The position numbers and the translations under genes are program-made. A stretch of 64,000 nucleotides of DNA, taken from positions 124,001 through 188,000 of the forward strand of contig NZ_NOXU01000026.1 in the NCBI RefSeq assembly GCF_002251795.1, read 5' to 3'. Positions 1 through 64,000 of this stretch are shown here, piece after piece (positions within the stretch are counted from its first letter, which is position 1; each line of letters begins with the position of its first letter). The notes beneath the pieces are model-generated. The model was not told the origin of the DNA and did not search any database. It saw only the letters and a list, made by a program, of their open reading frames with translations. Origin of the DNA: Niveispirillum lacus. Lineage in GTDB: Bacteria; Pseudomonadota; Alphaproteobacteria; Azospirillales; Azospirillaceae.

Positions 1-345
1 CCCAAACAGATGTCAATTTATGAGGATGCGGCCCCGACTCCGATTGTGGTTGCTGTCCCTCCCCCCCTCCCCACGCCGGGCGCCCCCGTTGCGCCGGTCC
101 CGGCGGTCAATCTCGGTCCCAGCGTGCCCGAGGGGCCGTGCGACTTCCTGGGCCTTATCGCCGACTATGAAAAGGTCCTGCTGCGCAACGCGCTGGAACG
201 CAATCAGTTTCACCAGAAACGGGCCGCCGCTGATCTTGGCCTGAATTATCACCAGTTCCGGGGTTATCTGCGCAAATACGGCTTGCTGGAACGCCGCCAT
301 GGCCCGCGCGAAGCTGATGATGGGGATGAAACGGATGAGGGCTGA
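1..345 (+). CDS. PspF-like sigma-54 activator, C-terminal end (cut by window edge)
   Basis: The frame is open to the first base of the window, so this is the 3' end of a longer gene. The visible part is a proline-rich linker (about residues 10-40) followed by a Fis-type helix-turn-helix in which the stretch ending AAADLGLNYHQFRGYLRKYG matches the DNA-binding C-terminus of PspF-type enhancer-binding proteins. The AAA+ and any receiver domain would lie upstream. The PspF assignment rests on the HTH and on the YHQFRGxLRKYG ending; another sigma-54 activator is possible. An 18-base perfect palindrome at 349-366 follows the stop. Confidence 0.6.
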   Translation, partial: PKQMSIYEDAAPTPIVVAVPPPLPTPGAPVAPVPAVNLGPSVPEGPCDFLGLIADYEKVLLRNALERNQFHQKRAAADLGLNYHQFRGYLRKYGLLERRHGPREADDGDETDEG

Positions 346-348
346 TCA

Positions 349-366
349 TGGCCCCGCGCGGGGCCA
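349..366 (+). terminator. Perfect palindrome after the PspF-like gene
   Basis: TGGCCCCGCGCGGGGCCA is a perfect 18-base palindrome 4 bases after the stop codon. It lacks a following T-run, so it may be an mRNA 3' stabiliser or a Rho-assisted end rather than an intrinsic terminator. Confidence 0.4.
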
Positions 367-561
367 CGCGTCCCAGCCATGTGTGCCCCCGGCGTGATTA
401 AGCTTGTGGTCCCATCAATTAGGGCCCATCCTCCGCCCGTCGACTTTGCTACTGGGCTATCTTCCGGCTACCGCTGGTTCTTCCCTGTCGTGACTTTGAT
501 GCCCGTGCCGCACTCTCGCGCCGGGCAGCTCCGAACGGGAACGATCCCAGGAGGCTTTATT

Positions 562-771
562 ATGACTACCGGTACCGTCAAGTGGTTCAATGGCACCAAG
601 GGCTTTGGCTTCATCCAGCCCGAAGATGGCTCGTCTGACGTGTTCGTCCACATCTCCGCCGTTGAGCGCGCTGGTCTGTCCAGCCTAAACGAAGGTCAGA
701 AGGTCACCTTCGACGCCGTTCGCGATCCGCGCAAGGGCAAGACGGCGGCTGAAAACCTGCGCGTGGCCTAA
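562..771 (+). CDS. cspA: Cold-shock domain protein (CspA family)
   Basis: This 69-aa protein is a single cold-shock (OB-fold) domain that binds single-stranded RNA/DNA and acts as an RNA chaperone. Both nucleic-acid-binding motifs are visible: RNP1 as KGFGFIQ (about residues 15-21) and RNP2 as VFVHIS (about 29-34). The ATG at 562 is preceded by AGGAGG with good spacing; an in-frame extension to 379 adds non-homologous sequence and is rejected. The 190-base stretch before the gene is consistent with the long structured 5' leaders of cold-shock mRNAs, but I cannot place its promoter. A strong terminator at 799-832 ends the unit before infA. Confidence 0.93.
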
Positions 772-798
772 ATCCACGTTCAGTAAACGGCTTTGGAG

Positions 799-832
799 GG
801 GCGGCGGCATGGTTTCATGCCGCCGCCCTTTC
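799..832 (+). terminator. Intrinsic terminator between cspA and infA
   Basis: GGGCGGCGGCATG, a 4-base loop and CATGCCGCCGCCC form a perfect 13-bp stem, followed by TTTCTGTTT. It sits 27 bases after cspA and ends 17 bases before the infA start codon. Confidence 0.9.
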
Positions 833-849
833 TGTTTCGGGAGTACAGC

Positions 850-1128
850 ATGACCAAAGAAGAATTTATCGAATTTGAAGGTATCATCGCCGAGGCGCTG
901 CCCGACGGGCGCTTTCGGGTGAAGCTGGAAAACGGGCACGAGATCATCGCTTATACCGCCGGCCGTATGCGCAAAAGCCGCATCCGTTCGCTGGCTGGTG
1001 ACCGCGTTACAGTGGAAATGACGCCCTATGATCTCAGCAAGGGCCGCATTACCTACCGCCACAAAGATGAGCGTCCCGCTGGTGCCGGTGGCCCGCCGCG
1101 CCGTCCGGGAGGCCCGTTCAGGCGCTGA
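850..1128 (+). CDS. infA: Translation initiation factor IF-1
   Basis: A 92-aa S1/OB-fold protein that occupies the 30S A site during initiation. The IF-1 core is clear: [20 protein letters not shown], then [13 protein letters not shown] and [19 protein letters not shown]-1 is usually about 72 aa; the extra C-terminal tail of about 20 residues rich in Pro, Gly and Arg is seen in some alphaproteobacterial copies. GGGAG just upstream of the ATG at 850 serves as the ribosome site. Because a strong terminator lies directly upstream, infA is expressed either by readthrough from cspA or from a promoter embedded in the cspA 3' region. Confidence 0.93.
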
Positions 1129-1149
1129 CAGGCTGTCACAATGTCACAA

Positions 1150-1183
1150 GGGGGGGCGGGCGCTAACCCGCTCCCCCTTTATT
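1150..1183 (+). terminator. Intrinsic terminator after infA
   Basis: A G-rich arm (GGGGGGCGGG), a short loop and CCCGCTCCCCC are followed by TTTATT. It separates infA from the convergent scoB gene. Confidence 0.75.
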
Positions 1184-1194
1184 CTGCGAATTGA

Positions 1195-1866
1195 TTACGA
1201 GACCACCGCTTCGGCCACCTCAAACTCCGCTTCTGTCTTCGATTTGATCTCCTCTAGCGTGACGCCGGGGGCCAGTTCGATCAGGGTCAGCGGACCGTTG
1301 CCATGCTTGTCCACCTGGAACACGCCCAGATCGGTGACCACCAGGTCCACGACGCGCGTCCCGGTCAGCGGCAGGGTGCAGGCCTTCAAGAGTTTGGGGT
1401 CGATGGCGCCCGTCTTCTTGTCGACGGCGCAATGTTCCATCACCACCACGACTTTCTTGACGCCAGCCACCAGATCCATGGCCCCGCCCATGCCCTTGAC
1501 CATCTTGCCGGGGATCATCCAGTTGGCGAGATCGCCATTGGCGGCCACCTGCATGGCACCCAGCACCGACAGGTCGATATGCCCGCCACGGATCATGGCG
1601 AAGCTGTCGGCGCTGCTGAAATAGGAGGAGGTGGGAAGTTCGGTGATGGTCTGTTTGCCAGCATTGATCAGGTCGGCATCCTCTTCCCCTTCAAACGGGA
1701 AAGGGCCCATACCCAGCATGCCATTCTCTGATTGCAAAGTGACATGCATCCCGTCCGGGATGAAGTTCGCCACCAGGGTCGGGATGCCGATGCCCAGGTT
1801 CACATAAAAACCGTCGCGCAACTCTTTGGCGGCGCGGGCGGCCATTTCCTCACGGGTCCAAGCCAT
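1195..1866 (-). CDS. scoB: 3-oxoacid CoA-transferase, subunit B
   Basis: The 223-aa beta subunit of succinyl-CoA:3-ketoacid CoA-transferase, which activates acetoacetate with CoA from succinyl-CoA in ketone-body and PHB breakdown. The N-terminus ([15 protein letters not shown]) is typical, and the catalytic glutamate lies in [10 protein letters not shown] (about residue 47). The glycine-rich [19 protein letters not shown] segment is also conserved. It is the second gene of a leftward scoA-scoB unit, but 132 bases separate the two genes and that gap holds a structured repeat (1892-1995). Confidence 0.93.
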
Positions 1867-1891
1867 TTTTGTTCCCCTCGAATTGAACTAC

Positions 1892-1995
1892 CCCCTCAAG
1901 CGCCGGGCGTCGCCATCCAGCGACTTGGCTTGCGGCACCATGGGGTGCCGGGCCGCCGGTCGGCGGCCTACCCGCCACTCGCCGGGGCGAGCGTC
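1892..1995. repeat. Dispersed hairpin repeat, copy 1
   Basis: The scoA-scoB gap holds three successive stem-loops: CGGCACC/GGTGCCG, GCCGCC/GGCGGC and CTCGCC/GGCGAG. The left half aligns with 52491-52576: both read CC(C/T)TCAA(G/A)CGCCGGGCG, then ATCC, then CTTGGCTT, followed by two hairpins. This looks like a REP-like, non-coding mobile or structural repeat. It is placed between genes and leaves both reading frames intact. Confidence 0.65.
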
Positions 1996-1998
1996 GGA

Positions 1999-2700
1999 TT
2001 AGTCGCGCTTGCGGGTGGTGCGCTGTTCGATGCGCTTCTCATGCGTGCCTTCGATGAGTCGCTGCACGAAGATGCCCGGCGTATGGACATGATCGGGATC
2101 GATCGTGCCGACATTCACCAGTTGCTCCACCTCCGCGACGGTGACCAGGCCCGCCATGGCCATCATCGGGTTGAAGTTGCGCGCGGTCTTGCGATAGATC
2201 AGGTTGCCTTCGCTATCGCCCTTCCAGGCCTTCACAATGGCCAGATCGGCGCGCAGGCCCCGTTCCATGACATAGGTTTCGCCGTCGAACGTGCGCAGTT
2301 CCTTGCCCTCGGCCACCAGCGTGCCGACGCCCGTCTTGGTGAAGAAGGCGGGGATGCCCGCTCCGCCGGCGCGGATGCGCTCGGCCAGGGTGCCCTGCGG
2401 GTTGAATTCAAGCTCCAGTTCACCTGACAGGAACTGCTGTGCGAACAGCTTGTTCTCGCCGACATAGGAGCTGATCATCTTTTTGATCTGCTTGGTCTCC
2501 AGAAGCTGGCCCAGGCCGAAGCCATCGACGCCGGCATTGTTGGAGATGACCGTCAGGCCGGTTACGCCCGACAGTTTGATGGCCGCGATGAGATTTTCTG
2601 GAATGCCGCAGAGGCCGAACCCGCCGGCCATCACGGTCATATCATTGCGCAGCAGCCCCGCCAGGGCCGATACAGCGTCGGTATAGACTTTCTTGCTCAT
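1999..2700 (-). CDS. scoA: 3-oxoacid CoA-transferase, subunit A
   Basis: The 233-aa alpha subunit, partner of the scoB product. The family CoA-binding stretch GGFGLCGIPENLI is near residue 27, followed by SNNAGVDGFGLG and the GTLAERIRAGGAGIPAFFT segment. The ATG at 2700 (MSKKV) is preferred because GGGGG lies 7 bases upstream and homologues start here; an in-frame ATG at 2724 adds eight atypical residues. A promoter candidate is at 2745-2773. Confidence 0.93.
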   Translation of the reverse strand: MSKKVYTDAVSALAGLLRNDMTVMAGGFGLCGIPENLIAAIKLSGVTGLTVISNNAGVDGFGLGQLLETKQIKKMISSYVGENKLFAQQFLSGELELEFNPQGTLAERIRAGGAGIPAFFTKTGVGTLVAEGKELRTFDGETYVMERGLRADLAIVKAWKGDSEGNLIYRKTARNFNPMMAMAGLVTVAEVEQLVNVGTIDPDHVHTPGIFVQRLIEGTHEKRIEQRTTRKRD

Positions 2701-2744
2701 GAGCGTGCCCCCGGCCTCCTCCATTATGTGGGCTTTTCTCTTGA

Positions 2745-2773
2745 GATGTACGGCGGTGCAGCATGGGTGTCAA
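2745..2773 (-). promoter_or_regulatory. Sigma-70-type promoter candidate for scoA-scoB
   Basis: On the minus strand TTGACA, a 17-base spacer and TACATC precede scoA by about 45 bases. The -35 is perfect and the -10 matches 4 of 6 consensus bases. Confidence 0.5.
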
Positions 2774-2922
2774 TGCGCCATCCCACATAATATGAAACAT
2801 GAATCAATTTTCAAATCAGGTTTATCTGACAGGTGATAAAGGGTTTGCCACCGTGATGCCTTATCTGGCGGTTAACAGATGAAGATGTCCGGTTGCGGTC
2901 GGGCAAAAGTGGGAGCCTAACT

Positions 2923-3309
2923 GTGAAGATTGCCCATGTCGCCTTGTGGGTCGCTGATCTGGACGCAGCCGCCACCTTCTGGGCCTCCCATTTCGGGGCC
3001 GACATGGGCGACCTTTACGAAAGCCGCCGCCGCCCCGGCTTCACGTCCCGCTTCCTACGGTTGAAGGAAGGGGCCGTCATCGAACTGATGAGCGCGCCCT
3101 GGCTGTCCGGTGAGGGGGAGCAGGGCTGGGAACGCTATGGCTGGGCCCATATTGCCCTGTCGCTGGGGTCAGAGGCGGCGGTGGATGATCTCGCCGCCCG
3201 CCTGTCTGTCCTTGGCCTGCTGGACAGTGGCCCGCGCTGGACCGGCGACGGCTATTACGAAGCCGTGGTCAAGGACCCGGACGGCAACCTGATCGAGATC
3301 ACCGTTTGA
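2923..3309 (+). CDS. VOC (glyoxalase/bleomycin-resistance) family protein
   Basis: This 128-aa protein has the paired beta-alpha-beta-beta-beta layout of the vicinal-oxygen-chelate fold: KIAHVALWVADLDAAATFW at the start and YYEAVVKDPDGNLIEI at the end, with metal-ligand-type His and Glu residues in these strands. The substrate is unknown. The GTG at 2923 is chosen because GGGAG lies 7 bases upstream and the protein then begins exactly at the first VOC strand; an upstream TTG (2893) would add ten unrelated residues. Confidence 0.8.
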   Translation: MKIAHVALWVADLDAAATFWASHFGADMGDLYESRRRPGFTSRFLRLKEGAVIELMSAPWLSGEGEQGWERYGWAHIALSLGSEAAVDDLAARLSVLGLLDSGPRWTGDGYYEAVVKDPDGNLIEITV

Positions 3310-3435
3310 TGACCAGGGTACGGCTGGAGCCATGAACCTGCCATGGCAGCCCTGTCGGGCTGGCATTTCACTGTAACCGCCGGTTGGGGTAGAGGATGTC
3401 CATCCCCCACATCCCCTGTTCCCGCCCCGGTGGCC

Positions 3436-4071
3436 ATGATGACCGATCTGGTCCTTTCCACTTTCATCGCCTTTTTCGTCACCATTGATCCCATCGGTCT
3501 TGGCCCCATGTTTGCGGCCCTGACGGCGGGTATGGATGCGCGCCACCGCCGCCGCACCGCCGTGAAGGGCGTGCTGATCGGCACGGGCCTGCTGTTCGGC
3601 TTTGCCTTCATCGGCGAATTGCTGCTGACCTCGCTGGGCATCGGCGTCGGGGCTTTCCGCATTGCCGGCGGTATCCTGCTGCTGCTGGTCGCCATCGACA
3701 TGGTTTTTGCCCGCGAAAGCGGCCTGCGCACCGCCACCGCAGAGGAAAAGGAAGAAGCGACGCACAAAGAAGACATCTCCGTCTTCCCCCTGGCCATCCC
3801 CCTGATCGCGGGGCCGGGCGCCATGACATCGGTCGTGCTGCTGATGGGCCGCGCCGATGGCGATGTAATGATGCAGGCGACCGTCCTGGCGGTTCTGTCG
3901 GGCGTGTTGCTGGCTACCCTGTTTGTGCTGATCTTCGCGGGTGAGGTGTCAAAACTGCTGGGCGTCACCGGCATCAATGTCATCAACCGGGTACTGGGCA
4001 TTCTGCTGACGGCGCTGGCCTGTCAGTTCATCATTGATGGTGTCATTGAAAGCGGGGTTCTGGGACGCTGA
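3436..4071 (+). CDS. MarC family integral membrane protein
   Basis: A 211-aa protein with about six hydrophobic helices. The MarC signature appears as FFVTIDPIGLGPMFAALT near residue 13 and FPLAIPLIAGPGAMTSVVLL near residue 118. The family is widely conserved but its transport role is unproven. A start at ATG 3436 or 3439 gives the usual length; the frame extends upstream to 3343 with low-complexity sequence that does not look coding. The gene faces the Ada-like gene, with 44 bases between the stops. Confidence 0.85.
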   Translation: MMTDLVLSTFIAFFVTIDPIGLGPMFAALTAGMDARHRRRTAVKGVLIGTGLLFGFAFIGELLLTSLGIGVGAFRIAGGILLLLVAIDMVFARESGLRTATAEEKEEATHKEDISVFPLAIPLIAGPGAMTSVVLLMGRADGDVMMQATVLAVLSGVLLATLFVLIFAGEVSKLLGVTGINVINRVLGILLTALACQFIIDGVIESGVLGR

Positions 4072-4115
4072 TTCCCCGGTCAATCAATAACGCTGACCGA
4101 TGATTTGATGTTCCT

Positions 4116-5072
4116 TCACTCCCCCGCCAGCCTTGCGGCCTCCCAGGCCAGCAAGGTTCGTTTCTGCACAGGGCCCCAACGGTAATTGTCCAGAATACCG
4201 GTGCCCCGGATGACACGGTGACAGGGGATCAGCCAGGCAACCTTGTTGGCGCCCACGGCGTTGCCCACGGCGCGAGCGGCGCCGGGTTGTCCGATCCGGT
4301 CGGCGATACCGGCATAGGTCGCGACACTGCCGAACGGAATATCCAGCAATGCTCGCCAGACCCGCATTTGGAAGTTCGTTCCCTTCAGGTGAAGGGTCAG
4401 CGGCCCTTGGCCCTGCGTTGCCGGGTCCAGCGACGCGGCAGCGGCCTGCGTTGGGGTTGGGTCCTCAATCAGGGTGGCGTGCGGCCAGTCCCGGATCAGC
4501 GCTGTCAGTTGATCGGCCGGATCATCGCCTTCGCCGGTGAAGCCGAACCAACATACTCCCCGGTCGGTAGCAGCCAGCAGTGCAGCGCCTAAGGCCGTCC
4601 GGTGCAAAGCCCAACGGATGACCATGCCTTTGCCGGCGGCCTTGTATTCACCGGGCGTCACGCCTTCGGCCACCACGAACAGATCATGCAGGCGCGACGG
4701 GCCGGACAGCCCCAAATCCAGGCTAGCGCCCAGCAGGTCATTATCGCCATCGCGCCGCAGCAAGCCGCGCGCATGGCCCAGCGTGGCGAACTGGGAAAAG
4801 CGTTTCGGGCTGATACCGGCCCAGCGCTTGAACAGGCGCTGAAAGTGCCATTGCGTCAGCCCGGCATCGGCCGCCAGTTCCGCCAGCGAGGGCGGTTGCT
4901 GCCAGTCGCGGGCCAGCCGGCGCAGTGCGTCCGCAACCAGTCGCGCTCCGCCATCGACCGGCTGGGGGTCGCAAAGATCGACTATGGCCTCAGCTCGGTC
5001 TTCCATGGTGGTGAAGGCGTGGATCGGGGTGAAGGCGGGATTTTTCGCGGTCAGCATGATCGTTCCATTCAT
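4116..5072 (-). CDS. AraC-type HTH / O6-methylguanine-DNA methyltransferase fusion (Ada-like, no N-Ada domain)
   Basis: This 318-aa protein joins an AraC-type DNA-binding domain (about residues 55-150, including LAELAADAGLTQWHFQRLF) to a methylguanine-DNA methyltransferase domain. The suicidal cysteine lies in IPCHRVIRGTG (Cys about 284), with FGSVATYAGIA upstream of it. E. coli Ada also carries an N-terminal zinc domain with four cysteines that senses methylphosphotriesters; that part is absent here. The protein may therefore repair alkylated guanine and bind DNA without the classical switch. The frame stays open to 5936 opposite lysC, but homology starts near 5072 (or 5057). Confidence 0.88.
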   Translation of the reverse strand: MNGTIMLTAKNPAFTPIHAFTTMEDRAEAIVDLCDPQPVDGGARLVADALRRLARDWQQPPSLAELAADAGLTQWHFQRLFKRWAGISPKRFSQFATLGHARGLLRRDGDNDLLGASLDLGLSGPSRLHDLFVVAEGVTPGEYKAAGKGMVIRWALHRTALGAALLAATDRGVCWFGFTGEGDDPADQLTALIRDWPHATLIEDPTPTQAAAASLDPATQGQGPLTLHLKGTNFQMRVWRALLDIPFGSVATYAGIADRIGQPGAARAVGNAVGANKVAWLIPCHRVIRGTGILDNYRWGPVQKRTLLAWEAARLAGE

Positions 5073-5267
5073 CGGCACATGAAAGCAAGATGAACCAGCC
5101 CCCTTGCCATCCCCACCCGAATGTTGCTGTAGCGCCCTTCTCATGGGTGTTGTGCGAGGGCAGGGGGGAGGCCCGCCTTGCGAAGGCACAAGCGGCAGGT
5201 TATGGATAGCCCGCTCCGGCACCGGAGCCTTTGCGAAAATTACCCTGACCCTTGATGGAATGGCGTT

Positions 5268-6503
5268 ATGGCGCGGCTTGTCCTGAAATTCGGAGGCACC
5301 TCGGTCGGCGATATCGAGCGGATCAAGAATGTCGCTAAAAAGGTGAAACAGGAGGTCGATGCCGGGCACGAGGTGGCCGTCGTCGTCTCCGCTATGTCGG
5401 GCGTGACCAATCAGTTGGTCGATTACTGCAAGCAGATCGCGAAGGTGCATGATCAGGCCGAATATGACGCCGTCGTCGCCTCGGGCGAACAGGTGACGTC
5501 TGGCCTGCTGGCCATCGCGCTGCAGGAAATCGGCATCCCCGCCCGCTCCTGGCAGGGCTGGCAGATCCCGCTGATCGCCGATGAGACGCATGGCAAATCG
5601 CGGATCGAGCGGATCGACACCAGCAAGCTTTCTGAAAACATGTCCCAGGGTGTGGTCGGCGTCGTTGCCGGTTTCCAGGGCGTGACAGAGAAGGGGCGGA
5701 TCGCCACTCTTGGCCGTGGCGGGTCCGACACCTCGGCGGTGGCGCTGGCTGCGGCCTTGAAAGCCGACCGCTGCGACATTTATACGGATGTCGATGGTGT
5801 CTACACGACTGATCCCCGCATCGTGAAGGCGGCCCGCAAGCTGCATCGCGTCACGTATGAGGAGATGCTGGAAATGGCGTCGCTGGGCGCCAAGGTCTTG
5901 CAGACGCGGTCGGTCGAAATGGCCATGAAGCACCATGTGCGGGTGCAGGTATTGTCAACTTTTGAACAGGCGGCTGGCTCCGAACTGCCCGGCACCCTGG
6001 TCGTGGACGAGGATGAGATCGTGGAACAGGAACTGGTCAGCGGCATCGCCTATAGCCGGGACGAGGCGAAGATCACCCTGATTGGCGTGGAAGATCAGCC
6101 GGGCGTGGCCGCGCGCATCTTCGGGCCCCTGACGGACGCCGCCATCAATGTCGACATGATCGTGCAGAACGTGTCGGAAGATGGCCGCACCACCGATATG
6201 ACTTTTACCGTGGGTAAGGCCGATATTGATCGTGCCGTTCAGGTGCTGGAAAAGTCCAAGGATACGCTGAACTATCGCCGTCTGGTCTCCGACGCCAACG
6301 TCGTGAAGGTGTCGGTGATCGGTGTCGGCATGCGCTCCCATGCCGGTGTCGCCCAGCGCATGTTCAAGGCGTTGGCCGACCGTGGCATCAACATCCAGGT
6401 GATCAGCACCAGCGAAATCAAGGTTTCGGTCCTGATCGCCGAGGAATATACCGAACTGGCTCTGCGCTCCCTGCACACGGCCTACGGTCTGGACAAGGTT
6501 TGA
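5268..6503 (+). CDS. lysC: Aspartate kinase
   Basis: A 411-aa monofunctional aspartokinase that phosphorylates L-aspartate, the first step towards lysine, methionine and threonine; dapD, dapE and metX elsewhere in this window use the same pathway. The kinase domain shows KFGGTSVGD at residues 7-15, GRGGSDTSAVALA near 150 and YTDVDGVYTTDPR near 173. Two ACT domains fill about residues 266-411 and normally bind lysine/threonine for feedback inhibition. Lysine-responsive riboswitch features were not seen upstream. Confidence 0.96.
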   Translation: MARLVLKFGGTSVGDIERIKNVAKKVKQEVDAGHEVAVVVSAMSGVTNQLVDYCKQIAKVHDQAEYDAVVASGEQVTSGLLAIALQEIGIPARSWQGWQIPLIADETHGKSRIERIDTSKLSENMSQGVVGVVAGFQGVTEKGRIATLGRGGSDTSAVALAAALKADRCDIYTDVDGVYTTDPRIVKAARKLHRVTYEEMLEMASLGAKVLQTRSVEMAMKHHVRVQVLSTFEQAAGSELPGTLVVDEDEIVEQELVSGIAYSRDEAKITLIGVEDQPGVAARIFGPLTDAAINVDMIVQNVSEDGRTTDMTFTVGKADIDRAVQVLEKSKDTLNYRRLVSDANVVKVSVIGVGMRSHAGVAQRMFKALADRGINIQVISTSEIKVSVLIAEEYTELALRSLHTAYGLDKV

Positions 6504-6530
6504 TCGCCGCGCCGGCGGCGGTGTATTCGC

Positions 6531-7535
6531 TTACGCCGCCGCCGGAAAAGCCAGACGGATACAGGTTCCTTGCCCGTTGTCGGCCCGCTCCGCCAATAGT
6601 TTACCGCCATGGCGCATCGTCAGCAGCGTTGCCAGATAGAGGCCCAGGCCTAACCCGCCGACACTGGCCGTCAGCGGGTCACCAGCCCGCAGGAAGGGAC
6701 GGCCCATGCCGGCCAGGACTTCCGGGGGCAGCCCCGGCCCATCATCGACAATACTGACCACCACTTCCCCGGCCCTCGTCACCTCGCCCTTGATATGCAC
6801 ATGGCTGTGCTCGGGCGTGTGGCTGACGGCATTATCCAGCAGCGCGAAAAGGATCTGACGCAGGGCCAGTGGGTCCGCGTGCAAGATCAGACCATCAGGT
6901 ACATTGTTTTCCACGGATGTCCGGCGATGTTGGGCACGGACGCGCGCCTGCCCCGCCACGCGCCCGACCTCTTCACGCAGATCCAACGGTTCTGGCGCCA
7001 GCGAGTGACCGGTTTCCGCCTCTGCACAGGCAACAATGCTTTCCACCAGTTCCAGCAGATGATGCCCGGCTTGTGAAATCTCCCCGGCATAATCGCGGAC
7101 ACGCTCGCCCGACTGAGGCACAGAAGGGTCGCATAGCATATCGGCAAAGCCGATCACGGCATTCAGCGGGGTCCGCAGTTCGTGGCTGACGGAGGACAGA
7201 AACTGACTTTTGGCCCGTTCCAGGGCGCGGCTTTCCATGCCTGCTTGACGCATGGCCTCCGCCGCCGCCTCCCGCGCGCGCAAGGCTTCTCCCGTTCGCT
7301 CCGTCAAACGACCGACCAGGGTCCGGACCAGCACAAACAGGATCAGCCCGGTAACGCCGACATAAAACAGGCCCTTGGCTGTCTGAAAGGCCGATAGATC
7401 AAAGGTGTCGCCAAACATGGCCTGGGCGGCCTGATCGGAAAAAATAATCCACAGGGCCGATACGGTGATGAACACAAAAGTTACCCGCAAGGCGGCCTTG
7501 TTTGGCACCGTTGCCAGCCAGCGTACTGTGTCCAT
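6531..7535 (-). CDS. Membrane-bound sensor histidine kinase (orphan)
   Basis: A 334-aa kinase. Two transmembrane helices (about residues 15-33 and 52-75) flank a short loop, so there is little room for a periplasmic sensor. They are followed by a coiled linker, a HisKA domain with the phospho-accepting histidine in SSVSHELRTPLNAVIGF (about residue 117) and a HATPase domain with DDGPGLP and GGLGLGLYLA. No response regulator lies next to it. The ATG at 7535 is preferred over the in-frame codon at 7565, which adds ten residues. It is convergent with lysC and divergent from addA. Confidence 0.85.
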   Translation of the reverse strand: MDTVRWLATVPNKAALRVTFVFITVSALWIIFSDQAAQAMFGDTFDLSAFQTAKGLFYVGVTGLILFVLVRTLVGRLTERTGEALRAREAAAEAMRQAGMESRALERAKSQFLSSVSHELRTPLNAVIGFADMLCDPSVPQSGERVRDYAGEISQAGHHLLELVESIVACAEAETGHSLAPEPLDLREEVGRVAGQARVRAQHRRTSVENNVPDGLILHADPLALRQILFALLDNAVSHTPEHSHVHIKGEVTRAGEVVVSIVDDGPGLPPEVLAGMGRPFLRAGDPLTASVGGLGLGLYLATLLTMRHGGKLLAERADNGQGTCIRLAFPAAA

Positions 7536-7678
7536 GATGCCCCCGCACGTCAGGGAAGCGAACAATCTAAGAGAGCATAAACCACAATGGATGGGCGAGG
7601 AAAGTCAATCCATAGACACGTAAAGCGCGGCCGCATGCCCCTGGACCGGCCCTGCACCGCCCCTGTATTCTGCGCCGC

Positions 7679-10600
7679 ATGACTGACACCCGCCCTATCG
7701 ATCCCAATGTCCTGCAACGTTTGGCCTCCGACCCGGAAAGTTCGGTCTGGGTCGGGGCGTCGGCGGGAACCGGCAAGACCAAGGTGCTGACCGACCGGGT
7801 GCTGCGCCTGATGCTGGCCGGGACCGATCCGTCACGCATCCTCTGCCTGACCTTCACCAAGGCAGCGGCGGCGGAAATGGCCAACCGTATCGCCGATCGG
7901 CTTTCGGTCTGGGCGGTGGCGGATGAAGAAAGGCTGCGCACCAACCTGCATGCCCTGACCGGGCGGGAAGCATCACGGGCCGAGGTGGTCGCGGCCCGAC
8001 GCCTTTTTGCCCGTGTGCTGGATACTGCCGGCGGCATGAAGATCCAGACCATCCACGCCTTCTGCCAATCGCTGCTGCGCCGATTTCCGTTGGAAGCTGG
8101 CCTTTCGCCGAATTTCGAGGTGATGGATGATCGCACGGCCGAAGAGTTGCTTTCGGAAGCAAAACAATCTGTTCTTCTCAGCGGACGTTACGAACCCGAT
8201 TGTATTTTGGCGTCAGCCGTTGAACTGCTGGCCGGTTCGGTCTCGGAGGATGAATTCAATGATCTGCTGGCCAGCCTGACGGCGGAACGCGGACGGTTGC
8301 GGCGCAATCTGGAGGCGCAGGGTGGTCTGGAAAACGCCATCGCTGCGTTGCGAATTGCCCTGGGCGTCGCTGATGGGGACACGGACCTGACGGTTCTTTC
8401 GCGTGCCTGCGCCAGCACTGCTGTGGATGAGGTCGGTCTGCGCCGCGCTTGTGCGGCGTTGGCAACAGGTACAAAGGGCGATATCGAGCGGGGGATCAGT
8501 CTGCAGGCATGGCTGGACGCCAGCCCGTCGCAGCGTTTGAGGAACTGGGCCGACTACCTGTCATTATTCATCACGGGGACCGGGGAGCCACGCAAGGTCC
8601 TGATGACCAAAAAGCCGTCGGAAGCCGATCCGATGGCGTTGGAAATCCTTCAACGGGAAGCAGCGCGCCTGACCGCTGTGACGGAGGAGCGCCGCCGTGT
8701 TGCCGTGGCCAGCCACACCGCCGCCCTTCTGACCCTTGGCGAGGCGCTGCTGGACCGCTACCAGCGACTGAAGGATGGGCGGGGGGTGCTAGATTTCGAC
8801 GATCTCATCCTGGCGGCTTCGTCCTTGCTGTCGGGCGGGGCGGCGGGAGAGGCCTGCGCCTGGGTATTGTTTAAGCTGGATGGTGGCCTGGATCATGTGC
8901 TGATCGATGAGGCGCAAGACACCAACCCCGAACAATGGGCTGTGGTATCAGCCATTGCGGAGGAGTTCTTCGCGGGCCTGGGTGCCCGGGACGACCGGAT
9001 GCGCAGCCTGTTTGTGGTGGGGGATGATAAACAGTCGATCTTCAGTTTTCAGCGTGCCGATCCGGCCGAGTTTGCCCGGATGCGCAGCCATTTCGACGCC
9101 AAGGTCAATCAGGCATTACGCACCTGGCGCATCATTGATCTCCAGACCAGTTTCCGGTCGGTGGGGGCGGTTTTGGCCGCGGTGGACAAGATCTTCGCCG
9201 CCGGACTGGCCCGCGATGGGGTGGCCGCTCCTGACACCGAGGTACGACACATCCCCCATCGGCGCGGGATGGCAGGGCGGGTGGAAATCTGGCCTCTGGT
9301 CAGCCCCCAGGATACCGCCGATCCCGACCCTTGGTCGCTGCCCCTGGTCCCCGAACAAGCGGATAAACCGGTGGCGCGTCTGGCCCGCACCATGGCGGAT
9401 CAGATCGCCCGCTGGTTGGCTGACGGGGAAAGGTTGATTGCCCGCAACCGGCCGCTGCGCCCTGGCGATATCATGGTGCTCGTGCGCAGCCGGGACCAGT
9501 TCGTGGGCCACTTGGTCCGTGCCCTGAAGGACCGTGCGGTGCCTGTGGCCGGTGTCGACCGCATGGTGCTGACCGAGCAACTGGCCGTCATGGACTTGAT
9601 GGCGCTGGCCCGCTTCCTGGTATTGCCTGAGGATGACCTCAACCTGGCCGTGTTGCTCAAATCCCCGCTACTGGGGGTCAGCGAGGAGCAGCTTTTCCAG
9701 GTCGCGCATGGCCGTCCTGGGCGGTTATGGGCCGCTCTGACGGAAAGAGCCAAACAGGATCAGTCCCTGGCACCGGCGTGGGATTATCTGCGTGCTATTT
9801 TGAACGATACGGACTACCGCGCCCCCTATGAGTTGTTTGCCGGGGTGCTGTCGCGGCCCTGTCCAGCCGACACGAGGGGGTCGGGCCGGCGTGCCATCCT
9901 GGCCCGTCTGGGCGCAGAAGCGCAGGACCCGCTGGAAGAGTTTCTCAACGCCTGCCTGCTGTTTGAGCGGGAGCATGTCGCATCGCTGCAGGGGTTTCTC
10001 CATTGGCTGGAAGCATCGGAGGCGGAGATCAAACGCGAACTGGATACCGGCGGCGGCGACGGGCCGGGGCAGGTTCGCATCATGACGGTGCATGGTTCCA
10101 AAGGCCTGCAGGCGCCCATCGTATTTCTGCCCGACACAGTGCGTGAGCCGGACAAAAGCCCGAAAGTCCTTTGGCCGGAGAAACCCCTGGCGGGTGAGGG
10201 GCTGGTCGATCCGGGTCCGGCCCTGCCCCTTTATGTTCCGCGGCGGGGAATGGAGGATAGGATAGCAGGAGCGCGGCGGGCCATCGCCAACCGTCGCCGG
10301 GACCAGGAATATCGCCGGCTGCTGTATGTCGCCCTGACACGGGCAGAAGATCGGCTGATCGTCTGTGGCTGGGAGCAGCAACGCAAAACCGGGGGTGCGG
10401 GTTCCTGGTACCGGCTGATCGAAGCGGCGTTGGACGGCCTCGCCCGGCCGACGCCTTTCGATTTCACCGGCCTGTCGCCGGCAGGCTGGGCGGGTAACGG
10501 TCTGGTCCTCCAGGAGGAACAGACCGTGCCGGTGCCCGCTGCTCCACCAGTGGTGGCGGAGGTGGTGGCGGGGATAACGGTACCATCCTGGGCCGTGGCC

Positions 10601-11194
10601 CCGGCTCCGAAAGAGGCCAGCCCATCCAAACCACTGGCCCCGTCACAGCCCGATGCCCCGGAACCGGCAATGCGCTCTCCGTTGGGGGGCGATGATGGTC
10701 TGCGGTTTAAGCGTGGCAACTTGATCCATACATTACTGCAAGTGCTGCCGGAAACCGATCCGGCCCGCTGGTCAGCAGTGGCGGCGGCCTGGCTGGCGCG
10801 GCCTGCGCATAATCTGACACTGACGCAACAGGAAGAGATCGCCGCGGAGGCGCTGCGGGTACTGACCGATCCGGTCTTTGCGCCGCTTTTTGCGCCCGGC
10901 AGTCGGGCAGAGGTCCCGCTGGTCGGTCTGGTCGGTGACCGTGCATTGTCGGGCCGGATTGATCGTCTGTGCGTGACGGGGGATGCGGTGTGGATCGTGG
11001 ACTACAAGACCAACCGGCCCCCACCCCGGGAGGTGGAAAAGGTTCCGGCGATCTATGTGCAGCAGATGGCGGCCTATCGGGCTGCGCTCTCCCGCATCTA
11101 TCCCGGTAAACGGGTGCGCTGTGTCCTGCTCTGGACTGATGGGCCCTTCACTATGGAACTGCCGGACGGGTTGCTGGACCGCTTTTCGCCCTGA
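7679..11194 (+). CDS. addA: Double-strand-break repair helicase-nuclease AddA
   Basis: A 1171-aa UvrD-family helicase fused to a RecB-type nuclease, the subunit that unwinds and trims broken DNA ends before RecA loading. Walker A is VGASAGTGKTKVL (about residues 25-37), Walker B is VLIDEAQDTNPEQW (about 408-421), and helicase motifs GDDKQSIFSFQRA, MTVHGSKGLQAPIV and YRRLLYVALTRAEDRL follow. The C-terminal nuclease has GRIDRL and VWIVDYKTN (about 1094-1112) with the catalytic Asp and Lys. Alphaproteobacterial addA is usually preceded directly by addB; here the upstream neighbour is a divergent kinase, so addB must lie elsewhere or be missing. Confidence 0.94.
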   Translation: MTDTRPIDPNVLQRLASDPESSVWVGASAGTGKTKVLTDRVLRLMLAGTDPSRILCLTFTKAAAAEMANRIADRLSVWAVADEERLRTNLHALTGREASRAEVVAARRLFARVLDTAGGMKIQTIHAFCQSLLRRFPLEAGLSPNFEVMDDRTAEELLSEAKQSVLLSGRYEPDCILASAVELLAGSVSEDEFNDLLASLTAERGRLRRNLEAQGGLENAIAALRIALGVADGDTDLTVLSRACASTAVDEVGLRRACAALATGTKGDIERGISLQAWLDASPSQRLRNWADYLSLFITGTGEPRKVLMTKKPSEADPMALEILQREAARLTAVTEERRRVAVASHTAALLTLGEALLDRYQRLKDGRGVLDFDDLILAASSLLSGGAAGEACAWVLFKLDGGLDHVLIDEAQDTNPEQWAVVSAIAEEFFAGLGARDDRMRSLFVVGDDKQSIFSFQRADPAEFARMRSHFDAKVNQALRTWRIIDLQTSFRSVGAVLAAVDKIFAAGLARDGVAAPDTEVRHIPHRRGMAGRVEIWPLVSPQDTADPDPWSLPLVPEQADKPVARLARTMADQIARWLADGERLIARNRPLRPGDIMVLVRSRDQFVGHLVRALKDRAVPVAGVDRMVLTEQLAVMDLMALARFLVLPEDDLNLAVLLKSPLLGVSEEQLFQVAHGRPGRLWAALTERAKQDQSLAPAWDYLRAILNDTDYRAPYELFAGVLSRPCPADTRGSGRRAILARLGAEAQDPLEEFLNACLLFEREHVASLQGFLHWLEASEAEIKRELDTGGGDGPGQVRIMTVHGSKGLQAPIVFLPDTVREPDKSPKVLWPEKPLAGEGLVDPGPALPLYVPRRGMEDRIAGARRAIANRRRDQEYRRLLYVALTRAEDRLIVCGWEQQRKTGGAGSWYRLIEAALDGLARPTPFDFTGLSPAGWAGNGLVLQEEQTVPVPAAPPVVAEVVAGITVPSWAVAPAPKEASPSKPLAPSQPDAPEPAMRSPLGGDDGLRFKRGNLIHTLLQVLPETDPARWSAVAAAWLARPAHNLTLTQQEEIAAEALRVLTDPVFAPLFAPGSRAEVPLVGLVGDRALSGRIDRLCVTGDAVWIVDYKTNRPPPREVEKVPAIYVQQMAAYRAALSRIYPGKRVRCVLLWTDGPFTMELPDGLLDRFSP

Positions 11195-11262
11195 CAGGCC
11201 GGGCCTTTCCCTTGGCTGGGGTTTCGGTCATGGTGGCCAGCAGATCCAGGGGGGAACCGGAC

Positions 11263-12984
11263 ATGACCGACGCCGCCGACTATCCGCGCACGGCGCGTGG
11301 CACAAATTTTTTCGACACTGACACTAACCTGATCCGCCTGCTGGAACGCCGGGCGCCGCATGTTTTGGAGGCGCATGAGGGGCGGTTGTCGGAATTTGGG
11401 GCCTGGGCTGGCCATGAGTTAGATCGGCAGGCGGAATATACTGACCGGTTCGCGCCGCCGCGTCTGGATCCCTATGATGTTGATGGCAACCACACGGGCC
11501 GGGTGGTGTTCAACCCAGATTACCTGACCTGTCATGCCGAAGCCTACCGGCGTGGGGCGGTGGGGCTGGCCTATCTGCCAGAAGGGCAGGGACCGACGGG
11601 TGCACCCAGCCATGCCGCCTGCTTCACCATGGGCTATATGCTGTCGCAGGCTGATATCTCCATCCACTGCCCTGTCACCATGACAGGGGCTGTGGCACAT
11701 GTGCTTGACATGTTGGCTCCGGCGGCGGTGAGGGGCCGGTACCTGCCTGACATGATCCGTATGGATGGCAAGGCGCTATCGGGGGGCACCTGGGCCACTG
11801 AACGGCATGGCGGGTCGGATGTGGGGGCAACGACGACGCGGGCTGAACGGCGAAACGATGGTCACCGACTGCATGGCGTGAAATGGTTCACCAGCAATGC
11901 CGGGGCGGGTCTGGCCATGGCGACCGCACGGCCCGATGGGGCAGAGGCGGGGGGTAAGGGTTTAGGCTGCTATCTTGTTCCGTCCCACCTGGACGATGGT
12001 ACGCAAAACCATCAGCGGGCGCGACGGTTGAAAGACAAGGCCGGTACGCGGGGACTGGCGACAGCGGAACTGGACCTGAATGGCTGTTTTGCCGTGGAAC
12101 TGGCCCCGCCGCCCGACGGGCTGAAAGTGATGATGACGGCGCTGGAGTATAGCCGTATCCACAATGCCGTCGGGTCGGCGGGTCTGTTACGTCGCGCGTT
12201 TGTGGAGAGTGCGGGATGGGCGACGCACCGCGTGGCCTTTGGCAAGCCCCTCCGCCACTACCCGATGGTGCAGGACCAATTGCTGGACATGCAGATGGAG
12301 TTAGAGGCGACGACGGCGTTGGCGTTCGAGTCGGTATTGGCTTTTGACGCCCACCTGGCCGACCCGGATATGGGCGGAGACTGGCTGCGCCTGTCAACCG
12401 CGCTGGCGAAGTACCGGACAGCCGAACAGGCTGTGACGGGAAGTCGGCAGGCAGTGGAGATGGTGGGGGGCAATGGATATACCGACGAAATGCCAACCAG
12501 CCGCCTTTATCGCGATTGTCTGGTTGTTTCGGTCTGGGAAGGCCCGGCCAATATCCAGGCGTTGGAGCTGCTGCGGCTGGTGACGGGCAAGCGGACCGGG
12601 GATCAGATGTTCCTGGCCCGTGTCGGCACTATCCTGTCCGATCTGCCGCCAGCCGCCCAGGAACCGGCAGCAGAGGATGTGTCGGCCATTCTGGAGGGCG
12701 CGCTGGAAGAATGCCGGGCAGCACTTGGGTTCCTGCGCCGTCACCCGGACCAAGGCCCGCGCCATGGTCGCCGTCTATTGACCTTGATGGCAGATACGCT
12801 GGCAGCGGCTTTGTTGTGTGAAGAGGCGGTGGCAGAGCTGAAATGGGGTGACCGGCGCAAATGGTTGGTGGCCAGCCGTTTTGTTCTCAAGGTTCTGGGC
12901 AAGGCTGACCCGATCACGGCCAATATCGATCCGGCCAATGCCGCCTTTGACGCGGTCCTGGCCTATGAACCGGTGGATTGGTGA
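11263..12984 (+). CDS. AidB-like acyl-CoA dehydrogenase (alkylation response family)
   Basis: A 573-aa flavoprotein of the acyl-CoA dehydrogenase superfamily. AidB-type features are the long N-terminal domain, the TMTGAVAHVLD and GGTWATERHGGSDVGA segments that line the FAD site, and the C-terminal EMVGGNGYTDEMPTSRLYRD followed by VWEGPANIQALELLR. E. coli AidB binds DNA and is induced by alkylation, but its substrate is unknown. The ATG at 11263 has GGGGG upstream; the upstream codon at 11212 would add 17 atypical residues. It follows addA by 68 bases on the same strand, so co-transcription is possible. Confidence 0.85.
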   Translation: MTDAADYPRTARGTNFFDTDTNLIRLLERRAPHVLEAHEGRLSEFGAWAGHELDRQAEYTDRFAPPRLDPYDVDGNHTGRVVFNPDYLTCHAEAYRRGAVGLAYLPEGQGPTGAPSHAACFTMGYMLSQADISIHCPVTMTGAVAHVLDMLAPAAVRGRYLPDMIRMDGKALSGGTWATERHGGSDVGATTTRAERRNDGHRLHGVKWFTSNAGAGLAMATARPDGAEAGGKGLGCYLVPSHLDDGTQNHQRARRLKDKAGTRGLATAELDLNGCFAVELAPPPDGLKVMMTALEYSRIHNAVGSAGLLRRAFVESAGWATHRVAFGKPLRHYPMVQDQLLDMQMELEATTALAFESVLAFDAHLADPDMGGDWLRLSTALAKYRTAEQAVTGSRQAVEMVGGNGYTDEMPTSRLYRDCLVVSVWEGPANIQALELLRLVTGKRTGDQMFLARVGTILSDLPPAAQEPAAEDVSAILEGALEECRAALGFLRRHPDQGPRHGRRLLTLMADTLAAALLCEEAVAELKWGDRRKWLVASRFVLKVLGKADPITANIDPANAAFDAVLAYEPVDW

Positions 12985-12987
12985 GGG

Positions 12988-14712
12988 TCAGCGCGGCAAT
13001 ACAACGGTGAACCTTGCGCCCTGTACTGTGCCATCCGGTCCCTTGATGTTGCCAGCGAAGATGCGGCCTTGGTGGGCGTCGATGATCTGTTTGGAGATCG
13101 ACAGACCCAGGCCGGAATGTTTGCCGAACGCTTCGGACTTCGGCCTTTCGCTGTAAAAACGGTCGAAGATCGCGTCCAGTTTGCCCTCCGGAATGCCCGG
13201 CCCCTGGTCCTCGCAGGTGATTTCCAGCCGGTCGGGAAACGACCGCGCCGTGAACCGCACCAAGCCGCCCGGCGGGGAGAAAGAAAGTGCATTCGACAGC
13301 AGGTTCTGGAACACCTGCGTCAGGCGACCTTCCAGGCCAGGCACCACCAACCCGGACGTCGTGTGAGGCAGGTCGACTTCGACCCGGATTGGAACCGGCA
13401 GGTCCGACGGTGTGGCCCCCGTTTCCGCGGCGGCTTCGCGCAGGGCTTCGGCATTGCCCAAGGTGGCTTCGTGAATATTGGCCAGCATGGTCAGCATCTG
13501 GCCCACGTCTGCTGGTTCGGCCCGCGCGCGCGACAATTCAGCATCCAGCCGGCTGGCATTGGAAATGTCGCTGATCAGACGGTCCAGGCGTTGCACATCA
13601 TGGTTGATGATGGCCAGAAGCCGCTGACGCTGTTCATCGGTCTTCACACGCTGTACTGTTTCGACGGCGCTGCGCATACTGGTCAGTGGGTTTTTGATCT
13701 CATGTGCCACATCGGCGGCAAAACGTTCGATCGCATCCATCCGGTTCCAGATGGCATCCGTCATTTCCCGCAAAGAGACTGACAAATCCCCTACCTCGTC
13801 CCGACGGTGGGAAAAGTCAGGGATGGTTACCTGCCGTCCATGGCCATGGCGCACCTCATCGGCAGCCTGGGCCAGACGACGGATAGGCCGGGCGATGGTC
13901 CCAGCCAGATAGAAGGACAGAAGGACCGTCACGCCGAGGGTGATGCCAAACAAACGCAGGATGTCCATGCGGAATTCCCGCACAGCTACGTCCACCGCCT
14001 TGCCGGACCGTGAGATATAGACGGCGCCGAGCACCTTCTTGTAGCGCTGCACCGGCACAGCAACGGTCAGCACCATGTCTGAACGCCCATCTGGCCGCCC
14101 GATGCGCCAGACATTGCTGCCCACCTCGCCAGCCAGAGCCTTCATCACATCCGTATAGTTTTCCGCCGAGGGGTCTTTCTCACTGGGGTAGGCCGGTAGA
14201 TGCTCGCGTTCAGGCACGGCATTGACGATATAGTCATAAATGGCAATGCCGATTTCGGTCAGGCGGTTGCCATCACGCAGTGGCGGAAGTTCTTCGATCT
14301 GCACCGTCCCCTTGGACCCGCCCAGCACACGGCTGTCGGCGATCAGATCACCGTTAGGGGAAAACAGGCGGGTACGGGTGTCGGTGGTCTCCACCAACCG
14401 GCGCACCATCTGGCGGGCCAGTTCATAGGAAAGCTGGTTGGATGGTTCGTTGAATTCATCCGTCGCCGGCTGCATGGCGCCTTCACCGAGCGCACCGGCA
14501 AAAATCTTGGCCTCTGTCGACAGGGCCGACAGTTCCTTGTCGATCAGCCATTGCTGGTAGGTCGACAGGTAGAGCAAGCCACCCAGCAGGATGGCCAGGG
14601 CCAGCATATTGACCGCCAGAATGCGCAGGGTCAGCGGCGAGAAGTGGCGCACCCGCCGCCGGGGCGGCGGGGCGACCTTTTCGGCGGCCGGTTCGCCGAA
14701 GGGGCGTTTCAC
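12988..14712 (-). CDS. chvG: ChvG/ExoS-type sensor histidine kinase
   Basis: The 574-aa membrane sensor of the ChvG-ChvI pair, which in rhizobia and Caulobacter responds to acid and envelope stress. There is a cytoplasmic basic N-terminus, a first membrane helix (about 30-50), a large periplasmic domain, a second helix (about 255-275), HAMP, then HisKA with the phospho-histidine in FAADVAHEIKNPLTSM (about residue 336) and a HATPase domain with CEDQGPGIPEGK and SGLGLSISKQIIDAHQG. It starts with GTG 3 bases after chvI, so the two are co-translated. The hprK and PTS genes that follow chvG in many relatives are absent. Confidence 0.9.
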   Translation of the reverse strand: MKRPFGEPAAEKVAPPPRRRVRHFSPLTLRILAVNMLALAILLGGLLYLSTYQQWLIDKELSALSTEAKIFAGALGEGAMQPATDEFNEPSNQLSYELARQMVRRLVETTDTRTRLFSPNGDLIADSRVLGGSKGTVQIEELPPLRDGNRLTEIGIAIYDYIVNAVPEREHLPAYPSEKDPSAENYTDVMKALAGEVGSNVWRIGRPDGRSDMVLTVAVPVQRYKKVLGAVYISRSGKAVDVAVREFRMDILRLFGITLGVTVLLSFYLAGTIARPIRRLAQAADEVRHGHGRQVTIPDFSHRRDEVGDLSVSLREMTDAIWNRMDAIERFAADVAHEIKNPLTSMRSAVETVQRVKTDEQRQRLLAIINHDVQRLDRLISDISNASRLDAELSRARAEPADVGQMLTMLANIHEATLGNAEALREAAAETGATPSDLPVPIRVEVDLPHTTSGLVVPGLEGRLTQVFQNLLSNALSFSPPGGLVRFTARSFPDRLEITCEDQGPGIPEGKLDAIFDRFYSERPKSEAFGKHSGLGLSISKQIIDAHQGRIFAGNIKGPDGTVQGARFTVVLPR

Positions 14713-14715
14713 CCT

Positions 14716-15414
14716 TTATTCCTTATACTTGTAGCCAACACCATACAGCGTCTCGATCTGCTGGAAATCATCGTCCACAGCCTTGAACTTCTTGCGCAGG
14801 CGCTTGATGTGGCTGTCGATGGTGCGGTCATCGACATAGATATGCTCGCCATAGGCCGCATCCATCAACTGGTCACGGTTTTTTACATGACCGGGGCGGA
14901 TGGCCAGCGCCTTGACCAGCAGGAATTCCGTGACCGTCAAATCAATGGCTTTGCCTTTCCAGGTGCAGAGATGGCGGGCGCCATCAAGCACCAGTTCGCC
15001 CCGCACCAGGGTTTGGCCGGGATCGGGGGCCGTCCCTTTGCCCTGCGCCAGTTCGGTCCGCCGCAGCAGGGTCTTGATCCGTTCGATCAGCAGTCGCTGG
15101 CTGAATGGCTTTTTGATGTAATCATCGGCCCCCATACGCAGGCCCTGCAGCTCGTCCGTCTCATCATCCTTGGAGGTCAGGAAGATGATCGGCATCTGTG
15201 TCGTCTGGCGCAAGCGCTGAAGCAACTCCAGACCGTCCATGCGCGGCATCTTGATGTCCAGCACCGCCATGTCAACCGGGCGCGTGCTGATGCCCCGCAG
15301 TGCTTCGTCACCGTCGCCATAAGTGCGAACCTCATAGCCTTCGGCTTCCAGTGCGATGGAAACGGACGTCAGGATGTTGCGGTCATCATCGACCAAGGCG
15401 ATCACTTGGGCCAC
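14716..15414 (-). CDS. chvI: ChvI-type OmpR-family response regulator
   Basis: A 232-aa transcription factor. The receiver domain begins [11 protein letters not shown] and has the phospho-accepting aspartate in [13 protein letters not shown] (Asp about 52), the switch Thr in IFLTSKDDE and the conserved Lys in KKPFS. The C-terminal winged helix ends in [16 protein letters not shown], the OmpR-type recognition helix. It starts with GTG; GGAG lies 7 bases upstream. In relatives ChvI controls envelope proteins, which makes the outer-membrane gene directly upstream a candidate target. Confidence 0.92.
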
Positions 15415-15589
15415 TTCTCATCTCCAACCTCTGGTCGGGCTGTTCAGGATGCCGTCCGAAAAACCCGGTATGCTTCACCGACTGCACTTTCAATATGTCA
15501 TCAATGCGGCGCGGGGAAGAGCCCGCGTCGATATAAGACGACCGGTCATGGATCGCCATTGGCAGGCGGGGGCCGTCACAGGCGCTGAA

Positions 15590-15630
15590 CGTAAAATACC
15601 CCCGGCATCGCGGGTGCGATGTCGGGGGTA
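15590..15630 (-). terminator. Terminator hairpin downstream of the OMP gene
   Basis: TACCCCCGGCATCGC and GCGATGTCGGGGGTA pair over 15 bp with one G-T pair and a 4-base loop. On the minus strand it is followed by TTTTA, as expected for termination of transcripts from the OMP gene. Confidence 0.7.
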
Positions 15631-15722
15631 TAGAAGGCGGGCCTGGTTTGAGGGCATGGGCAGGCCCACCATCGTCCCGGCTGCTGTGGGGCCGCAAGCC
15701 GGGACGGGCGCTGTTCTGCGGA

Positions 15723-15748
15723 TCCGGTGAGCACAATGGGTCACCGGA
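15723..15748 (-). terminator. Second stem-loop directly after the OMP stop codon
   Basis: TCCGGTGA and TCACCGGA form a perfect 8-bp stem with a 10-base loop 8 bases after the OMP stop. There is no T-run, so this may protect the mRNA end. Confidence 0.45.
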
Positions 15749-15756
15749 CTTCCCGG

Positions 15757-16353
15757 TCAGAAGCGGTAGGCAACACCAACCCGGATCTGATTTTCACGGA
15801 AGTTGGTGTCGTCATAGTTGACGTAGTTGTACTCGGTCCGGATCAGGACATTATCGGTGACGGCATATTCCAGGCCGCCGCCCAGACGGTAACCGTCCAG
15901 ATTGTCACTGACCTTGATACGGTTGGTGCCGGTGCCTACCGTGATGTCATAGTTGGTGCGCTGCCACCCGGCGCGACCATAGACCAGCAGGTCGTTGGTC
16001 GCCAGGTAACCGGCGCGGGCTGACAGACCCCAGCTCTCATTGGTGTCCAGTTTGGTGGCCAAACCGGCGACGGTGCCAGAATTGCTGCTCAGGCTGGCGG
16101 AACCCAATTCGGCCTCAGCGCCAAGGTACAGCTTGTCGAAAGTTTTCCCATAGCCGACATAGGCACCATACAGCCAGGCATCTGCATCAATATTGGCGCT
16201 GGCCGTGCCCGAAGCAGCGGAAGCATTGGTATCGGAGTAGCCGGTGAAGACACCCGCATAGGCGCCATCAAAGGGCGACTGCGCCAGCGACGGCGCGGCG
16301 CCAACGGCGACCAGGGCAACACCACCAAGCAGGGCAGAAGCAATACGCGACAT
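15757..16353 (-). CDS. Outer-membrane beta-barrel protein (OmpA/Omp25-like)
   Basis: A 198-aa precursor. Residues 1-24 form a signal peptide (MSRIASALLGGVALVAVG, cleavage probably after SLAQ). The rest consists of alternating amphipathic strands (GAYAGVFTGYSD, AWLYGAYVGYGKTF, YLGAEAELGS) ending in IRVGVAYRF, the terminal-Phe signal of barrel proteins recognised by BamA. The ATG at 16353 has GGAGAG 5 bases upstream; further in-frame ATGs add non-signal sequence. It lies upstream of chvI in the same direction with terminator-like hairpins between. Confidence 0.85.
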   Translation of the reverse strand: MSRIASALLGGVALVAVGAAPSLAQSPFDGAYAGVFTGYSDTNASAASGTASANIDADAWLYGAYVGYGKTFDKLYLGAEAELGSASLSSNSGTVAGLATKLDTNESWGLSARAGYLATNDLLVYGRAGWQRTNYDITVGTGTNRIKVSDNLDGYRLGGGLEYAVTDNVLIRTEYNYVNYDDTNFRENQIRVGVAYRF

Positions 16354-16739
16354 TTTTCTCTCCATATGCGGTGGCACAAGGCACAGTTCATCTGTGACGC
16401 CAATCACTGGCGCTACCATGGCAACCGCTCAGCTCACTCGTTATTGCGATTGTGGCGATTTATTGTTTAAATCACACCACGTCATCGCGGTGAGAACTGT
16501 TTAGCGGATTTTGAACGACGTTCGATGTGCGATTCATCACACAAGCCATGCGATTGACTTATGGCCGCTATCCAGGCACTGAATCTTGAACGCCGGAATG
16601 TCACACCCATGGCTGGGCGATGGAGGCCGGAAGAGGGTGGGCGCGATGAGGCGCTCGCACAGGTCAACGCACCGGCGCTCCGCATGGCGGCGCCATGGTA
16701 ACCACCAGCATCATGTCAAGGAACGATCCGCGGGCTGGT
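16354..16739. other. Gene-free gap between ubiG and the OMP gene
   Basis: These 386 bases are less GC-rich than their surroundings around 16440-16560 and probably carry the OMP promoter and its regulatory sites. I see no supported ORF or RNA gene. Confidence 0.6.
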
Positions 16740-17507
16740 TTAGTCCCGGATACCCCAGAGCATGTAGTTCACGTCCAGATCGCGCGGCGCCAGGCTGAAG
16801 CGGTCAGACACGGGGTTGTAGGCTACACCTGTCATTTCCTTAACTACGACACCGGCCCGGCGCAGACCGCCCGCCAGTTCAGATGGTTTAAGGAAACGTT
16901 TCCAGTCATGTGTACCGCGCGGCAGCCAGCGCAACACATATTCCGCCGCCACGATGCCGAACAGGTAACTCTTGGTCGTGCGATTCAGCGTTGCCATGAA
17001 GATCATACCGCCCGGACGCGCCAAACCCGAAACAGCGCTCAGGAACAGGTCGACGTCGGACACATGTTCGACGATCTCCATCGCCAGGACCACATCGAAC
17101 CGCTCACCAGCAGCCGCCAGATCCTCTGCTGTGGCCGTCCGGTAATCCACATCAACGCCTGTTTCGGCCGCATGCGCCGCTGCCGTCTTCACATTCTTTT
17201 CCGCCGCATCAATACCGGTGACGCTGGCCCCCAGGCGGGCCAGCGGTTCAGATAACAGCCCGCCGCCACAGCCGACGTCGATAATACGAAGCCCTTCCAA
17301 GGGCCGGAGGGACAGCGGACCGCGGCCATGGGCCTTGCAGATCGTATCGCGCATCCACGCCAGGCGGACGGGATTGAACTTATGCAGCGGCCGGAACTTA
17401 CCTGCCGGATCCCACCATTCGGCCGCAATGCGGCTGAACCGCTCGATCTCGGCCGGATCAATCGTGGTGCGGCCTTGGGCCTGGGCGGTGGCGTTTGCGG
17501 CGTTCAT
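16740..17507 (-). CDS. ubiG: Ubiquinone biosynthesis O-methyltransferase UbiG
   Basis: A 255-aa SAM-dependent methyltransferase that carries out both O-methylations in ubiquinone synthesis. The N-terminal FSRIAAEWWDPAGKFRPLHKFNP segment typical of UbiG is present in shorter conserved pieces (AEWWDP, LHKFNPVR), with the SAM-binding motif IIDVGCGGGLLSEPLARLG near residues 74-92 and the FLKPSEL motif near 205. It is divergent from the patatin-like gene. Confidence 0.95.
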   Translation of the reverse strand: MNAANATAQAQGRTTIDPAEIERFSRIAAEWWDPAGKFRPLHKFNPVRLAWMRDTICKAHGRGPLSLRPLEGLRIIDVGCGGGLLSEPLARLGASVTGIDAAEKNVKTAAAHAAETGVDVDYRTATAEDLAAAGERFDVVLAMEIVEHVSDVDLFLSAVSGLARPGGMIFMATLNRTTKSYLFGIVAAEYVLRWLPRGTHDWKRFLKPSELAGGLRRAGVVVKEMTGVAYNPVSDRFSLAPRDLDVNYMLWGIRD

Positions 17508-17658
17508 GGCATGTCCCTCCCGGAATTGGGCATTCCTGGCATAGCAAAGCTGGTGCGCCCTGTCGCGGGGTCAATGTGGCGCGTCGTCGGTGGGACGATT
17601 GACGCCCGTTGCTGCCGGTCGCACTCTCCTAAAATCCGGTAGGGGGAGGACAAACGCA

Positions 17659-20073
17659 GTGAAGGAAAAGGAGCTGCGGATCGCGCTGGTCTGTTATGGC
17701 GGGGTCAGTCTTGCCGTCTACATGCACGGCGTGACCAAGGAACTATGGAAACTGGTGCGTGCCAGTCAGGCCCTGCATGCTGGTCGAAACGGTCCGCCGG
17801 CAAGTTTCAAAGAGGCCCATCCCTCAGATAGGCGCTCCTATGACACCGAGTCGGTCTATTTCGACCTGCTTCGCGATCTGTTGCCGGACCTGTCCTTGCG
17901 TGTGCTGATTGATGTGGTCGCTGGGGCCAGTGCCGGCGGGATCAACGGTGTGCTGCTTGCCCGCGCTCTGGCCCATGACCTTGATCTGGAACCACTGACG
18001 TCGCTCTGGTTGGAAAATGCCGATGTTACCCGCCTGCTCACCCCGGACAGCCGTGCCGGAAAATGGTCAAAATGGTTCATGCGTCCTGTCATCTGGGCCC
18101 TGAGCCAGCGGTTGGAACGGCTGACACCTGATCAGGAGGTCCGCGAAAAACTGTCGCTTTTCGTGCGCTCGCGCTGGTTCCGCCCGCCCTTTGACGGCAA
18201 AAGGCTGATGGAATTCCTGCTCGATGCGTCCCATGCCATGGGGGATAGTGGCCAACGGCCACTGGCCAGCCTGTTGCCACGCGGTCTGCCCCTGTCACTG
18301 CATGTGACCGTGACGGATTTTAATGGCTACACGACCCGTATTCCCGCCCATGATCCACCCGAAATTCTGGAGCGGGAGCATCGCCACCGTTTCACCTTCC
18401 GCTATCGTCGGGCGGGTGAAGGCGAGGTAGACAGTGATTTCCGGGACGAGGATGTGCCGGGCCTTGTGTTTGCAGCTCGCGCGTCGGCCTCCTATCCCGG
18501 TGCCTTTCCGCCTGCCCAGGTGCGACAGATGGACCGGTTACTGAATGAACGCGGTGAAAGCTGGGAAGGCCGGGCGCATTTCTTTCAGCGCAACTTTGCC
18601 GAATATCGTCGTCAAGGGGCGGACCCGGAACAGGCCAGCTTCATTGACGGGTCGGTGTTGAACAACAAGCCTTTCGCTGCCGCCCTGTCGGCTATTGCCG
18701 GACAGCCAGCCTACCGCGAGGTCGACCGCCGCATCGTCTATATCGACCCAAAGCCTGCAATACGGGCCGCAGTTGGGGCACGGGCCGATACCCCCGGCTT
18801 CTTCCGTACCATTCGCGGCGCCCTGTCCGATATTCCCCGCAATGAACCAGTACGTGATGAACTGTTGGCCATTGCCGGTCGCAATGCCCGCATTGAACGG
18901 CTACGCGGCCTGTTGGACGCTGCCCGACCCCGTGTGGCCGACCAGGTGCGGCGGGTGCTGGGCGGTCCGCTGCCACCGGCCCCTACCATTGAGCAGATCC
19001 GCCATTGGCGTGACCGTGCCAGTGCGGAGGCGGCAGCGCAGGCCGGGTTCGCCTATGAAGCGTATCTACGTCTGAAAATCGAAGGCGCTCTGGAACATCT
19101 GGCTGGACTGCTGAGCCCTTGCCTGGGCCGGGTCGATTTGGGCGCGCGGCCGGCTTTGCTCAAGGCCTTACAGCAATGGGCGCGGTCGCGCGGCGTCCTG
19201 CCAGACCAGTTGGATCCAGGACCGAATACCGACCAACCGCCCGCTTGGGTACAGTTTCTGCGCGATTTCGATATTGCCTTCCGTTCCCGCAGGCTGCGTT
19301 TTCTGATCCGGGAACTTAACGCCATTTATGCCGTGGTGGGGGAGGGGGACCATGCAGATACCAGACCGCCCGATCTGGATGAAATGAAGGCCACACTCTA
19401 CAGCTCTCTGGAAAGGTTGCCGGGAATGTCTGGGGCCGGCACCAATGCCGACGGGCTGGGTATGTTTAATGCCGGGGAGCGGATCGCCCTGAACAATCTC
19501 ATGCGCGCGGATGGCCCGGTTCCAACCCCTGACACATTGGACCGCGTTCTGGCCCATCTGGCCGCCGCCTGGAAGCTGGAGGAACAATCGTCTGAAATCG
19601 ACGAGATTTTTGCTCTGATGGGGCTGAACTATCTGGGGCCTGCTGCGCGGCGGCAGATATTTGAAGCTTATCTGGGTTTCGCCTATTGGGATGTCCTGAC
19701 CTTTTCGACCAGTGGCTGGGTGGAACTGGACGAATTCCATGCCATTCGTGTGGATCGGATTGCGCCCCCGGATGCAAAGCTGCTGCGTCGTTGCGGGGCG
19801 CCTGCCGACCTGCGCAGCGCCCGGATGAATGCGTTCGGCGGCTTTTTCAGCCGCCATGACCGCGAGCATGATTATCTGCTGGGCCGCCTGCACGCGGCCG
19901 AGCGGGTGATTGATCTGGTGATCGATGCCGGTGGCCTTGACCTGTCAGAAGCCCGCATCAATGGCCTGAAACTGCGGGCGTTCCACGCGGTTCTGGTGGC
20001 CGAGGAACAAAGGCTGGGGGCCGGCAACCGTGCTTTGGCACAGGTCCGCGCCTGGGTCGAGGCGTGCGGATAG
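17659..20073 (+). CDS. Patatin-like phospholipase (long form)
   Basis: An 804-aa protein with an N-terminal patatin lipase domain. The oxyanion loop is in YGGVSLAVYMHG (about residues 12-23), the nucleophile serine is in AGASAGGINGVLLA (Ser about 90) and the catalytic Asp is in DGSVLNNKPFAAAL (about 330). Both catalytic residues are intact. The remaining 450 residues are alpha-helical and resemble the C-terminal region of the long patatin-related proteins of actinobacteria and proteobacteria. The GTG at 17659 has AGGGGGAGGA 8 bases upstream. No secretion signal is seen, so it probably acts in the cytoplasm or on the inner membrane face. Confidence 0.85.
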   Translation: MKEKELRIALVCYGGVSLAVYMHGVTKELWKLVRASQALHAGRNGPPASFKEAHPSDRRSYDTESVYFDLLRDLLPDLSLRVLIDVVAGASAGGINGVLLARALAHDLDLEPLTSLWLENADVTRLLTPDSRAGKWSKWFMRPVIWALSQRLERLTPDQEVREKLSLFVRSRWFRPPFDGKRLMEFLLDASHAMGDSGQRPLASLLPRGLPLSLHVTVTDFNGYTTRIPAHDPPEILEREHRHRFTFRYRRAGEGEVDSDFRDEDVPGLVFAARASASYPGAFPPAQVRQMDRLLNERGESWEGRAHFFQRNFAEYRRQGADPEQASFIDGSVLNNKPFAAALSAIAGQPAYREVDRRIVYIDPKPAIRAAVGARADTPGFFRTIRGALSDIPRNEPVRDELLAIAGRNARIERLRGLLDAARPRVADQVRRVLGGPLPPAPTIEQIRHWRDRASAEAAAQAGFAYEAYLRLKIEGALEHLAGLLSPCLGRVDLGARPALLKALQQWARSRGVLPDQLDPGPNTDQPPAWVQFLRDFDIAFRSRRLRFLIRELNAIYAVVGEGDHADTRPPDLDEMKATLYSSLERLPGMSGAGTNADGLGMFNAGERIALNNLMRADGPVPTPDTLDRVLAHLAAAWKLEEQSSEIDEIFALMGLNYLGPAARRQIFEAYLGFAYWDVLTFSTSGWVELDEFHAIRVDRIAPPDAKLLRRCGAPADLRSARMNAFGGFFSRHDREHDYLLGRLHAAERVIDLVIDAGGLDLSEARINGLKLRAFHAVLVAEEQRLGAGNRALAQVRAWVEACG

Positions 20074-20076
20074 GGG

Positions 20077-20514
20077 TCAGAACGGCCGCACGATTACCAA
20101 AATGACGACACCGATCATCAGCAAGGTCGGCACTTCGTTCATGATGCGGAAATATTTGTGGCTTTTGGTATTCGCATCATTGGCGAACAGTCGGACATGC
20201 TTGGCCAGCATGCCATGCATACCCGACATCAGCAGCACCAAGGTCAACTTGACGTGCAGCCACCCTTGACCCTTCATTATCTCTGGATTCAACGCGATCA
20301 TGGCGATGCCAAAAACCCACGATGCGCCCATGGCAGGGTTCATGATGGCCTTCAACAGGCGGCGTTCCATGACTTTAAAGGTTTCGGATTGAACCGATCC
20401 GCGTTCTGCCGCGCAATGATAGACAAACAGTCGTGGCAGATAGAGCATGCCCGCCATCCAGGCGATGATGCTGATGACGTGCAGAGCCTTGATCCACAGG
20501 TAGTAATTTTCCAC
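20077..20514 (-). CDS. hemJ: HemJ-type protoporphyrinogen IX oxidase
   Basis: A 145-aa membrane protein with four helices that oxidises protoporphyrinogen IX in haem synthesis in bacteria lacking HemG/HemY. ALHVISIIAWMAGMLYLPRL contains the conserved His of the first helix, followed by RLFVYH and by GWLHVKLTLVLLMSGMHG. The GTG at 20514 is chosen because GGAAGGG lies 6 bases upstream and it gives the usual family length; longer forms from 20559 or 20592 add residues without homology. Its stop lies 3 bases from that of the patatin-like gene. Confidence 0.85.
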   Translation of the reverse strand: MENYYLWIKALHVISIIAWMAGMLYLPRLFVYHCAAERGSVQSETFKVMERRLLKAIMNPAMGASWVFGIAMIALNPEIMKGQGWLHVKLTLVLLMSGMHGMLAKHVRLFANDANTKSHKYFRIMNEVPTLLMIGVVILVIVRPF

Positions 20515-20718
20515 AGCCGTCCCTTCCGCGTATTCCTTGCCGGATATCCCGATGGACATTTGCCCTCGGTCACCACCCTGGCTAAATACCATTGCGGCGT
20601 CCGGTCACCAAGCGCCGATGCCAGCGTAGAACAGGGTTGCCCTTGCATACCCTGGTACGCGTGGTAGGTTGCCGGTGACAAAGATACCCGGCCCTGCCAG
20701 ATGGCCCCAGGAACCGAT

Positions 20719-21777
20719 ATGGCCGACACTGCTCTGACCGACGTCTCCGAAGGAGAGGCAGAAGTCATCCAATTCGATGACGCGTCACGTGATTCGCTCC
20801 ATATCCTGCCCATGGCCATGCTGCCATTGCAGACGCCAGGTCTGCGGCGGGCTCGTTTGATCAAGAATGCCCGGCTGGAAACGGTGGTTGAGGTGTTCCA
20901 GGACCGTTCCACCGGGAGTGGCCAGATCAGTCCAGACCATCTCGGTAGTCTTTTTCCCAGCCATTCCAAGTCGTTGCGCGTTGACATGGTGCAGATCAGC
21001 AAGCTGACCCGCATCAATAGCTTTGACGTTTATACCTTGCGCAAGGAACTGCGCCGGGTGGGTATTGCCGTCAACGATGCCAAGGCCCTGCAACTGTCCG
21101 ACAGCAAGCGGGCTGAACTGACCGGGTATATGAAGGATTTCACGCGGCCGCTTCTGCAACAGGTCTATGGCGGTGAACAGCGGCAGATCAGCGATGTGTC
21201 TGACATTCTGGCCATGCTGGCCAATCCGGACCGGGAGGACGCGCTGACCAACCTGCGGCTTTTGTCGGAAAAGCTGAAGGTCAAGCTCAATGAGATTCCC
21301 GACTTCCTGGAGGATTACGGCGACGTGTTCCTGTCGCTGGCTTATTTTCGATCCTGCCTGGATGGCATTGTGCCGGAGGTGCAGCGCTTTTTGAAATGGG
21401 CCATGGAACCCAAGGCGTCTGAACTGATCGCACGTGACCGCAACATCATGAAGATGCTGTCAGATGTGCAGTCAAAACTGACCTCCATCACCACGCTGAT
21501 CACCGGCCGCTTCGAGGCGTTTGACCGCCGCAGCAAGGATTTCTGGAACGATATCAGCGCGGACAGCTTCCGCTCGGTGCGCCGTCAGATTGAGAGCCAC
21601 CATGTCACCATCGGTGGTGTGTTGTGCGGCCTTGCCGTTAAGATGGCCCTGTGGAAGGCCCGGTTCCCGCAGGGCGGGGCCGGGCCCAATAAGCGGGTGG
21701 AGTTTATCCGATCTGAAATTCTGCCAGGCCTGGACCATATCCTGGCGATCGAGAACGCGGCTTCTGGCATCAAGTGA
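20719..21777 (+). CDS. Conserved-looking hypothetical protein
   Basis: I do not recognise this 352-aa protein. It is cytoplasmic in appearance (no signal or membrane helix), charged and mostly alpha-helical. An N-terminal acidic region (residues 1-30) is followed by a helical body with Leu-Arg-Lys-rich stretches (SKLTRINSFDVYTLRKELRR) and a likely coiled region around MLSDVQSKLTSITTLI. The ATG at 20719 has AGGA 7 bases upstream. Third-position GC and coding style match the neighbours, so it is a real gene. It lies between hemJ (divergent) and the iron permease (same strand, 94 bases downstream). Confidence 0.65.
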   Translation: MADTALTDVSEGEAEVIQFDDASRDSLHILPMAMLPLQTPGLRRARLIKNARLETVVEVFQDRSTGSGQISPDHLGSLFPSHSKSLRVDMVQISKLTRINSFDVYTLRKELRRVGIAVNDAKALQLSDSKRAELTGYMKDFTRPLLQQVYGGEQRQISDVSDILAMLANPDREDALTNLRLLSEKLKVKLNEIPDFLEDYGDVFLSLAYFRSCLDGIVPEVQRFLKWAMEPKASELIARDRNIMKMLSDVQSKLTSITTLITGRFEAFDRRSKDFWNDISADSFRSVRRQIESHHVTIGGVLCGLAVKMALWKARFPQGGAGPNKRVEFIRSEILPGLDHILAIENAASGIK

Positions 21778-21871
21778 CAGGTTCCAGTGTTCGCCGTCCA
21801 TACCGCGTCGGAAGGGCGCACCTGCGGTCATGACCATTGCGAGCGGTTCGCAGGGGTGGGACAACAGTGAT

Positions 21872-23578
21872 ATGAGTCACCAAGCCTTTCCCCCCACACT
21901 GTCCCCCGTCGCTGCCCCGGTTTCGCTGTCAACCTGGCGCTCCAGGCTGCCCAGCGGGTGGACCCTGGCGGTTCTGGCCATTGCTTTGGCAGTGGCACTG
22001 CCTGTCCTGATCGTGGGCAGCCGCGTGTTCGTCTCCTCCCATGGGGTGTGGTCCCATCTGACAGAGACGGTGCTCTGGACCTATATCCGCAACACCCTGA
22101 TGCTGGCCGGCGGGGTGGCGGTAGGTGTGTCGATCATTGGTGTGGGCACTGCCTGGCTGGTCACCATGTGCCGGTTTCCCGGACAGCGCTGGCTGGAATG
22201 GGCGCTGCTGCTGCCCATGGCGGTACCGGCCTATGTCATGGCCTATGTCTACACCGACCTGTTGCAGTTCGTGGGGCCGGTGCAGACCGCGCTGCGGGAG
22301 GTGTTTGGCTGGCGACGGGCCGATTACTGGTTCCCGGACATACGGTCGCTGGGCGGTGCCATCGCCGTTCTGTCTTTTGTACTTTATCCCTATGTCTATC
22401 TGCTGGCCCGTGCTGCCTTTCTGGAACAGTCGGTCTGTGTGCTGGAGGTGGCGCGCACGCTGGGTGCTGGGGCTTGGCGCAGTTTTGCGAGGGTGGCTTT
22501 GCCTCTGGCCCGTCCAGCGATTGCCGCCGGTCTGGCCTTGTCGATGATGGAGGTGCTGGCCGATTTCGGGACGGTGCAGTATTTCGCTGTCGATACGTTC
22601 ACCACAGGCATCTACCGCACGTGGTTTGCCATGGGCGAACCCGTTGCGGCGGCGCAATTGGCGTCAGTGCTGATGCTATTTGTCATGGCCCTGGTGGTGA
22701 TGGAAAGGACCAGCCGCGGCCGTGCGCGCTACTTCCATTCCACCGGGCGCTACCGCATGCTGCCCTCATACACCTTGCGGGGTGTCAGGGCCGGTGCAGC
22801 GCTTGTGGCTTGCCTGACACCGCTTTTGCTGGGTTTTGTCGTGCCCGTTCTGATCCTGGCCCAGATGGCCGTGCGGGAGGGGGACAGTCTTTTTGCAACC
22901 AGTTTCCGCCAATTGGCTGGCAATTCCTTTATCCTGGCCGGCATCACCTCGGTCCTGGCTGTCGCGCTGGCGGCGTTAGTGGCTTATGGGCTGCGCCTGC
23001 GCCCCACGCCCGTGCTGCGGGGGGCGGCACGGGTGGCCGCTATGGGATATGCTGTGCCCGGCAGTGTCATCGCGGTGGGTATCCTGATCCCCGCCGCCCA
23101 TGTCGACAACGCCGTCGACGGGTTCATGCGGGCGACTTTTGGCGTTTCAACTGGTCTGGTTCTGTCCGGGACCATCGTCGCAATCGTCTATGCCTACCTG
23201 GTGCGGTTCCTGGCTGTGTCCTTCAATACGGTGGAAGCCAGCCTGTCCAAGATCCGCCCCACCATGGATCAGGCTGCCCGCATCCTGGGCCAGACGCCTG
23301 GCAAGACCTTGCTGAAGGTCCATACACCCATCATGCGGGGCAGCCTTTTGACGGCGGCGTTGCTGGTCTTTGTTGATGTCATGAAGGAACTGCCGGCTAC
23401 CATGATCGTGCGGCCGTTCAACTTCGATACGCTGGCTGTGCGCGTCTACACCCTGGCCAGTGACGAACGGCTGGCAGAGGCCAGCACCCCGGCGCTGGCC
23501 ATTGTGGCGGTTGGCATCATCCCCGTCATCCTGCTGTCCCGCGCCATCGCCAAGAGCCGACCAGGGAGTGATGCTTGA
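21872..23578 (+). CDS. FbpB-type iron(III) ABC transporter permease
   Basis: A 568-aa fused permease with two copies of the six-helix binding-protein-dependent transport domain. Each half has an EAA loop that docks with the ATPase: EVARTLGAGAWRSFARVALP (about residues 192-211) and DQAARILGQTPGKTLLKV (about 467-484). This arrangement is typical of FbpB/SfuB/AfuB iron permeases. The matching binding protein and ATPase are not in the window. A perfect bidirectional terminator follows the stop at 23581-23615. Confidence 0.87.
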   Translation: MSHQAFPPTLSPVAAPVSLSTWRSRLPSGWTLAVLAIALAVALPVLIVGSRVFVSSHGVWSHLTETVLWTYIRNTLMLAGGVAVGVSIIGVGTAWLVTMCRFPGQRWLEWALLLPMAVPAYVMAYVYTDLLQFVGPVQTALREVFGWRRADYWFPDIRSLGGAIAVLSFVLYPYVYLLARAAFLEQSVCVLEVARTLGAGAWRSFARVALPLARPAIAAGLALSMMEVLADFGTVQYFAVDTFTTGIYRTWFAMGEPVAAAQLASVLMLFVMALVVMERTSRGRARYFHSTGRYRMLPSYTLRGVRAGAALVACLTPLLLGFVVPVLILAQMAVREGDSLFATSFRQLAGNSFILAGITSVLAVALAALVAYGLRLRPTPVLRGAARVAAMGYAVPGSVIAVGILIPAAHVDNAVDGFMRATFGVSTGLVLSGTIVAIVYAYLVRFLAVSFNTVEASLSKIRPTMDQAARILGQTPGKTLLKVHTPIMRGSLLTAALLVFVDVMKELPATMIVRPFNFDTLAVRVYTLASDERLAEASTPALAIVAVGIIPVILLSRAIAKSRPGSDA

Positions 23579-23580
23579 AG

Positions 23581-23615
23581 CAAACAACCCCACCGCGGGG
23601 CGGTGGGGTTGTTTG
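23581..23615. terminator. Bidirectional intrinsic terminator
   Basis: CAAACAACCCCACCGC and GCGGTGGGGTTGTTTG pair perfectly around a small loop, giving A- and T-rich stem ends on either strand. It lies between the convergent iron permease and flavin oxidoreductase genes and can serve both. Confidence 0.9.
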
Positions 23616-23628
23616 TGCGGGCAGGTGC

Positions 23629-25026
23629 TTACTTGCCGGTCAGAATACGATCCACCAGTTCCTTGACTGTTGGCACGAAGCCGTTGGCGTACCAGGGGTC
23701 CTGGGCAAACCGATACGCATTATGGCCAGCGAACATAAGCTGATGCTCACAATCATCCGAATGGCTGATGTTCTGCAACGTTTTCTGAATACAGAAGGAA
23801 CGCGGGTCGGCGCGGCGGCCCGTCGTCCCTTCCGCATTCTGTGACCAGTTGGAAAAAGCACAGGCTGACAGGCAGCCCATACAGTCCACCTGATCTTTCA
23901 GGATGGCGCGGGCGCTGTCTGGCGTTACAAAAACCAGCGTCGTGTCCGGGGTTTTCAGCGCCTGGGTGAAACCGGCTGCCACCCAGCCTTCGGCGTGCGC
24001 CTTGTCGGCGGCGGTCAGATAGACGGGTCGGCCGCGCGGGCCAACCGCGAATTCTTCCGTGAGGTCACCCACTGGTTCCGTCGCGAACGCCACCTGCCGT
24101 TCGGACCGCAAACGCAGATCCTCCAGGAAGGGATTACGCACAGCGGACGAATAGAAGCCCGTCGGCGAGAATTTGTTCAGATAGACATCGCCCGGCTTCA
24201 AGGTGAGCAGCTTCTGCTTCCAGGCATCCGAAATCGGACTTTCCTTGGTCAGCAGCGGGCGCGTACCGAACTGGAAGGCGACCGGACCAATCTCCGGATT
24301 GTCCAGCCAATGATCCCATTCTTCCAGCCACCAGACGCCGCCAGCCATGACGATGGGGGTTTCGGTCAGACCGAAACTATTCATCATTTGACGCAGCGCT
24401 GCGACACGGGGATAGGGGTCTTCTGGCTTCTGCGGGTCTTCGCTGTTTGACAGACCATTATGGCCGCCCGCCAGCCAGGGGTCTTCATAGACGACACCGC
24501 CCAGATTGCTGGGGAACTTGTTGTAGGCGCGCAGCCAGAGGGCGCGGAAGGCACGGGCCGAACTTACAATGGGGTAATAATGCACGCCATGGCGCACGGC
24601 GATTTCTGCCACGCGATAGGGCATGCCCGCCCCGCAGGTCACGCCATGGACCAAGCCCTTGGCCCCTTCCAGAATACCTTCCAGAATCTCCTCGGCCCCG
24701 CCCATTTCCCACAGCACATTGACATGCAGGCGGCCATTGCCGTTCGACATTTCATGGGCAATGCGGGCCTGAGTGATCCCGCCCTTGATGCCATAGGCAA
24801 TGAGTTCATGGTGGCGTTCGCGGCGGGTGCGGGTGTGGTACACCTGTTCGATTGGGTTACCATGCTCGTCATAGCTGTCGGCATTCACGCCAGAGAAGGT
24901 GCCAATACCGCCTGCGGCGGCCCACGCTCCCGCACTTTGTCCGTTCGACACGGCGATGCCTTTTCCACCTTCGACCAGAGGCAGCACTTCCTTGCCGGAC
25001 ATGAACAGGGGCTTCAACGCCTTCAC
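23629..25026 (-). CDS. Nitronate monooxygenase-like flavin oxidoreductase with C-terminal cysteine cluster
   Basis: A 465-aa FMN-dependent TIM-barrel protein of the 2-nitropropane dioxygenase class. The barrel core appears as EGGKGIAVSNGQSAGAWAAA at the start, HGVTCGAGMPYRVAE around 110 and IVMAGGVWWLEEW around 225. Unusually for the family it ends with DCMGCLSACAFSNW and a later FCIQKTL, four cysteines that could hold an Fe-S cluster or a disulfide-type site. The GTG at 25026 has GGAGGAA 5 bases upstream; the frame extends to 25146 without homology. Substrate unknown. Confidence 0.75.
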   Translation of the reverse strand: MKALKPLFMSGKEVLPLVEGGKGIAVSNGQSAGAWAAAGGIGTFSGVNADSYDEHGNPIEQVYHTRTRRERHHELIAYGIKGGITQARIAHEMSNGNGRLHVNVLWEMGGAEEILEGILEGAKGLVHGVTCGAGMPYRVAEIAVRHGVHYYPIVSSARAFRALWLRAYNKFPSNLGGVVYEDPWLAGGHNGLSNSEDPQKPEDPYPRVAALRQMMNSFGLTETPIVMAGGVWWLEEWDHWLDNPEIGPVAFQFGTRPLLTKESPISDAWKQKLLTLKPGDVYLNKFSPTGFYSSAVRNPFLEDLRLRSERQVAFATEPVGDLTEEFAVGPRGRPVYLTAADKAHAEGWVAAGFTQALKTPDTTLVFVTPDSARAILKDQVDCMGCLSACAFSNWSQNAEGTTGRRADPRSFCIQKTLQNISHSDDCEHQLMFAGHNAYRFAQDPWYANGFVPTVKELVDRILTGK

Positions 25027-25198
25027 CGTACTTCCTCCGAAAGACCAACCGGTACCAACCCCGCCGCCACTTTCGGCGCGGATACATATGCGGTGCATAT
25101 AGGAAAAGATATCGGAGCGAAAGAGGGGGGTGGTTGTTCGGCGCACTTTATGGTGACCTTACGGAAGGGCGGGATTAATCTGGTCGGGAGGAACGGGA

Positions 25199-25624
25199 AT
25201 GGCGGCTACGGGGCACCATGGGCTGGTGACACCCTGCCTGCGTTACAGGGACGCACGCTCTGCCATTGCCTGGCTGGTCCGGGTCCTGGGCTTCACCGAA
25301 CAACTGGTTGTTCCCGGTGAGGGCGACGACATCGCCCATGCGCAGTTGGTGCTGGGCATCGGCATGGTGATGCTGGGCAGTGATCGACAGGACATGTACG
25401 GTTTCCGGGCGCCCCGTCCCGACGGGGCGGGTGCCGCGCTGAACTGTTTTGTTATAGATGATCTGGACGACCTGTTTGCCCGTGTCGTTGGGGCAGGCGA
25501 GAGGGCATTGGAAGGGTGCGTTTTGGACACGCCCTATGGTTCCCGCGCCTTCACGGTCCGCGATCCGGAAGGGCATTTGTGGCATTTCGGGACCTATGAT
25601 CCCTGGGCGTCGCCATCGCCCTAG
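25199..25624 (+). CDS. VOC family protein
   Basis: A 141-aa glyoxalase-fold protein. LVTPCLRYRDARSAIAWLVR is the first strand-helix unit and SRAFTVRDPEGHLWHFGTYDP the last strand with its C-terminal ligand-type residues. The middle (DIAHAQLVLGIGMVMLGS) resembles the PhnB-like subgroup. It begins at ATG 25199 after GGGAGGAACGGGA, a strong ribosome site. Substrate unknown. Confidence 0.8.
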   Translation: MAATGHHGLVTPCLRYRDARSAIAWLVRVLGFTEQLVVPGEGDDIAHAQLVLGIGMVMLGSDRQDMYGFRAPRPDGAGAALNCFVIDDLDDLFARVVGAGERALEGCVLDTPYGSRAFTVRDPEGHLWHFGTYDPWASPSP

Positions 25625-25934
25625 GCCCATGCACCAATCAAGCGGCTGTGCCGGTTTTGGTGGAGCAGGGTGAAGAACAAGGGGCAACGCCAAGGGATGG
25701 CGCGCTGGGTTGTTTACCCTTGCCGTCGCATATCACGTCACTGGCTGTTAGGACTGTGCACATCCCTATGCAGAGATGCCTCGCCATGAGTTGTGGGGCC
25801 GATCCGGTGTCGGGTGTGATCTTCCTGACCACACCGCAAGCGCTTGGTACCATGCTGGCCTGACGGCAATGCCATTGTCGCGGCGCTTGTTTCGCGCGAC
25901 CATGCGTCATCCCCCTGGGCAGGAGGACGGTGTC
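25625..25934. other. Gene-free gap before the Tam-like gene
   Basis: These 310 bases contain no convincing ORF. The Tam-like frame is open back to 25776, but that part has no family similarity. Some promoter is expected here; no site is clear. Confidence 0.5.
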
Positions 25935-26699
25935 GTGCAGTGGGATCCAGATCTTTACGAACGTTACCGCCTGTTGCGCGAACGACCAGGTCGCGACCTG
26001 CTGAATGCCATACCCGAAGTTACCGTGCGATCTGCCATTGATCTGGGCTGCGGCACTGGATATCTGACACGGCAACTGGTTAATCGGTTTGCCGGTGCGC
26101 ACATTATCGGTCTGGACAGCGACGACGCCATGCTGGCTAAGGCAGCCGCGGTACCTTCCCGTATTGACTGGCAGCAAGCGGATATCGGCGATTGGTGTCC
26201 GTCGGAACCGGTCGATCTGATTTTTTCCAACGCAGCCCTGCATTGGCTTCCCGATCATACAACGCTGTTCAGGCGCCTTGTTGGCTTCGGGGCGCCGGGC
26301 GGCCTGCTGGCCGTGCAGATGCCGGACAATTTTGCAGCCCCCTCGCACCTTCTCTTAAAGGAACTGACGCAACGTGAACCATGGCGAGACAGTCTGTCAG
26401 GCGCTCTGGATCATAGTGCTGTCCTGGCTGCGGCGGACTATTGGCGGATCTTGCGACCCTACTGTCAGACGGTGGATATCTGGTATGGCGATTACCTTCA
26501 GGTTCTCGAAGGGGATGATCCCGTTCTGGACTGGGTCTCTGCCACCGCCTTGCTGCCGGTGATTGCCCATCTGCCCCCGACGCAGGCAGCAGATTTCACG
26601 CAATCCTATCGTCTGGCCTTGCGTAAAGCCTATCCGAAGGAAAAGGAGGGCAGCACCCTCTTCCCCTTCCGGCGTATTTTCATTCTGGCCCGGATTTAG
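25935..26699 (+). CDS. tam: Trans-aconitate 2-methyltransferase-like SAM methyltransferase
   Basis: A 254-aa class I methyltransferase that matches Tam in length and layout: start QWDPDLYERY, then RPGRDLL, the SAM motif AIDLGCGTGYLTRQL (about residues 33-47), acidic loop IIGLDSDDAML, and FSNAALHWLPDH, the Tam-family motif that follows the SAM site. Tam esterifies trans-aconitate, an inhibitor of aconitase. The GTG at 25935 is preceded by AGGAGG with 8-base spacing and is preferred to upstream ATGs. Confidence 0.8.
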   Translation: MQWDPDLYERYRLLRERPGRDLLNAIPEVTVRSAIDLGCGTGYLTRQLVNRFAGAHIIGLDSDDAMLAKAAAVPSRIDWQQADIGDWCPSEPVDLIFSNAALHWLPDHTTLFRRLVGFGAPGGLLAVQMPDNFAAPSHLLLKELTQREPWRDSLSGALDHSAVLAAADYWRILRPYCQTVDIWYGDYLQVLEGDDPVLDWVSATALLPVIAHLPPTQAADFTQSYRLALRKAYPKEKEGSTLFPFRRIFILARI

Positions 26700-26742
26700 G
26701 ATAGTGGCACTGGGGGCTCTTCAACAGAGACGGGTGTCGGCC

Positions 26743-27096
26743 ATGCCGTTAAATGTGTTGGAAGTGACGATCTTCGCCATGGTCTTGTCGGGGGGCGACC
26801 CATTGGCCTGCACACGGCAGCAGGGAACGGAGGAGATGATCTTGTGCACCAACGGTCAGGTGGCGACCCTGGATGGTGACCGCATCACCTTCAAGAATGA
26901 TATCGCTGTTGTGAAGTTTCCGGATGGGAGCCTGGCCTTCTCCAACGGTATCCGGTCACACTGGGGTAGTGCCGGTTGGGTGCAGTTTTCAAACAAGATT
27001 GCCATTCGCCGGAACCCAGACGGGACCTACAAGACCAATGGTGGCCTGATCTGCCGGGGCTTGAGCCAGGACAAGGCCAACTGCCAGAAGGCGTAG
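26743..27096 (+). CDS. Small hypothetical protein
   Basis: I do not recognise this 117-aa protein. A hydrophobic N-terminus (VLEVTIFAMVLSG) precedes an acidic-to-neutral domain rich in beta-type residues (RITFKNDIAVVKFPDGSLAF, KIAIRRNPDGTY) and three cysteines. It might be exported, but the N-terminal stretch is short and has no clear signal-peptidase site. No strong ribosome site is seen, and the start could be elsewhere. It sits between tam and a nitronate monooxygenase gene on the same strand. Confidence 0.45.
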   Translation: MPLNVLEVTIFAMVLSGGDPLACTRQQGTEEMILCTNGQVATLDGDRITFKNDIAVVKFPDGSLAFSNGIRSHWGSAGWVQFSNKIAIRRNPDGTYKTNGGLICRGLSQDKANCQKA

Positions 27097-27198
27097 GGAG
27101 CCGGGCGCCACATCCCCTTGACCCTTCAGCACGCAAACGGTAGGCAGGGCCGACCTGTGTGTCCTATCCCTGTTCGCCGCTCATAAGGGGCCCCGTCA

Positions 27199-28218
27199 AT
27201 GTCCGCTCGCCAACATCTGGATCAGCTCTGGTCACGGGGCCGCGCTTTCCTGGGCACCGAGCTTGCCATCATGGGTGGCGCGATGACCTGGGTGTCAGAT
27301 CGTCATCTGGTGGCAGCGATCTCCAATGCTGGTGGCTTCGGTGTCATCGCGTCAGGCTCCATGTCGCCTGACCTGTTGCGACAGGAAATCCAGGCGACCG
27401 CCGCACTGACGGCCAAGCCGTTTGGTGTCAACTTGATCACCCTGCATCCGCAATTGGATGACCTGATCCAGGTCTGTCTGGACGAGGGGGTCGGCCATAT
27501 CGTGCTGGCAGGTGGCTTGCCGCCGGGTACGGCGATCAGGATGGCAAAAGATGGCGGCGCCAGGGTCATGTGTTTTGCCCCAGCCCTGGTTATTGCCAAA
27601 CGCCTGATCCGGGCGGGTGCCGATGCCATTGTAATCGAAGGCAGCGAAGCGGGGGGCCATATCGGGCCGGTATCCACCTCCGTCCTGGCCCAGGAGATAT
27701 TGCCGGAAATCCGCGATGTTCCTGTCTTTGTCGCCGGTGGCATTGGACGTGGGGAAGCCATTGTCTCCTACCTGGAGATGGGAGCAGCAGGTGTACAATT
27801 GGGAACAAGGTTCGTTTGTGCCACCGAATGTCGGGCACATCCAAACTTCAAGCAGGCCTTCATCCGCGCTGGTGCGCGCGATGCCATCGCGTCGGTGGCC
27901 CTTGATAGCCGTTTTCCGGTGATCCCTGTCCGTGCCCTGCAGAATGAAGGCACCAAGCGCTTTATGGAAAAGCAGCGAGAGGTGATTGCGAAGTTCGACG
28001 CCGGTGACCTGGATCAGAAGGAAGCGCAGCTTGAGATCGAGCATTACTGGGCCGGCGCGCTGCGCCGCGCGGTGATCGAGGGTGATGTGGAGAACGGTTC
28101 CCTGATGGCCGGGCAGTCAGTGGGTATGGTGACCAGGGAACAGCCGGTGGCTGATATCCTGGCCGACCTGTTGATGCAGGCGGAAGCGGCAGTTGCAGGT
28201 CGCGGCGCAGCCGCCTGA
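27199..28218 (+). CDS. Nitronate monooxygenase
   Basis: A 339-aa FMN-binding TIM barrel that oxidises alkyl nitronates; FabK-type enoyl-ACP reductases share the fold. The family motifs are NAGGFGVIASGSM (about residues 43-55), GADAIVIEGSEAGGHIG (about 138-154, with the catalytic-type His) and VFVAGGIGRGEAIVSYLEMG with GVQLGTRF for phosphate binding. AAGGGG precedes the ATG. It carries no extra cysteine cluster, unlike the relative at 23629. Confidence 0.85.
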   Translation: MSARQHLDQLWSRGRAFLGTELAIMGGAMTWVSDRHLVAAISNAGGFGVIASGSMSPDLLRQEIQATAALTAKPFGVNLITLHPQLDDLIQVCLDEGVGHIVLAGGLPPGTAIRMAKDGGARVMCFAPALVIAKRLIRAGADAIVIEGSEAGGHIGPVSTSVLAQEILPEIRDVPVFVAGGIGRGEAIVSYLEMGAAGVQLGTRFVCATECRAHPNFKQAFIRAGARDAIASVALDSRFPVIPVRALQNEGTKRFMEKQREVIAKFDAGDLDQKEAQLEIEHYWAGALRRAVIEGDVENGSLMAGQSVGMVTREQPVADILADLLMQAEAAVAGRGAAA

Positions 28219-28271
28219 TCTGACAGTCGTGTTTATTCCGTCCAACGTCCCTGTATCAAAGGCGGATGGTT

Positions 28272-28823
28272 TCAGAATCCAGATCCCGGCATCGCCAGAT
28301 AGGCTAGTTCGGCGTCGGTGCTGTCGCGGCCCAAAACCTTGTTGCGATGGGGAAAGCGGCCATACTGGGCAATGACGGCCAGATGTCGGCAGGCATAGTC
28401 AAGAAGTTGTGGGTCGCGGGTCCGGTTGGCGAACAGACGAACCGCCAGGCGCTGGTCCTCAATCTGTTCGGAATGTTCGAACGGCAGATAGATGAAGGGT
28501 CGCTGGTCTTCGCGCAGCATCAGATCCTGTTCACGGGCAATGGCATCGGTGGCAATGGCCAGGGCCACAGCATCGGTTGCAAAGGCACGCGGGGTTCCCC
28601 GAAACATGTTTCGCGGTGCCTGATCCAGCAGGATGCAGAGGGCTAGCACACCTTCCGGTGTTTCGGCCCAGTCGGCCAGATCGCCATTGCCCGCTGCCAG
28701 ATGCGCCGGCAGCAATCGGTGGGTGACCAGTACGTCAAACTCCGGCCCGCCGCCGAACCACTGTCCCGGCCCCGCTTCCTGAAACCAGAAGGCCAGCACC
28801 CCATCAATGTCACTGGCCCGCAT
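28272..28823 (-). CDS. DUF924 family protein
   Basis: A 183-aa helical protein of the DUF924 family (TPR-like fold, function unknown). FWFQEAGPGQWFGG at the start, LCILLDQAPRNMFRGTPRAF near residue 63 and PFEHSEQIEDQ are characteristic. The ATG at 28823 follows GGGAGATGGGAA; an in-frame ATG at 28877 is rejected. It is last in the leftward DGC-DUF2336-cca series, 111 bases after cca. Confidence 0.85.
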   Translation of the reverse strand: MRASDIDGVLAFWFQEAGPGQWFGGGPEFDVLVTHRLLPAHLAAGNGDLADWAETPEGVLALCILLDQAPRNMFRGTPRAFATDAVALAIATDAIAREQDLMLREDQRPFIYLPFEHSEQIEDQRLAVRLFANRTRDPQLLDYACRHLAVIAQYGRFPHRNKVLGRDSTDAELAYLAMPGSGF

Positions 28824-28934
28824 TTCCCATCTCCCTGGGCCGGGCGGCCCGCCAGCACCTGTTGCCGTTGACGTCAAAGTGATGCCGCCGACCGCAGCGC
28901 ATGTCCAGAGGTTCGACGGAGAATATCCCCCGCT

Positions 28935-30200
28935 TCATTCGCGTGCCTTGCGTTCGCTGATGCGGCGGGTCAGTTCGGCCAGGCATTCCTCCCGCGTGGG
29001 GCGATAGTCACGCGCGGCCCACCAGCCCTCCATTGCCGCCAGCATCACCCCCACATCCGGCCCGGGGGTCATGCCCAGTTCCAGCAGGTCACGTCCCTTC
29101 AGTGGGAAGGGCACCACTATCCAGGTCGCCGCTTCTGCCAGCGCTTCCAGCAGTTCCACCGCCGGCGTGCCGCGTGTTGCAGCCGACAGCAGCAATAAAT
29201 CGCGATAGGTTTCAGGCCCCAGTTTCTGCAAGGCGTGACGGCGGCTGGTCACCGTCAGGTCGGGATGCACATCGACGGGCGCGGCGCACAGGCCCAGCAA
29301 ATGGTCACGGTTTGCGTTCGACAGGCGTAGCCGTTCCACCGTATCCGCCGCGGCCGACAGTCCGGTTGGCAGTAACGCTGCCAGATGGGCCATCGGATGG
29401 GCCTCCCCGACCAGCCACTCCAGCCGGTCCAGAGCTGCCAATCGGGTGATATTCGTCGCCTGTGGAAGGATTTGGGCCACCACGCCGCAATCAATCATCA
29501 GGCGCCAGACCTCGACCATCCGGTCCTGAGCCAGAATCTTCATCACTTCCTGCTGCACCCTTTCCCCGGACAGGGACGGCAGCAGGGGCGCCATGGTGGT
29601 GCAAGCTGCCACAGCATCCGGGTCAGGGCGCCCTTGACCAAAACGCGCATGGAAACGGAAAAAGCGCAGGATGCGGAGCACATCCTCGGCGATGCGTTCG
29701 CGTGATTGGCCGATGAAGCGCACCCGTCCTGACTTCAAGTCGCGCACACCGTCGAACGGGTCGTAAAGCTCGCCTTCCGGGGTCAGTGACATCGCGTTGA
29801 AGGTGAAATCGCGGCGCCCGGCATCTTCCAGCCAATTATCCGTGAAAGCGATCACGGCATGGCGGCCATCTGTCTCCACATCCCGCCGCAGGGTGGTGAT
29901 CTCGAACGATGAACCCTCGGTAAGGGCCGTCACAGTCCCGTGCTCGATCCCGGTCGGGATGACGCGGATGCCATCCTGGCGCAGCCGACGCATCACCTCG
30001 TCCGGTGGCAGCGGTGTGGCAATGTCAATATCAGTGGCCTGGATGCCCAGGATCGCATCGCGGACACAGCCGCCAATAAAACGCGCCTCCTGCCCGGTGC
30101 GCATCAACGACTGCATGACCCGGCGCGCCGCAGTGCCCGCCATCAGGCCGATCGGGCCCGGGTGCAGCACAGGGCGCTCCGGATCGGCAGTGTCGTTCAT
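28935..30200 (-). CDS. cca: CCA tRNA nucleotidyltransferase / poly(A) polymerase family
   Basis: A 421-aa class II nucleotidyltransferase that adds or repairs CCA at tRNA 3' ends. RFIGGCVRDAILG (residues 40-52) and the metal-binding pair in TDIDIAT (57-62) define the active site; RRDFTFNAMSL (about 123-133) and EDVLRILRFFRFHARFG follow. The two tRNA genes in the window already encode CCA, so repair may be its main job. It begins 4 bases after the DUF2336 stop, indicating translational coupling. Confidence 0.93.
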   Translation of the reverse strand: MNDTADPERPVLHPGPIGLMAGTAARRVMQSLMRTGQEARFIGGCVRDAILGIQATDIDIATPLPPDEVMRRLRQDGIRVIPTGIEHGTVTALTEGSSFEITTLRRDVETDGRHAVIAFTDNWLEDAGRRDFTFNAMSLTPEGELYDPFDGVRDLKSGRVRFIGQSRERIAEDVLRILRFFRFHARFGQGRPDPDAVAACTTMAPLLPSLSGERVQQEVMKILAQDRMVEVWRLMIDCGVVAQILPQATNITRLAALDRLEWLVGEAHPMAHLAALLPTGLSAAADTVERLRLSNANRDHLLGLCAAPVDVHPDLTVTSRRHALQKLGPETYRDLLLLSAATRGTPAVELLEALAEAATWIVVPFPLKGRDLLELGMTPGPDVGVMLAAMEGWWAARDYRPTREECLAELTRRISERKARE

Positions 30201-30204
30201 CCCC

Positions 30205-31479
30205 TCACGCCTTCAGTCCAAAAAATTCCAACTGCCAGATCATTTCGCTGTCCGACATCGGATAATGAGTCCCATCGCGTGCATTTAACACCGATGTGGG
30301 GGGAATGTTGGCGATCCGCAACTGGATCTGCCGGCAAAGCCGCATGGATAGCTTGGCCCGCCAGCACAGCGCGGTCACGCCGCGCGCGCTTTGCCCACCA
30401 ATGATTTTGTCCACGGCATCGAGGGGCACATTGGCTTTGACGGCCAATGCAGCCAGAACGAAGCCGCGATCACCCTGGGTCAGGGCACCACCCACCATAT
30501 CCTCGTCCAGTTTGCCAGCGGCATGGGCTTTCTTGGCCCGTTCCATTGGCCGTTCTTTGGGGGTTTCTTCTGCCCCTTCATCATCAATCCCCAATGGTTC
30601 GGCCCCGCCACCCCGGTTGGCCCGGGCACGGTCAAGCACGGCATTGCGCACGGCGGCCCGCACCTCGGGCGGAAGGTCAGTGCGGTTTTCCAGCACTCGC
30701 ATCAATTGTTCGCTGACGAACCCGACGATACGGGCAGCCGCCTTTGGTGGAAGTGAGGGGCGGCGCACCAGCGGACCGTGCCAGGGCTCAAATTTCGGCG
30801 CCATGTCGATGATGCGGTCCAGAGTCTCCTCCCGGATCTGGGCAGAGGCGTTGCCCAGCAGCGCAGCCACAGCCGCTTCGCTCTGTGTACGCGCGACCGC
30901 CTCTGACACGGTTCCTGAAAGGCCGGCGCGCTGGGCGATGGCCACCAGTTTTCCGTCCATCGGCTGACTGCCAATGATCGACAGAAGATCATCGTCAGTC
31001 AGCAGGGGTGAATGACGCAGGACAGGACCGGAAACCGACAGTTCCAGGTCGCGCGCCAATTGCTGGATCAGGTGCGGCGGGGCCCCTGGCTGGTCCTTTA
31101 ATGTTTCGGCAACGACCTGACGAACCACAGAGGCGTGGTCGCGGGCCAGCGCTTCCACAATATCCATTGTCATCCGTTCCAACTGCCCGACCCGGTCTGC
31201 CGGCAAGGATGGGATCAGCAGGGCAATCTTGCGCGCCAGGCCGGATCGCACCTCTTCGTCCGGGTCGCCGCAAAGCAGCAGATCGGCCTGGCGCGGGGTG
31301 GCATTATTGCGTGCGATTTCGCGCCTTACCTCGGCACTTTCGTCATTGGCCAGATAGAACAGGATTTCGGGCTGTGTATCCGCCCGAGCCGCAACGATCC
31401 GTCGCTGGCCCGCATCACCACTGGCGGCCAGTTTTTTGGCGGTGTCGTAATCCATGGGCGTGGAGTTGGAACCTTTCAT
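30205..31479 (-). CDS. DUF2336 domain protein
   Basis: A 424-aa protein with HEAT-like helical repeats. RRIVAARADTQPEILFYLA, EVRREIARNNATPRQADLLL and EEVRSGLARKIA show the alternating repeat pattern, and the middle part carries the conserved DUF2336 region. The C-terminal third (ALCWRAKLSMRLCRQIQLRI) is also typical. The family is largely alphaproteobacterial and its role is unknown. The ATG at 31455 is an alternative start. It lies 19 bases after the diguanylate cyclase gene and 4 bases before cca. Confidence 0.8.
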   Translation of the reverse strand: MKGSNSTPMDYDTAKKLAASGDAGQRRIVAARADTQPEILFYLANDESAEVRREIARNNATPRQADLLLCGDPDEEVRSGLARKIALLIPSLPADRVGQLERMTMDIVEALARDHASVVRQVVAETLKDQPGAPPHLIQQLARDLELSVSGPVLRHSPLLTDDDLLSIIGSQPMDGKLVAIAQRAGLSGTVSEAVARTQSEAAVAALLGNASAQIREETLDRIIDMAPKFEPWHGPLVRRPSLPPKAAARIVGFVSEQLMRVLENRTDLPPEVRAAVRNAVLDRARANRGGGAEPLGIDDEGAEETPKERPMERAKKAHAAGKLDEDMVGGALTQGDRGFVLAALAVKANVPLDAVDKIIGGQSARGVTALCWRAKLSMRLCRQIQLRIANIPPTSVLNARDGTHYPMSDSEMIWQLEFFGLKA

Positions 31480-31498
31480 TTAAGACCCATACCTGTTC

Positions 31499-33211
31499 TC
31501 AACCAGCGACCAAGGCCGGAGCCAGGGCGCGGTGGCCCTTGCCCATGCGCTTGGCAGCATACATACCCTGGTCACCACGGTCGACAAGCCCTTGCGCCAG
31601 TTCACCCGAACCACCGCGATAGCAAGCGATTCCCACCGATACGCCGAGCGGTTTCTCAGGCGATGCCGACAGTGGCCGCAGGAATTCCGCCGCCTCACGG
31701 AGCAGGCGGTCTGCCACGGCCACGGCCTGCTCCTCGTCCACGCGGTCGATCCACAGCACGAATTCATCGCCCCCCAGGCGACCGCACAGGTCGCTTGGTC
31801 GCGCCAGGCGACCCAGCAGTTCCCCCACCGCGCGCAACACGTCATCGCCAGCGCCGTGGCCCAGCTTGTCATTGACGGCTTTGAAGTTATCCAGGTCGAA
31901 ATAAAGCAGAGCGGAACCGCCGCCTGTTTGTTTGTCCAGTCGAGATTCCAGCATTTCCATAAAGGTGCGACGGTTGTAAAGACCGGTCAGGCCGTCGCGT
32001 TCCGACAGGGTCTTCAACCGTTCCTGATAACGTGCCTGTGCCACGGCCACGCCCACCTGATCGGCGATGGCCTGGATCATGGACAGGTCTTCGTCGGTCC
32101 AGTCCTGGCCATCGTTACGCCAGACCAGGATTGCGCCGTTCACTTCATGCCGGAACAAGGTTCGGGTGGCCAGCATGTTGTAACTTCCCGATCGCCCTGT
32201 CATCGGTTCCACCTTTTCGGCCACCTGTTCCAGGAATGGGGCGATGTCAGGGCGTATATCCTCGGCCATCGGCAACTGGGCCGCAGCCTCGCTGAACACG
32301 TCGCCCGTGCGGGCATAAAGCCGGGCACCGGCTGACCCGGTTGCGTTCACCGCAACACCCACCGCAATTTCCAGGGTTTTGGCAGGGTCCACATCGTCGC
32401 GAGTGGAGGAGACGATATAACCCAGATACTTCTCGCGCAGGCGGACCTGGGCCAATTCCATGCCCTTGACCCGCGCCTCGGTAATGTCGCGGCAGGCGCC
32501 GCGTGCCCCGATCCAGTCGCCTTGGGGGCCGATCAGTGGCACAGCCGAGGAAATCAGGCAGGCGGCGGCCCCGTCCTTGGCGCGCAGCCACACCTCCGTC
32601 CGCTCGATGGCGACACCGGTATCGAAGGGCAATGGCTGATCGGCGAAATCGGCCAGCACAAATTCGGACGGGTGGCGACCAATCAGGTCATCGGGGTGAT
32701 ACCCGATTGCCCCCGCTGCCGATACGAACACAAATCGTCCATCCGGTCCGACCTCCCAGGCAAAGTCGGAAGAGATATCAACCAGATCCTTGTAGCGCTG
32801 ACGGCTTTCCGTCAAGGCATGGCGCAGCCGGCGTTCCAGCGTGACCTCCCGGCCCAGGCACAGGACTCCCCCGTCTGACAGCAGGACGCTGGTAAATTCA
32901 ACAACGCCAGGACCGCTGCCGGTTTCGACCGGCACGGACCGATGTGGTTCGGTCAGCGGTCCGCCGGAGGCTGCCCATCGGCCTAGTTCAGCCAGCCAGC
33001 CATCATGACGTTCAACCAGCAGCTTAGCGCCGGTATTCAGGAACAGAGGCCGTCCCTGCCCATCCAATGTCAGGCCGGGACCGGGCCAGCCGTCCAGCAG
33101 AGCCGGCAGCGCCACGATGTCGACCGCATCGCTGGCTGGAAGAGGACCGGAAGGGGGTGACAAGGCCGGGGTGCTCCCGTGGTAACCGTTTCTGATCCAG
33201 TGGTAACGCAC
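31499..33211 (-). CDS. Diguanylate cyclase with PAS and GAF domains
   Basis: A 570-aa cytoplasmic protein: a PAS-like region (about residues 20-110), a PAS domain around SDFAWEVGPDGRFVFVSAAG with PAC segment, a GAF-like domain (about 240-390) and a C-terminal GGDEF domain. The catalytic motif is intact as GRLGGDEFVLWIDR (about 481), and an RPSD inhibitory site lies 5 residues upstream, so cyclic-di-GMP product inhibition is expected. The start is uncertain: a GTG at 33211 is listed, but a TTG at 33277 or an internal codon near 33166 are possible, and none has a strong ribosome site. Confidence 0.85.
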   Translation of the reverse strand: MRYHWIRNGYHGSTPALSPPSGPLPASDAVDIVALPALLDGWPGPGLTLDGQGRPLFLNTGAKLLVERHDGWLAELGRWAASGGPLTEPHRSVPVETGSGPGVVEFTSVLLSDGGVLCLGREVTLERRLRHALTESRQRYKDLVDISSDFAWEVGPDGRFVFVSAAGAIGYHPDDLIGRHPSEFVLADFADQPLPFDTGVAIERTEVWLRAKDGAAACLISSAVPLIGPQGDWIGARGACRDITEARVKGMELAQVRLREKYLGYIVSSTRDDVDPAKTLEIAVGVAVNATGSAGARLYARTGDVFSEAAAQLPMAEDIRPDIAPFLEQVAEKVEPMTGRSGSYNMLATRTLFRHEVNGAILVWRNDGQDWTDEDLSMIQAIADQVGVAVAQARYQERLKTLSERDGLTGLYNRRTFMEMLESRLDKQTGGGSALLYFDLDNFKAVNDKLGHGAGDDVLRAVGELLGRLARPSDLCGRLGGDEFVLWIDRVDEEQAVAVADRLLREAAEFLRPLSASPEKPLGVSVGIACYRGGSGELAQGLVDRGDQGMYAAKRMGKGHRALAPALVAG

Positions 33212-33270
33212 CCGAGCGTTGCGGTCTATTGCCCTTGCGGTCACATCGACGGTTGACCATTTTATTCGAC

Positions 33271-34014
33271 ATGACAAACATCTCTAAAAATGTCGCCGCT
33301 TCGCCGGACCGTGAACCCACTGCACCTCTTTTCGACCGGTTTAACCACGTCGATCACTGGGTGTTTGATCTGGACAACACGCTTTACCCTGCACAATGCA
33401 ACCTGTTTGCCCAGGTCGATGTGCGCATCACTGACTATATCGCCAATGCTTTAGGGATGGAGCGTCAGGCGGCGCGGGCAAAACAAAAGGAGTATTATCG
33501 GCTGCACGGTACCTCCTTGCGCGGCATGATGATTGAACATGGAATGGCGCCGGCGCCATTCCTGGACTATGTGCATGATATTGATGTGACCCCTGTGACA
33601 CCTTCGCCACTGCTGGCTGAGGCGTTGAAGGCTCTGCCTGGCCGCAAGGTGATCTTTACCAACGGGTCGGTCCGCCATGCCGAGAATGTGTTGGCCCGAC
33701 TGGGTGTGGCAGACCATTTCGACGGCATTTTTGATATTGTGGCCGCCGATTACGTGCCCAAGCCCGATCCTACCCCTTATGTTACCCTGATCCAGCGTTT
33801 TGGGATCAATCCGGGCCGCGCCGCCATGGTAGAGGATTTGCACCGCAATCTGCTGCCGGCCGCCGCCGCCGGCATGACCACGGTCTGGGTCCGCACCGAC
33901 AGCGAGTTCTCTCACCCCGACCCCGCCGCCCAGGCCCATCCCGGCGACCATGTGCATCATGTCATCGCCGATGTGGAGGCTTGGTTGGCGGAGATCACGG
34001 CGCATCTGCGGTAA
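33271..34014 (+). CDS. HAD-type pyrimidine 5'-nucleotidase
   Basis: A 247-aa haloacid-dehalogenase phosphatase. Motif I is FDLDNTLYP with both catalytic Asp residues (about 32 and 34), motif II is VIFTNGS, and motif III/IV is KPDPTPYVTLI followed by MVEDLHRNL. The FDLDNTLYP form is that of the SDT1/PHM8-type nucleotidases that dephosphorylate pyrimidine monophosphates. It stands just upstream of dapD, a pairing common in alphaproteobacteria, and is divergent from the diguanylate cyclase. Confidence 0.85.
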   Translation: MTNISKNVAASPDREPTAPLFDRFNHVDHWVFDLDNTLYPAQCNLFAQVDVRITDYIANALGMERQAARAKQKEYYRLHGTSLRGMMIEHGMAPAPFLDYVHDIDVTPVTPSPLLAEALKALPGRKVIFTNGSVRHAENVLARLGVADHFDGIFDIVAADYVPKPDPTPYVTLIQRFGINPGRAAMVEDLHRNLLPAAAAGMTTVWVRTDSEFSHPDPAAQAHPGDHVHHVIADVEAWLAEITAHLR

Positions 34015-34134
34015 GCTGTTTTCCGCACGACCGTGCGGGCATGGGCGCCTTGCTTGAGGCTTCGTTGACACCCAAGGTGCCCACCCGCAAAGTCGCGGCC
34101 GATCCTTCCAAAATCGAACAGCAGGACCCCCGCG

Positions 34135-34980
34135 ATGAGCAGTTTTGCCGACCTCGCCCGCACGATCGACCAGGCCTGGGAAGACCGCGCCAACCTGGGC
34201 TTTTCCACAACTGGTGACGTGCGCGATGCGGTCAATAAGGCGCTGTCCCTGCTGGATGCCGGTGAGGCACGGGTGGCAGAGAAGGTGGACGGTGCCTGGG
34301 CCGTGAATCAGTGGCTGAAAAAGGCTGTGCTGTTATCCTTCCGCCTCAATGACAACGCTATGATCTCCGGCGCGCCGGGTGGGGCGTCCTGGTGGGACAA
34401 GGTGCCGTCAAAGTTTGATGGCTGGGACGAGGCCGGCTGGCGCAAGGCCGGCTTCCGTGCCGTGCCGGGCAGCGTGGTGCGCCGCAGCGCCTATATCGCC
34501 CCCGGCGTCGTGCTGATGCCCAGCTTCGTCAATGTCGGCGCCTTTGTGGACAAGGGCACCATGGTCGATACCTGGGCCACGGTCGGGTCCTGCGCTCAGA
34601 TCGGCAAGAATGTGCATCTGTCGGGCGGTGTCGGTATTGGCGGTGTGCTGGAGCCTTTGCAGGCCGGCCCCGTCATCATCGAGGATGACTGCTTCATCGG
34701 CGCGCGGTCGGAAGTGGTTGAAGGCGTGATCGTGGAACAGGGTGCCGTCCTGTCCATGGGCGTGTTCATCAGCGCCACCACCAAGATCATCGACCGGACG
34801 ACGGGCGAGGTGTTTGTGGGCCGCGTGCCTGCCTATTCCGTCGTCGTCCCCGGCAGCCTGCCCGGCAAGGCCCTGCCCGATGGCAGCCCCGGCCCGTCGC
34901 TCTCCTGTGCCGTGATCGTCAAGCGCGTGGATGCGCAGACCCGGTCCAAGACTTCCATCAACGACCTGCTGCGCGACTGA
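34135..34980 (+). CDS. dapD: Tetrahydrodipicolinate N-succinyltransferase
   Basis: A 281-aa left-handed beta-helix acyltransferase in the succinylase branch of lysine/diaminopimelate synthesis. Hexapeptide repeats run from about residue 115 ([20 protein letters not shown]) to 230, including [20 protein letters not shown] and [33 protein letters not shown] is a typical closing segment. dapE, two steps later, is at 59324 rather than adjacent. The VOC gene begins 4 bases after its stop. Confidence 0.95.
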
Positions 34981-34984
34981 TCGG

Positions 34985-35380
34985 ATGCCCGCCATCGGCG
35001 CCCTGACCCTGCTGGTGCGGGATTATGATGAAGCCATCGCCTGGTATCGTGACCGGGTGGGGTTTCAGTTGATCAGCGACACCGACCTGGGAGGTGGCAA
35101 GCGCTGGGTGCTGATGGCACCCAAAGGTGCCACGGAAACCCGCTTGCTGCTGGCCCAGGCGGTGGGGCCGGAGCAGGAGGCACAGATCGGCCACCAGGCG
35201 GGCGGGCGCGTCTTTCTGTTCCTGCATACCGATGATTTCGCTCGCGACCATGAAGCGATGGTTGCGGCGGGAGTGCAGTTCCTGGAAGCGCCGCGCCACG
35301 AAGCCTATGGCAGCGTCGCTGTGTTCCAGGACCTTTATGGAAACAAGTGGGACCTGCTGCGGTTGCATCGCGTGGATTAG
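34985..35380 (+). CDS. VOC family protein
   Basis: A 131-aa glyoxalase-fold protein. IGALTLLVRDYDEAIAWYRD opens the first module, with GFQLISDTDLGGGKRWVLMA, and GSVAVFQDLYGNKWDLL closes the second. It starts 4 bases after dapD, so the two are probably co-translated, but there is no reason in the sequence to link its substrate to lysine synthesis. Confidence 0.82.
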   Translation: MPAIGALTLLVRDYDEAIAWYRDRVGFQLISDTDLGGGKRWVLMAPKGATETRLLLAQAVGPEQEAQIGHQAGGRVFLFLHTDDFARDHEAMVAAGVQFLEAPRHEAYGSVAVFQDLYGNKWDLLRLHRVD

Positions 35381-35477
35381 GCGGAGTCTTCATCCGCAGG
35401 TCACCACTCATGATCCTTTCCTCCCCCGGTATCTCCACCACCGCAATTCCGCCCCTTTCAAAGTTCATGCACATTGT

Positions 35478-35507
35478 TTGCACCGGGCGGGGGCCTCGGG
35501 GTATCAA
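35478..35507 (+). promoter_or_regulatory. Promoter candidate for the GlmS-like gene
   Basis: TTGCAC, an 18-base spacer and TATCAA precede the start codon by about 30 bases. The match is moderate. Confidence 0.35.
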
Positions 35508-35536
35508 GGCGGCGTATCTTTACAGAGGATTTTGAC

Positions 35537-38500
35537 ATGTGCGGCATTGCGGGTTTTCTGTCGAACCTGACCTGGCACCAGGATAACGATGTTTCCTGGA
35601 TTGCCTTGCTGGCCGATGGGCTGCGCGATGCTGGGATCGGCCATCTTGCGGGCCTCGATGCCATGCTGGATCATCTGCATGCTCGATTTGACGATCTGAT
35701 GGCCTTTGCCACGCATCTGGCCCTGGTGGAACGCGCTGACCTACGCGACAGGCTGACCCAGGCCGCGACCCGGATCGAAGGGTTGGAAGCGGAGTTGAAA
35801 GCCAGCCCCATCGCCCGCGATCCCGCTGCCGAACGCACCGCCGAGCGCCTGCGCGATTATGGCTGGCAGCTACGTAACGAAGTGTTGGCCAATATCGACC
35901 GGACCTTGTCGCTGATCGGCGGCGTGCCGACCCCGGCCCGGTCGCAGCATTTCACCGCCTGGTCCATCGAACAGGTTCTAGAAAACCTGGACCGGCTGGA
36001 GGTACGCGGGCGCGACAGCGCCGGCGTGGCGGTACAGTTGCGTTTGTCTGGTCCGATCTCCGAGGGGCAGGTCAAAGAGTGGCGACGTCAGGCCTCGTCG
36101 GTCGGGCGTGACCGGTTTGATGCCGATGGCGCAGTGACATTTCACCCGTTGCCCGACGGCGGAGCTACAGCGCGTTTCACCTACAAGGTGGCGCAACTGA
36201 TCGGAAAGCTGGGCGACAATGGGGCTACCCTGCGGGCCAAGGTGCGGGCTGATGCCCTGCTCTGGTCCATCGCCCGCCAGGCCGATCAGGTGACTATCCT
36301 GGCCCATACCCGTTGGGCATCACACGGAGCGATCAACCTGCCCAACTGCCACCCGCAATCGGGATGGCTGGCCGGTGACAATGCCCCGACTCTGGCGCCT
36401 GATGCCGATACGATGTGTGTCCTGAACGGCGATATCGATAATTACCGGGGTCTGAAGGATGGTCTGGTGCGCAGTGCCGGGCATGAGGTGCCGGCTCAGG
36501 TGACCACCGACGCCAAGATCATTCCCGTTGCCTTCCGCCTGACGCCGGGTGCCCGTACGCAGGACCGGTTCCTGTCGGCGCTCAGGCAGTTTGAAGGCTC
36601 CGTCGCCATCGGCCTTCTGCATCCGACGGAGCCGCAGCGGCTTTATTTCGGGCAGAAGGGCAGCGGACAGTCGTTGTTCCTGGCGCAGGTGCGCGACGGT
36701 CTGATCATCGCATCGGAAAATTACGGTCTGGCCCCGCGCGCCCGGGCTTCCATCGCCATGGCCAAGGTGGAACAGGGCGGCTTGCAGGTGACGCTGTCCA
36801 CACTGGAGGGCGAGCCTGCGATCAAAGCCCGTACCATCGATGATGGGGCCGAGACAGAACTGAAGCCTGAGACGATCGAGATTTTCAGCCGGGACATTTT
36901 CCGGGGCGAGTTCGCGCATTTCTTTGAAAAAGAAGTGCACGAAAGTGCCACCTCGGTGCGCAAGACGCTGGTCGGTCGCTATTCCCGGCAAGGCCGCGCC
37001 GCCAGTTTTGAGCTTGGCCCCGATGGTATCTGGGCTGGATTGCGCCGCCGTCTGGCTGATCCGGCCAAACCTGCCATTCGCCGCATCTTTGTGACGGGTC
37101 AGGGCACGGCCGCCATCGCTGGGATGGGGGTAGCGCACCTGCTGCGTCAGGCATTACCCGGCACATCCATCCATGTGGAGGCGGCGAAGGCGTCGGAACT
37201 GTCATCCGATCTGGATGGCGTGCGCCTGGATGACGCCATTGTCATCGCCATCAGCCAGTCCGGCACGACGACCGACACCAACCGTACCGTGGATCTGGCC
37301 CGTGCGTCGGGCGCCTGGATTCATGCCATCGTCAACCGCCGCAACAGCCCGCTGGTTCGTAAATCCGACAGCCATCTGTTCACCAGCGACGGGCGCGACA
37401 TTGAAATGGCGGTGGCCAGCACCAAGGCTTTCTACAGTCAGGTCGCGGCGGGCAAGCTGACAGCCTTGTGTATTGCCGATGCGCTGGGCACCCTGTCGGC
37501 AACGCAGATCCATGATGAGCTGGTGGCGCTGGAAGGGCTGCCCGCCCGCATTCAGGAAGTGCTGGACGAGGAAGACCTGATCGCTGCCTGTGCCGAACGC
37601 TACGCGCCGCAGAACCGTTACTGGGCGGTCGTCGGCAACGGCCCTAACAAGATCGCGGCGGAAGAGATCCGTATCAAGCTGTCGGAGCTTTGCTACAAAT
37701 CGATCCCCGTGGATTTCACGGAGGACAAGAAACATATCGACCTGTCGACAGAGCCGCTGACGCTGGTCATCGCGAACGATCTGCCGCCGCTGCTGGCCCA
37801 GGACACGGCCAAGGAAGTGGCGATCTTCAAGGCCCATGCCGGTAAGCCGCTGGTTATCGCCGCCAAGGGTGAGACCTGCTTTGATACCTATGCCGAGGCG
37901 GTGATCCGCGTGCCGTCGGCGGGGGCGGGGCTGGATTTTGTGCTGGCAACTGTTGTTGGCCATCTCTGGGGCTTCCACGCCGCCCGCGCGATCGACCGGC
38001 GATCCCATGGGTTCCGTGCCCTGGGCGTGGCGATCGAACAGGCGCTGGTGGAGAAGGACCGCCCGTTGGCCCCTCTTATTGATGCCATCGCTGTCGAGTT
38101 GCGCCGGGTGGCGGAGGGTGAGCAGGATGCGGCGCTGCCACCGCGTGCCGTAGCGCAACTGGCGGCCCTGTCCTCTGCGCTGGCCACCGCCGACGCCGGC
38201 AGCCGGGCCTCCCTACTGTCCGGTGGGGTGGAACTGATGCGTCAACTGTTTGAAGAGACCAGCCGGCCCGTTGATACCATCCGCCATCAGGCCAAGACGG
38301 TAACGGTGGGCATCTCCCGGCCAGCGCGCGAAGTGGCACCGTCCATCCTGTCCACACTGGCGGCGCTGGGCGTCTCGCACGAGTCGCTGGCGGAGGCGGA
38401 TCGTCAGACCCTGACCGCCTTCTCCTCGGTGTTGACGAATGTGACCGGGGCGATCCTTTACACCCTGAAAGGGGAAGGCAAGGACGGTACTCCCGTGCTG

Positions 38501-38893
38501 ACCGCCGGTGCCCGCGTCGGCGTGTCAGAGGGCCGGGTGTCCGGGTATGATGGTGGTCGCGCGGCATCGGGCAGCAAGCGCCGGGCCCTGCGTTTGGGCC
38601 GGATCATCTTCTCCTCGGGCCATCAGGCGGCGGAGAACCTGGTGCTGATCCCCTTCTTCTCCGGCGCTGATTGGCGGGTTGCCGGGCTGGCCCTGCTGCA
38701 TACCGATCTGATGGCGCAGGCGTCGTTACAGCAGAAAACGGCGCTGCTGAAGGAATTGCAGCTCTATGAGGATCTGTTTGACGCCTATCATGATGTGGTG
38801 CATGGCGAGGCCCGCGACTTTGCCGCCTTTGTGGCCAATATCAGCCCGCGCGATCTGCTGTTTCGCCCGGCCGGCGAGTTGGTCAAGAGCTAA
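35537..38893 (+). CDS. Enlarged GlmS-like amidotransferase/SIS protein with extra N- and C-terminal domains
   Basis: This 1118-aa protein is nearly twice the length of glucosamine-6-phosphate synthase. The class II glutaminase has MCGIAGF (Cys2 nucleophile), RGRDSAG (about 156), HTRWASHG (about 256) and NGDIDNY (about 297). About 120 extra helical residues separate the first two motifs. Two SIS domains follow: TGQGTAAIAG (about 520), AISQSGTTTDT (about 571), VASTKAFYSQ (about 625), AAEEIRIKLSELCY (about 705) and EDKKHIDLS, with the GlmS C-terminal signature reduced to RHQAKTVTV (about 916-924). A further 190-residue domain, GAF-like in appearance, follows. AGAGGA lies 7 bases before the ATG. 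Catalytic residues look intact; the true product is unknown. Confidence 0.85.
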   Translation: MCGIAGFLSNLTWHQDNDVSWIALLADGLRDAGIGHLAGLDAMLDHLHARFDDLMAFATHLALVERADLRDRLTQAATRIEGLEAELKASPIARDPAAERTAERLRDYGWQLRNEVLANIDRTLSLIGGVPTPARSQHFTAWSIEQVLENLDRLEVRGRDSAGVAVQLRLSGPISEGQVKEWRRQASSVGRDRFDADGAVTFHPLPDGGATARFTYKVAQLIGKLGDNGATLRAKVRADALLWSIARQADQVTILAHTRWASHGAINLPNCHPQSGWLAGDNAPTLAPDADTMCVLNGDIDNYRGLKDGLVRSAGHEVPAQVTTDAKIIPVAFRLTPGARTQDRFLSALRQFEGSVAIGLLHPTEPQRLYFGQKGSGQSLFLAQVRDGLIIASENYGLAPRARASIAMAKVEQGGLQVTLSTLEGEPAIKARTIDDGAETELKPETIEIFSRDIFRGEFAHFFEKEVHESATSVRKTLVGRYSRQGRAASFELGPDGIWAGLRRRLADPAKPAIRRIFVTGQGTAAIAGMGVAHLLRQALPGTSIHVEAAKASELSSDLDGVRLDDAIVIAISQSGTTTDTNRTVDLARASGAWIHAIVNRRNSPLVRKSDSHLFTSDGRDIEMAVASTKAFYSQVAAGKLTALCIADALGTLSATQIHDELVALEGLPARIQEVLDEEDLIAACAERYAPQNRYWAVVGNGPNKIAAEEIRIKLSELCYKSIPVDFTEDKKHIDLSTEPLTLVIANDLPPLLAQDTAKEVAIFKAHAGKPLVIAAKGETCFDTYAEAVIRVPSAGAGLDFVLATVVGHLWGFHAARAIDRRSHGFRALGVAIEQALVEKDRPLAPLIDAIAVELRRVAEGEQDAALPPRAVAQLAALSSALATADAGSRASLLSGGVELMRQLFEETSRPVDTIRHQAKTVTVGISRPAREVAPSILSTLAALGVSHESLAEADRQTLTAFSSVLTNVTGAILYTLKGEGKDGTPVLTAGARVGVSEGRVSGYDGGRAASGSKRRALRLGRIIFSSGHQAAENLVLIPFFSGADWRVAGLALLHTDLMAQASLQQKTALLKELQLYEDLFDAYHDVVHGEARDFAAFVANISPRDLLFRPAGELVKS

Positions 38894-38940
38894 GCCGGCC
38901 GAGATGTCAAACCCTACTTCCATGTGTGAGGGGGCAGGGT

Positions 38941-39414
38941 TCAGGCGGTGATCATCATAACCAGCCATTCTGCGGCGAGGGCAGGTTTAACCTCCCCCTC
39001 GGCCTCCACCGTTACGCCATAACGCATCAAGTACTGACCTTTGCCCCTGGTCTCCACCGCCAACAGGGTTAGGATGCCCCGGATGCGGTTGCCGCTGCGG
39101 ACCGGTGTGATGAAACGCAGTTTGTCGAATCCGTAGTTGAAGATCATGGCGACGTTGTCGAGGGGCGGTACCATCTCCATGCCCATGGCGCCCAGCAGCG
39201 ACAGGGTCAGGAACCCGTGGGCCACGGTGCCCCCCAATGGGGTGGCAGCAGCGCGGACAGGATCGACATGGATAAACTGATGGTCGCCTGTCAGATCGGC
39301 AAACCGGTCGATCATGCCCTGATCCACGATCAGCCAGTCCGACCGTCCTAATTCAGCCCCGATCCGCGCCTGATATTCCGGCAGCGTCATTGCCGGTTGT
39401 CTTGGGCCAGCCAT
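38941..39414 (-). CDS. MaoC-type (R)-hydratase family protein
   Basis: A 157-aa hot-dog fold protein. The hydratase-2 motif is present as DLTGDHQFIHVDPVRAA with the catalytic Asp and His (about residues 41 and 46), followed by GGTVAHGFLTLSLLG. This class hydrates trans-2-enoyl-CoA to (R)-3-hydroxyacyl-CoA, for example for PHB synthesis. The ATG at 39414 follows GGAAGGAA; the frame extends to 39813 without homology. Confidence 0.88.
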   Translation of the reverse strand: MAGPRQPAMTLPEYQARIGAELGRSDWLIVDQGMIDRFADLTGDHQFIHVDPVRAAATPLGGTVAHGFLTLSLLGAMGMEMVPPLDNVAMIFNYGFDKLRFITPVRSGNRIRGILTLLAVETRGKGQYLMRYGVTVEAEGEVKPALAAEWLVMMITA

Positions 39415-39488
39415 GATGAATTCCTTCCCACATTCAAACGCTTGTTTCAGCGCATTGTGGGTGGCTGCTGTGCCGATGGCAACAGGGA

Positions 39489-39788
39489 TTAGGTTGAGGA
39501 AGGTGGCGTAATTGCTGTACGGGCCGCATCCAACTCTTTTTGCAACCGGTCGGCGCGGGCCTGATGCTGACGGGCATTGCGGCGATGGGTATGCTGGCCC
39601 ATCCACACCGTCAGACCGCCGGCAAAGAACCCGACGACCAGTGTAACCAATACCAGCGCAAATGCCGGTGCCTCCACGGTACCGACCAAGGGCCACAGGG
39701 CCAGTTGCACCGGCGTCAGGTTTGATACAGCAAAACTGATGGCCAGCGCCGTCAGCGGCAGGGTGATGATCCAGGACAGGTAACGCAC
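39489..39788 (-). CDS. LapA-domain (DUF1049) inner-membrane protein
   Basis: A 99-aa protein with two transmembrane helices (about residues 5-24 and 40-62, the latter FALVLVTLVVGFFAGGL) and a charged C-terminal coiled segment (RQHQARADRLQKELDAAR). This is the layout of LapA/YciS, which in enterobacteria helps control LPS synthesis with LapB. No lapB-like gene is adjacent. Confidence 0.75.
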   Translation of the reverse strand: MRYLSWIITLPLTALAISFAVSNLTPVQLALWPLVGTVEAPAFALVLVTLVVGFFAGGLTVWMGQHTHRRNARQHQARADRLQKELDAARTAITPPSST

Positions 39789-39814
39789 GGGCCGACCCCT
39801 TTGGCAGCGTCAAA

Positions 39815-39848
39815 CAGAAAAACGGCCCCAGGCAATGCCGGGGGCCGT
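39815..39848 (-). terminator. Intrinsic terminator of the 50-aa ORF
   Basis: ACGGCCCC and GGGGCCGT, with an inner GGC/GCC pair, form the stem; on the minus strand it is followed by TTTTT. It lies 70 bases after the stop of the small ORF at 39918 and ends that transcript before the LapA-like gene. Confidence 0.85.
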
Positions 39849-39917
39849 ATAGGTTAGCAGAAAACTTCCGGAACAGGGCAACCCGGGCGTGGCGGCACGG
39901 AGATACCGCCCTACCCG

Positions 39918-40070
39918 TTACATCATCGCCGCCCCAACCAGTAGGGCCAGCGACAATCCCATCAGGGCCGTGGAAATATATTCCAGCCGCTCCAGGCGTT
40001 GACGCGCGCGGCGCAGATTAAGGGCCAAATCACCAAAGGATTCAGCATGAGCGCGTCGGGGTTGGAGCAT
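39918..40070 (-). CDS. Small single-helix membrane protein (50 aa)
   Basis: A short ORF with its own signals. The start codon at 40070 follows AGGAGG with 8-base spacing, and the stop is followed by a T-tailed terminator. The protein has a basic, coiled N-terminal half (ALNLRRARQRLERLEYI) and a C-terminal hydrophobic helix (STALMGLSLALLVGAAMM), so it is likely tail-anchored in the inner membrane with a cytoplasmic head. It might interact with the neighbouring LapA-like protein, but nothing in the sequence proves this. I do not recognise a family. Confidence 0.6.
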   Translation of the reverse strand: MLQPRRAHAESFGDLALNLRRARQRLERLEYISTALMGLSLALLVGAAMM

Positions 40071-40285
40071 GATATCGGCCTCCTATGCTTTGTGGCACCG
40101 CTGTTTCAGCAAACAGTGCCCAGGTCGAAGGGGCCGGCCCGGCAACAAGGGGGCGGGGAATGCGCTGGGGGGCTGTATATCACCCACTTGCCGCCGAACC
40201 GTCATAAAAGACTGCACCCAAAGGCGGTAGGGGACAAGGGTAAAAGTACGTTTATAACCTTCTGTATGGTCTACGCGAAATTTCC

Positions 40286-40930
40286 TTAGCTGCGTTGCAG
40301 CAAAAAGACGGATTGCACGCCAAGCCAATTGGCGCGGAAACTGTCGGCAGGGGCGGTCACGGGACGGTCATCGGCGCCCAGTATCAGGCTGCGTTCAATG
40401 GCGATCCCCATATCCTGACACAAGGCCACCATGTCGGCGATGGTGCAAAAGTGGATGTTGGGCGTTTCGTACCATTCATGGCCCAACCGGTCGGTCACCG
40501 GCATGCGGCCGCGCAAGAGCAGGTCAGTCCGCACCCGCCAGTAGCCGAAATTCGGCACTGACACGATGGCATGCCGTCCAATCCGGACCAGATGGTCCAG
40601 TACGGTGCGTGGGTTGCGTGTGGCCTGCAGGGTTTGTGACAGGACCACGTAATCGAACCCGCCGCTGGGATAATCCTTCAGGTCGGTGTCGGCATCGCCC
40701 TGGATCACGGCCAGTCCCCGCGCAACCGACGCACGCACCCCGTCCATGGACAGTTCAATCCCCCGTCCGTCCACTTGTTTGCGGTGGATCAGCGCGTGCA
40801 GCAATTCCCCGTCACCACAGCCGACATCGAGTACACGCGCACCAGGTTCGACCCAGTCCACGATGCTTTCAAGGTCACTGCGGATGGCGCCCACGGGGGG
40901 GAGCAGGGATGTCACAGCCATTTTTGTCAC
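40286..40930 (-). CDS. metW: Methionine biosynthesis protein MetW
   Basis: A 214-aa SAM-methyltransferase-like protein that partners MetX in O-acetylhomoserine formation. The fold motif is [16 protein letters not shown] (about residues 32-47), then [11 protein letters not shown] and [28 protein letters not shown] and [15 protein letters not shown] are MetW hallmarks. Its GTG start overlaps the metX stop by 4 bases (GTGA), implying translational coupling. Confidence 0.94.
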
Positions 40931-42141
40931 CCCACTTTGGCGGCAAGGCCACGCCGCGCGGCGTGGCCTTCGATGAACCCCCGCGCCACCTGATAGAATT
41001 CAGGCACGTCCAGCAGGAAGGCGTCATGGCCCTTGTCTGTCTCGACTTCGACAAAGCTGACATTGGCCGCGACGGCGTTCAGGGCGTGGATCAGGGCCCG
41101 ACTTTCGCTGGTGGGGAACAGCCAGTCGCTGGAAAAACTGATAACGCAGAACTTGACCGGCGTACCGATCAGGCGCCCGTCTGGCCCCGGAACACGGAAC
41201 GCATTGGCGAGAACCCCGCCATGGTCAGCCGCTAAATCGAAATAATCCATCGCGCGGGTGATGTAGAGATAGGAATTGGCATCGAACCGCTCGACGAAGC
41301 TGATCCCCTGATAGCGCAGATAACTCTCCACCTGGAAATCCGCATCAAAACCAAAGGTGATGGATTTGCGGTCCTGAAGGTTACGGCCGAACTTCCGGTG
41401 CAATGCCGGTTCAGACAGGTAGGTGATATGGGCGGCCATCCGGGCCACCGACAGGCCCTTGGTCGGGCGCGTGCCCTGGTTCAGATAGTCGCCCAGGCGC
41501 CATTCGGGATCGGCCATGATCGCCTGGCGTCCGACCTCATGAAAGGCGATGTTCTGGGCGCTGTGACGGGCGGCGGTGGCGATGGGCAGACAACAATAGA
41601 CCTTTTCCGGGTAGCTAACCGCCCATTGCAGGACCTGCATCCCGCCCATGGACCCGCCAATCACGCAGAAAAGCTGGTCAATACCCAGATGATCAATCAG
41701 CATTTTCTGGGCCCGCACCATGTCGGCGATGGTGATCACGGGGAAATTCAGCGCCCAGGGTGTTCCCGTCGCGGCGTCGGTTTCCTTGGGCCCCTCGCTG
41801 CCCATGCAGCCGCCGATGACGTTGGAGCAGATAACGAAAAAGCGGTCAGTATCAACCGGCCGGCCTGGCCCCACCATCAGGTCCCACCAACCAGGCTTTC
41901 CGGTCACCGGATGCTGTTCGGCCACATACTGATCACCCGTCAGCGCATGGCAGACCAGCACTGCATTCGACCGGTCGGTATTCAGGGTTCCATAGGTGCG
42001 GTACGCCAGCCGGAAGCCGGAAAGGCTGCCCCCGCTATCCAGCACCAATGGCTCGGCCGTCCCCAGGCGGATGGTGCCGGCGGGGCCGGAAATGGCGCGG
42101 TCGCTGGGGTCCTGGCTTGGCGTGTCGTAGGCCACGGTCAT
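40927..42141 (-). CDS. metX: Homoserine O-acetyltransferase
   Basis: A 404-aa alpha/beta hydrolase that acetylates homoserine with acetyl-CoA for methionine synthesis. The nucleophile serine lies in [16 protein letters not shown] (about residue 157), with the early [18 protein letters not shown] and the His-containing [14 protein letters not shown] near the end. It uses homoserine made downstream of lysC. A divergent promoter region separates it from the chorismate mutase gene. I looked for a SAM riboswitch in its leader and saw none. Confidence 0.95.
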
Positions 42142-42217
42142 GGTGGTTGGCTGTCCCGTCCGGTCATGCGACCCGGTGTGGCGGGCCCTTCAAGGGCCGT
42201 GCCGGGCTGGGGGACAA

Positions 42218-42246
42218 CAGCTATGAACGGGGGCGTCGGGTGTCAA
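42218..42246 (-). promoter_or_regulatory. Promoter candidate for metX-metW
   Basis: On the minus strand a perfect TTGACA is followed after 17 bases by TAGCTG. The -10 is weak. It stands back to back with the chorismate mutase promoter. Confidence 0.4.
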
Positions 42247-42254
42247 TGTTTTCT

Positions 42255-42284
42255 TTGATTTCGAGTGTGCATCCCGCCTAATAC
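42255..42284 (+). promoter_or_regulatory. Promoter candidate for the chorismate mutase gene
   Basis: TTGATT, an 18-base spacer and TAATAC end about 33 bases before the ATG. Confidence 0.4.
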
Positions 42285-42317
42285 TATCCGCCCCAAAGGA
42301 CCCGAGCCTGGCCCTGC

Positions 42318-43184
42318 ATGCCCACCAAACCCACCTTGGATGATCTGCGCCGTCAGATCGACACGATCGATGCGGAAATCCACACGCTGCTGATGCGCCG
42401 CGCGCAGGTGGTGGAGGAAGTGGCCAAGGTCAAGCCGCCAGGCCGCCCCTACATCCGCCCCGGCCGCGAGGCGGAGATTGTGCGTAATCTGGTGGCGCGC
42501 CATACCGGCAGCTTCCCGGTGAACGCCGTTGTCCGCATCTGGCGCGAAATGATCGCCGCTTTGACCCGTATCCAGGGGCCGCTGGGCGTTGCCGTTGTCT
42601 GTCCAAATGAGGCGCAGAGCCCGCTCTGGGACAATGCCCGCGACCATTTCGGTTCCACCACGCCGACCTTTGCTGTGAATACACCGATGGCGGCGCTTCG
42701 CGCCGTGTCTGATGGCACGGCCACGGTCGCGGTCGTGCCCTGGCCGGAAGAGGATGACAACGACCCTTGGTGGCGTTTCATCCTGTCACCCGATCCCAAG
42801 ACGCCCAGAATCATTGCACGACTGCCCTTCCTGCGCGTGGAAGGACAGTCGGTCGGCCGTGAAGGTGGAGACGCTTTGGTCCTGGCCGCCGTACCGATGG
42901 AAGCCACGGGCGATGACCGTACTCTGCTGGCGGTGGAAGTCACCCAGGATGTCAGCCGTGGTCGGCTGAAGGATGTACTGGAAGCAGCCGGTTTCGCTAC
43001 TTTGCAGTTGCGTACCCATCACCTGCCGGGTGGTGGCGGTGCCGTGCATCTGGTGGAGGTGGAAGGTTTTGTCCCTCCGGACGACTCACGGCTAAGCTCT
43101 GCCCTGCAACGCCTGGGTGACAATGCCAGCAGCGTGCTGCCCATCGGCGCCTACGCTACGCCGGTCGTGCTGGCCAGGGGCTGA
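42318..43184 (+). CDS. Chorismate mutase with a diverged prephenate-dehydratase-like C-terminus
   Basis: A 288-aa protein. Residues 1-90 are an AroQ chorismate mutase (LRRQIDTIDAEIHTLLMRRA, EVAKVK and GREAEIVRNL), which makes prephenate for Phe and Tyr. Residues 95-200 have the outline of prephenate dehydratase (GPLGVAVVCPNE, DGTATVAVVPWPEE), but the catalytic Thr-Arg-Phe motif is not visible. The end resembles an ACT domain. It is probably a monofunctional mutase with regulatory remains of a dehydratase. The hisC and tyrA genes often found downstream in relatives are not here. Confidence 0.8.
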   Translation: MPTKPTLDDLRRQIDTIDAEIHTLLMRRAQVVEEVAKVKPPGRPYIRPGREAEIVRNLVARHTGSFPVNAVVRIWREMIAALTRIQGPLGVAVVCPNEAQSPLWDNARDHFGSTTPTFAVNTPMAALRAVSDGTATVAVVPWPEEDDNDPWWRFILSPDPKTPRIIARLPFLRVEGQSVGREGGDALVLAAVPMEATGDDRTLLAVEVTQDVSRGRLKDVLEAAGFATLQLRTHHLPGGGGAVHLVEVEGFVPPDDSRLSSALQRLGDNASSVLPIGAYATPVVLARG

Positions 43185-43242
43185 GTTTCACACCCTATGG
43201 CACGGCCCAGTCTGCTCGTGCCCGTCCGATCCAGTTTGCCGA

Positions 43243-44028
43243 TCAGTCAAACGCAAATGCATCCATGGCCAGGATGGCGCGGTCGGTGCTGCTGTGCAGC
43301 AATCGAGCGGGCGTGTTTGGTGTACCGGCACCGAGCGCAGTGTAAAGCGGCCAGAGATGTTCTGGCGTCGGGTGATTGCGTTTGGCCTCCGGTGCCAGTC
43401 GCTCCCAGGCCAGAAGGTCTGCGTGGCGGCCTTCAGTGAGTGCCTGGCGCATCCAGTCGGCAAAGCGTGTCACCCAAACAGGGGGCACCGCTGCCGGGTC
43501 CTGGCCCCGGAATTCCATCAGATTGTGGCTGAAACTGCCTGACCCCATCACCAGCACCCCTTCGTCGCGCAACGGGCGCAGGGCCGCGCCCACGGCCGCA
43601 TGATGGGCGGCGTCGCGGTGTGGCTGTACCGACAATTGGGTGATGGGGATGTCGGCTGCCGGCCAGGCCAGCGTCAGCGGTGTCCAGGCGCCATGGTCCA
43701 GGCCGCGTGTCCTGCTAAAGGTCACTTCCAGCCCCGCCTGGGCCAGCAGGGCCCCAGCCTGGCGCGCCAGGGTAGGTGCGCCGGGAGCCGGGTACTGCAT
43801 GGCGAACAGGGCCGGGGGGAAGCCCCTGAAATCGTGGATGGTCTGCGGACGCTCCGCCAATGACAGGGCGGGGTCCGGCGTCTCCCAATGGGCGGAGATG
43901 GCCAGGATGGCCTTGGGCCGTTCCACAAGAGTGGCAAGGTCCTTGAGGAAGCGATGTGCCGGGGCCTCCGGCTCCAGCGCCAGAAGCGGCGAGCCGTGGG
44001 AGATGAAAAGGGCAGGCAAGGGGGCCAT
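43243..44028 (-). CDS. LigB/DODA-type extradiol dioxygenase
   Basis: A 261-aa class III extradiol dioxygenase like E. coli YgiD (DOPA 4,5-dioxygenase). Metal-ligand histidines appear in FISHGSPLLAL (about residue 10), SAHWETPDP (about 47) and GSGSFSHNL (about 165), with LDHGAWTPL in between. The ATG at 44028 is chosen; the frame continues upstream through the tRNA-Ile gene, which cannot be coding. Substrate unknown. Confidence 0.85.
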   Translation of the reverse strand: MAPLPALFISHGSPLLALEPEAPAHRFLKDLATLVERPKAILAISAHWETPDPALSLAERPQTIHDFRGFPPALFAMQYPAPGAPTLARQAGALLAQAGLEVTFSRTRGLDHGAWTPLTLAWPAADIPITQLSVQPHRDAAHHAAVGAALRPLRDEGVLVMGSGSFSHNLMEFRGQDPAAVPPVWVTRFADWMRQALTEGRHADLLAWERLAPEAKRNHPTPEHLWPLYTALGAGTPNTPARLLHSSTDRAILAMDAFAFD

Positions 44029-44183
44029 GGCGGCAGCCGATCCGTGGTGACGTGGTGAACCGGTGCAGCAGATAGGCATGGGCGGGTGCAATAGGAAGCC
44101 CGGTCCTGATAGCGGGGCCGGCCTATCCGGAAAATGCGAAAGGCCAGCGTTACCGCCGGCCTTTTCACAACAACGAGAAGGGA

Positions 44184-44259
44184 TGGTGGGCGCGGGTGGA
44201 ATCGAACCACCGACCTCTCGCTTATCAGGCGAGTGCTCTAACCCCTGAGCTACGCGCCC
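44184..44259 (-). tRNA. tRNA-Ile(GAT)
   Basis: The 76-base sequence (with encoded CCA) folds into a full cloverleaf: acceptor GGGCGCG/CGCGCCC, anticodon stem CTCGC/GCGAG with loop CTGATAA giving anticodon GAT, and TTCGATT in the T loop. It stands alone rather than inside an rRNA operon. Confidence 0.95.
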
Positions 44260-44274
44260 CTCTCGTGGAGCGCG

Positions 44275-44303
44275 GTGATAGAGAGGTGCGGGCCGAGTGT
44301 CAA
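44275..44303 (-). promoter_or_regulatory. Promoter of tRNA-Ile
   Basis: TTGACA, a 17-base spacer and TATCAC end 15 bases before the mature tRNA 5' end. This is a near-consensus sigma-70 promoter. Confidence 0.7.
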
Positions 44304-44515
44304 GCGCTTTCGTTTGAAAAAATCTACGCTCTGCGGCGGGGTTCGCTGGAGCACAAGGCGTCAGGCTGAAAGCGCCGGGGCATCCGGGGTGTCGCGTTGC
44401 CCGGTTCGACACTTGATGATAACACTGTCGCCACGATGGGGCTTAAGGGCGCAAGTCCCTTGTGGGGCAAGCGTTTTTGGCGGCCCCAGCGTCATTCTGG
44501 ACAAAGGCGGGGCAC

Positions 44516-46489
44516 GTGGCATTGAAGCGGTGGCGGATGGTCTTGGCAGAGGCGGCGCATGCGGACCGCGTGCTGGTCCTTGCGCTTCTGGCCGGCGTTG
44601 CCCTGGGGTGTGTGCTGCTCTGGTCGCATGCCAGTGAACGGATCCGCGCGTTTGAAACGGCGATGGCAGGATCGGTGCGGGCACGATCCGGCGCGCTGGA
44701 CATGCAGATGCGGGTGGCCATCGGTCACCTGGAAGCACTGCGCCAGCGTGCGGAGTTTTTCTATGCGGAGTTTCCGTCCCCAGAGGATGTGCCGAACAGC
44801 AGCCTGCTCACAGCGTTTCTGGCCAGCAACCTGCAGGCCGACCCTCAACAAGCCTACTCGCTGGACCGCCTGCCACCGCCTTATCTGGTGGACCAGATCG
44901 GCAATGTCGTGGCCCTGCCGCTAAATACGATCGTTCAAGACCCCGCACTTTCCCGACCTGATCCGGCGGGTTGGCGACAGGAAGCGGCCATGGCGGTGCA
45001 GTTGTTGCCGCTGATGGCCGTAACCCAAAAGGTACTGCCGGAGGCGCGGGGTTTGGTCTATGCCTCTTTGTCGGGCATGCTGGTTGTCCATCCTTGGGTC
45101 GAAAGCAGCCAGGCCCACCTTCTGCCCCAGGTTGGATCACTACCAGCCTTTGTGAACGCAGCCCCCGCCGCAAACCCTGAGGCCAAGCCCATCTGGACCT
45201 TGAGCGGGCCGTCAGGCAGTCTGCCGGACAGCGCGGTGCTGGCGCTGCCTCTCACATTACAGGGCCGTTATGCCGGGGCACTGGCAGTTGATATGCCCAT
45301 AGCCGGCCTCCGGGAAGTGCTGGGCGCTGTCACGCGTGTCGACTCCGTCTTGCTGCTGGTGGATGAGAAAGGAGCGGTCATCACCGGAAGCAGCCGCAAT
45401 CCCGACCAACCTGTGCCAGATGATGTGTCGGCGCTGTTCAAGGACGGCAAGTTTGTGGACGGTACCGTCAGCCATGGCATTTTTGACAATCATGTCGTCG
45501 TAGTGCCGCTGAAGCATGCACCCTGGCGTGTAGTGTACATCGCCCCCGCAGGGGCGTCCTTGTTGCCGATCCTGACCGACATGCTGATTTCCGTCGGGGG
45601 TTTTCTGGCCGCATTGCTGGTGGTGGTGTTCGTGGCGCGACGGTTGATGCTGCGCGCCCTGGCGGTCCGCGATATGGCAGCGGCAGCAGAACGTGAGGCG
45701 CGTGATGCGGCTGAACGGGCGTTGAGTGACCTGCGTGCCGCCCATGATGAACTGGATTTTCTGAACCGGGAGAAGACGCGTTTCTTCTCCCTGATCTCCC
45801 ATGACCTGCGCGGTCCCTTCAATTCCATGATGGGTATGACCCAGGAACTGGCCGATCATGCGCCAAAGATGAAGCCCGAGGATGTGGCTGACTTTGCCCG
45901 GTCCGTTCATGAAATGGCGCGCAAAGTGTTTGAATTGCTGGAAAATCTGCTGCAATGGTCGCGGGTGCAAATGTCCGGAACACCGTTTGCCCCCACCATC
46001 TTCCCCATGCGTGAGGTGGTGGGGGATGCCATCCGCGATGTGGCTTCGGCCGCGCAGGGCAAGGAGATCACCATTTTGGACGCAGCCGGCGACCGCTGGG
46101 TTCTGGCGGATCGCACCATGATCCTGGCTGTGCTTCGTAATCTGCTGATGAATGCAGTGAAGTTCAGCCATCAGGGGGGGGTGGTTCACGTCACCAGCCG
46201 CGCCTTGGGTGACCGGTTAGAGGTGGCGGTCACCGACAAGGGGGTGGGCATGGAACCCGCGCAACTTGACTTGGCGCTGCGCGGTGGACCAAAGGCCAGC
46301 CGGCCCGGCACACAGGGGGAAACGGGAACCGGCCTTGGGCTGACTCTGGTGCGTGACCTGGTTCTACGTCATGGCGGCGAGTTGAAGCTGGAAAGCACGC
46401 CAGGGCGCGGCACCATCGCCAGCTTCACGGTCCCCTTATCGCACGACCCCGCGGAAACGCGGCGCCTGCTGTCACGCGCGGCGGATTGA
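44516..46489 (+). CDS. Membrane sensor histidine kinase with large extracytoplasmic domain
   Basis: A 657-aa orphan kinase: a first membrane helix (about residues 19-38), a periplasmic domain of about 300 residues resembling a double Cache sensor, a second helix (about 345-375), a coiled segment rich in Ala/Glu/Arg, HisKA with the phospho-histidine in FFSLISHDLRGPFNSMMGM (about 428) and a HATPase domain with DKGVGMEPAQL and GTGLGLTLVRDLVLRHGG. The start is uncertain (GTG 44516, GTG 44462 or ATG 44537). No response regulator is nearby. Confidence 0.85.
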   Translation: MALKRWRMVLAEAAHADRVLVLALLAGVALGCVLLWSHASERIRAFETAMAGSVRARSGALDMQMRVAIGHLEALRQRAEFFYAEFPSPEDVPNSSLLTAFLASNLQADPQQAYSLDRLPPPYLVDQIGNVVALPLNTIVQDPALSRPDPAGWRQEAAMAVQLLPLMAVTQKVLPEARGLVYASLSGMLVVHPWVESSQAHLLPQVGSLPAFVNAAPAANPEAKPIWTLSGPSGSLPDSAVLALPLTLQGRYAGALAVDMPIAGLREVLGAVTRVDSVLLLVDEKGAVITGSSRNPDQPVPDDVSALFKDGKFVDGTVSHGIFDNHVVVVPLKHAPWRVVYIAPAGASLLPILTDMLISVGGFLAALLVVVFVARRLMLRALAVRDMAAAAEREARDAAERALSDLRAAHDELDFLNREKTRFFSLISHDLRGPFNSMMGMTQELADHAPKMKPEDVADFARSVHEMARKVFELLENLLQWSRVQMSGTPFAPTIFPMREVVGDAIRDVASAAQGKEITILDAAGDRWVLADRTMILAVLRNLLMNAVKFSHQGGVVHVTSRALGDRLEVAVTDKGVGMEPAQLDLALRGGPKASRPGTQGETGTGLGLTLVRDLVLRHGGELKLESTPGRGTIASFTVPLSHDPAETRRLLSRAAD

Positions 46490-46512
46490 CCGCCCCCGAA
46501 CCCGTACCAAGA

Positions 46513-46929
46513 TCAGCCGGTCAGTTCCTCCATGGTTTGGCGGACAACCGAGACGATGGCAGCGCCATGCTTGTGCGTGCTTTCGCCCAGACTGGAGGCA
46601 ATGACCGAGAGTTCGATTTCCGTTGTCGGGGCAAACCGTGCCACCTCTGCCAACAATGTGTTGCTCAGCACTTCGTCGCGACTGATCCCTTGCAACCGGG
46701 CGACATCACCGCGCCATGTGTTCAGAGCGCCTTGGATGGCGGACTCGATCTGCGCCTGTTCTTCGCGGCGCCGCAGGTCCCGATAATGGACCAGGACCCG
46801 CCAGCCACCCTCGGCAAAGGCGGTGTCGATCCGTTCCACTTCGACGGTGCGCAGAAAATTGGCGACGCGCTGCTCATCTTCCTCGGCGGCGGCGTCCCGG
46901 ATGGAGAAGGTGCGAAGCTCAAGATTCAT
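46513..46929 (-). CDS. HRDC-domain protein
   Basis: A 138-aa protein. The central part (AALNTWRGDVARLQG-like, with VLSNTLLAEVARFAPTTEIEL) matches the HRDC fold found at the C-terminus of RecQ and RNase D, here without a catalytic partner. The first 50 residues form a small alpha/beta region. It may be a stand-alone nucleic-acid-binding protein, known in several alphaproteobacteria. Convergent with the sensor kinase. Confidence 0.7.
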   Translation of the reverse strand: MNLELRTFSIRDAAAEEDEQRVANFLRTVEVERIDTAFAEGGWRVLVHYRDLRRREEQAQIESAIQGALNTWRGDVARLQGISRDEVLSNTLLAEVARFAPTTEIELSVIASSLGESTHKHGAAIVSVVRQTMEELTG

Positions 46930-47082
46930 GCTGGTCATCCGCCGCTATTGACCCTGTAACCGCCCCGACATCCGGTCAGAGGCCCATGAACGCCACTATA
47001 ACCCGGCGCGGCGCGACAGACATCTTTCTTCCGTATGGGTTTTTCCGGCTTGACCGGTTGGAAACCGGATGTTCATGCAAAG

Positions 47083-47118
47083 CCAGCAGCCGGCGGAGAC
47101 CGATCCGCCGGCTGCTGG
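47083..47118 (-). terminator. Terminator of the XRE/membrane-protein operon
   Basis: CCAGCAGCCGGCGGA and TCCGCCGGCTGCTGG form a perfect 15-bp stem with a 6-base loop, directly after the XRE stop codon and followed on the minus strand by CTTT. The T-run is short. Confidence 0.8.
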
Positions 47119-47120
47119 TT

Positions 47121-47312
47121 TCACTCATCCTGGAAGATTGCCTCGATCGGCTGTACGAACAGGCGGGCGATGGTAAAGGCCAGCGGCAGGCTGGGGTCAT
47201 ACCGACCATTCTCCAGCGCGTTCACCGTCTGACGGGAGACCGACAGCTTGTCGGCCAGATCGCCCTGCGACCAGCCCCGTTCGGCGCGCAGTTCCTTCAA
47301 TCGGTTTTTCAT
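47121..47312 (-). CDS. Small XRE-family transcriptional regulator
   Basis: A 63-aa protein that is a bare helix-turn-helix: RLKELRAERGWSQGDLADKL, then SVSRQTVNALENGRYDPSLP, ending in IFQDE. It resembles the short YozG-type regulators often encoded with a membrane protein. It is translated 13 bases after the membrane-protein gene in one operon. Three palindromes upstream of the operon (47718-47790) are good candidates for its binding sites, giving autoregulation. Confidence 0.88.
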   Translation of the reverse strand: MKNRLKELRAERGWSQGDLADKLSVSRQTVNALENGRYDPSLPLAFTIARLFVQPIEAIFQDE

Positions 47313-47325
47313 AGGATCGCCTCCG

Positions 47326-47697
47326 TCAGCGGTAGTGGAACCGCGAGACCAGACCGCCGATCACCCACAGGGCCGACATCACCGGCCACACGTAAAACAT
47401 TGAGAGTTTCGGCAGGCCGGCGATTTCCAGGAAGCCGTAACTCAGCGAAAGCAGAGCTGTGCCTGCAAATGAAAAAGCCAGCACTTCCAACTGGGTCTTG
47501 CGCTGAAATTCGTCCAGGCGGCGGATCTGGCGCAGGATGACCCAGGCGATCATGAAAATCGGCACCATGGGCAACAGCAAGAGCGGGACCTTCATCTCCT
47601 CCCCGACCCAGCCGTTACGCAGAGCGAAAAAGATCAGTGGCAGGATAGCGCCATAGAAAAGCAGGCCGGCCCCCAGTTCCATCGCATAACGACGCAT
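47326..47697 (-). CDS. Four-helix membrane protein, partner of the XRE regulator
   Basis: A 123-aa protein with four membrane helices (about residues 8-28, 37-57, 75-97 and 100-117) and a short cytoplasmic loop RQIRRLDEFQRKTQLE. Genes of this type are commonly paired with short XRE regulators; function unknown. The ATG at 47697 is chosen because GGAGG lies 8 bases upstream; the ATGs at 47703 and 47715 would place it 2 bases away or inside the coding region. Confidence 0.78.
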   Translation of the reverse strand: MRRYAMELGAGLLFYGAILPLIFFALRNGWVGEEMKVPLLLLPMVPIFMIAWVILRQIRRLDEFQRKTQLEVLAFSFAGTALLSLSYGFLEIAGLPKLSMFYVWPVMSALWVIGGLVSRFHYR

Positions 47698-47704
47698 GAT
47701 CATG

Positions 47705-47746
47705 TCCTCCTTCATATGTAAAGCGTGCTTTCCATATGAAGGAGGA
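47705..47746 (-). promoter_or_regulatory. 42-base near-palindrome over the XRE-operon Shine-Dalgarno site
   Basis: TCCTCCTTCATATG and CATATGAAGGAGGA are perfect 14-base inverted repeats with a 14-base spacer that is itself operator site 1. The right arm on the minus strand holds the AAGGAGG ribosome site of the membrane-protein gene. In a transcript running through from the upstream penicillin acylase gene, both arms would be present and could hide this site; a transcript from the local promoter would lack the left arm. Confidence 0.7.
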
Positions 47747-47790
47747 TGACGGGTGTGTCAAGTGTACTTTACATGGAAAGTGTACTTTCC
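47718..47790 (-). promoter_or_regulatory. Three operator-like palindromes and promoter of the XRE operon
   Basis: GTAAAGCGTGCTTTCC (47718-47733), GTCAAGTGTACTTTAC (47757-47772) and GGAAAGTGTACTTTCC (47775-47790) share AAG(C/T)GT(G/A)CTTT(A/C)C. A minus-strand promoter lies among them: TTGACA at 47756-47761 overlaps the second site, and CATATG at 47733-47738 abuts the first. Binding would block the -35 and the start point, which suits repression by the encoded regulator. Confidence 0.75.
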
Positions 47791-47794
47791 ATCC

Positions 47795-50188
47795 TTATTC
47801 TGGTTCCAGGGTCAAGGTCCAGCGGGTGGGGCCGGGCAGGAAGGGGGTTGGCTTGCCATCCGCCCAGTCCTGGTGACCCTGCAGATAATAAGGCGACAGC
47901 GGATGGCCGCTCTGGCTACCGGGCATGTGGAAATAGGCTTCGGCCTCATGGCCCGGTGCGACGGCGAATCGCTGGCTGGCGCCAAAACCCGGTCCTTGGA
48001 CGCGCGGCATCATGCTGTCGCCCGGCAAGCCCTGTTCGGGGGGATCGGTCAGCCAGCCCACCGGTGGCAGAATACGCGCCAGGGGATGGCGTATCTCCGC
48101 GACATTGCGCGCGCCCCAGGTGAAGGATTGTATGCCACCGGCTTTATCCACCTGGTCTGCCACTTCCGTCAGCGCCGCACTGACCAGCGCATCCCAATCC
48201 TTGTATCCAGGTGGCACCAGCGCTGGCGGGCGTTCGGTCATCAGGCGGCGCAGCGGTCCTTCCTGTTGGGCGGCACTGCGGTTGCGTGGCATCGGTCCGT
48301 CCAGGCCCAGATAGCCGCTGTACAGTTTTTGCGCCAGGGCTGTGCGGAAGGCCCGGACAAGGCGATAGCCGACACTGTCGGTGGCGGCGCGCGCGCCCCA
48401 GTCACGAACGGGTTGGGCCAGGGCTGCCAGCCGTGCATCTGCCGGGCGCGCCATCAGGGCGGCCAGCATCTGTTCCTGCCAGAAACCCAGTACCAGGGCA
48501 CGGTCATCTAACTGGATAGCCAGCATTTCGGCCGGCCCAAACCGGTCACGGGAGAACAGCCCATCACGGATCTGCGCTTGGCGCCCGCCCATATCATAGC
48601 CGCCATCGCCCAGTTTGGCATAGGCGTCACCCCCGACGATACGGGCATTGGCGGTCCATATGCGGTGATGGTCGGGGTTGCGGATCACTGGGATCTGATC
48701 GGGCGGCAGCATGCCGTTCCAGCCCCGTGTACCGTCGGCCCAACTGCTGGGGATGCTGCCATCATGGCCGAACCGTGCCGGCACTGCTCCGATGATGGTC
48801 CAGGCCACATTCCCGGCAGTGTCGCCCACCACCAGATTTTGCTGCGGCTGACGGGCCCGATGCGCGATGGCGATTGCCGCATCGACGCTTTCCGCCCGTT
48901 CCAGGCCGAGAAGACCGGTCAGATTTATCGCGTCTGGTTCATGCCCCGTCCAGCGTACAGCCAGCTTGCTCCCGTCGGCCCGGGTTTCGACCACCGGTCC
49001 CCAGATGCTTTCCTCTACTACCATGTCCTGGCAGGCCACCCAGGCGGGGCAGAGCCGTTCCCGCACACGTGTCAGTTCTTTAGGCCCCTCAGGTGTATGA
49101 TAACGACCGGGCGTCCCCTCCGCTGGCTCCAGCACAATGACATCGGCGGTATCGATGTAGGAATTAGTGTAGCCCCAGGCTACTTTACCATTGCTGCCGG
49201 CGACCAGGGCTGGTGTGCCCGGCAGTGTGACGCCGGTGGCATCCATGGCGTCAGGCCCGCCACGGACCAGCAGACGCGCACGATACCAGGTCCCGGGTAC
49301 GCTGATCCCCAGATGCATGTCGTCGGCTACCAGGGCCGCTCCGTTTGCCGTCAGGGCACCGCCCACAGCCCAGGCGTTGCTGCCGATGGTCGGGCCGGGA
49401 TCGGCGTTGATCATCGCAGTCTTGTTTCCCAGCGCGGGCAAGGCAGAAGGTAAGGCCGGTTCAGGCAGGGGCAGGCCGTCGATGGGCGCATCCAGGCTTG
49501 TTGCACGCGGATACAGGAAATCCGTCATTTCAGGCCCAAGCCGGGCCAAAGTCTGACCCCGAATCCGGTCGGTCAGGGCGTCTTCGTCCTGCAGATCCAG
49601 ATACATGGCATAGGCAGCCAGAATTGTATCCTGGGTTGTCCAGGGTTGGGGGGTGGCCAGCAACAGCGCATACTCAAACGGGCGCCCATTGATCGCGGCC
49701 AGGCCTTGGTTCACGCCATCGGCGTAGGCCTCCAGCATGGATTTCTGGTCCGCGGGCAGGCCGGCAATTACCTGTTCCGCTCGGTGGCGCAACCGGTGAA
49801 GGCGCCGTGACCGGTCAATCTCCAATACCGGGCCGACCGGACCCAGCAGGCCAGACAGTTCCCCTGCCGCCGACCGGCGGATCAAGTCCATCTGGAAATA
49901 GCGCTCCTGCGCATGCAGAAAGCCGAGAGCGCGGGCCAGATCAAGACGCGAATCGCCTGTGAGCGTCGGAATGCCCTGGGCGTCACGCGACACGGCGACA
50001 GGGGCGGTCAGGCCGTTCAAGGCGAGTGATCCGTCCAGCGCGGGCTTTGACACAAACAGATTGACCGTGAAGGCACCGGCCGCGACCAGGACCAGTCCCG
50101 CCACCCCCGCCGCCCCATATCTCAACGCCCGGCCCCAGCCGAAGCCCTGCCGCCGTCCATGTCGCCTGCGCACCAACTGACCCCCCAT
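47795..50188 (-). CDS. Penicillin acylase family N-terminal-nucleophile hydrolase
   Basis: A 797-aa precursor anchored by an N-terminal membrane helix (about residues 20-42). The family is cleaved autocatalytically into alpha and beta chains; the beta chain would begin at the serine of GSNAWAVGG (Ser about 270). LGFLHAQERYFQMDLIRR upstream and WGYTNSYIDTADV downstream are conserved. Substrates include acyl-homoserine lactones and penicillins; the real one here is unknown. The ATG at 50188 is chosen since the frame further upstream runs through tRNA-Ala. The gene ends 5 bases before the operator array of the XRE operon. Confidence 0.87.
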   Translation of the reverse strand: MGGQLVRRRHGRRQGFGWGRALRYGAAGVAGLVLVAAGAFTVNLFVSKPALDGSLALNGLTAPVAVSRDAQGIPTLTGDSRLDLARALGFLHAQERYFQMDLIRRSAAGELSGLLGPVGPVLEIDRSRRLHRLRHRAEQVIAGLPADQKSMLEAYADGVNQGLAAINGRPFEYALLLATPQPWTTQDTILAAYAMYLDLQDEDALTDRIRGQTLARLGPEMTDFLYPRATSLDAPIDGLPLPEPALPSALPALGNKTAMINADPGPTIGSNAWAVGGALTANGAALVADDMHLGISVPGTWYRARLLVRGGPDAMDATGVTLPGTPALVAGSNGKVAWGYTNSYIDTADVIVLEPAEGTPGRYHTPEGPKELTRVRERLCPAWVACQDMVVEESIWGPVVETRADGSKLAVRWTGHEPDAINLTGLLGLERAESVDAAIAIAHRARQPQQNLVVGDTAGNVAWTIIGAVPARFGHDGSIPSSWADGTRGWNGMLPPDQIPVIRNPDHHRIWTANARIVGGDAYAKLGDGGYDMGGRQAQIRDGLFSRDRFGPAEMLAIQLDDRALVLGFWQEQMLAALMARPADARLAALAQPVRDWGARAATDSVGYRLVRAFRTALAQKLYSGYLGLDGPMPRNRSAAQQEGPLRRLMTERPPALVPPGYKDWDALVSAALTEVADQVDKAGGIQSFTWGARNVAEIRHPLARILPPVGWLTDPPEQGLPGDSMMPRVQGPGFGASQRFAVAPGHEAEAYFHMPGSQSGHPLSPYYLQGHQDWADGKPTPFLPGPTRWTLTLEPE

Positions 50189-50267
50189 CCGTCCGAATTC
50201 GGCGGCACAGTTTCCCTTTTGGGAAGGGGAGCGGCAAGCAGGATTGGCAGCAAACAGGCCGGAAAAC

Positions 50268-50297
50268 ACAAAAGGCCCCGCTGTTGCCAGCGGAGCC
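50268..50297 (-). terminator. Terminator of tRNA-Ala
   Basis: On the minus strand GGCTCCGCTG and CAGCGGGGCC pair around GCAA and are followed by TTTTGTG, 8 bases after the tRNA CCA end. Confidence 0.75.
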
Positions 50298-50304
50298 TTC
50301 GTTT

Positions 50305-50380
<76 letters not shown>

Positions 50381-50423
50381 GAAACTGTGGCGCGATGTCT
50401 GGGTGACCATCGCGGTGGGCGGC

Positions 50424-50452
50424 TTTATGGACAAAAGCGGCGACGGATGCAA
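50424..50452 (-). promoter_or_regulatory. Promoter candidate of tRNA-Ala
   Basis: TTGCAT, a 17-base spacer and CATAAA lie about 44 bases before the tRNA 5' end, leaving a short leader for RNase P to remove. Confidence 0.5.
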
Positions 50453-50496
50453 GCCCCTTGATCAGCCCCCCAGGCAAGGCAGGCATGTGACCGGCT

Positions 50497-50832
50497 TTAC
50501 CCCTCCCCACCAACCGGGCCCCAGAAAAGGGCCCAGCAGGTAAAATCAGCACTGAAGACCGTGAAATGATGCTCCACCCCCGCCTCCACGAAGATCAGGT
50601 CGCCAGGGCCGAAATCTACCACCCTGCCAGCTTTCTCGAAACGGCCGGTACCGGTCAGCACCACGTAAAGCTCGTCTTGTTGATGCGGCCCTTGTTCGTC
50701 CCGGTCGTTTGGGGCGTATAGGCCTGCCTTCATGCTGCCGTGGCGGATCACATAGTGGAAGCGCTGTATGCCTGCGCGGTCGCCGATGGCCGCCAAGGCG
50801 GCGGCGGGTGGGAACAGGAAGGGCTGGGTCAT
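50497..50832 (-). CDS. Cupin-domain protein
   Basis: A 111-aa single-domain cupin. The two motifs are visible: motif 1 around GPHQQDELYVVLTGTGRF (metal-ligand His and Glu near residues 52-57) and motif 2 around DFGPGDLIFVEAGVEHHF. The ATG at 50832 follows GGGGAGG. Function unknown; such proteins can be isomerases, dioxygenases or ligand-binding proteins. Confidence 0.82.
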   Translation of the reverse strand: MTQPFLFPPAAALAAIGDRAGIQRFHYVIRHGSMKAGLYAPNDRDEQGPHQQDELYVVLTGTGRFEKAGRVVDFGPGDLIFVEAGVEHHFTVFSADFTCWALFWGPVGGEG

Positions 50833-50918
50833 GGCGGCGGCCTCCCCTGGCGGTGGTGATCTTGCCACAGCCAACACCGGCCCCAGCCTGGCGCCAAGGG
50901 GTTCGATTGTCTCCGCTA

Positions 50919-50952
50919 CATGAAAAACCCCGCCGGTGGTGCCGACGGGGTT
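50919..50952 (-). terminator. Terminator of the bactofilin gene
   Basis: On the minus strand AACCCCGTCGG and CCGGCGGGGTT pair around a short loop and are followed by TTTCATG. It lies 28 bases after the bactofilin stop. Confidence 0.8.
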
Positions 50953-50979
50953 CTGCGGGTCGGGTGCCGATGGCGGGGA

Positions 50980-51744
50980 TCAACCGGCCGCGGTTTCCGC
51001 CGTTGCGTCTGCTGTCGTGTCGACCACCGGCACCGGGGCCGGCTCCGCTGCGGCCGGGCTGGCGACAGGCGTGCCGCCCAACACCTGGATGGTGCCAGAC
51101 AATTGTCCGCCATTTTCGACTTCCAGGGTGCCGTAGCGGATATTGCCATTGATGCGGCCTGTGGTGCGGACCTTCAGCGTACCGCGCACGGTGATGTCGC
51201 CCTCAAACCGCCCTCCGATATCCGCCTCGTCGATCTCGACCGATCCCTTGAACAGGCCGGTATCGGTAATCTCCACGACATGGCCGTCGCGCAGCTTGGC
51301 CTCTACGGTGCCCTCGACGACCAGGACGTCACAGGCGGCAATCTCACCCGACAGGCTGATATCACGGCCCACGATCAGCTTGCGCATCTCGGCGGTCGCT
51401 GGGCTGTTGCCCTCTGTGCCGGTAGGGGCCACGCGCTTGGGCGGACTGTTGGGGATGTCGACGACGCGACGCGGAATCTCCGTCTTCAGCGACGGGGCAG
51501 CAGAAGAAAGAGGGCCGCCGGGCGGGGCAGAGAAGGGCGTATTCATCGTCGTCCTCGGGCTGGTTTCGGAACCGGTATCGGTGCTGGGTGCAGCATTGGA
51601 AGGGAGGGATGGCGCGACCGCCGACTCCACCGGGGCGAACCCGGCAGTGCTGCCACCGGCATCAACCGTCGGTGCCGATGGCACCGGTGGTTCTGGCGGG
51701 GTGGGCGTGGCCGGGGCCACGGGCGGTCTCTGGCGTCGGAACAT
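50980..51744 (-). CDS. Bactofilin-family cytoskeletal protein
   Basis: A 254-aa protein. A long Pro/Ala/Ser-rich N-terminal tail (about 1-115) leads to the bactofilin domain (about 118-225), a right-handed beta-helix visible as repeating LIVGRDISLSGEI, VLVVEGTVEAKL and DITVRGTLKVRTTGRINGNI turns. Bactofilins self-assemble into filaments that position envelope enzymes. The long disordered N-terminus and the Ala/Pro-rich tail are usual. The ATG at 51744 is preferred to 51768. Confidence 0.88.
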   Translation of the reverse strand: MFRRQRPPVAPATPTPPEPPVPSAPTVDAGGSTAGFAPVESAVAPSLPSNAAPSTDTGSETSPRTTMNTPFSAPPGGPLSSAAPSLKTEIPRRVVDIPNSPPKRVAPTGTEGNSPATAEMRKLIVGRDISLSGEIAACDVLVVEGTVEAKLRDGHVVEITDTGLFKGSVEIDEADIGGRFEGDITVRGTLKVRTTGRINGNIRYGTLEVENGGQLSGTIQVLGGTPVASPAAAEPAPVPVVDTTADATAETAAG

Positions 51745-51788
51745 GTCGTCTTGCCCCCAATATCGCATCGAAAAAAGGTGGGGTGGGC

Positions 51789-52466
51789 TCAGGCCGCAGC
51801 GGCCGGAAGTTCGCGCCGCATCCCTTCTACGAGATGCGCCATGAACGCCGCCGCCAGCACGGGCACCAGCAGATTGACGAGTGGCAGCGACGAAAGAAAG
51901 GCGATAATGATGCCCGCCGCAAAAAGTCCCATCCGCCGCTCATTGCGCAGGAATTTCACCCCCATCGGGGTAAGCCGGCGGATGGCCACCAATTCGAAAT
52001 ATTCACGTCCGATCAGATATCCGTTCACCACGATCCACACGAACAGATTGACCACGGGCACGAAATAGAAGGGCAGGGCCAGCAGATTGGCCAGCACGAT
52101 CAGGCCCAGAAACTTCAATCCCTCCAGCGCGGAGCGCCACACAGGGACAGGGCGCGGCGCCGGCAGATGCGGGTAATGGCGGCGTTCCACGGCATCGACA
52201 ATGCCATCCAGCAAGGTGGAGGAAACGGCGACCATGACGGCGGGAAACATCAGCCAGGCCAAAGCCAGTCCCGCCACCCCACCCAGTAGGTCGATGCCCG
52301 TCTCCACCCAGGGGATGCTGAACAGGGAAGTGTGGGCCAGCAGCCAGCCGAACCCGAACAGCAGGGCCACAAAAAGCCCAATAGTGCCCAGTGCTGACAG
52401 GATCAGTACACGGGTAAAGGCGGGGTCGGGCAACTGCCCCACGGCGCGCGACAATTCCCGGATCAT
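51789..52466 (-). CDS. EI24/CysZ-like membrane protein
   Basis: A 225-aa protein with four or five membrane helices (about residues 20-45, 60-85, 115-150 and 180-205). The pattern PAVMVAVSSTLLDGIVDAVE followed by a loop with HYPHLP and a central hydrophobic hairpin is that of the EI24-domain family, whose E. coli member CysZ is a sulfate transporter. Whether this one carries sulfate is not shown by the sequence. Confidence 0.8.
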   Translation of the reverse strand: MIRELSRAVGQLPDPAFTRVLILSALGTIGLFVALLFGFGWLLAHTSLFSIPWVETGIDLLGGVAGLALAWLMFPAVMVAVSSTLLDGIVDAVERRHYPHLPAPRPVPVWRSALEGLKFLGLIVLANLLALPFYFVPVVNLFVWIVVNGYLIGREYFELVAIRRLTPMGVKFLRNERRMGLFAAGIIIAFLSSLPLVNLLVPVLAAAFMAHLVEGMRRELPAAAA

Positions 52467-52490
52467 GCCTTGCTCCCCCTTTCGCCCGCC

Positions 52491-52576
52491 CCTTCAAACG
52501 CCGGGCGGGCACATCCGCACCCTTGGCTTCACGCCGCATGTGCGGCGCGGCGGCTGTCACCGCCGTACCAACAAAC
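52491..52576. repeat. Dispersed hairpin repeat, copy 2
   Basis: It aligns with the scoA-scoB repeat (1892-1995): CCTTCAAACGCCGGGCG, ATCC and CTTGGCTT in the same order, then CGCCGCA/TGCGGCG and GGCGG/CCGCC stem-loops. The stems are conserved while their sequences differ, suggesting selection on structure. It lies between the divergent EI24 and PfkB genes. Confidence 0.65.
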
Positions 52577-52622
52577 CCGCGACCCATGCGCAGGCCTAAC
52601 CCATATGGGGATGCATGGGCAC

Positions 52623-52650
52623 TTGCCGCAAGACGCGGTCTGCCTATACT
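52623..52650 (+). promoter_or_regulatory. Promoter candidate for the PfkB kinase gene
   Basis: TTGCCG, a 16-base spacer and TATACT end 35 bases before the GTG start. Confidence 0.55.
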
Positions 52651-52685
52651 CCGCGCCAATTCTGATCGTTTTGTGGAGGCCATTC

Positions 52686-53672
52686 GTGGCGGCTTTGTAT
52701 GATGTGGTGGGTCTGGGTAACGCGATCGTCGACGTGATTGCCAAGGCCGACGAGGACTTTCTGACCGCCAATGGCCTGGTGAAGAACGCCATGCGCCTGA
52801 TCAGCGCCGAAGAGGCCGACGCGCTGTATGCCAAGATGGGTCCGGGTCTGGAAATGTCGGGCGGGTCAGCCGGCAACACCATGGCAGCCCTGGCGTCGCT
52901 GGGCGGCAAGGGCGTGTTCGTGGGCAAGGTTGCCCATGATCAACTGGGTAAGGTCTATCGCCATGATATCCGCGCGGCCGGCGTGGTGTTCGATACGCCT
53001 GACCTGACCGACGGCAAGCCTACGGGTTCCTGCCTGATTCTGGTAACCCCGGACGGTCACCGCACCATGAATACTTTCCTGGGTGCCTGTCTGGACCTGA
53101 CGCCCGATGATATCGATCCGGTTGTGATCAAGTCGTCCAAGGTCACTTATATGGAAGGGTATCTGTGGGACCCGCCGGCTGCCAAGCAGGCCTTCCTGAA
53201 GGCAGCGGCCCTGGCCCATGAGGCCGGTCAGAAAGTGGCCCTGTCTCTGTCCGACCCGTTCTGCGTGAACCGTCACCTGGACAGCTTCCGCGACCTGGTA
53301 AAGAACCATGTCGATATTCTGTTCGCCAATGAGAGCGAGATTGTTGCCCTGTTCGGTGGGGATTTCGACAGCGCCGCCGCCGAGGCGCGCCAGCATGTCG
53401 AAGTGGCCGTCCTGACGCGGGGCGAGCACGGGGCAACCGTTCTGGTGGGTGGGGAGACCTTCTCGGTTCCGGCCGAGAAAGTCTCCAAGGTGGTGGACAC
53501 CACCGGTGCCGGCGACCTGTTCGCAGCAGGTTTTCTCTATGGCTATACACAGGGACGCAGCCCATCTGACTGCGCCCGCCTGGGTGCCATCTGCGCCGGG
53601 GAGATCATCACCCATTACGGCGCCCGGTCGGAAGTCAATCTGGCCGAGCTGGTGAAGTCCAAAGGTCTGTAA
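52686..53672 (+). CDS. PfkB-family nucleoside/sugar kinase (adenosine kinase-like)
   Basis: A 328-aa ribokinase-fold enzyme. VVGLGNAIVDVIAKADEDFL opens the fold, SGGSAGNTMAALASLGGKG is the substrate-binding motif (about residues 59-77) and DTTGAGDLFAAGFLYG (about 273) is the catalytic signature. Alphaproteobacterial proteins of this shape are usually called adenosine kinase, but sugar kinases are close relatives. The GTG at 52686 follows GGAGG with 6-base spacing. Confidence 0.88.
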   Translation: MAALYDVVGLGNAIVDVIAKADEDFLTANGLVKNAMRLISAEEADALYAKMGPGLEMSGGSAGNTMAALASLGGKGVFVGKVAHDQLGKVYRHDIRAAGVVFDTPDLTDGKPTGSCLILVTPDGHRTMNTFLGACLDLTPDDIDPVVIKSSKVTYMEGYLWDPPAAKQAFLKAAALAHEAGQKVALSLSDPFCVNRHLDSFRDLVKNHVDILFANESEIVALFGGDFDSAAAEARQHVEVAVLTRGEHGATVLVGGETFSVPAEKVSKVVDTTGAGDLFAAGFLYGYTQGRSPSDCARLGAICAGEIITHYGARSEVNLAELVKSKGL

Positions 53673-53702
53673 CAGGGCCCATTGTGGGGTGAACCGTTCG
53701 GT

Positions 53703-54518
53703 TCATCCCACGATTTCTGTTTGGTGTCTGTCGCGCGCGATATCCAGGAAAACCTCCTCCAGATTGTCCCGGCCATAGCGGGACAGGAGGTCGGCCGGGG
53801 TTCCCCGGTCCACGATGCGGCCGCCTTTCATCATCAGCACCCCGTCGCACATCCGCTCTACCTCCGCCATATTGTGGCTGGCCAGCAGGATTGTGGCGCC
53901 AGTGCGGGCCCGGTAATTTTCCAAGAACCCCCGCACCCAGTCGGCGGTATCGGGATCAAGGCTGGCGGTCGGCTCGTCCAGAAGCAGCAGTTCCGGTTCG
54001 TTCAGCAGTGCTTTGGCCAAGGCTACGCGTGTCTTTTGGCCCGCCGACAGGTTTCCCGACGGGCGCGTGAGGATCCCGGTCAGATCCAGTTCCTCGGCAA
54101 GCCGTCCGATACGGTGGTTCAGATGGGTGAGCCCGTAAAGGTGACCATAAACCGTCAGATTCTCCCGCACTGTCAGCCGATGGGGTAAATCGACATAAGG
54201 GCTGGAGAAATTCATGCGTGGCAGCACACGATAGCGCTCTGTCAGCATGTCATAACCCAATACCTTTACCGTCCCAGCGGTGGGCAACAGCAGCCCCAGC
54301 AGGATGGAAATGGTGGTGGTCTTGCCGGCCCCGTTGCCGCCCAGCAGCGCTACCGTCTGTCCCGCCGGCACCGTGAAGCTGATCGCGTCCAGCGCTGTAT
54401 GCGCGTCGAACCGTTTGGTCAGCGTCTCGACAAGAATGGCGGGGGGGAGCAGCTTGCTAGCGTCTAGGGGCATTGGAGCGGCTTGCGGTCTTTCCTTGCT
54501 TGGGGAACTACTTGTCAT
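53703..54518 (-). CDS. ABC transporter ATP-binding protein
   Basis: A 271-aa ATPase of the ABC-2 export type. Walker A is LLGGNGAGKTTTI (about residues 58-70), the signature NLSAGQKTRVALAKALL (about 161) and Walker B LLLLDEPTASLDPDT with the H-loop SHNMAEVERMCD follow. The ATG at 54518 has GGGGAGCCT upstream; the longer frame is antisense to regB. No permease gene follows, as the next gene converges 31 bases away. Confidence 0.9.
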   Translation of the reverse strand: MTSSSPSKERPQAAPMPLDASKLLPPAILVETLTKRFDAHTALDAISFTVPAGQTVALLGGNGAGKTTTISILLGLLLPTAGTVKVLGYDMLTERYRVLPRMNFSSPYVDLPHRLTVRENLTVYGHLYGLTHLNHRIGRLAEELDLTGILTRPSGNLSAGQKTRVALAKALLNEPELLLLDEPTASLDPDTADWVRGFLENYRARTGATILLASHNMAEVERMCDGVLMMKGGRIVDRGTPADLLSRYGRDNLEEVFLDIARDRHQTEIVG

Positions 54519-54560
54519 AGGCTCCCCACGGGCGATTGCGGATGATGATGGGATATAGGG

Positions 54561-55889
54561 ATGAGTGAGGCAATCACCAACACCACAGGTTCCGTTTCTG
54601 CAACCCGGTCCGGCCCGGCCCTGGTATCGGCAGAAGGAAGGGTCAGTGCCCGCACCCTGATCACCATTCGCTGGATTGCGGTGGCCGGGCAGTTTGCGAC
54701 CCTGACCACGGTCATGGCCTTGTTTGAATTTGAACTGGCGTTGGCGCAGGCTTTGGCCGGAGTTGGCGTGTCGGTGCTGGTCAATCTTTATGCCGCCCGC
54801 CGGCTGGCCACACACCCGTTTCTGGATGACCGGGAGGCCGCGCTTTACCTCGCGTATGACATGGTGCAACTGACAGCCCTTCTCTATCTGACGGGCGGCC
54901 TTGATAATCCGTTTGCGGTGCTGATGCTGGCGCCTCTGACCGTTGCAGCCAGCGCGCTGGGCCGGATGGCGGTCATTGTGCTGACGTCCCTGGCAGTCTG
55001 CTGCTTCACGGGTCTGGCGCTGGTGGCGACCCCGTTACCCTGGCCGGGGGCGGAAGCGGCGGCCCTGCCGCCATTGTACCGGTTTGGCGTCTGGGTGGCA
55101 CTGACCCTCTCGGCTGGATTTATTGCGGCCTATCTCTATCAGGTGGCAGATGGCGCCCGTCGCCTGTCCGGGGCGTTGAATGCCAGCCAGGATGCCCTGG
55201 CGCGGGCGCAGCGTGCCTCTGCCGTGGGCGCGCTGGCGGCGGCGGCGGCGCATGAATTGGGCAGCCCGCTGGGGACCATCGCGGTGGTGGCCAAGGAACT
55301 GGCCCGCGATATCCCGCTTGATAGCCCGATTGCCGAGGATGTGGCCCTGCTGCAAAGTCAGGTCGCGCGCTGCCGCGACATTTTGGCCGAACTGTCCCGT
55401 CGGCCCGGCGACCGGGGCGGCGCGGAACCGATTGTGCCGCTGGCCGCCCTGATCGAGACGACGGCGGCCCCCTATCTGCGTCACGGTATCGACCTGTTGA
55501 TCGAAACGGTCGCGGAACCGGAAGAGGGGGCGCCACAGGTACAGTCAGTACCCGAAATGGTGCATGGCCTTGCCAATATACTTCAAAACGCTATGCAGTT
55601 TGCCCATGAACGGGTGACGGTGACGGCGGATTGGACCGCACCGGGGTTGACTCTGCGGGTGCAGGATGACGGGCCGGGTTATCCGGCGACATTGGTTGCC
55701 CGTCTGGGCGAACCCTATGTCAGTGGTCGCAACCCCGCTGCACGGGAGGCGGCGGGCAATATGGGTCTGGGCCTGTTCATCGCGCAGACTTTGCTGGAGC
55801 GGTCTGGTGCATCCGTTCGCTATATGAATGGCAGGGCTGGTGGCGCGGTGGTGGTCATTCGCTGGAAACATCCTACATTCACCGTGTAG
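54561..55889 (+). CDS. regB: RegB/PrrB-type redox sensor histidine kinase
   Basis: A 442-aa sensor with six membrane helices (about residues 30-195). The quinone-sensing motif appears as GGLDNPF (about 116-122; GGLNNPF in Rhodobacter). The phospho-histidine lies in AAAAHELGSPLGTI (about 230), the redox-type cysteine in SQVARCRDILAELS (about 273) and the ATP-binding site in DDGPGYP and NMGLGLFIAQTLL. RegB adjusts RegA phosphorylation to oxygen and quinone state. It starts 43 bases from the divergent ABC gene; regA follows after 54 bases. Confidence 0.92.
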   Translation: MSEAITNTTGSVSATRSGPALVSAEGRVSARTLITIRWIAVAGQFATLTTVMALFEFELALAQALAGVGVSVLVNLYAARRLATHPFLDDREAALYLAYDMVQLTALLYLTGGLDNPFAVLMLAPLTVAASALGRMAVIVLTSLAVCCFTGLALVATPLPWPGAEAAALPPLYRFGVWVALTLSAGFIAAYLYQVADGARRLSGALNASQDALARAQRASAVGALAAAAAHELGSPLGTIAVVAKELARDIPLDSPIAEDVALLQSQVARCRDILAELSRRPGDRGGAEPIVPLAALIETTAAPYLRHGIDLLIETVAEPEEGAPQVQSVPEMVHGLANILQNAMQFAHERVTVTADWTAPGLTLRVQDDGPGYPATLVARLGEPYVSGRNPAAREAAGNMGLGLFIAQTLLERSGASVRYMNGRAGGAVVVIRWKHPTFTV

Positions 55890-55943
55890 AAAGTTTCACA
55901 GGCCTAAGAAGAACGCCCATACGCAGGAAGGGACCCCGTAACC

Positions 55944-56525
55944 ATGACGGACGCGGCGCTTGATGCTGGCGAACAGCCGAAACTGACCTTCACGGGCGAT
56001 GCCTCACGCTCGCTGCTGATTGTGGATGATGATGCGCCCTTCCGTATCCGCCTGGCCCGTGCCATGGAACGGCGTGGCTTTGATGTGGTGGCTGTGGACA
56101 GCGTCAATCTGGGTGTCGAGGTGGCCCATGAAAGCGCTCCACGCTTTGCCGTTGTCGACCTGCGCCTGGGTGATGGCTCTGGTCTTGATGTGGTAAAGGC
56201 GCTGCGCGATGCACGGCCTGATGCCCGCGTCGTCATGTTGACCGGATATGGCAATATCGCTACGGCGGTCGCGGCTGTGAAGTTCGGTGCCGTTGACTAT
56301 CTGCCCAAACCGGCCGACGCCGACGCGGTGGAAGCGGCGCTGCTGACCGATGGTCCCCTGCCGCCGCCGCCGGAAAGCCCAATGTCCGCCGATCGTGTCC
56401 GCTGGGAACATATTCAGCGGGTGTTTGAACAATGCGACCGCAATGTGTCGGAGACGGCCCGTCGGCTGAAAATGCACCGCCGCACCTTGCAGCGTATCTT
56501 GAATAAACACGCTCCCAAGGCCTGA
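55944..56525 (+). CDS. regA: RegA/PrrA/ActR-type response regulator
   Basis: A 193-aa regulator of energy metabolism genes. The receiver has LLIVDDDAPFRIRLARAM, the phospho-accepting Asp in FAVVDLRLGDGSG (about 71), the switch Thr in VVMLTGYG and the Lys in YLPKPADAD. A proline-rich hinge (GPLPPPPESPM) leads to a Fis-type HTH ending in RRLKMHRRTLQRILNKHAP, which is nearly invariant in the RegA family. No senC gene lies between regB and regA. Confidence 0.95.
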   Translation: MTDAALDAGEQPKLTFTGDASRSLLIVDDDAPFRIRLARAMERRGFDVVAVDSVNLGVEVAHESAPRFAVVDLRLGDGSGLDVVKALRDARPDARVVMLTGYGNIATAVAAVKFGAVDYLPKPADADAVEAALLTDGPLPPPPESPMSADRVRWEHIQRVFEQCDRNVSETARRLKMHRRTLQRILNKHAPKA

Positions 56526-56631
56526 CCGCTCTGTCTTTGAGTGGCATGCGCTGCGCATCAATGGAGAGGCTGGCGGTTATGGCAGGGGGTGGCTATCCTT
56601 GTCGCCTTCCGTCTCCGTTAACGCCCGGGCC

Positions 56632-58086
56632 ATGACCACCGACCTGAACAGCCTGATCGACGCCATTGCCGGTACCCGCATCCTTGTGGTGGGGGATGTC
56701 ATGCTGGACCGGTTCATCCATGGCCGGGTGGATCGGATATCACCAGAAGCGCCGATCCCGGTGCTGCGGGTGCAGCGGGAAACCGCCATGCCGGGCGGGG
56801 CGGGCAATGTCGTGGCCAATATGGTCGCCCTGGGCGTGGAAGCTGACCTGATCAGCGTCGTAGGTGATGATGCCGCGGGCCAGGAACTGTCCCGGCTGAT
56901 GCTGACATTGAACGGACAGCGTAACAGTTTATTGACGAGCACCAACCGTCCCACCACAACCAAAACAAGGTTTGTGGCTGGGGGGCAGCAGTTGCTCCGC
57001 GCGGATGCGGAAACCGACATACCGCTGTCGGATGCGGATGCCACACAGTTGTTGGCGCTGGCGGCAACAAAGATGCCCGATGTCAGCATGCTGGTCCTTT
57101 CCGATTACAATAAGGGTGTCCTGACCAGTGAAGTATCAGCAGCCCTGATTGAACTGGCGCGGGCGGCGGGAGTGCGGGTGCTGGTCGATCCCAAGGGGCG
57201 GGATTATGCCCGTTATCGCGGCGCCTATTGTGTTACCCCCAACATGCGAGAACTGGCGGACGCCACGGGCATCATGCCCGCCGACACGGCCAGTCTGGTG
57301 GCGACGGCGCGCACCCTGGCCAATTGCCATGGTATCGCAGCGGTCGTGGCTACCCGCAGCGAACAGGGCATGAGTGTGGTCCCGGCCGATGGTGCGGCCA
57401 CGCATCTTTACGCCAGGGCCAGGGAAGTATTCGATGTGTCGGGGGCCGGCGACACGGTGGTTGCCGTGCTGGCCGCTGCCTTGACTGCTGGTGCTGACCT
57501 TGTGGAAGCGGCAACCCTGGCTAATGTTGCGGCCGGTGTCGTTGTGGCCAAGGTGGGCACGGCCACCGTCCGCCCCAATGAATTGCGCGACGCTTTGGGG
57601 CACGCCATTGTCGCCGGGCCTGGGTCAAAGAGCGTCACGCTGGACCAGGCGGTTGAACAAGTGGAGCGTTGGCGTCGGCAGGGGCTGCGGGTAGGTTTCA
57701 CCAATGGCTGTTTTGACCTGCTACATCCAGGCCATGTCAGCCTGATCGCCCAGGCCCGCGCACAATGTGACCGTCTGGTCTTAGGTCTTAACAGCGATGA
57801 CAGCGTACGACGCCTGAAGGGCCCGGCCCGGCCGGTGCAGAATGTGACATCGCGTGCTACGGTTCTGTCGGCGTTAGGCGATGTTGATCTGGTCGTTACC
57901 TTTGCCGACGATACGCCATTGACGCTGATCAAGGCGCTGCGCCCCGATATCCTGGTGAAGGGGGCCGATTATAAAATCGACGATGTGGTGGGTGCCAAAG
58001 AGGTTATGGGCTGGGGTGGACGCGTGGTCCTGGCAGATCTGGCTGCTGGACACAGCACCACCAACACAATCGAGCGGATGAAATAG
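56632..58086 (+). CDS. hldE: Bifunctional heptose 7-phosphate kinase / heptose 1-phosphate adenylyltransferase
   Basis: A 484-aa fusion in ADP-heptose synthesis for the LPS inner core. The PfkB-type kinase occupies about residues 1-320 (LVVGDVMLDRFIHG, PGGAGNVVANMVALG and FDVSGAGDTVVAVLAAAL), and the nucleotidyltransferase begins near 352 with VGFTNGCFDLLHPGHVSLI. RLKGPARPVQN and DILVKGADY are also typical. The ATG at 56632 lacks a clear ribosome site; a TTG at 56599 with GGGGGTGG upstream would add 11 residues. Confidence 0.94.
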   Translation: MTTDLNSLIDAIAGTRILVVGDVMLDRFIHGRVDRISPEAPIPVLRVQRETAMPGGAGNVVANMVALGVEADLISVVGDDAAGQELSRLMLTLNGQRNSLLTSTNRPTTTKTRFVAGGQQLLRADAETDIPLSDADATQLLALAATKMPDVSMLVLSDYNKGVLTSEVSAALIELARAAGVRVLVDPKGRDYARYRGAYCVTPNMRELADATGIMPADTASLVATARTLANCHGIAAVVATRSEQGMSVVPADGAATHLYARAREVFDVSGAGDTVVAVLAAALTAGADLVEAATLANVAAGVVVAKVGTATVRPNELRDALGHAIVAGPGSKSVTLDQAVEQVERWRRQGLRVGFTNGCFDLLHPGHVSLIAQARAQCDRLVLGLNSDDSVRRLKGPARPVQNVTSRATVLSALGDVDLVVTFADDTPLTLIKALRPDILVKGADYKIDDVVGAKEVMGWGGRVVLADLAAGHSTTNTIERMK

Positions 58087-58105
58087 TGAGGCCATGGGCC
58101 TGCTT

Positions 58106-58324
58106 TCATTGCAGGCTCAACGGCTCCATATCGTGCTGTCGCACCGTCGCAAAGGCCACATCCTGACGTTCGACCACCGTGAGCATCGTACCGTCTGCGG
58201 CATGGATCGCATAGGCTGGCTTACCCTCCGTCTGGGTGGGCTTCACATAAGCCAGATCATTGACGCCGAAAGCAGCGAAATCCTTGGGGCTCAACCGGCG
58301 CAGATACTGAATGGTCGGATTCAT
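58106..58324 (-). CDS. DUF1150 family protein
   Basis: A 72-aa protein of the alphaproteobacterial DUF1150 family, typically encoded directly after a small heat-shock gene as here. FAAFGVNDLAYVKP and AYAIHAADGTMLTVVE are characteristic. The ATG at 58324 follows CGGGGGAC. It may share the hsp20 transcript. Function unknown. Confidence 0.82.
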   Translation of the reverse strand: MNPTIQYLRRLSPKDFAAFGVNDLAYVKPTQTEGKPAYAIHAADGTMLTVVERQDVAFATVRQHDMEPLSLQ

Positions 58325-58477
58325 GTCCCCCGGAACTCCACGTCTTTTTCCTGCACGCATCCGACAGGAAACAAAAGGGTTGGCGTCACCCCATTTAGAC
58401 GGTCAAGAGTTGAAATATGGTTTACAACTTGTGACATACGAAGCCCCAAGGGCAGGGCAAAAGGCAGAATCCCGGTG

Positions 58478-58948
58478 TCAGGCACGACGGTCGGGTGAGA
58501 CATCAATGGTGCGCGGGCTCTCGCCGCTGCCATTCTCGCCAGTACCGATCTTGATGGTTCGGACCTTGGGTTCTGGGATTGGCCGGCGCAAATCCACATG
58601 CAACAGGCCATTGTCCAGATTGCATCCCACGACCTCAATACCTTCGGCCAGGACAAAACTGCGCTGGAATTGCCGGGCGGCGATGCCGCGATGCAAATAG
58701 ATGCGGTTCTTATCGTCGGCTTGTTTGCCCCGGATCACCAGTTGATTGTCCTCCATCTGGACCGCAAGATCCTCGGAGGTGAATCCAGCGACAGCCAGGG
58801 TGATGCGCAGCCCATCAGGACCAGTTTGTTCGATATTGTAAGGTGGGTAGCCTTCGTTGGCGTTCTTGGCGATACGGTCAAGTGTACGTTCGAACTGGTC
58901 GAAGCCCAGCAGGAACGGGCTGTTGAACAGCGACAGGCGGGTCGTCAC
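58478..58948 (-). CDS. Small heat-shock protein, Hsp20/IbpA type
   Basis: A 156-aa alpha-crystallin-domain chaperone that binds unfolding proteins. YPPYNIEQTG opens the domain (about residue 36), LAVAGFTSEDLAVQMEDNQL and FVLAEGIEVVGCNLDNGLLH follow. The GTG at 58948 is chosen because AGGGG lies 8 bases upstream and the protein then begins TTRLSLFNSPFLLGFD, a common start in relatives; an ATG at 58963 is the alternative. A heat-shock-type promoter candidate lies at 59044-59074. Confidence 0.88.
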   Translation of the reverse strand: MTTRLSLFNSPFLLGFDQFERTLDRIAKNANEGYPPYNIEQTGPDGLRITLAVAGFTSEDLAVQMEDNQLVIRGKQADDKNRIYLHRGIAARQFQRSFVLAEGIEVVGCNLDNGLLHVDLRRPIPEPKVRTIKIGTGENGSGESPRTIDVSPDRRA

Positions 58949-59323
58949 GTCTGGTCCCCTCATGATTGAGCGAGTCCGGGGTCTGCTCTCCCCGTCGGTA
59001 CCGCCGGCCCTTACAGGCACCGGTGGAGACCGCGTAATACATCATAAATGGGTATTGCGCCCCGCTGGTCAAGACAAGCTCGATCATGCGGTATGCAATC
59101 CCCAGAATCTGTGGATAAAGCTGTGGGTGCCGCCGGAGTCGCGGCCCGATTCAAGCCTTGTCTTTACCAATGATCAATAAATAGGCATTTTTAGGACAAG
59201 CGTTTTCGTCAGCCTATTGGCTATCCCTTGAAACGAAGCGGGGCCGCGTCAATCAGCAGGATGGCGGTGGCACGCAACTGCGGGTAAAAAGCCTGCACCC
59301 TTTCCGTACAGAGCTTCCACGCC
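58949..59323. other. Gene-free region between hsp20 and dapE
   Basis: These 375 bases hold the hsp20 leader and promoter (59044-59074) on the minus strand and the dapE promoter on the plus strand. The part around 59165-59215 is clearly more AT-rich. No ORF is convincing. Confidence 0.6.
59044..59074 (-). promoter_or_regulatory. Sigma-32-like heat-shock promoter candidate for hsp20
   Basis: On the minus strand CTTGACC, a 14-base spacer and CCCATTTATG resemble the RpoH consensus (CTTGAAA then CCCCATnTa). It would give a leader of roughly 90 bases. Confidence 0.55.
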
Positions 59324-60478
59324 ATGACGATTGATCCCGTTTCCCTCACTCAGGACCTGATCCGCTGCCCCAGCGTCACCCCCGCCGATGCTGGTGCCTT
59401 GGGGGTTTTGCAGCGGGTGCTAGAGGCAATGGGCTTTACCTGTCACCGTCTGGTCTTCGGGGAAGCGGGCACCGATCCCATAGATAATCTTTATGCGCGG
59501 TTAGGAACCGGTAGCCCCAATTTCTGTTTCGCTGGCCATACGGATGTCGTTCCGGTCGGCGATGCGGCGGCGTGGACCGTTGATCCTTTCGGTGCCGAAA
59601 TTATCAATGGTAAACTTTACGGCCGCGGTACGTCCGATATGAAAGGTGCAATCGCTGCCTTTGCAGCGGCAGTTAAATCGTTTTTAGACCGGAACGGTGC
59701 GCCCAACGGCTCCATCTCCCTGCTGATTACCGGGGATGAGGAGGGGCCAAGCATCAATGGCACGCGTAAGGTGCTGGACTGGATGCAGGCGAACGGAGAG
59801 GTGATCGACGCCTGTCTGGTCGGCGAACCGACCAACCCCCATGCTCTGGGCGACATGATGAAGATCGGACGGCGCGGGTCGGTAACCGCGACCCTGATTG
59901 CCTATGGGGCCCAGGGCCATGTTGCGTATCCGCATCTGGCCGATAATCCGCTGCCGCGCCTGACGCGGGCCCTGTCTATGCTGGCCGACAGCCCGCTGGA
60001 CGAAGGGACACCGCATTTCCAACCCAGTACGTTGGCCGTCACCACGATTGATGTCGGCAACCCGGCCAGTAATGTCATCCCTGCCAAAGGGACAGCCAAA
60101 TTCAATATCCGGTTCAATGACCTGCACACGCCCAAGAGCCTGGAAGCGCACATCCGCGACGTGCTGGAGGAGGTTGGTGGGGCCTGGGATATCAAGATGG
60201 CTGTGTCCGGGGAGGCATTCCTGACCCCACCGGGTGCCCTGGTCGCCACAGTCTCGGGCGCGGTGGCAGCCGTCACCGGGCGGGAGCCGGAACTGTCAAC
60301 CTCCGGCGGCACATCTGATGCCCGTTTCATCAAAAATTTCTGCCCGGTGGTGGAATTTGGGCTGGTCGGACAGACCATGCATAAGGTGGATGAACATGTG
60401 GACGTGGAGGATATCCGCTTGCTTGCCGCTATCTACGACCGCGTTCTGACCGATTTCTTTGCCAAGGCGGTATCATGA
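59324..60478 (+). CDS. dapE: Succinyl-diaminopimelate desuccinylase
   Basis: A 384-aa M20-family zinc hydrolase that removes succinate from N-succinyl-diaminopimelate, completing the pathway started by dapD. Metal-binding and catalytic motifs are [14 protein letters not shown] (about residues 67-80), [17 protein letters not shown] (about 101), and [12 protein letters not shown] (about 135); the last His ligand is in [14 protein letters not shown]. Its last codons overlap the following membrane-protein gene by 4 bases (ATGA). Confidence 0.96.
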
Positions 60479-61020
60479 GCGCGCTGACTGGTGCATTGCG
60501 GTTGGCCGCCTTGGATAAGCGTGGCATCACGCTGATTGATCCTTCACCCTTGGCGGCTTGGCGCAGTTTGGTCCTGCTGGTGCCTCTGCTGCTGATCGGT
60601 GCGATCGCTGATCTGGCGACCTTGCCAGAAGGGATCGCGCCAATTCCCTATCTGCCGTTGGGAGTGGCGGTGTCCGCCATGCAGATGACGGGTTACCTGC
60701 TGGTGGTCTCCCGAATCCTGGAAACGACGGGCCGCGATGACCGGTTCGCGATCTTCGTCTCGACCTATGCCTGGTGCAGTATTGTGAGCAGCACGGTGGC
60801 TCTGGTCGTCCTGGCTGTGAGCTTGAACGCGTCGGAGCCTGTGGCCAATGGCATCGGCTTAGGGTTCTTCATGTGGAATCTGTATTATGGGTGGTTCGCC
60901 GTCCGGTCGGCGCTGGGCTGTTCCGGCGCCGTGGCGGCTGGGTTCGTTGCTTTGGAATTTCTCACTGTACTGGCTACCTATGCACTGCCGTTGCAGCTCG
61001 TGCTGGCAGCCCAGGGCTGA
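60475..61020 (+). CDS. Hypothetical membrane protein coupled to dapE
   Basis: A 181-aa protein with about five membrane helices (about residues 28-47, 58-80, 95-118, 123-145 and 153-178). The overall pattern resembles YIP1-like proteins, but no motif proves it. Its ATG overlaps the dapE stop by 4 bases, so it is translationally coupled. I do not recognise a family. Confidence 0.72.
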
Positions 61021-61159
61021 TCCCGCCGCGCGCAAGGCTGCCCGCCTGCCCATGCGGGGTGTTTGCATTTGCGTGAAACCGGTCCCTGGGCTAAGACCGG
61101 TTACCGGTGTTGGGGTTCCTCCCTTCGCTTGACGGCACTCACCATCGGTAAGCCCAGAC

Positions 61160-62323
61160 ATGACCGATACGCCCCCGAAGGCCCTGGCGGCCAAGGCGCT
61201 GCTGCCCACCGGACTGCGTGACCTGCTTCCCCCGGATGCGGAGCATGAAGCGCAGGTTGTTGGTCGTCTGCTGAAGGAATTCCATCGCCACGGCTATGAG
61301 CGGGTGAAACCGCCACTGGTGGAGTTCGAGGAGGGGCTGCTGTCCGGTTCCGCGGCCAGTCTGGCCAACCAGACCTTTCGCATCATGGACCCGGTGTCGC
61401 AGCGGATGATGGGCGTGCGGTCCGACATGACACCGCAGGTCGCCCGCATCGCCACGACCCGCCTGCGCAAGGCGCCGCGCCCGCTGCGCCTATCCTATGC
61501 GGGGCAAGTCCTGCGCGTGAAAGGCAGCAGCCTGCGCCAGGAACGGCAGTTCGGACAGGTCGGTGTGGAGCTGATTGGCCCCGACCGGGCCGACGCGGAT
61601 GCTGAGATTATCCTGCTGGCCGCTTCGGCTCTGTCGTCGGTAGGGGCCAAGGGCATTTCCATCGACCTGACGGTGCCCACCTTGGTGCCGGCCGTGGCGC
61701 GCGCCCTGTCCCTGTCCGACGATGATTATGCCCGCCTGCGCGCCGCACTGGACCACCGCGACGCCGCCGCCCTGGCTGAGGCTGCCGGTCCGCACGCGTC
61801 ACTGTTCTTGTCCATCCTGGGTGCTAGTGGCCCGGCGCCGGCGGCGGTGGAACGGCTGTCCGCCGTGGATATGCCCGACGTGGCCAAGGCTGCACGCCAG
61901 GAACTGGCCGACGTCGTGCGCCTCATCGCGGCTGCGGCACCGGGCCTGTCTGTCACCATCGACCCCGTTGAAATGCGCGGGTTTGAATATCAGACGGGCG
62001 TCAGCTTCACGATTTTCGCGCGCGGCGTACGGGGTGAACTGGGTCGGGGTGGCCGGTATCGCACCGGCGGGGCCGATCCGGTGGGCGAACCCGCCACGGG
62101 CTTCACGCTCTATACCGACACGGTCCTGCGTGCCCTGCCCGGCCCGTCGCCGGTCAAGCGAGTATTGCTGCCACTGGGTACCGATTACGCTGATGCCCAG
62201 GCGCTGCGCGCCCAGGGCTGGCATACAGTTGCCGCCATGGCGGTGGCCAGTGATCTGGCGGCGGAGGCCAAGCGTCTCTCCTGCTCACATTTGTTGACGG
62301 CGGACGGGCCGGCGCCCGTCTGA
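61160..62323 (+). CDS. hisZ: ATP phosphoribosyltransferase regulatory subunit
   Basis: A 387-aa protein with the fold of histidyl-tRNA synthetase, without tRNA-binding domain, that activates short-form HisG in histidine synthesis. LPTGLRDLLPPDAEHEAQV opens it, followed by the class II motif stretch RMMGVRSDMTPQVARIATTR (about residues 93-112) and RGFEYQTG with ARGVRGELGRGGRY. The purA gene follows after 78 bases; hisZ-purA is a common order in Rhodospirillales. Confidence 0.94.
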   Translation: MTDTPPKALAAKALLPTGLRDLLPPDAEHEAQVVGRLLKEFHRHGYERVKPPLVEFEEGLLSGSAASLANQTFRIMDPVSQRMMGVRSDMTPQVARIATTRLRKAPRPLRLSYAGQVLRVKGSSLRQERQFGQVGVELIGPDRADADAEIILLAASALSSVGAKGISIDLTVPTLVPAVARALSLSDDDYARLRAALDHRDAAALAEAAGPHASLFLSILGASGPAPAAVERLSAVDMPDVAKAARQELADVVRLIAAAAPGLSVTIDPVEMRGFEYQTGVSFTIFARGVRGELGRGGRYRTGGADPVGEPATGFTLYTDTVLRALPGPSPVKRVLLPLGTDYADAQALRAQGWHTVAAMAVASDLAAEAKRLSCSHLLTADGPAPV

Positions 62324-62401
62324 CCATTTGACCGAAACCAACCTAGGGTGCGGGCCCAGCCGGGCCACGGACCCGGACGTCTCACGCAAGCGAGGAATAT
62401 C

Positions 62402-63694
62402 ATGGCCAATGTGGCGGTCGTCGGGTCCCAGTGGGGCGACGAAGGCAAGGGCAAGATCGTCGACTGGCTGTCCAGCCGGGCCGATGTCGTGGTCCGCTTC
62501 CAGGGCGGTCACAATGCTGGCCATACGCTGGTGATCAACGGCGTGGTCTATAAGCTTTCCCTGCTGCCCAGCGGCGTGGTCCGCCCTGGCAAGCTGTCGG
62601 TGATCGGCAATGGCGTCGTGGTCGACCCCTGGGCCTTGCTGAAGGAAATCGCGGCCATTCAGGAAAAGGGTGTCGAAATCACACCCGAGACCCTGCTGGT
62701 GGCGGAAAACTGCGCCCTGATCCTGCCGCTGCACAGCGCGGTGGATAAGGCGCGTGAGGAAGCGCGCGGCGTCAACAAGATCGGCACCACGGGCCGTGGC
62801 ATCGGCCCGGCGTACGAGGACAAGGTGGCCCGCCGCGCCATCCGCGTCTGTGATCTGGCCGATGAGGCGGTGCTGGAGCACAAGGTCGAACAGCTTCTGT
62901 TCCACCACAATGCTTTGCTGCGCGGCCTGGGCGCCGAGGAGTTAGCCAAGGACGAGGTTCTGGCCCAGTTGCGCGAGGTGGCGCCCAAGCTGCTGCCCTA
63001 TAGCGCTGTGGTCTGGAAGCGTCTGGATGAGGCGCGCCGCCAGGGCAAGCGCATCCTGTTCGAAGGGGCGCAGGGGGCCATGCTGGACGTGGATCACGGT
63101 ACCTACCCGTTCGTTACCTCCTCCAACACGGTGGCCGGCAATGCCGCCGCCGGGTCGGGCATGGGGCCGGGTGCTGTCGGCCACGTACTGGGTATCACCA
63201 AGGCCTATACCACGCGCGTCGGCTCCGGTCCGTTCCCTACCGAACTGCATGACGAGATCGGAGACAGGATCGGCCAGCGTGGTCATGAGTTTGGCACTGT
63301 CACGGGCCGCAAGCGCCGCTGCGGCTGGTTTGATGCCGTCATGGTGCGTCAGGCCATCAAGACCGGCGGCATCACCGGTATCGCACTGACCAAGCTGGAC
63401 GTGCTGGACGGGTTCGAGACGCTCAAGGTCTGCACAGGCTATAAGCTGAATGGCGAGGTGATCCAGCACCTGCCCGCCGGCCAGACGGCCCAGGCTCAGG
63501 TGGAACCGATCTATGAGACGTTCGAGGGCTGGAGCGAAAGCACCCAGGGCGCGCGTTCCTGGGCCCAGTTGCCCGCCGCTGCCATCAAATATGTGCGTCG
63601 GATCGAGGAACTGATCGAGGCCCCGGTGACGCTGCTGTCCACCAGCCCCGAACGCGACGACACGATCCTGATGAAGGATCCGTTTGAGGATTGA
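62402..63694 (+). CDS. purA: Adenylosuccinate synthetase
   Basis: A 430-aa GTP-dependent enzyme converting IMP to adenylosuccinate, the first step to AMP. The P-loop [16 protein letters not shown] (about residues 8-23), catalytic [10 protein letters not shown] (about 33-42), [16 protein letters not shown] and [18 protein letters not shown] are all present. The ATG at 62402 matches the family start; the upstream codon at 62348 adds 18 unrelated residues. Confidence 0.97.
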
Positions 63695-63730
63695 GGGGAG
63701 CTAAATCCTTCGGCGTGATCTTTTCATTGC

Positions 63731-63815
63731 TTTCCCCGCGAAAGCGGGGACCCGGGGGCGACAGGCCCGACAGTTTAATGCGCATGACCCCTGGACCCCC
63801 GCTTTCGCGGGGGAG
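63731..63815. repeat. Palindromic intergenic repeat downstream of purA
   Basis: CCCCGCGAAAGCGGGG (63734-63749) and its near-inverse CCCCCGCTTTCGCGGGGG (63796-63813) are opposed. Each is itself a hairpin, and the two arms can also pair with each other over about 25 bases, separated by about 35 bases. This is a REP-like element and may also serve as the purA transcript end. Confidence 0.8.
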
Positions 63816-63910
63816 GCAAATAGGTTGGGCATATTGGCACTTCCAGACTCGCCGGGTGCCCATGTGGAGTCTGCTTACCTAGGCTTCTTGCCAAGAAGGG
63901 CCACCTCCTC

Positions 63911-63973
63911 TATAAGCACCCGCTCCATCGGACGGTGCGGCCGGGCGAGAAGCCCGGGGCATGCCCACCGTCC
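63911..63973 (+). promoter_or_regulatory. Promoter and structured leader of the next gene
   Basis: TATAAG at 63911-63916 is a good -10, with a weak TTGCCA 19 bases upstream. Just after the expected start point GGACGGTG (63930-63937) pairs with CACCGTCC (63966-63973), enclosing a second stem CCGGGC/GCCCGG. This two-stem leader lies 21 bases before a start codon and could regulate the next gene. Confidence 0.5.
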
Positions 63974-63994
63974 ACATGTGAAGAAGGACCGAAA

Positions 63995-64000
63995 ATGCCC
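63995..64000 (+). CDS. Possible first codons of the next gene (cut by window edge)
   Basis: ATGCCC at the window end is preceded by AAGGACC with suitable spacing and by the structured leader. Only Met-Pro is visible, so the product cannot be named. Confidence 0.4.

Follow-up and report, generated by a model that had tools for sequence, protein, structure and literature searches.

The genome of Niveispirillum lacus (GCF_002251795.1) carries, within a 64 kb stretch of contig NZ_NOXU01000026.1 (124,001-188,000; hereafter the window, in whose coordinates all positions are given), a penicillin amidase (acylase) gene followed by a two-gene operon. Every feature of the locus, from the acylase stop codon through the operators and an inverted repeat to the operon itself, lies on the minus strand. 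The acylase ORF (47795-50452; PF01804, E 6e-135), the presumed source of readthrough RNA, ends with a TAA at 47797-47795, and a spacing of 4 nt separates this codon from the 16-bp core of operator 1, the palindrome ATGGAAAGTACACTTTCCAT (47773-47792) directly 3' of the stop. Operator 2 (ATGTAAAGTACACTTGACAC, 47755-47774) contains or overlaps the -35 hexamer TTGACA (47761-47756), which stands at the same place in relatives. It is followed by the left arm of the repeat (TCCTCCTTCATATG, 47733-47746), the anti-Shine-Dalgarno strand, which includes the presumed -10 element CATATG (47738-47733), by operator 3 (ATGGAAAGCACGCTTTACAT, 47716-47735), which forms the loop of the repeat and near whose centre the transcript would be expected to start (about 47726), and by the right arm (CATATGAAGGAGGA, 47705-47718), recognised from the perfect repeat and from predicted folding, which holds the Shine-Dalgarno (SD) sequence AAGGAGGA at 47712-47705.

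The first gene of the operon encodes a membrane protein of 123 amino acids (47326-47697), identified from hydropathy and a 19-sequence alignment, with the start taken as the second ATG (47697), 8 nt past GGAGG. The second, xre, encodes an XRE/Cro-type DNA-binding protein of 63 amino acids, the presumed autorepressor (47121-47312; PF01381, E 3.5e-15). Just 3' of xre lies a GC-rich inverted repeat (47083-47118, with 14-nt arms at 47083 and 47105), a possible end of the acylase-operon transcript that lacks a T tract and so is not an established terminator. Similar repeats can be seen by eye after xre at L002 and L005. In genome G006 a hairpin that looks like the one behind the acylase of G002 and G009 (see below), uncalled by the terminator scan, lies past xre, together with a gene related to the downstream gene of G002 and G009 by short blastn blocks (44-195 nt, 68-78%). 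A terminator shared by the relatives after xre was considered from the hairpins seen by eye and set aside, as none was called there in the operon direction at L004 or L006.

A sequence-only reading of this DNA had placed three palindromes with 16-bp cores at an inferred promoter, along with a perfect 14-nt inverted repeat over the SD. The coordinates of the palindromes hold, and the arms (47746-47733 and 47718-47705) were found as claimed; the description of the repeat as separate from the operators was mistaken, operator 3 being its loop. The arms and operator 3 constitute a single palindrome with 20-nt arms that match at 95%, with one mismatch. The window has five places (near 799, 23581, 40945, 47083 and 47705) where perfect arms of 13 nt or more are separated by no more than 40 nt, against a mean of 0.05 matches per window in 20 first-order Markov simulations. 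The leader of a readthrough RNA is predicted to fold better than its shuffled versions (z = -5.6; 0 of 200 shuffles as good), and the hairpin alone reaches -24.9 kcal/mol (z = -8.6), whereas an RNA starting at 47732 folds no better than shuffles (z = +1.3). Operator 1, in the predicted fold, already forms a hairpin at the 3' end of the acylase message. The repeat was also considered as an intrinsic terminator and rejected, as no T tract follows the right arm (CATGATCATG, minus strand) and the terminator scan did not call it. A search of 47000-50600 against Rfam at gathering thresholds returned a tRNA as the sole match, with no known RNA family at the repeat.

The XRE protein has a Cro/CI-type domain (PF01381), and its closest matches in the PDB by phmmer are 9k3w, named as PbsX family (E 1.3e-23), and CylR2, 1utx (E 2.9e-11), the latter match spanning 59 residues. 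The partner encoded beside the regulator is, on hydropathy alone, a small multi-spanning membrane protein, for which neither Pfam nor NCBIfam gave a match at E 0.001. Of the genomes searched, 8 of 11 in the genus, 24 of 82 in the family and at least 14 of 385 drawn from the class encode a homologue of this membrane protein, the last count being a minimum from a search that scored up to 11 candidates per genome; further homologues are present in records named as Pseudomonas, Achromobacter, Pseudoduganella, Verrucomicrobia and Roseiflexaceae.

Six genomes of the genus (G000, G003, G001, G006, G007 and G010; loci L001-L006) have the operon directly behind the acylase stop codon, and in all six the third operator from the gene touches or overlaps that codon. 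Within this acylase-linked group the membrane-protein gene exists in two forms about 50-54% identical, one at L001 and L002 (93% identical to each other) and the other at L003-L006. The flanking genes have a history unlike that of the membrane gene, with the acylase C-terminus 93% identical between L002 and L005 and 89% between L001 and L002, and the XRE protein 98% and 90% identical in the same comparisons; the block of low identity runs roughly from the start codon to the stop codon of the membrane gene, resembling a swapped allele.

At the other end of the acylase gene, the start of the 885-amino-acid ORF overlaps a tRNA-Ala gene (50305-50380), and an in-frame ATG is present at 50188. Given this overlap, the real start of the acylase is probably near 50188. 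The matches to acylase relatives in G007 and G010 (L074 and L073 between them) each contain one in-frame stop, which possibly arises only from the match running upstream of the real start. The tRNA-Ala gene lies upstream of the acylase in four of the six linked loci; as a strong source of readthrough it was discounted, since it has its own terminator-like hairpin at 50300-50271.

Operators of this kind are not confined to the window. Sites with at least 11 of 16 letters matching ATGTAAAGNNNNCTTTACAT were sought over the 190 nt that precede the gene at 50 homologous loci, and at least one was found at 39 loci and at least two at 38, where shuffled stretches would be expected to give 1.34 and 0.06, respectively; equal stretches within genes, taken as a control, gave no locus with one or more sites and none with two or more. 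The expectation of the sequence-only reading that the palindromes would be conserved beside homologous operons is thus borne out. Eleven of the 50 loci had no site at the chosen score, and L011 (one site) and L051 (no parsed start) were left unfolded, giving 37 scored loci with at least two sites and a parsed start. In 31 of these 37, TTGACA falls in the last-but-one site, and in 33 a distance of 34-41 nt separates the final two sites. The last site begins at the -10 element. On this comparison of sequences, the two-operator promoter, with sites over the -35 and over -10/+1, is ancient, and the wide conservation of operators beside the XRE gene supports an autorepressed promoter that would start in the last site.

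For the window, the 17-nt spacing and the arrangement in relatives predict a promoter with the -10 element CATATG and a start near 47726, in the loop. Such a start would agree with the earlier expectation of one not upstream of 47746, the promoter being assigned from conservation; a simple sigma-70 scan called this promoter in none of the six acylase-linked loci. The array of operators 1 and 2 was found in 6 of the 82 genomes of the order that were searched, these being the six acylase-linked genomes, and three sites occur among other loci only at L014 and L051. In its own genome the exact pattern AAAGNNNNCTTTNCAT has five matches: four are operators 1 and 3, each read on either strand, and the fifth lies elsewhere. 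With just this one exact match beyond the two operators, a reading of the XRE protein as governing a regulon was rejected. In another genus of the same family, seven loci with a homologous operon (L008, L009, L010, L012, L036, L039 and L049) have no consensus match at the chosen score; a diverged site with ACTTGTC (GCTTGTC in L008) is visible upstream by eye, which suggests that operator specificity has changed in these loci.

In all six linked loci the sequence 5' of operator 3 pairs with the SD region, and strong arms covering the SD were found in these six genomes, all of one genus. The stem was followed through a MAFFT alignment of the six loci (alignment A2, 18 pairs), in which L005 was counted as aligned, so that its bulged pairs were scored as broken. 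Twelve of the 18 pairs are invariant, five have changed on both sides and one departs by unpaired cells alone, and no pair shows a change confined to one side; of 104 cells, 91.3% are paired. Co-varying stem bases, which the earlier reading proposed to look for, are therefore present in the related genomes. The covariation score exceeds that of all 500 shuffles and of every slid version of the alignment, while the number of further pair types is matched in 63 of 500 shuffles and is not beyond chance. For the outer 11 pairs, which lie outside the operator, four are double-changed (10 of 500 shuffles as high), the covariation score is again above 500 of 500 shuffles and the further pair types are reached by 73 of 500. 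For instance, three compensatory pair changes separate the stems of L001 and L002, two loci whose membrane proteins share 93% identity. The stem is not flawless: in L002 the outermost pair does not form, there are two mismatches in L004 and a bulge in L005, and a G/A mismatch just inside the arms (A2 columns 31 and 44) persists in four of the six loci. In place of a standard SD, L003 has just a run of G, and this run is paired. No G-U intermediates were seen in the stem pairs of the six loci. As the loci come from one genus, the evolutionary events they record are few and related.

The consequence of this pairing for the start region was modelled as the opening cost, in kcal/mol, of the segment from -15 to +3, with the local RNA taken from the centre of the operator and the L003 start codon corrected by hand for the folding and promoter analyses. 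For readthrough and local RNA, respectively, the predicted costs are 17.9 and 5.5 (L001), 20.4 and 8.2 (L002), 23.8 and 7.6 (L003), 14.2 and 3.8 (L004), 10.0 and 3.4 (L005), and 25.4 and 3.9 (L006). The proposal that the SD would be closed in readthrough RNA and open in local RNA is thus matched by the model in all six loci (10.0-25.4 versus 3.4-8.2 kcal/mol). When the 22 nt before operator 3 were shuffled, the observed cost was reached in 0 of 100 cases at five loci and 4 of 100 at L005. The mean cost after the shuffle fell to 4.8-6.2 in four of the linked loci; it was still 12.6 in L002 and 16.8 in L003, where closure is therefore partly not due to the arm. A gap between readthrough and local RNA of at least 10 kcal/mol is present in five of six linked loci versus none of the 31 other scored loci, and a gap of at least 6 kcal/mol in six of six versus three of 31 (L020, L029 and L048).

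When the 5' end is moved along the window locus, the predicted cost is 10.8 kcal/mol with the end at 47743 and drops to 3.6 once it lies at 47732. In all six loci, RNAs that begin at or after the fourth base of operator 3 cost at most 9.1 (L002 being highest), and for 5' ends at or before 8 nt ahead of the operator start the cost is at least 10 in five loci and mostly 7-8, up to 11, in L005. Five of the six linked loci have a lower mean unpaired probability from -15 to -5 in readthrough RNA than in local RNA, L002 showing the opposite (0.28 readthrough versus 0.19 local). This measure also drops in many unlinked loci (at L018, for example, 0.09 readthrough versus 0.56 local), and thus fails to separate the two groups.

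Among the unlinked loci, few shuffles of the arm reach the observed cost at L020 (5 of 100) and L028 (3 of 100). By an ORF heuristic rather than annotation, 13 of the 31 have a same-strand ORF of at least 90 amino acids that ends at most 35 nt from the first site. L020, L029 and L048 (gaps of 7-10 kcal/mol) all fall within these 13, with none among the other 18, a grouping whose exact chance, calculated post hoc and by hand, is about 0.06. This is a hint that the risk of readthrough and closure of the SD go together, and in the model these three are possible cases of weaker or independent versions of the arrangement. A close upstream gene on the same strand does not suffice, as 10 of the 13 are without a gap of at least 6 kcal/mol. 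L007 has a gap of 4.7 kcal/mol, and in genomes G004 and G008 the operon (L007 and L011) is located away from the acylase.

What lies behind the acylase differs within the genus. In none of the six linked loci was a terminator-like site called in the operon direction between the acylase and the operators. Four genomes of the genus have a full-length acylase match without an adjoining operon. In two of them, G002 and G009, both without an operon match, a terminator-like hairpin in the acylase direction was called some 20-30 nt past the acylase stop, though in L078 the count by itself does not exceed shuffles; in the other two, G004 and G008, other sequence stands behind the acylase, the terminator scan having covered G002 and G009. 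With no terminator-like site called before the operon and a hairpin in relatives that lack it, transcripts of the acylase gene would be expected to continue into the operon. The operon may have been gained in the six linked genomes or lost in G002 and G009.

From the observed anatomy, conservation, covariation, predicted folding and genome context, the region probably controls a membrane-protein/XRE operon that represses itself and whose SD is closed to readthrough from the acylase ahead of it, and it is from these features that we infer the start site, repressor binding, the readthrough itself and its effect on translation. The XRE protein would bind the palindromes over the -35 and over -10/+1 of its own promoter, as their conservation suggests, with the third palindrome doubling as the loop of the long inverted repeat. 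The left arm, which holds the -10 element, would stay untranscribed from the local promoter, and the right arm holds the SD. Local mRNA would therefore start in the loop, without the left arm, and be translatable, whereas RNA arriving from the acylase gene would carry both arms and fold the SD into the stem. In consequence, the membrane protein, and through it the operon, would not be made from acylase transcripts. The inverted repeat would be a lineage-specific addition to that ancient promoter with its two operators, retained where acylase and operon share a transcript.

The complementarity of the arms could in principle reflect a process acting on the DNA. Correction of the palindrome around operator 3 by template switching during replication would maintain the repeat, with pairing of the SD a functionless by-product. 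Through such switching, one arm would be rewritten from the other in a single step, and this fits the changed pairs, which are all double and without one-sided or G-U intermediates; the arm with the SD is constrained anyway, and the opposite arm would mirror it. However, a copying tract running through the centre would erase the G/A mismatch that lies inside the arms in four of six loci, the bulge in L005 has been retained, and the process should act elsewhere too, yet none of the 31 other scored loci has a gap of 10 kcal/mol or more. We regard this explanation as unlikely, while granting it some weight.

Two further explanations seem to us quite improbable, and to a similar degree. One is that the hairpin serves the acylase mRNA, either by stabilising its 3' end or as a site for RNase III or for processing that splits off the operon. 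In each of the six linked loci it does lie just past the acylase stop codon, and exonucleases could be halted by a perfect stem of 14 bp; yet a structure that stabilises a 3' end would have no need of an SD, and the right arm is the SD. A hairpin at the 3' end of the acylase message is already provided, in the predicted fold, by operator 1, and the missing T tract means that the structure is no intrinsic terminator. The other is insulation at the level of DNA, with repressor on operators 1-3 forming a roadblock to RNA polymerase coming from the acylase and the arms merely lengthening the operator. The additional operator that immediately follows the acylase stop in all six linked loci, making an arrangement of three sites found elsewhere only at L014 and L051, is in keeping with such a role, but the arm sequences vary between loci while their complementarity stays, unlike a protein-binding site. 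A roadblock can coexist with closure of the SD by readthrough RNA, the reading preferred here.

Protection of a start site from incoming transcripts has precedents. In IS10 and IS50, transposase expression is protected by an SD that is paired only in transcripts entering from outside; those structures lie at the ends of mobile elements, unlike the palindrome described here, which is an operator-promoter. For gene e (lysozyme) and I-TevI of phage T4, long transcripts initiated upstream pair the SD and/or the start codon, and for gene e this is an experimentally shown, 100-fold switch in phage timing (PMC3014915). The likeness is that the SD would be paired in upstream-initiated RNA here too, by prediction only; the difference from gene e is the setting, a bacterial chromosome and a presumed autorepressor operon in which an operator forms the loop. 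In Enterococcus faecalis, CylR1 and CylR2, a small membrane protein and a 66-amino-acid XRE-type regulator, are encoded together, and CylR2 controls a divergent toxin operon (PMC3709268). A membrane-protein gene likewise stands next to a CylR2-type XRE gene in N. lacus. Here only one other match to the exact operator pattern was found in the genome, and the membrane protein is without a family match. By analogy, the logic of silencing readthrough would be that known from T4 gene e and I-TevI, in the different setting of a CylR-like autorepressor operon with its operator as the loop. No title or abstract opening found in the open-licence literature describes the operon or the palindrome.

Tentatively, and as a reading somewhat less likely than not, we suggest a compound palindrome with three jobs, an operator in its loop, a -10 element in its left arm and, through the SD in its right arm, a sensor of transcript origin. 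Such a palindrome would have evolved on the ancient two-operator promoter because the transcript is shared with the acylase, and the circuit would be insulated both at transcription, by operator 1, possibly acting as a roadblock, and at translation. If true, this would be a clear chromosomal case in which translation of an mRNA is set by the promoter from which it originates, built into the operator of a repressor, and it would show a way for two genes under tight self-regulation to persist downstream of another gene with no terminator in between. Operons that regulate themselves and share a transcript with their upstream neighbour are the places to look for compound palindromes of this kind, with L020, L029 and L048 as the first candidates.
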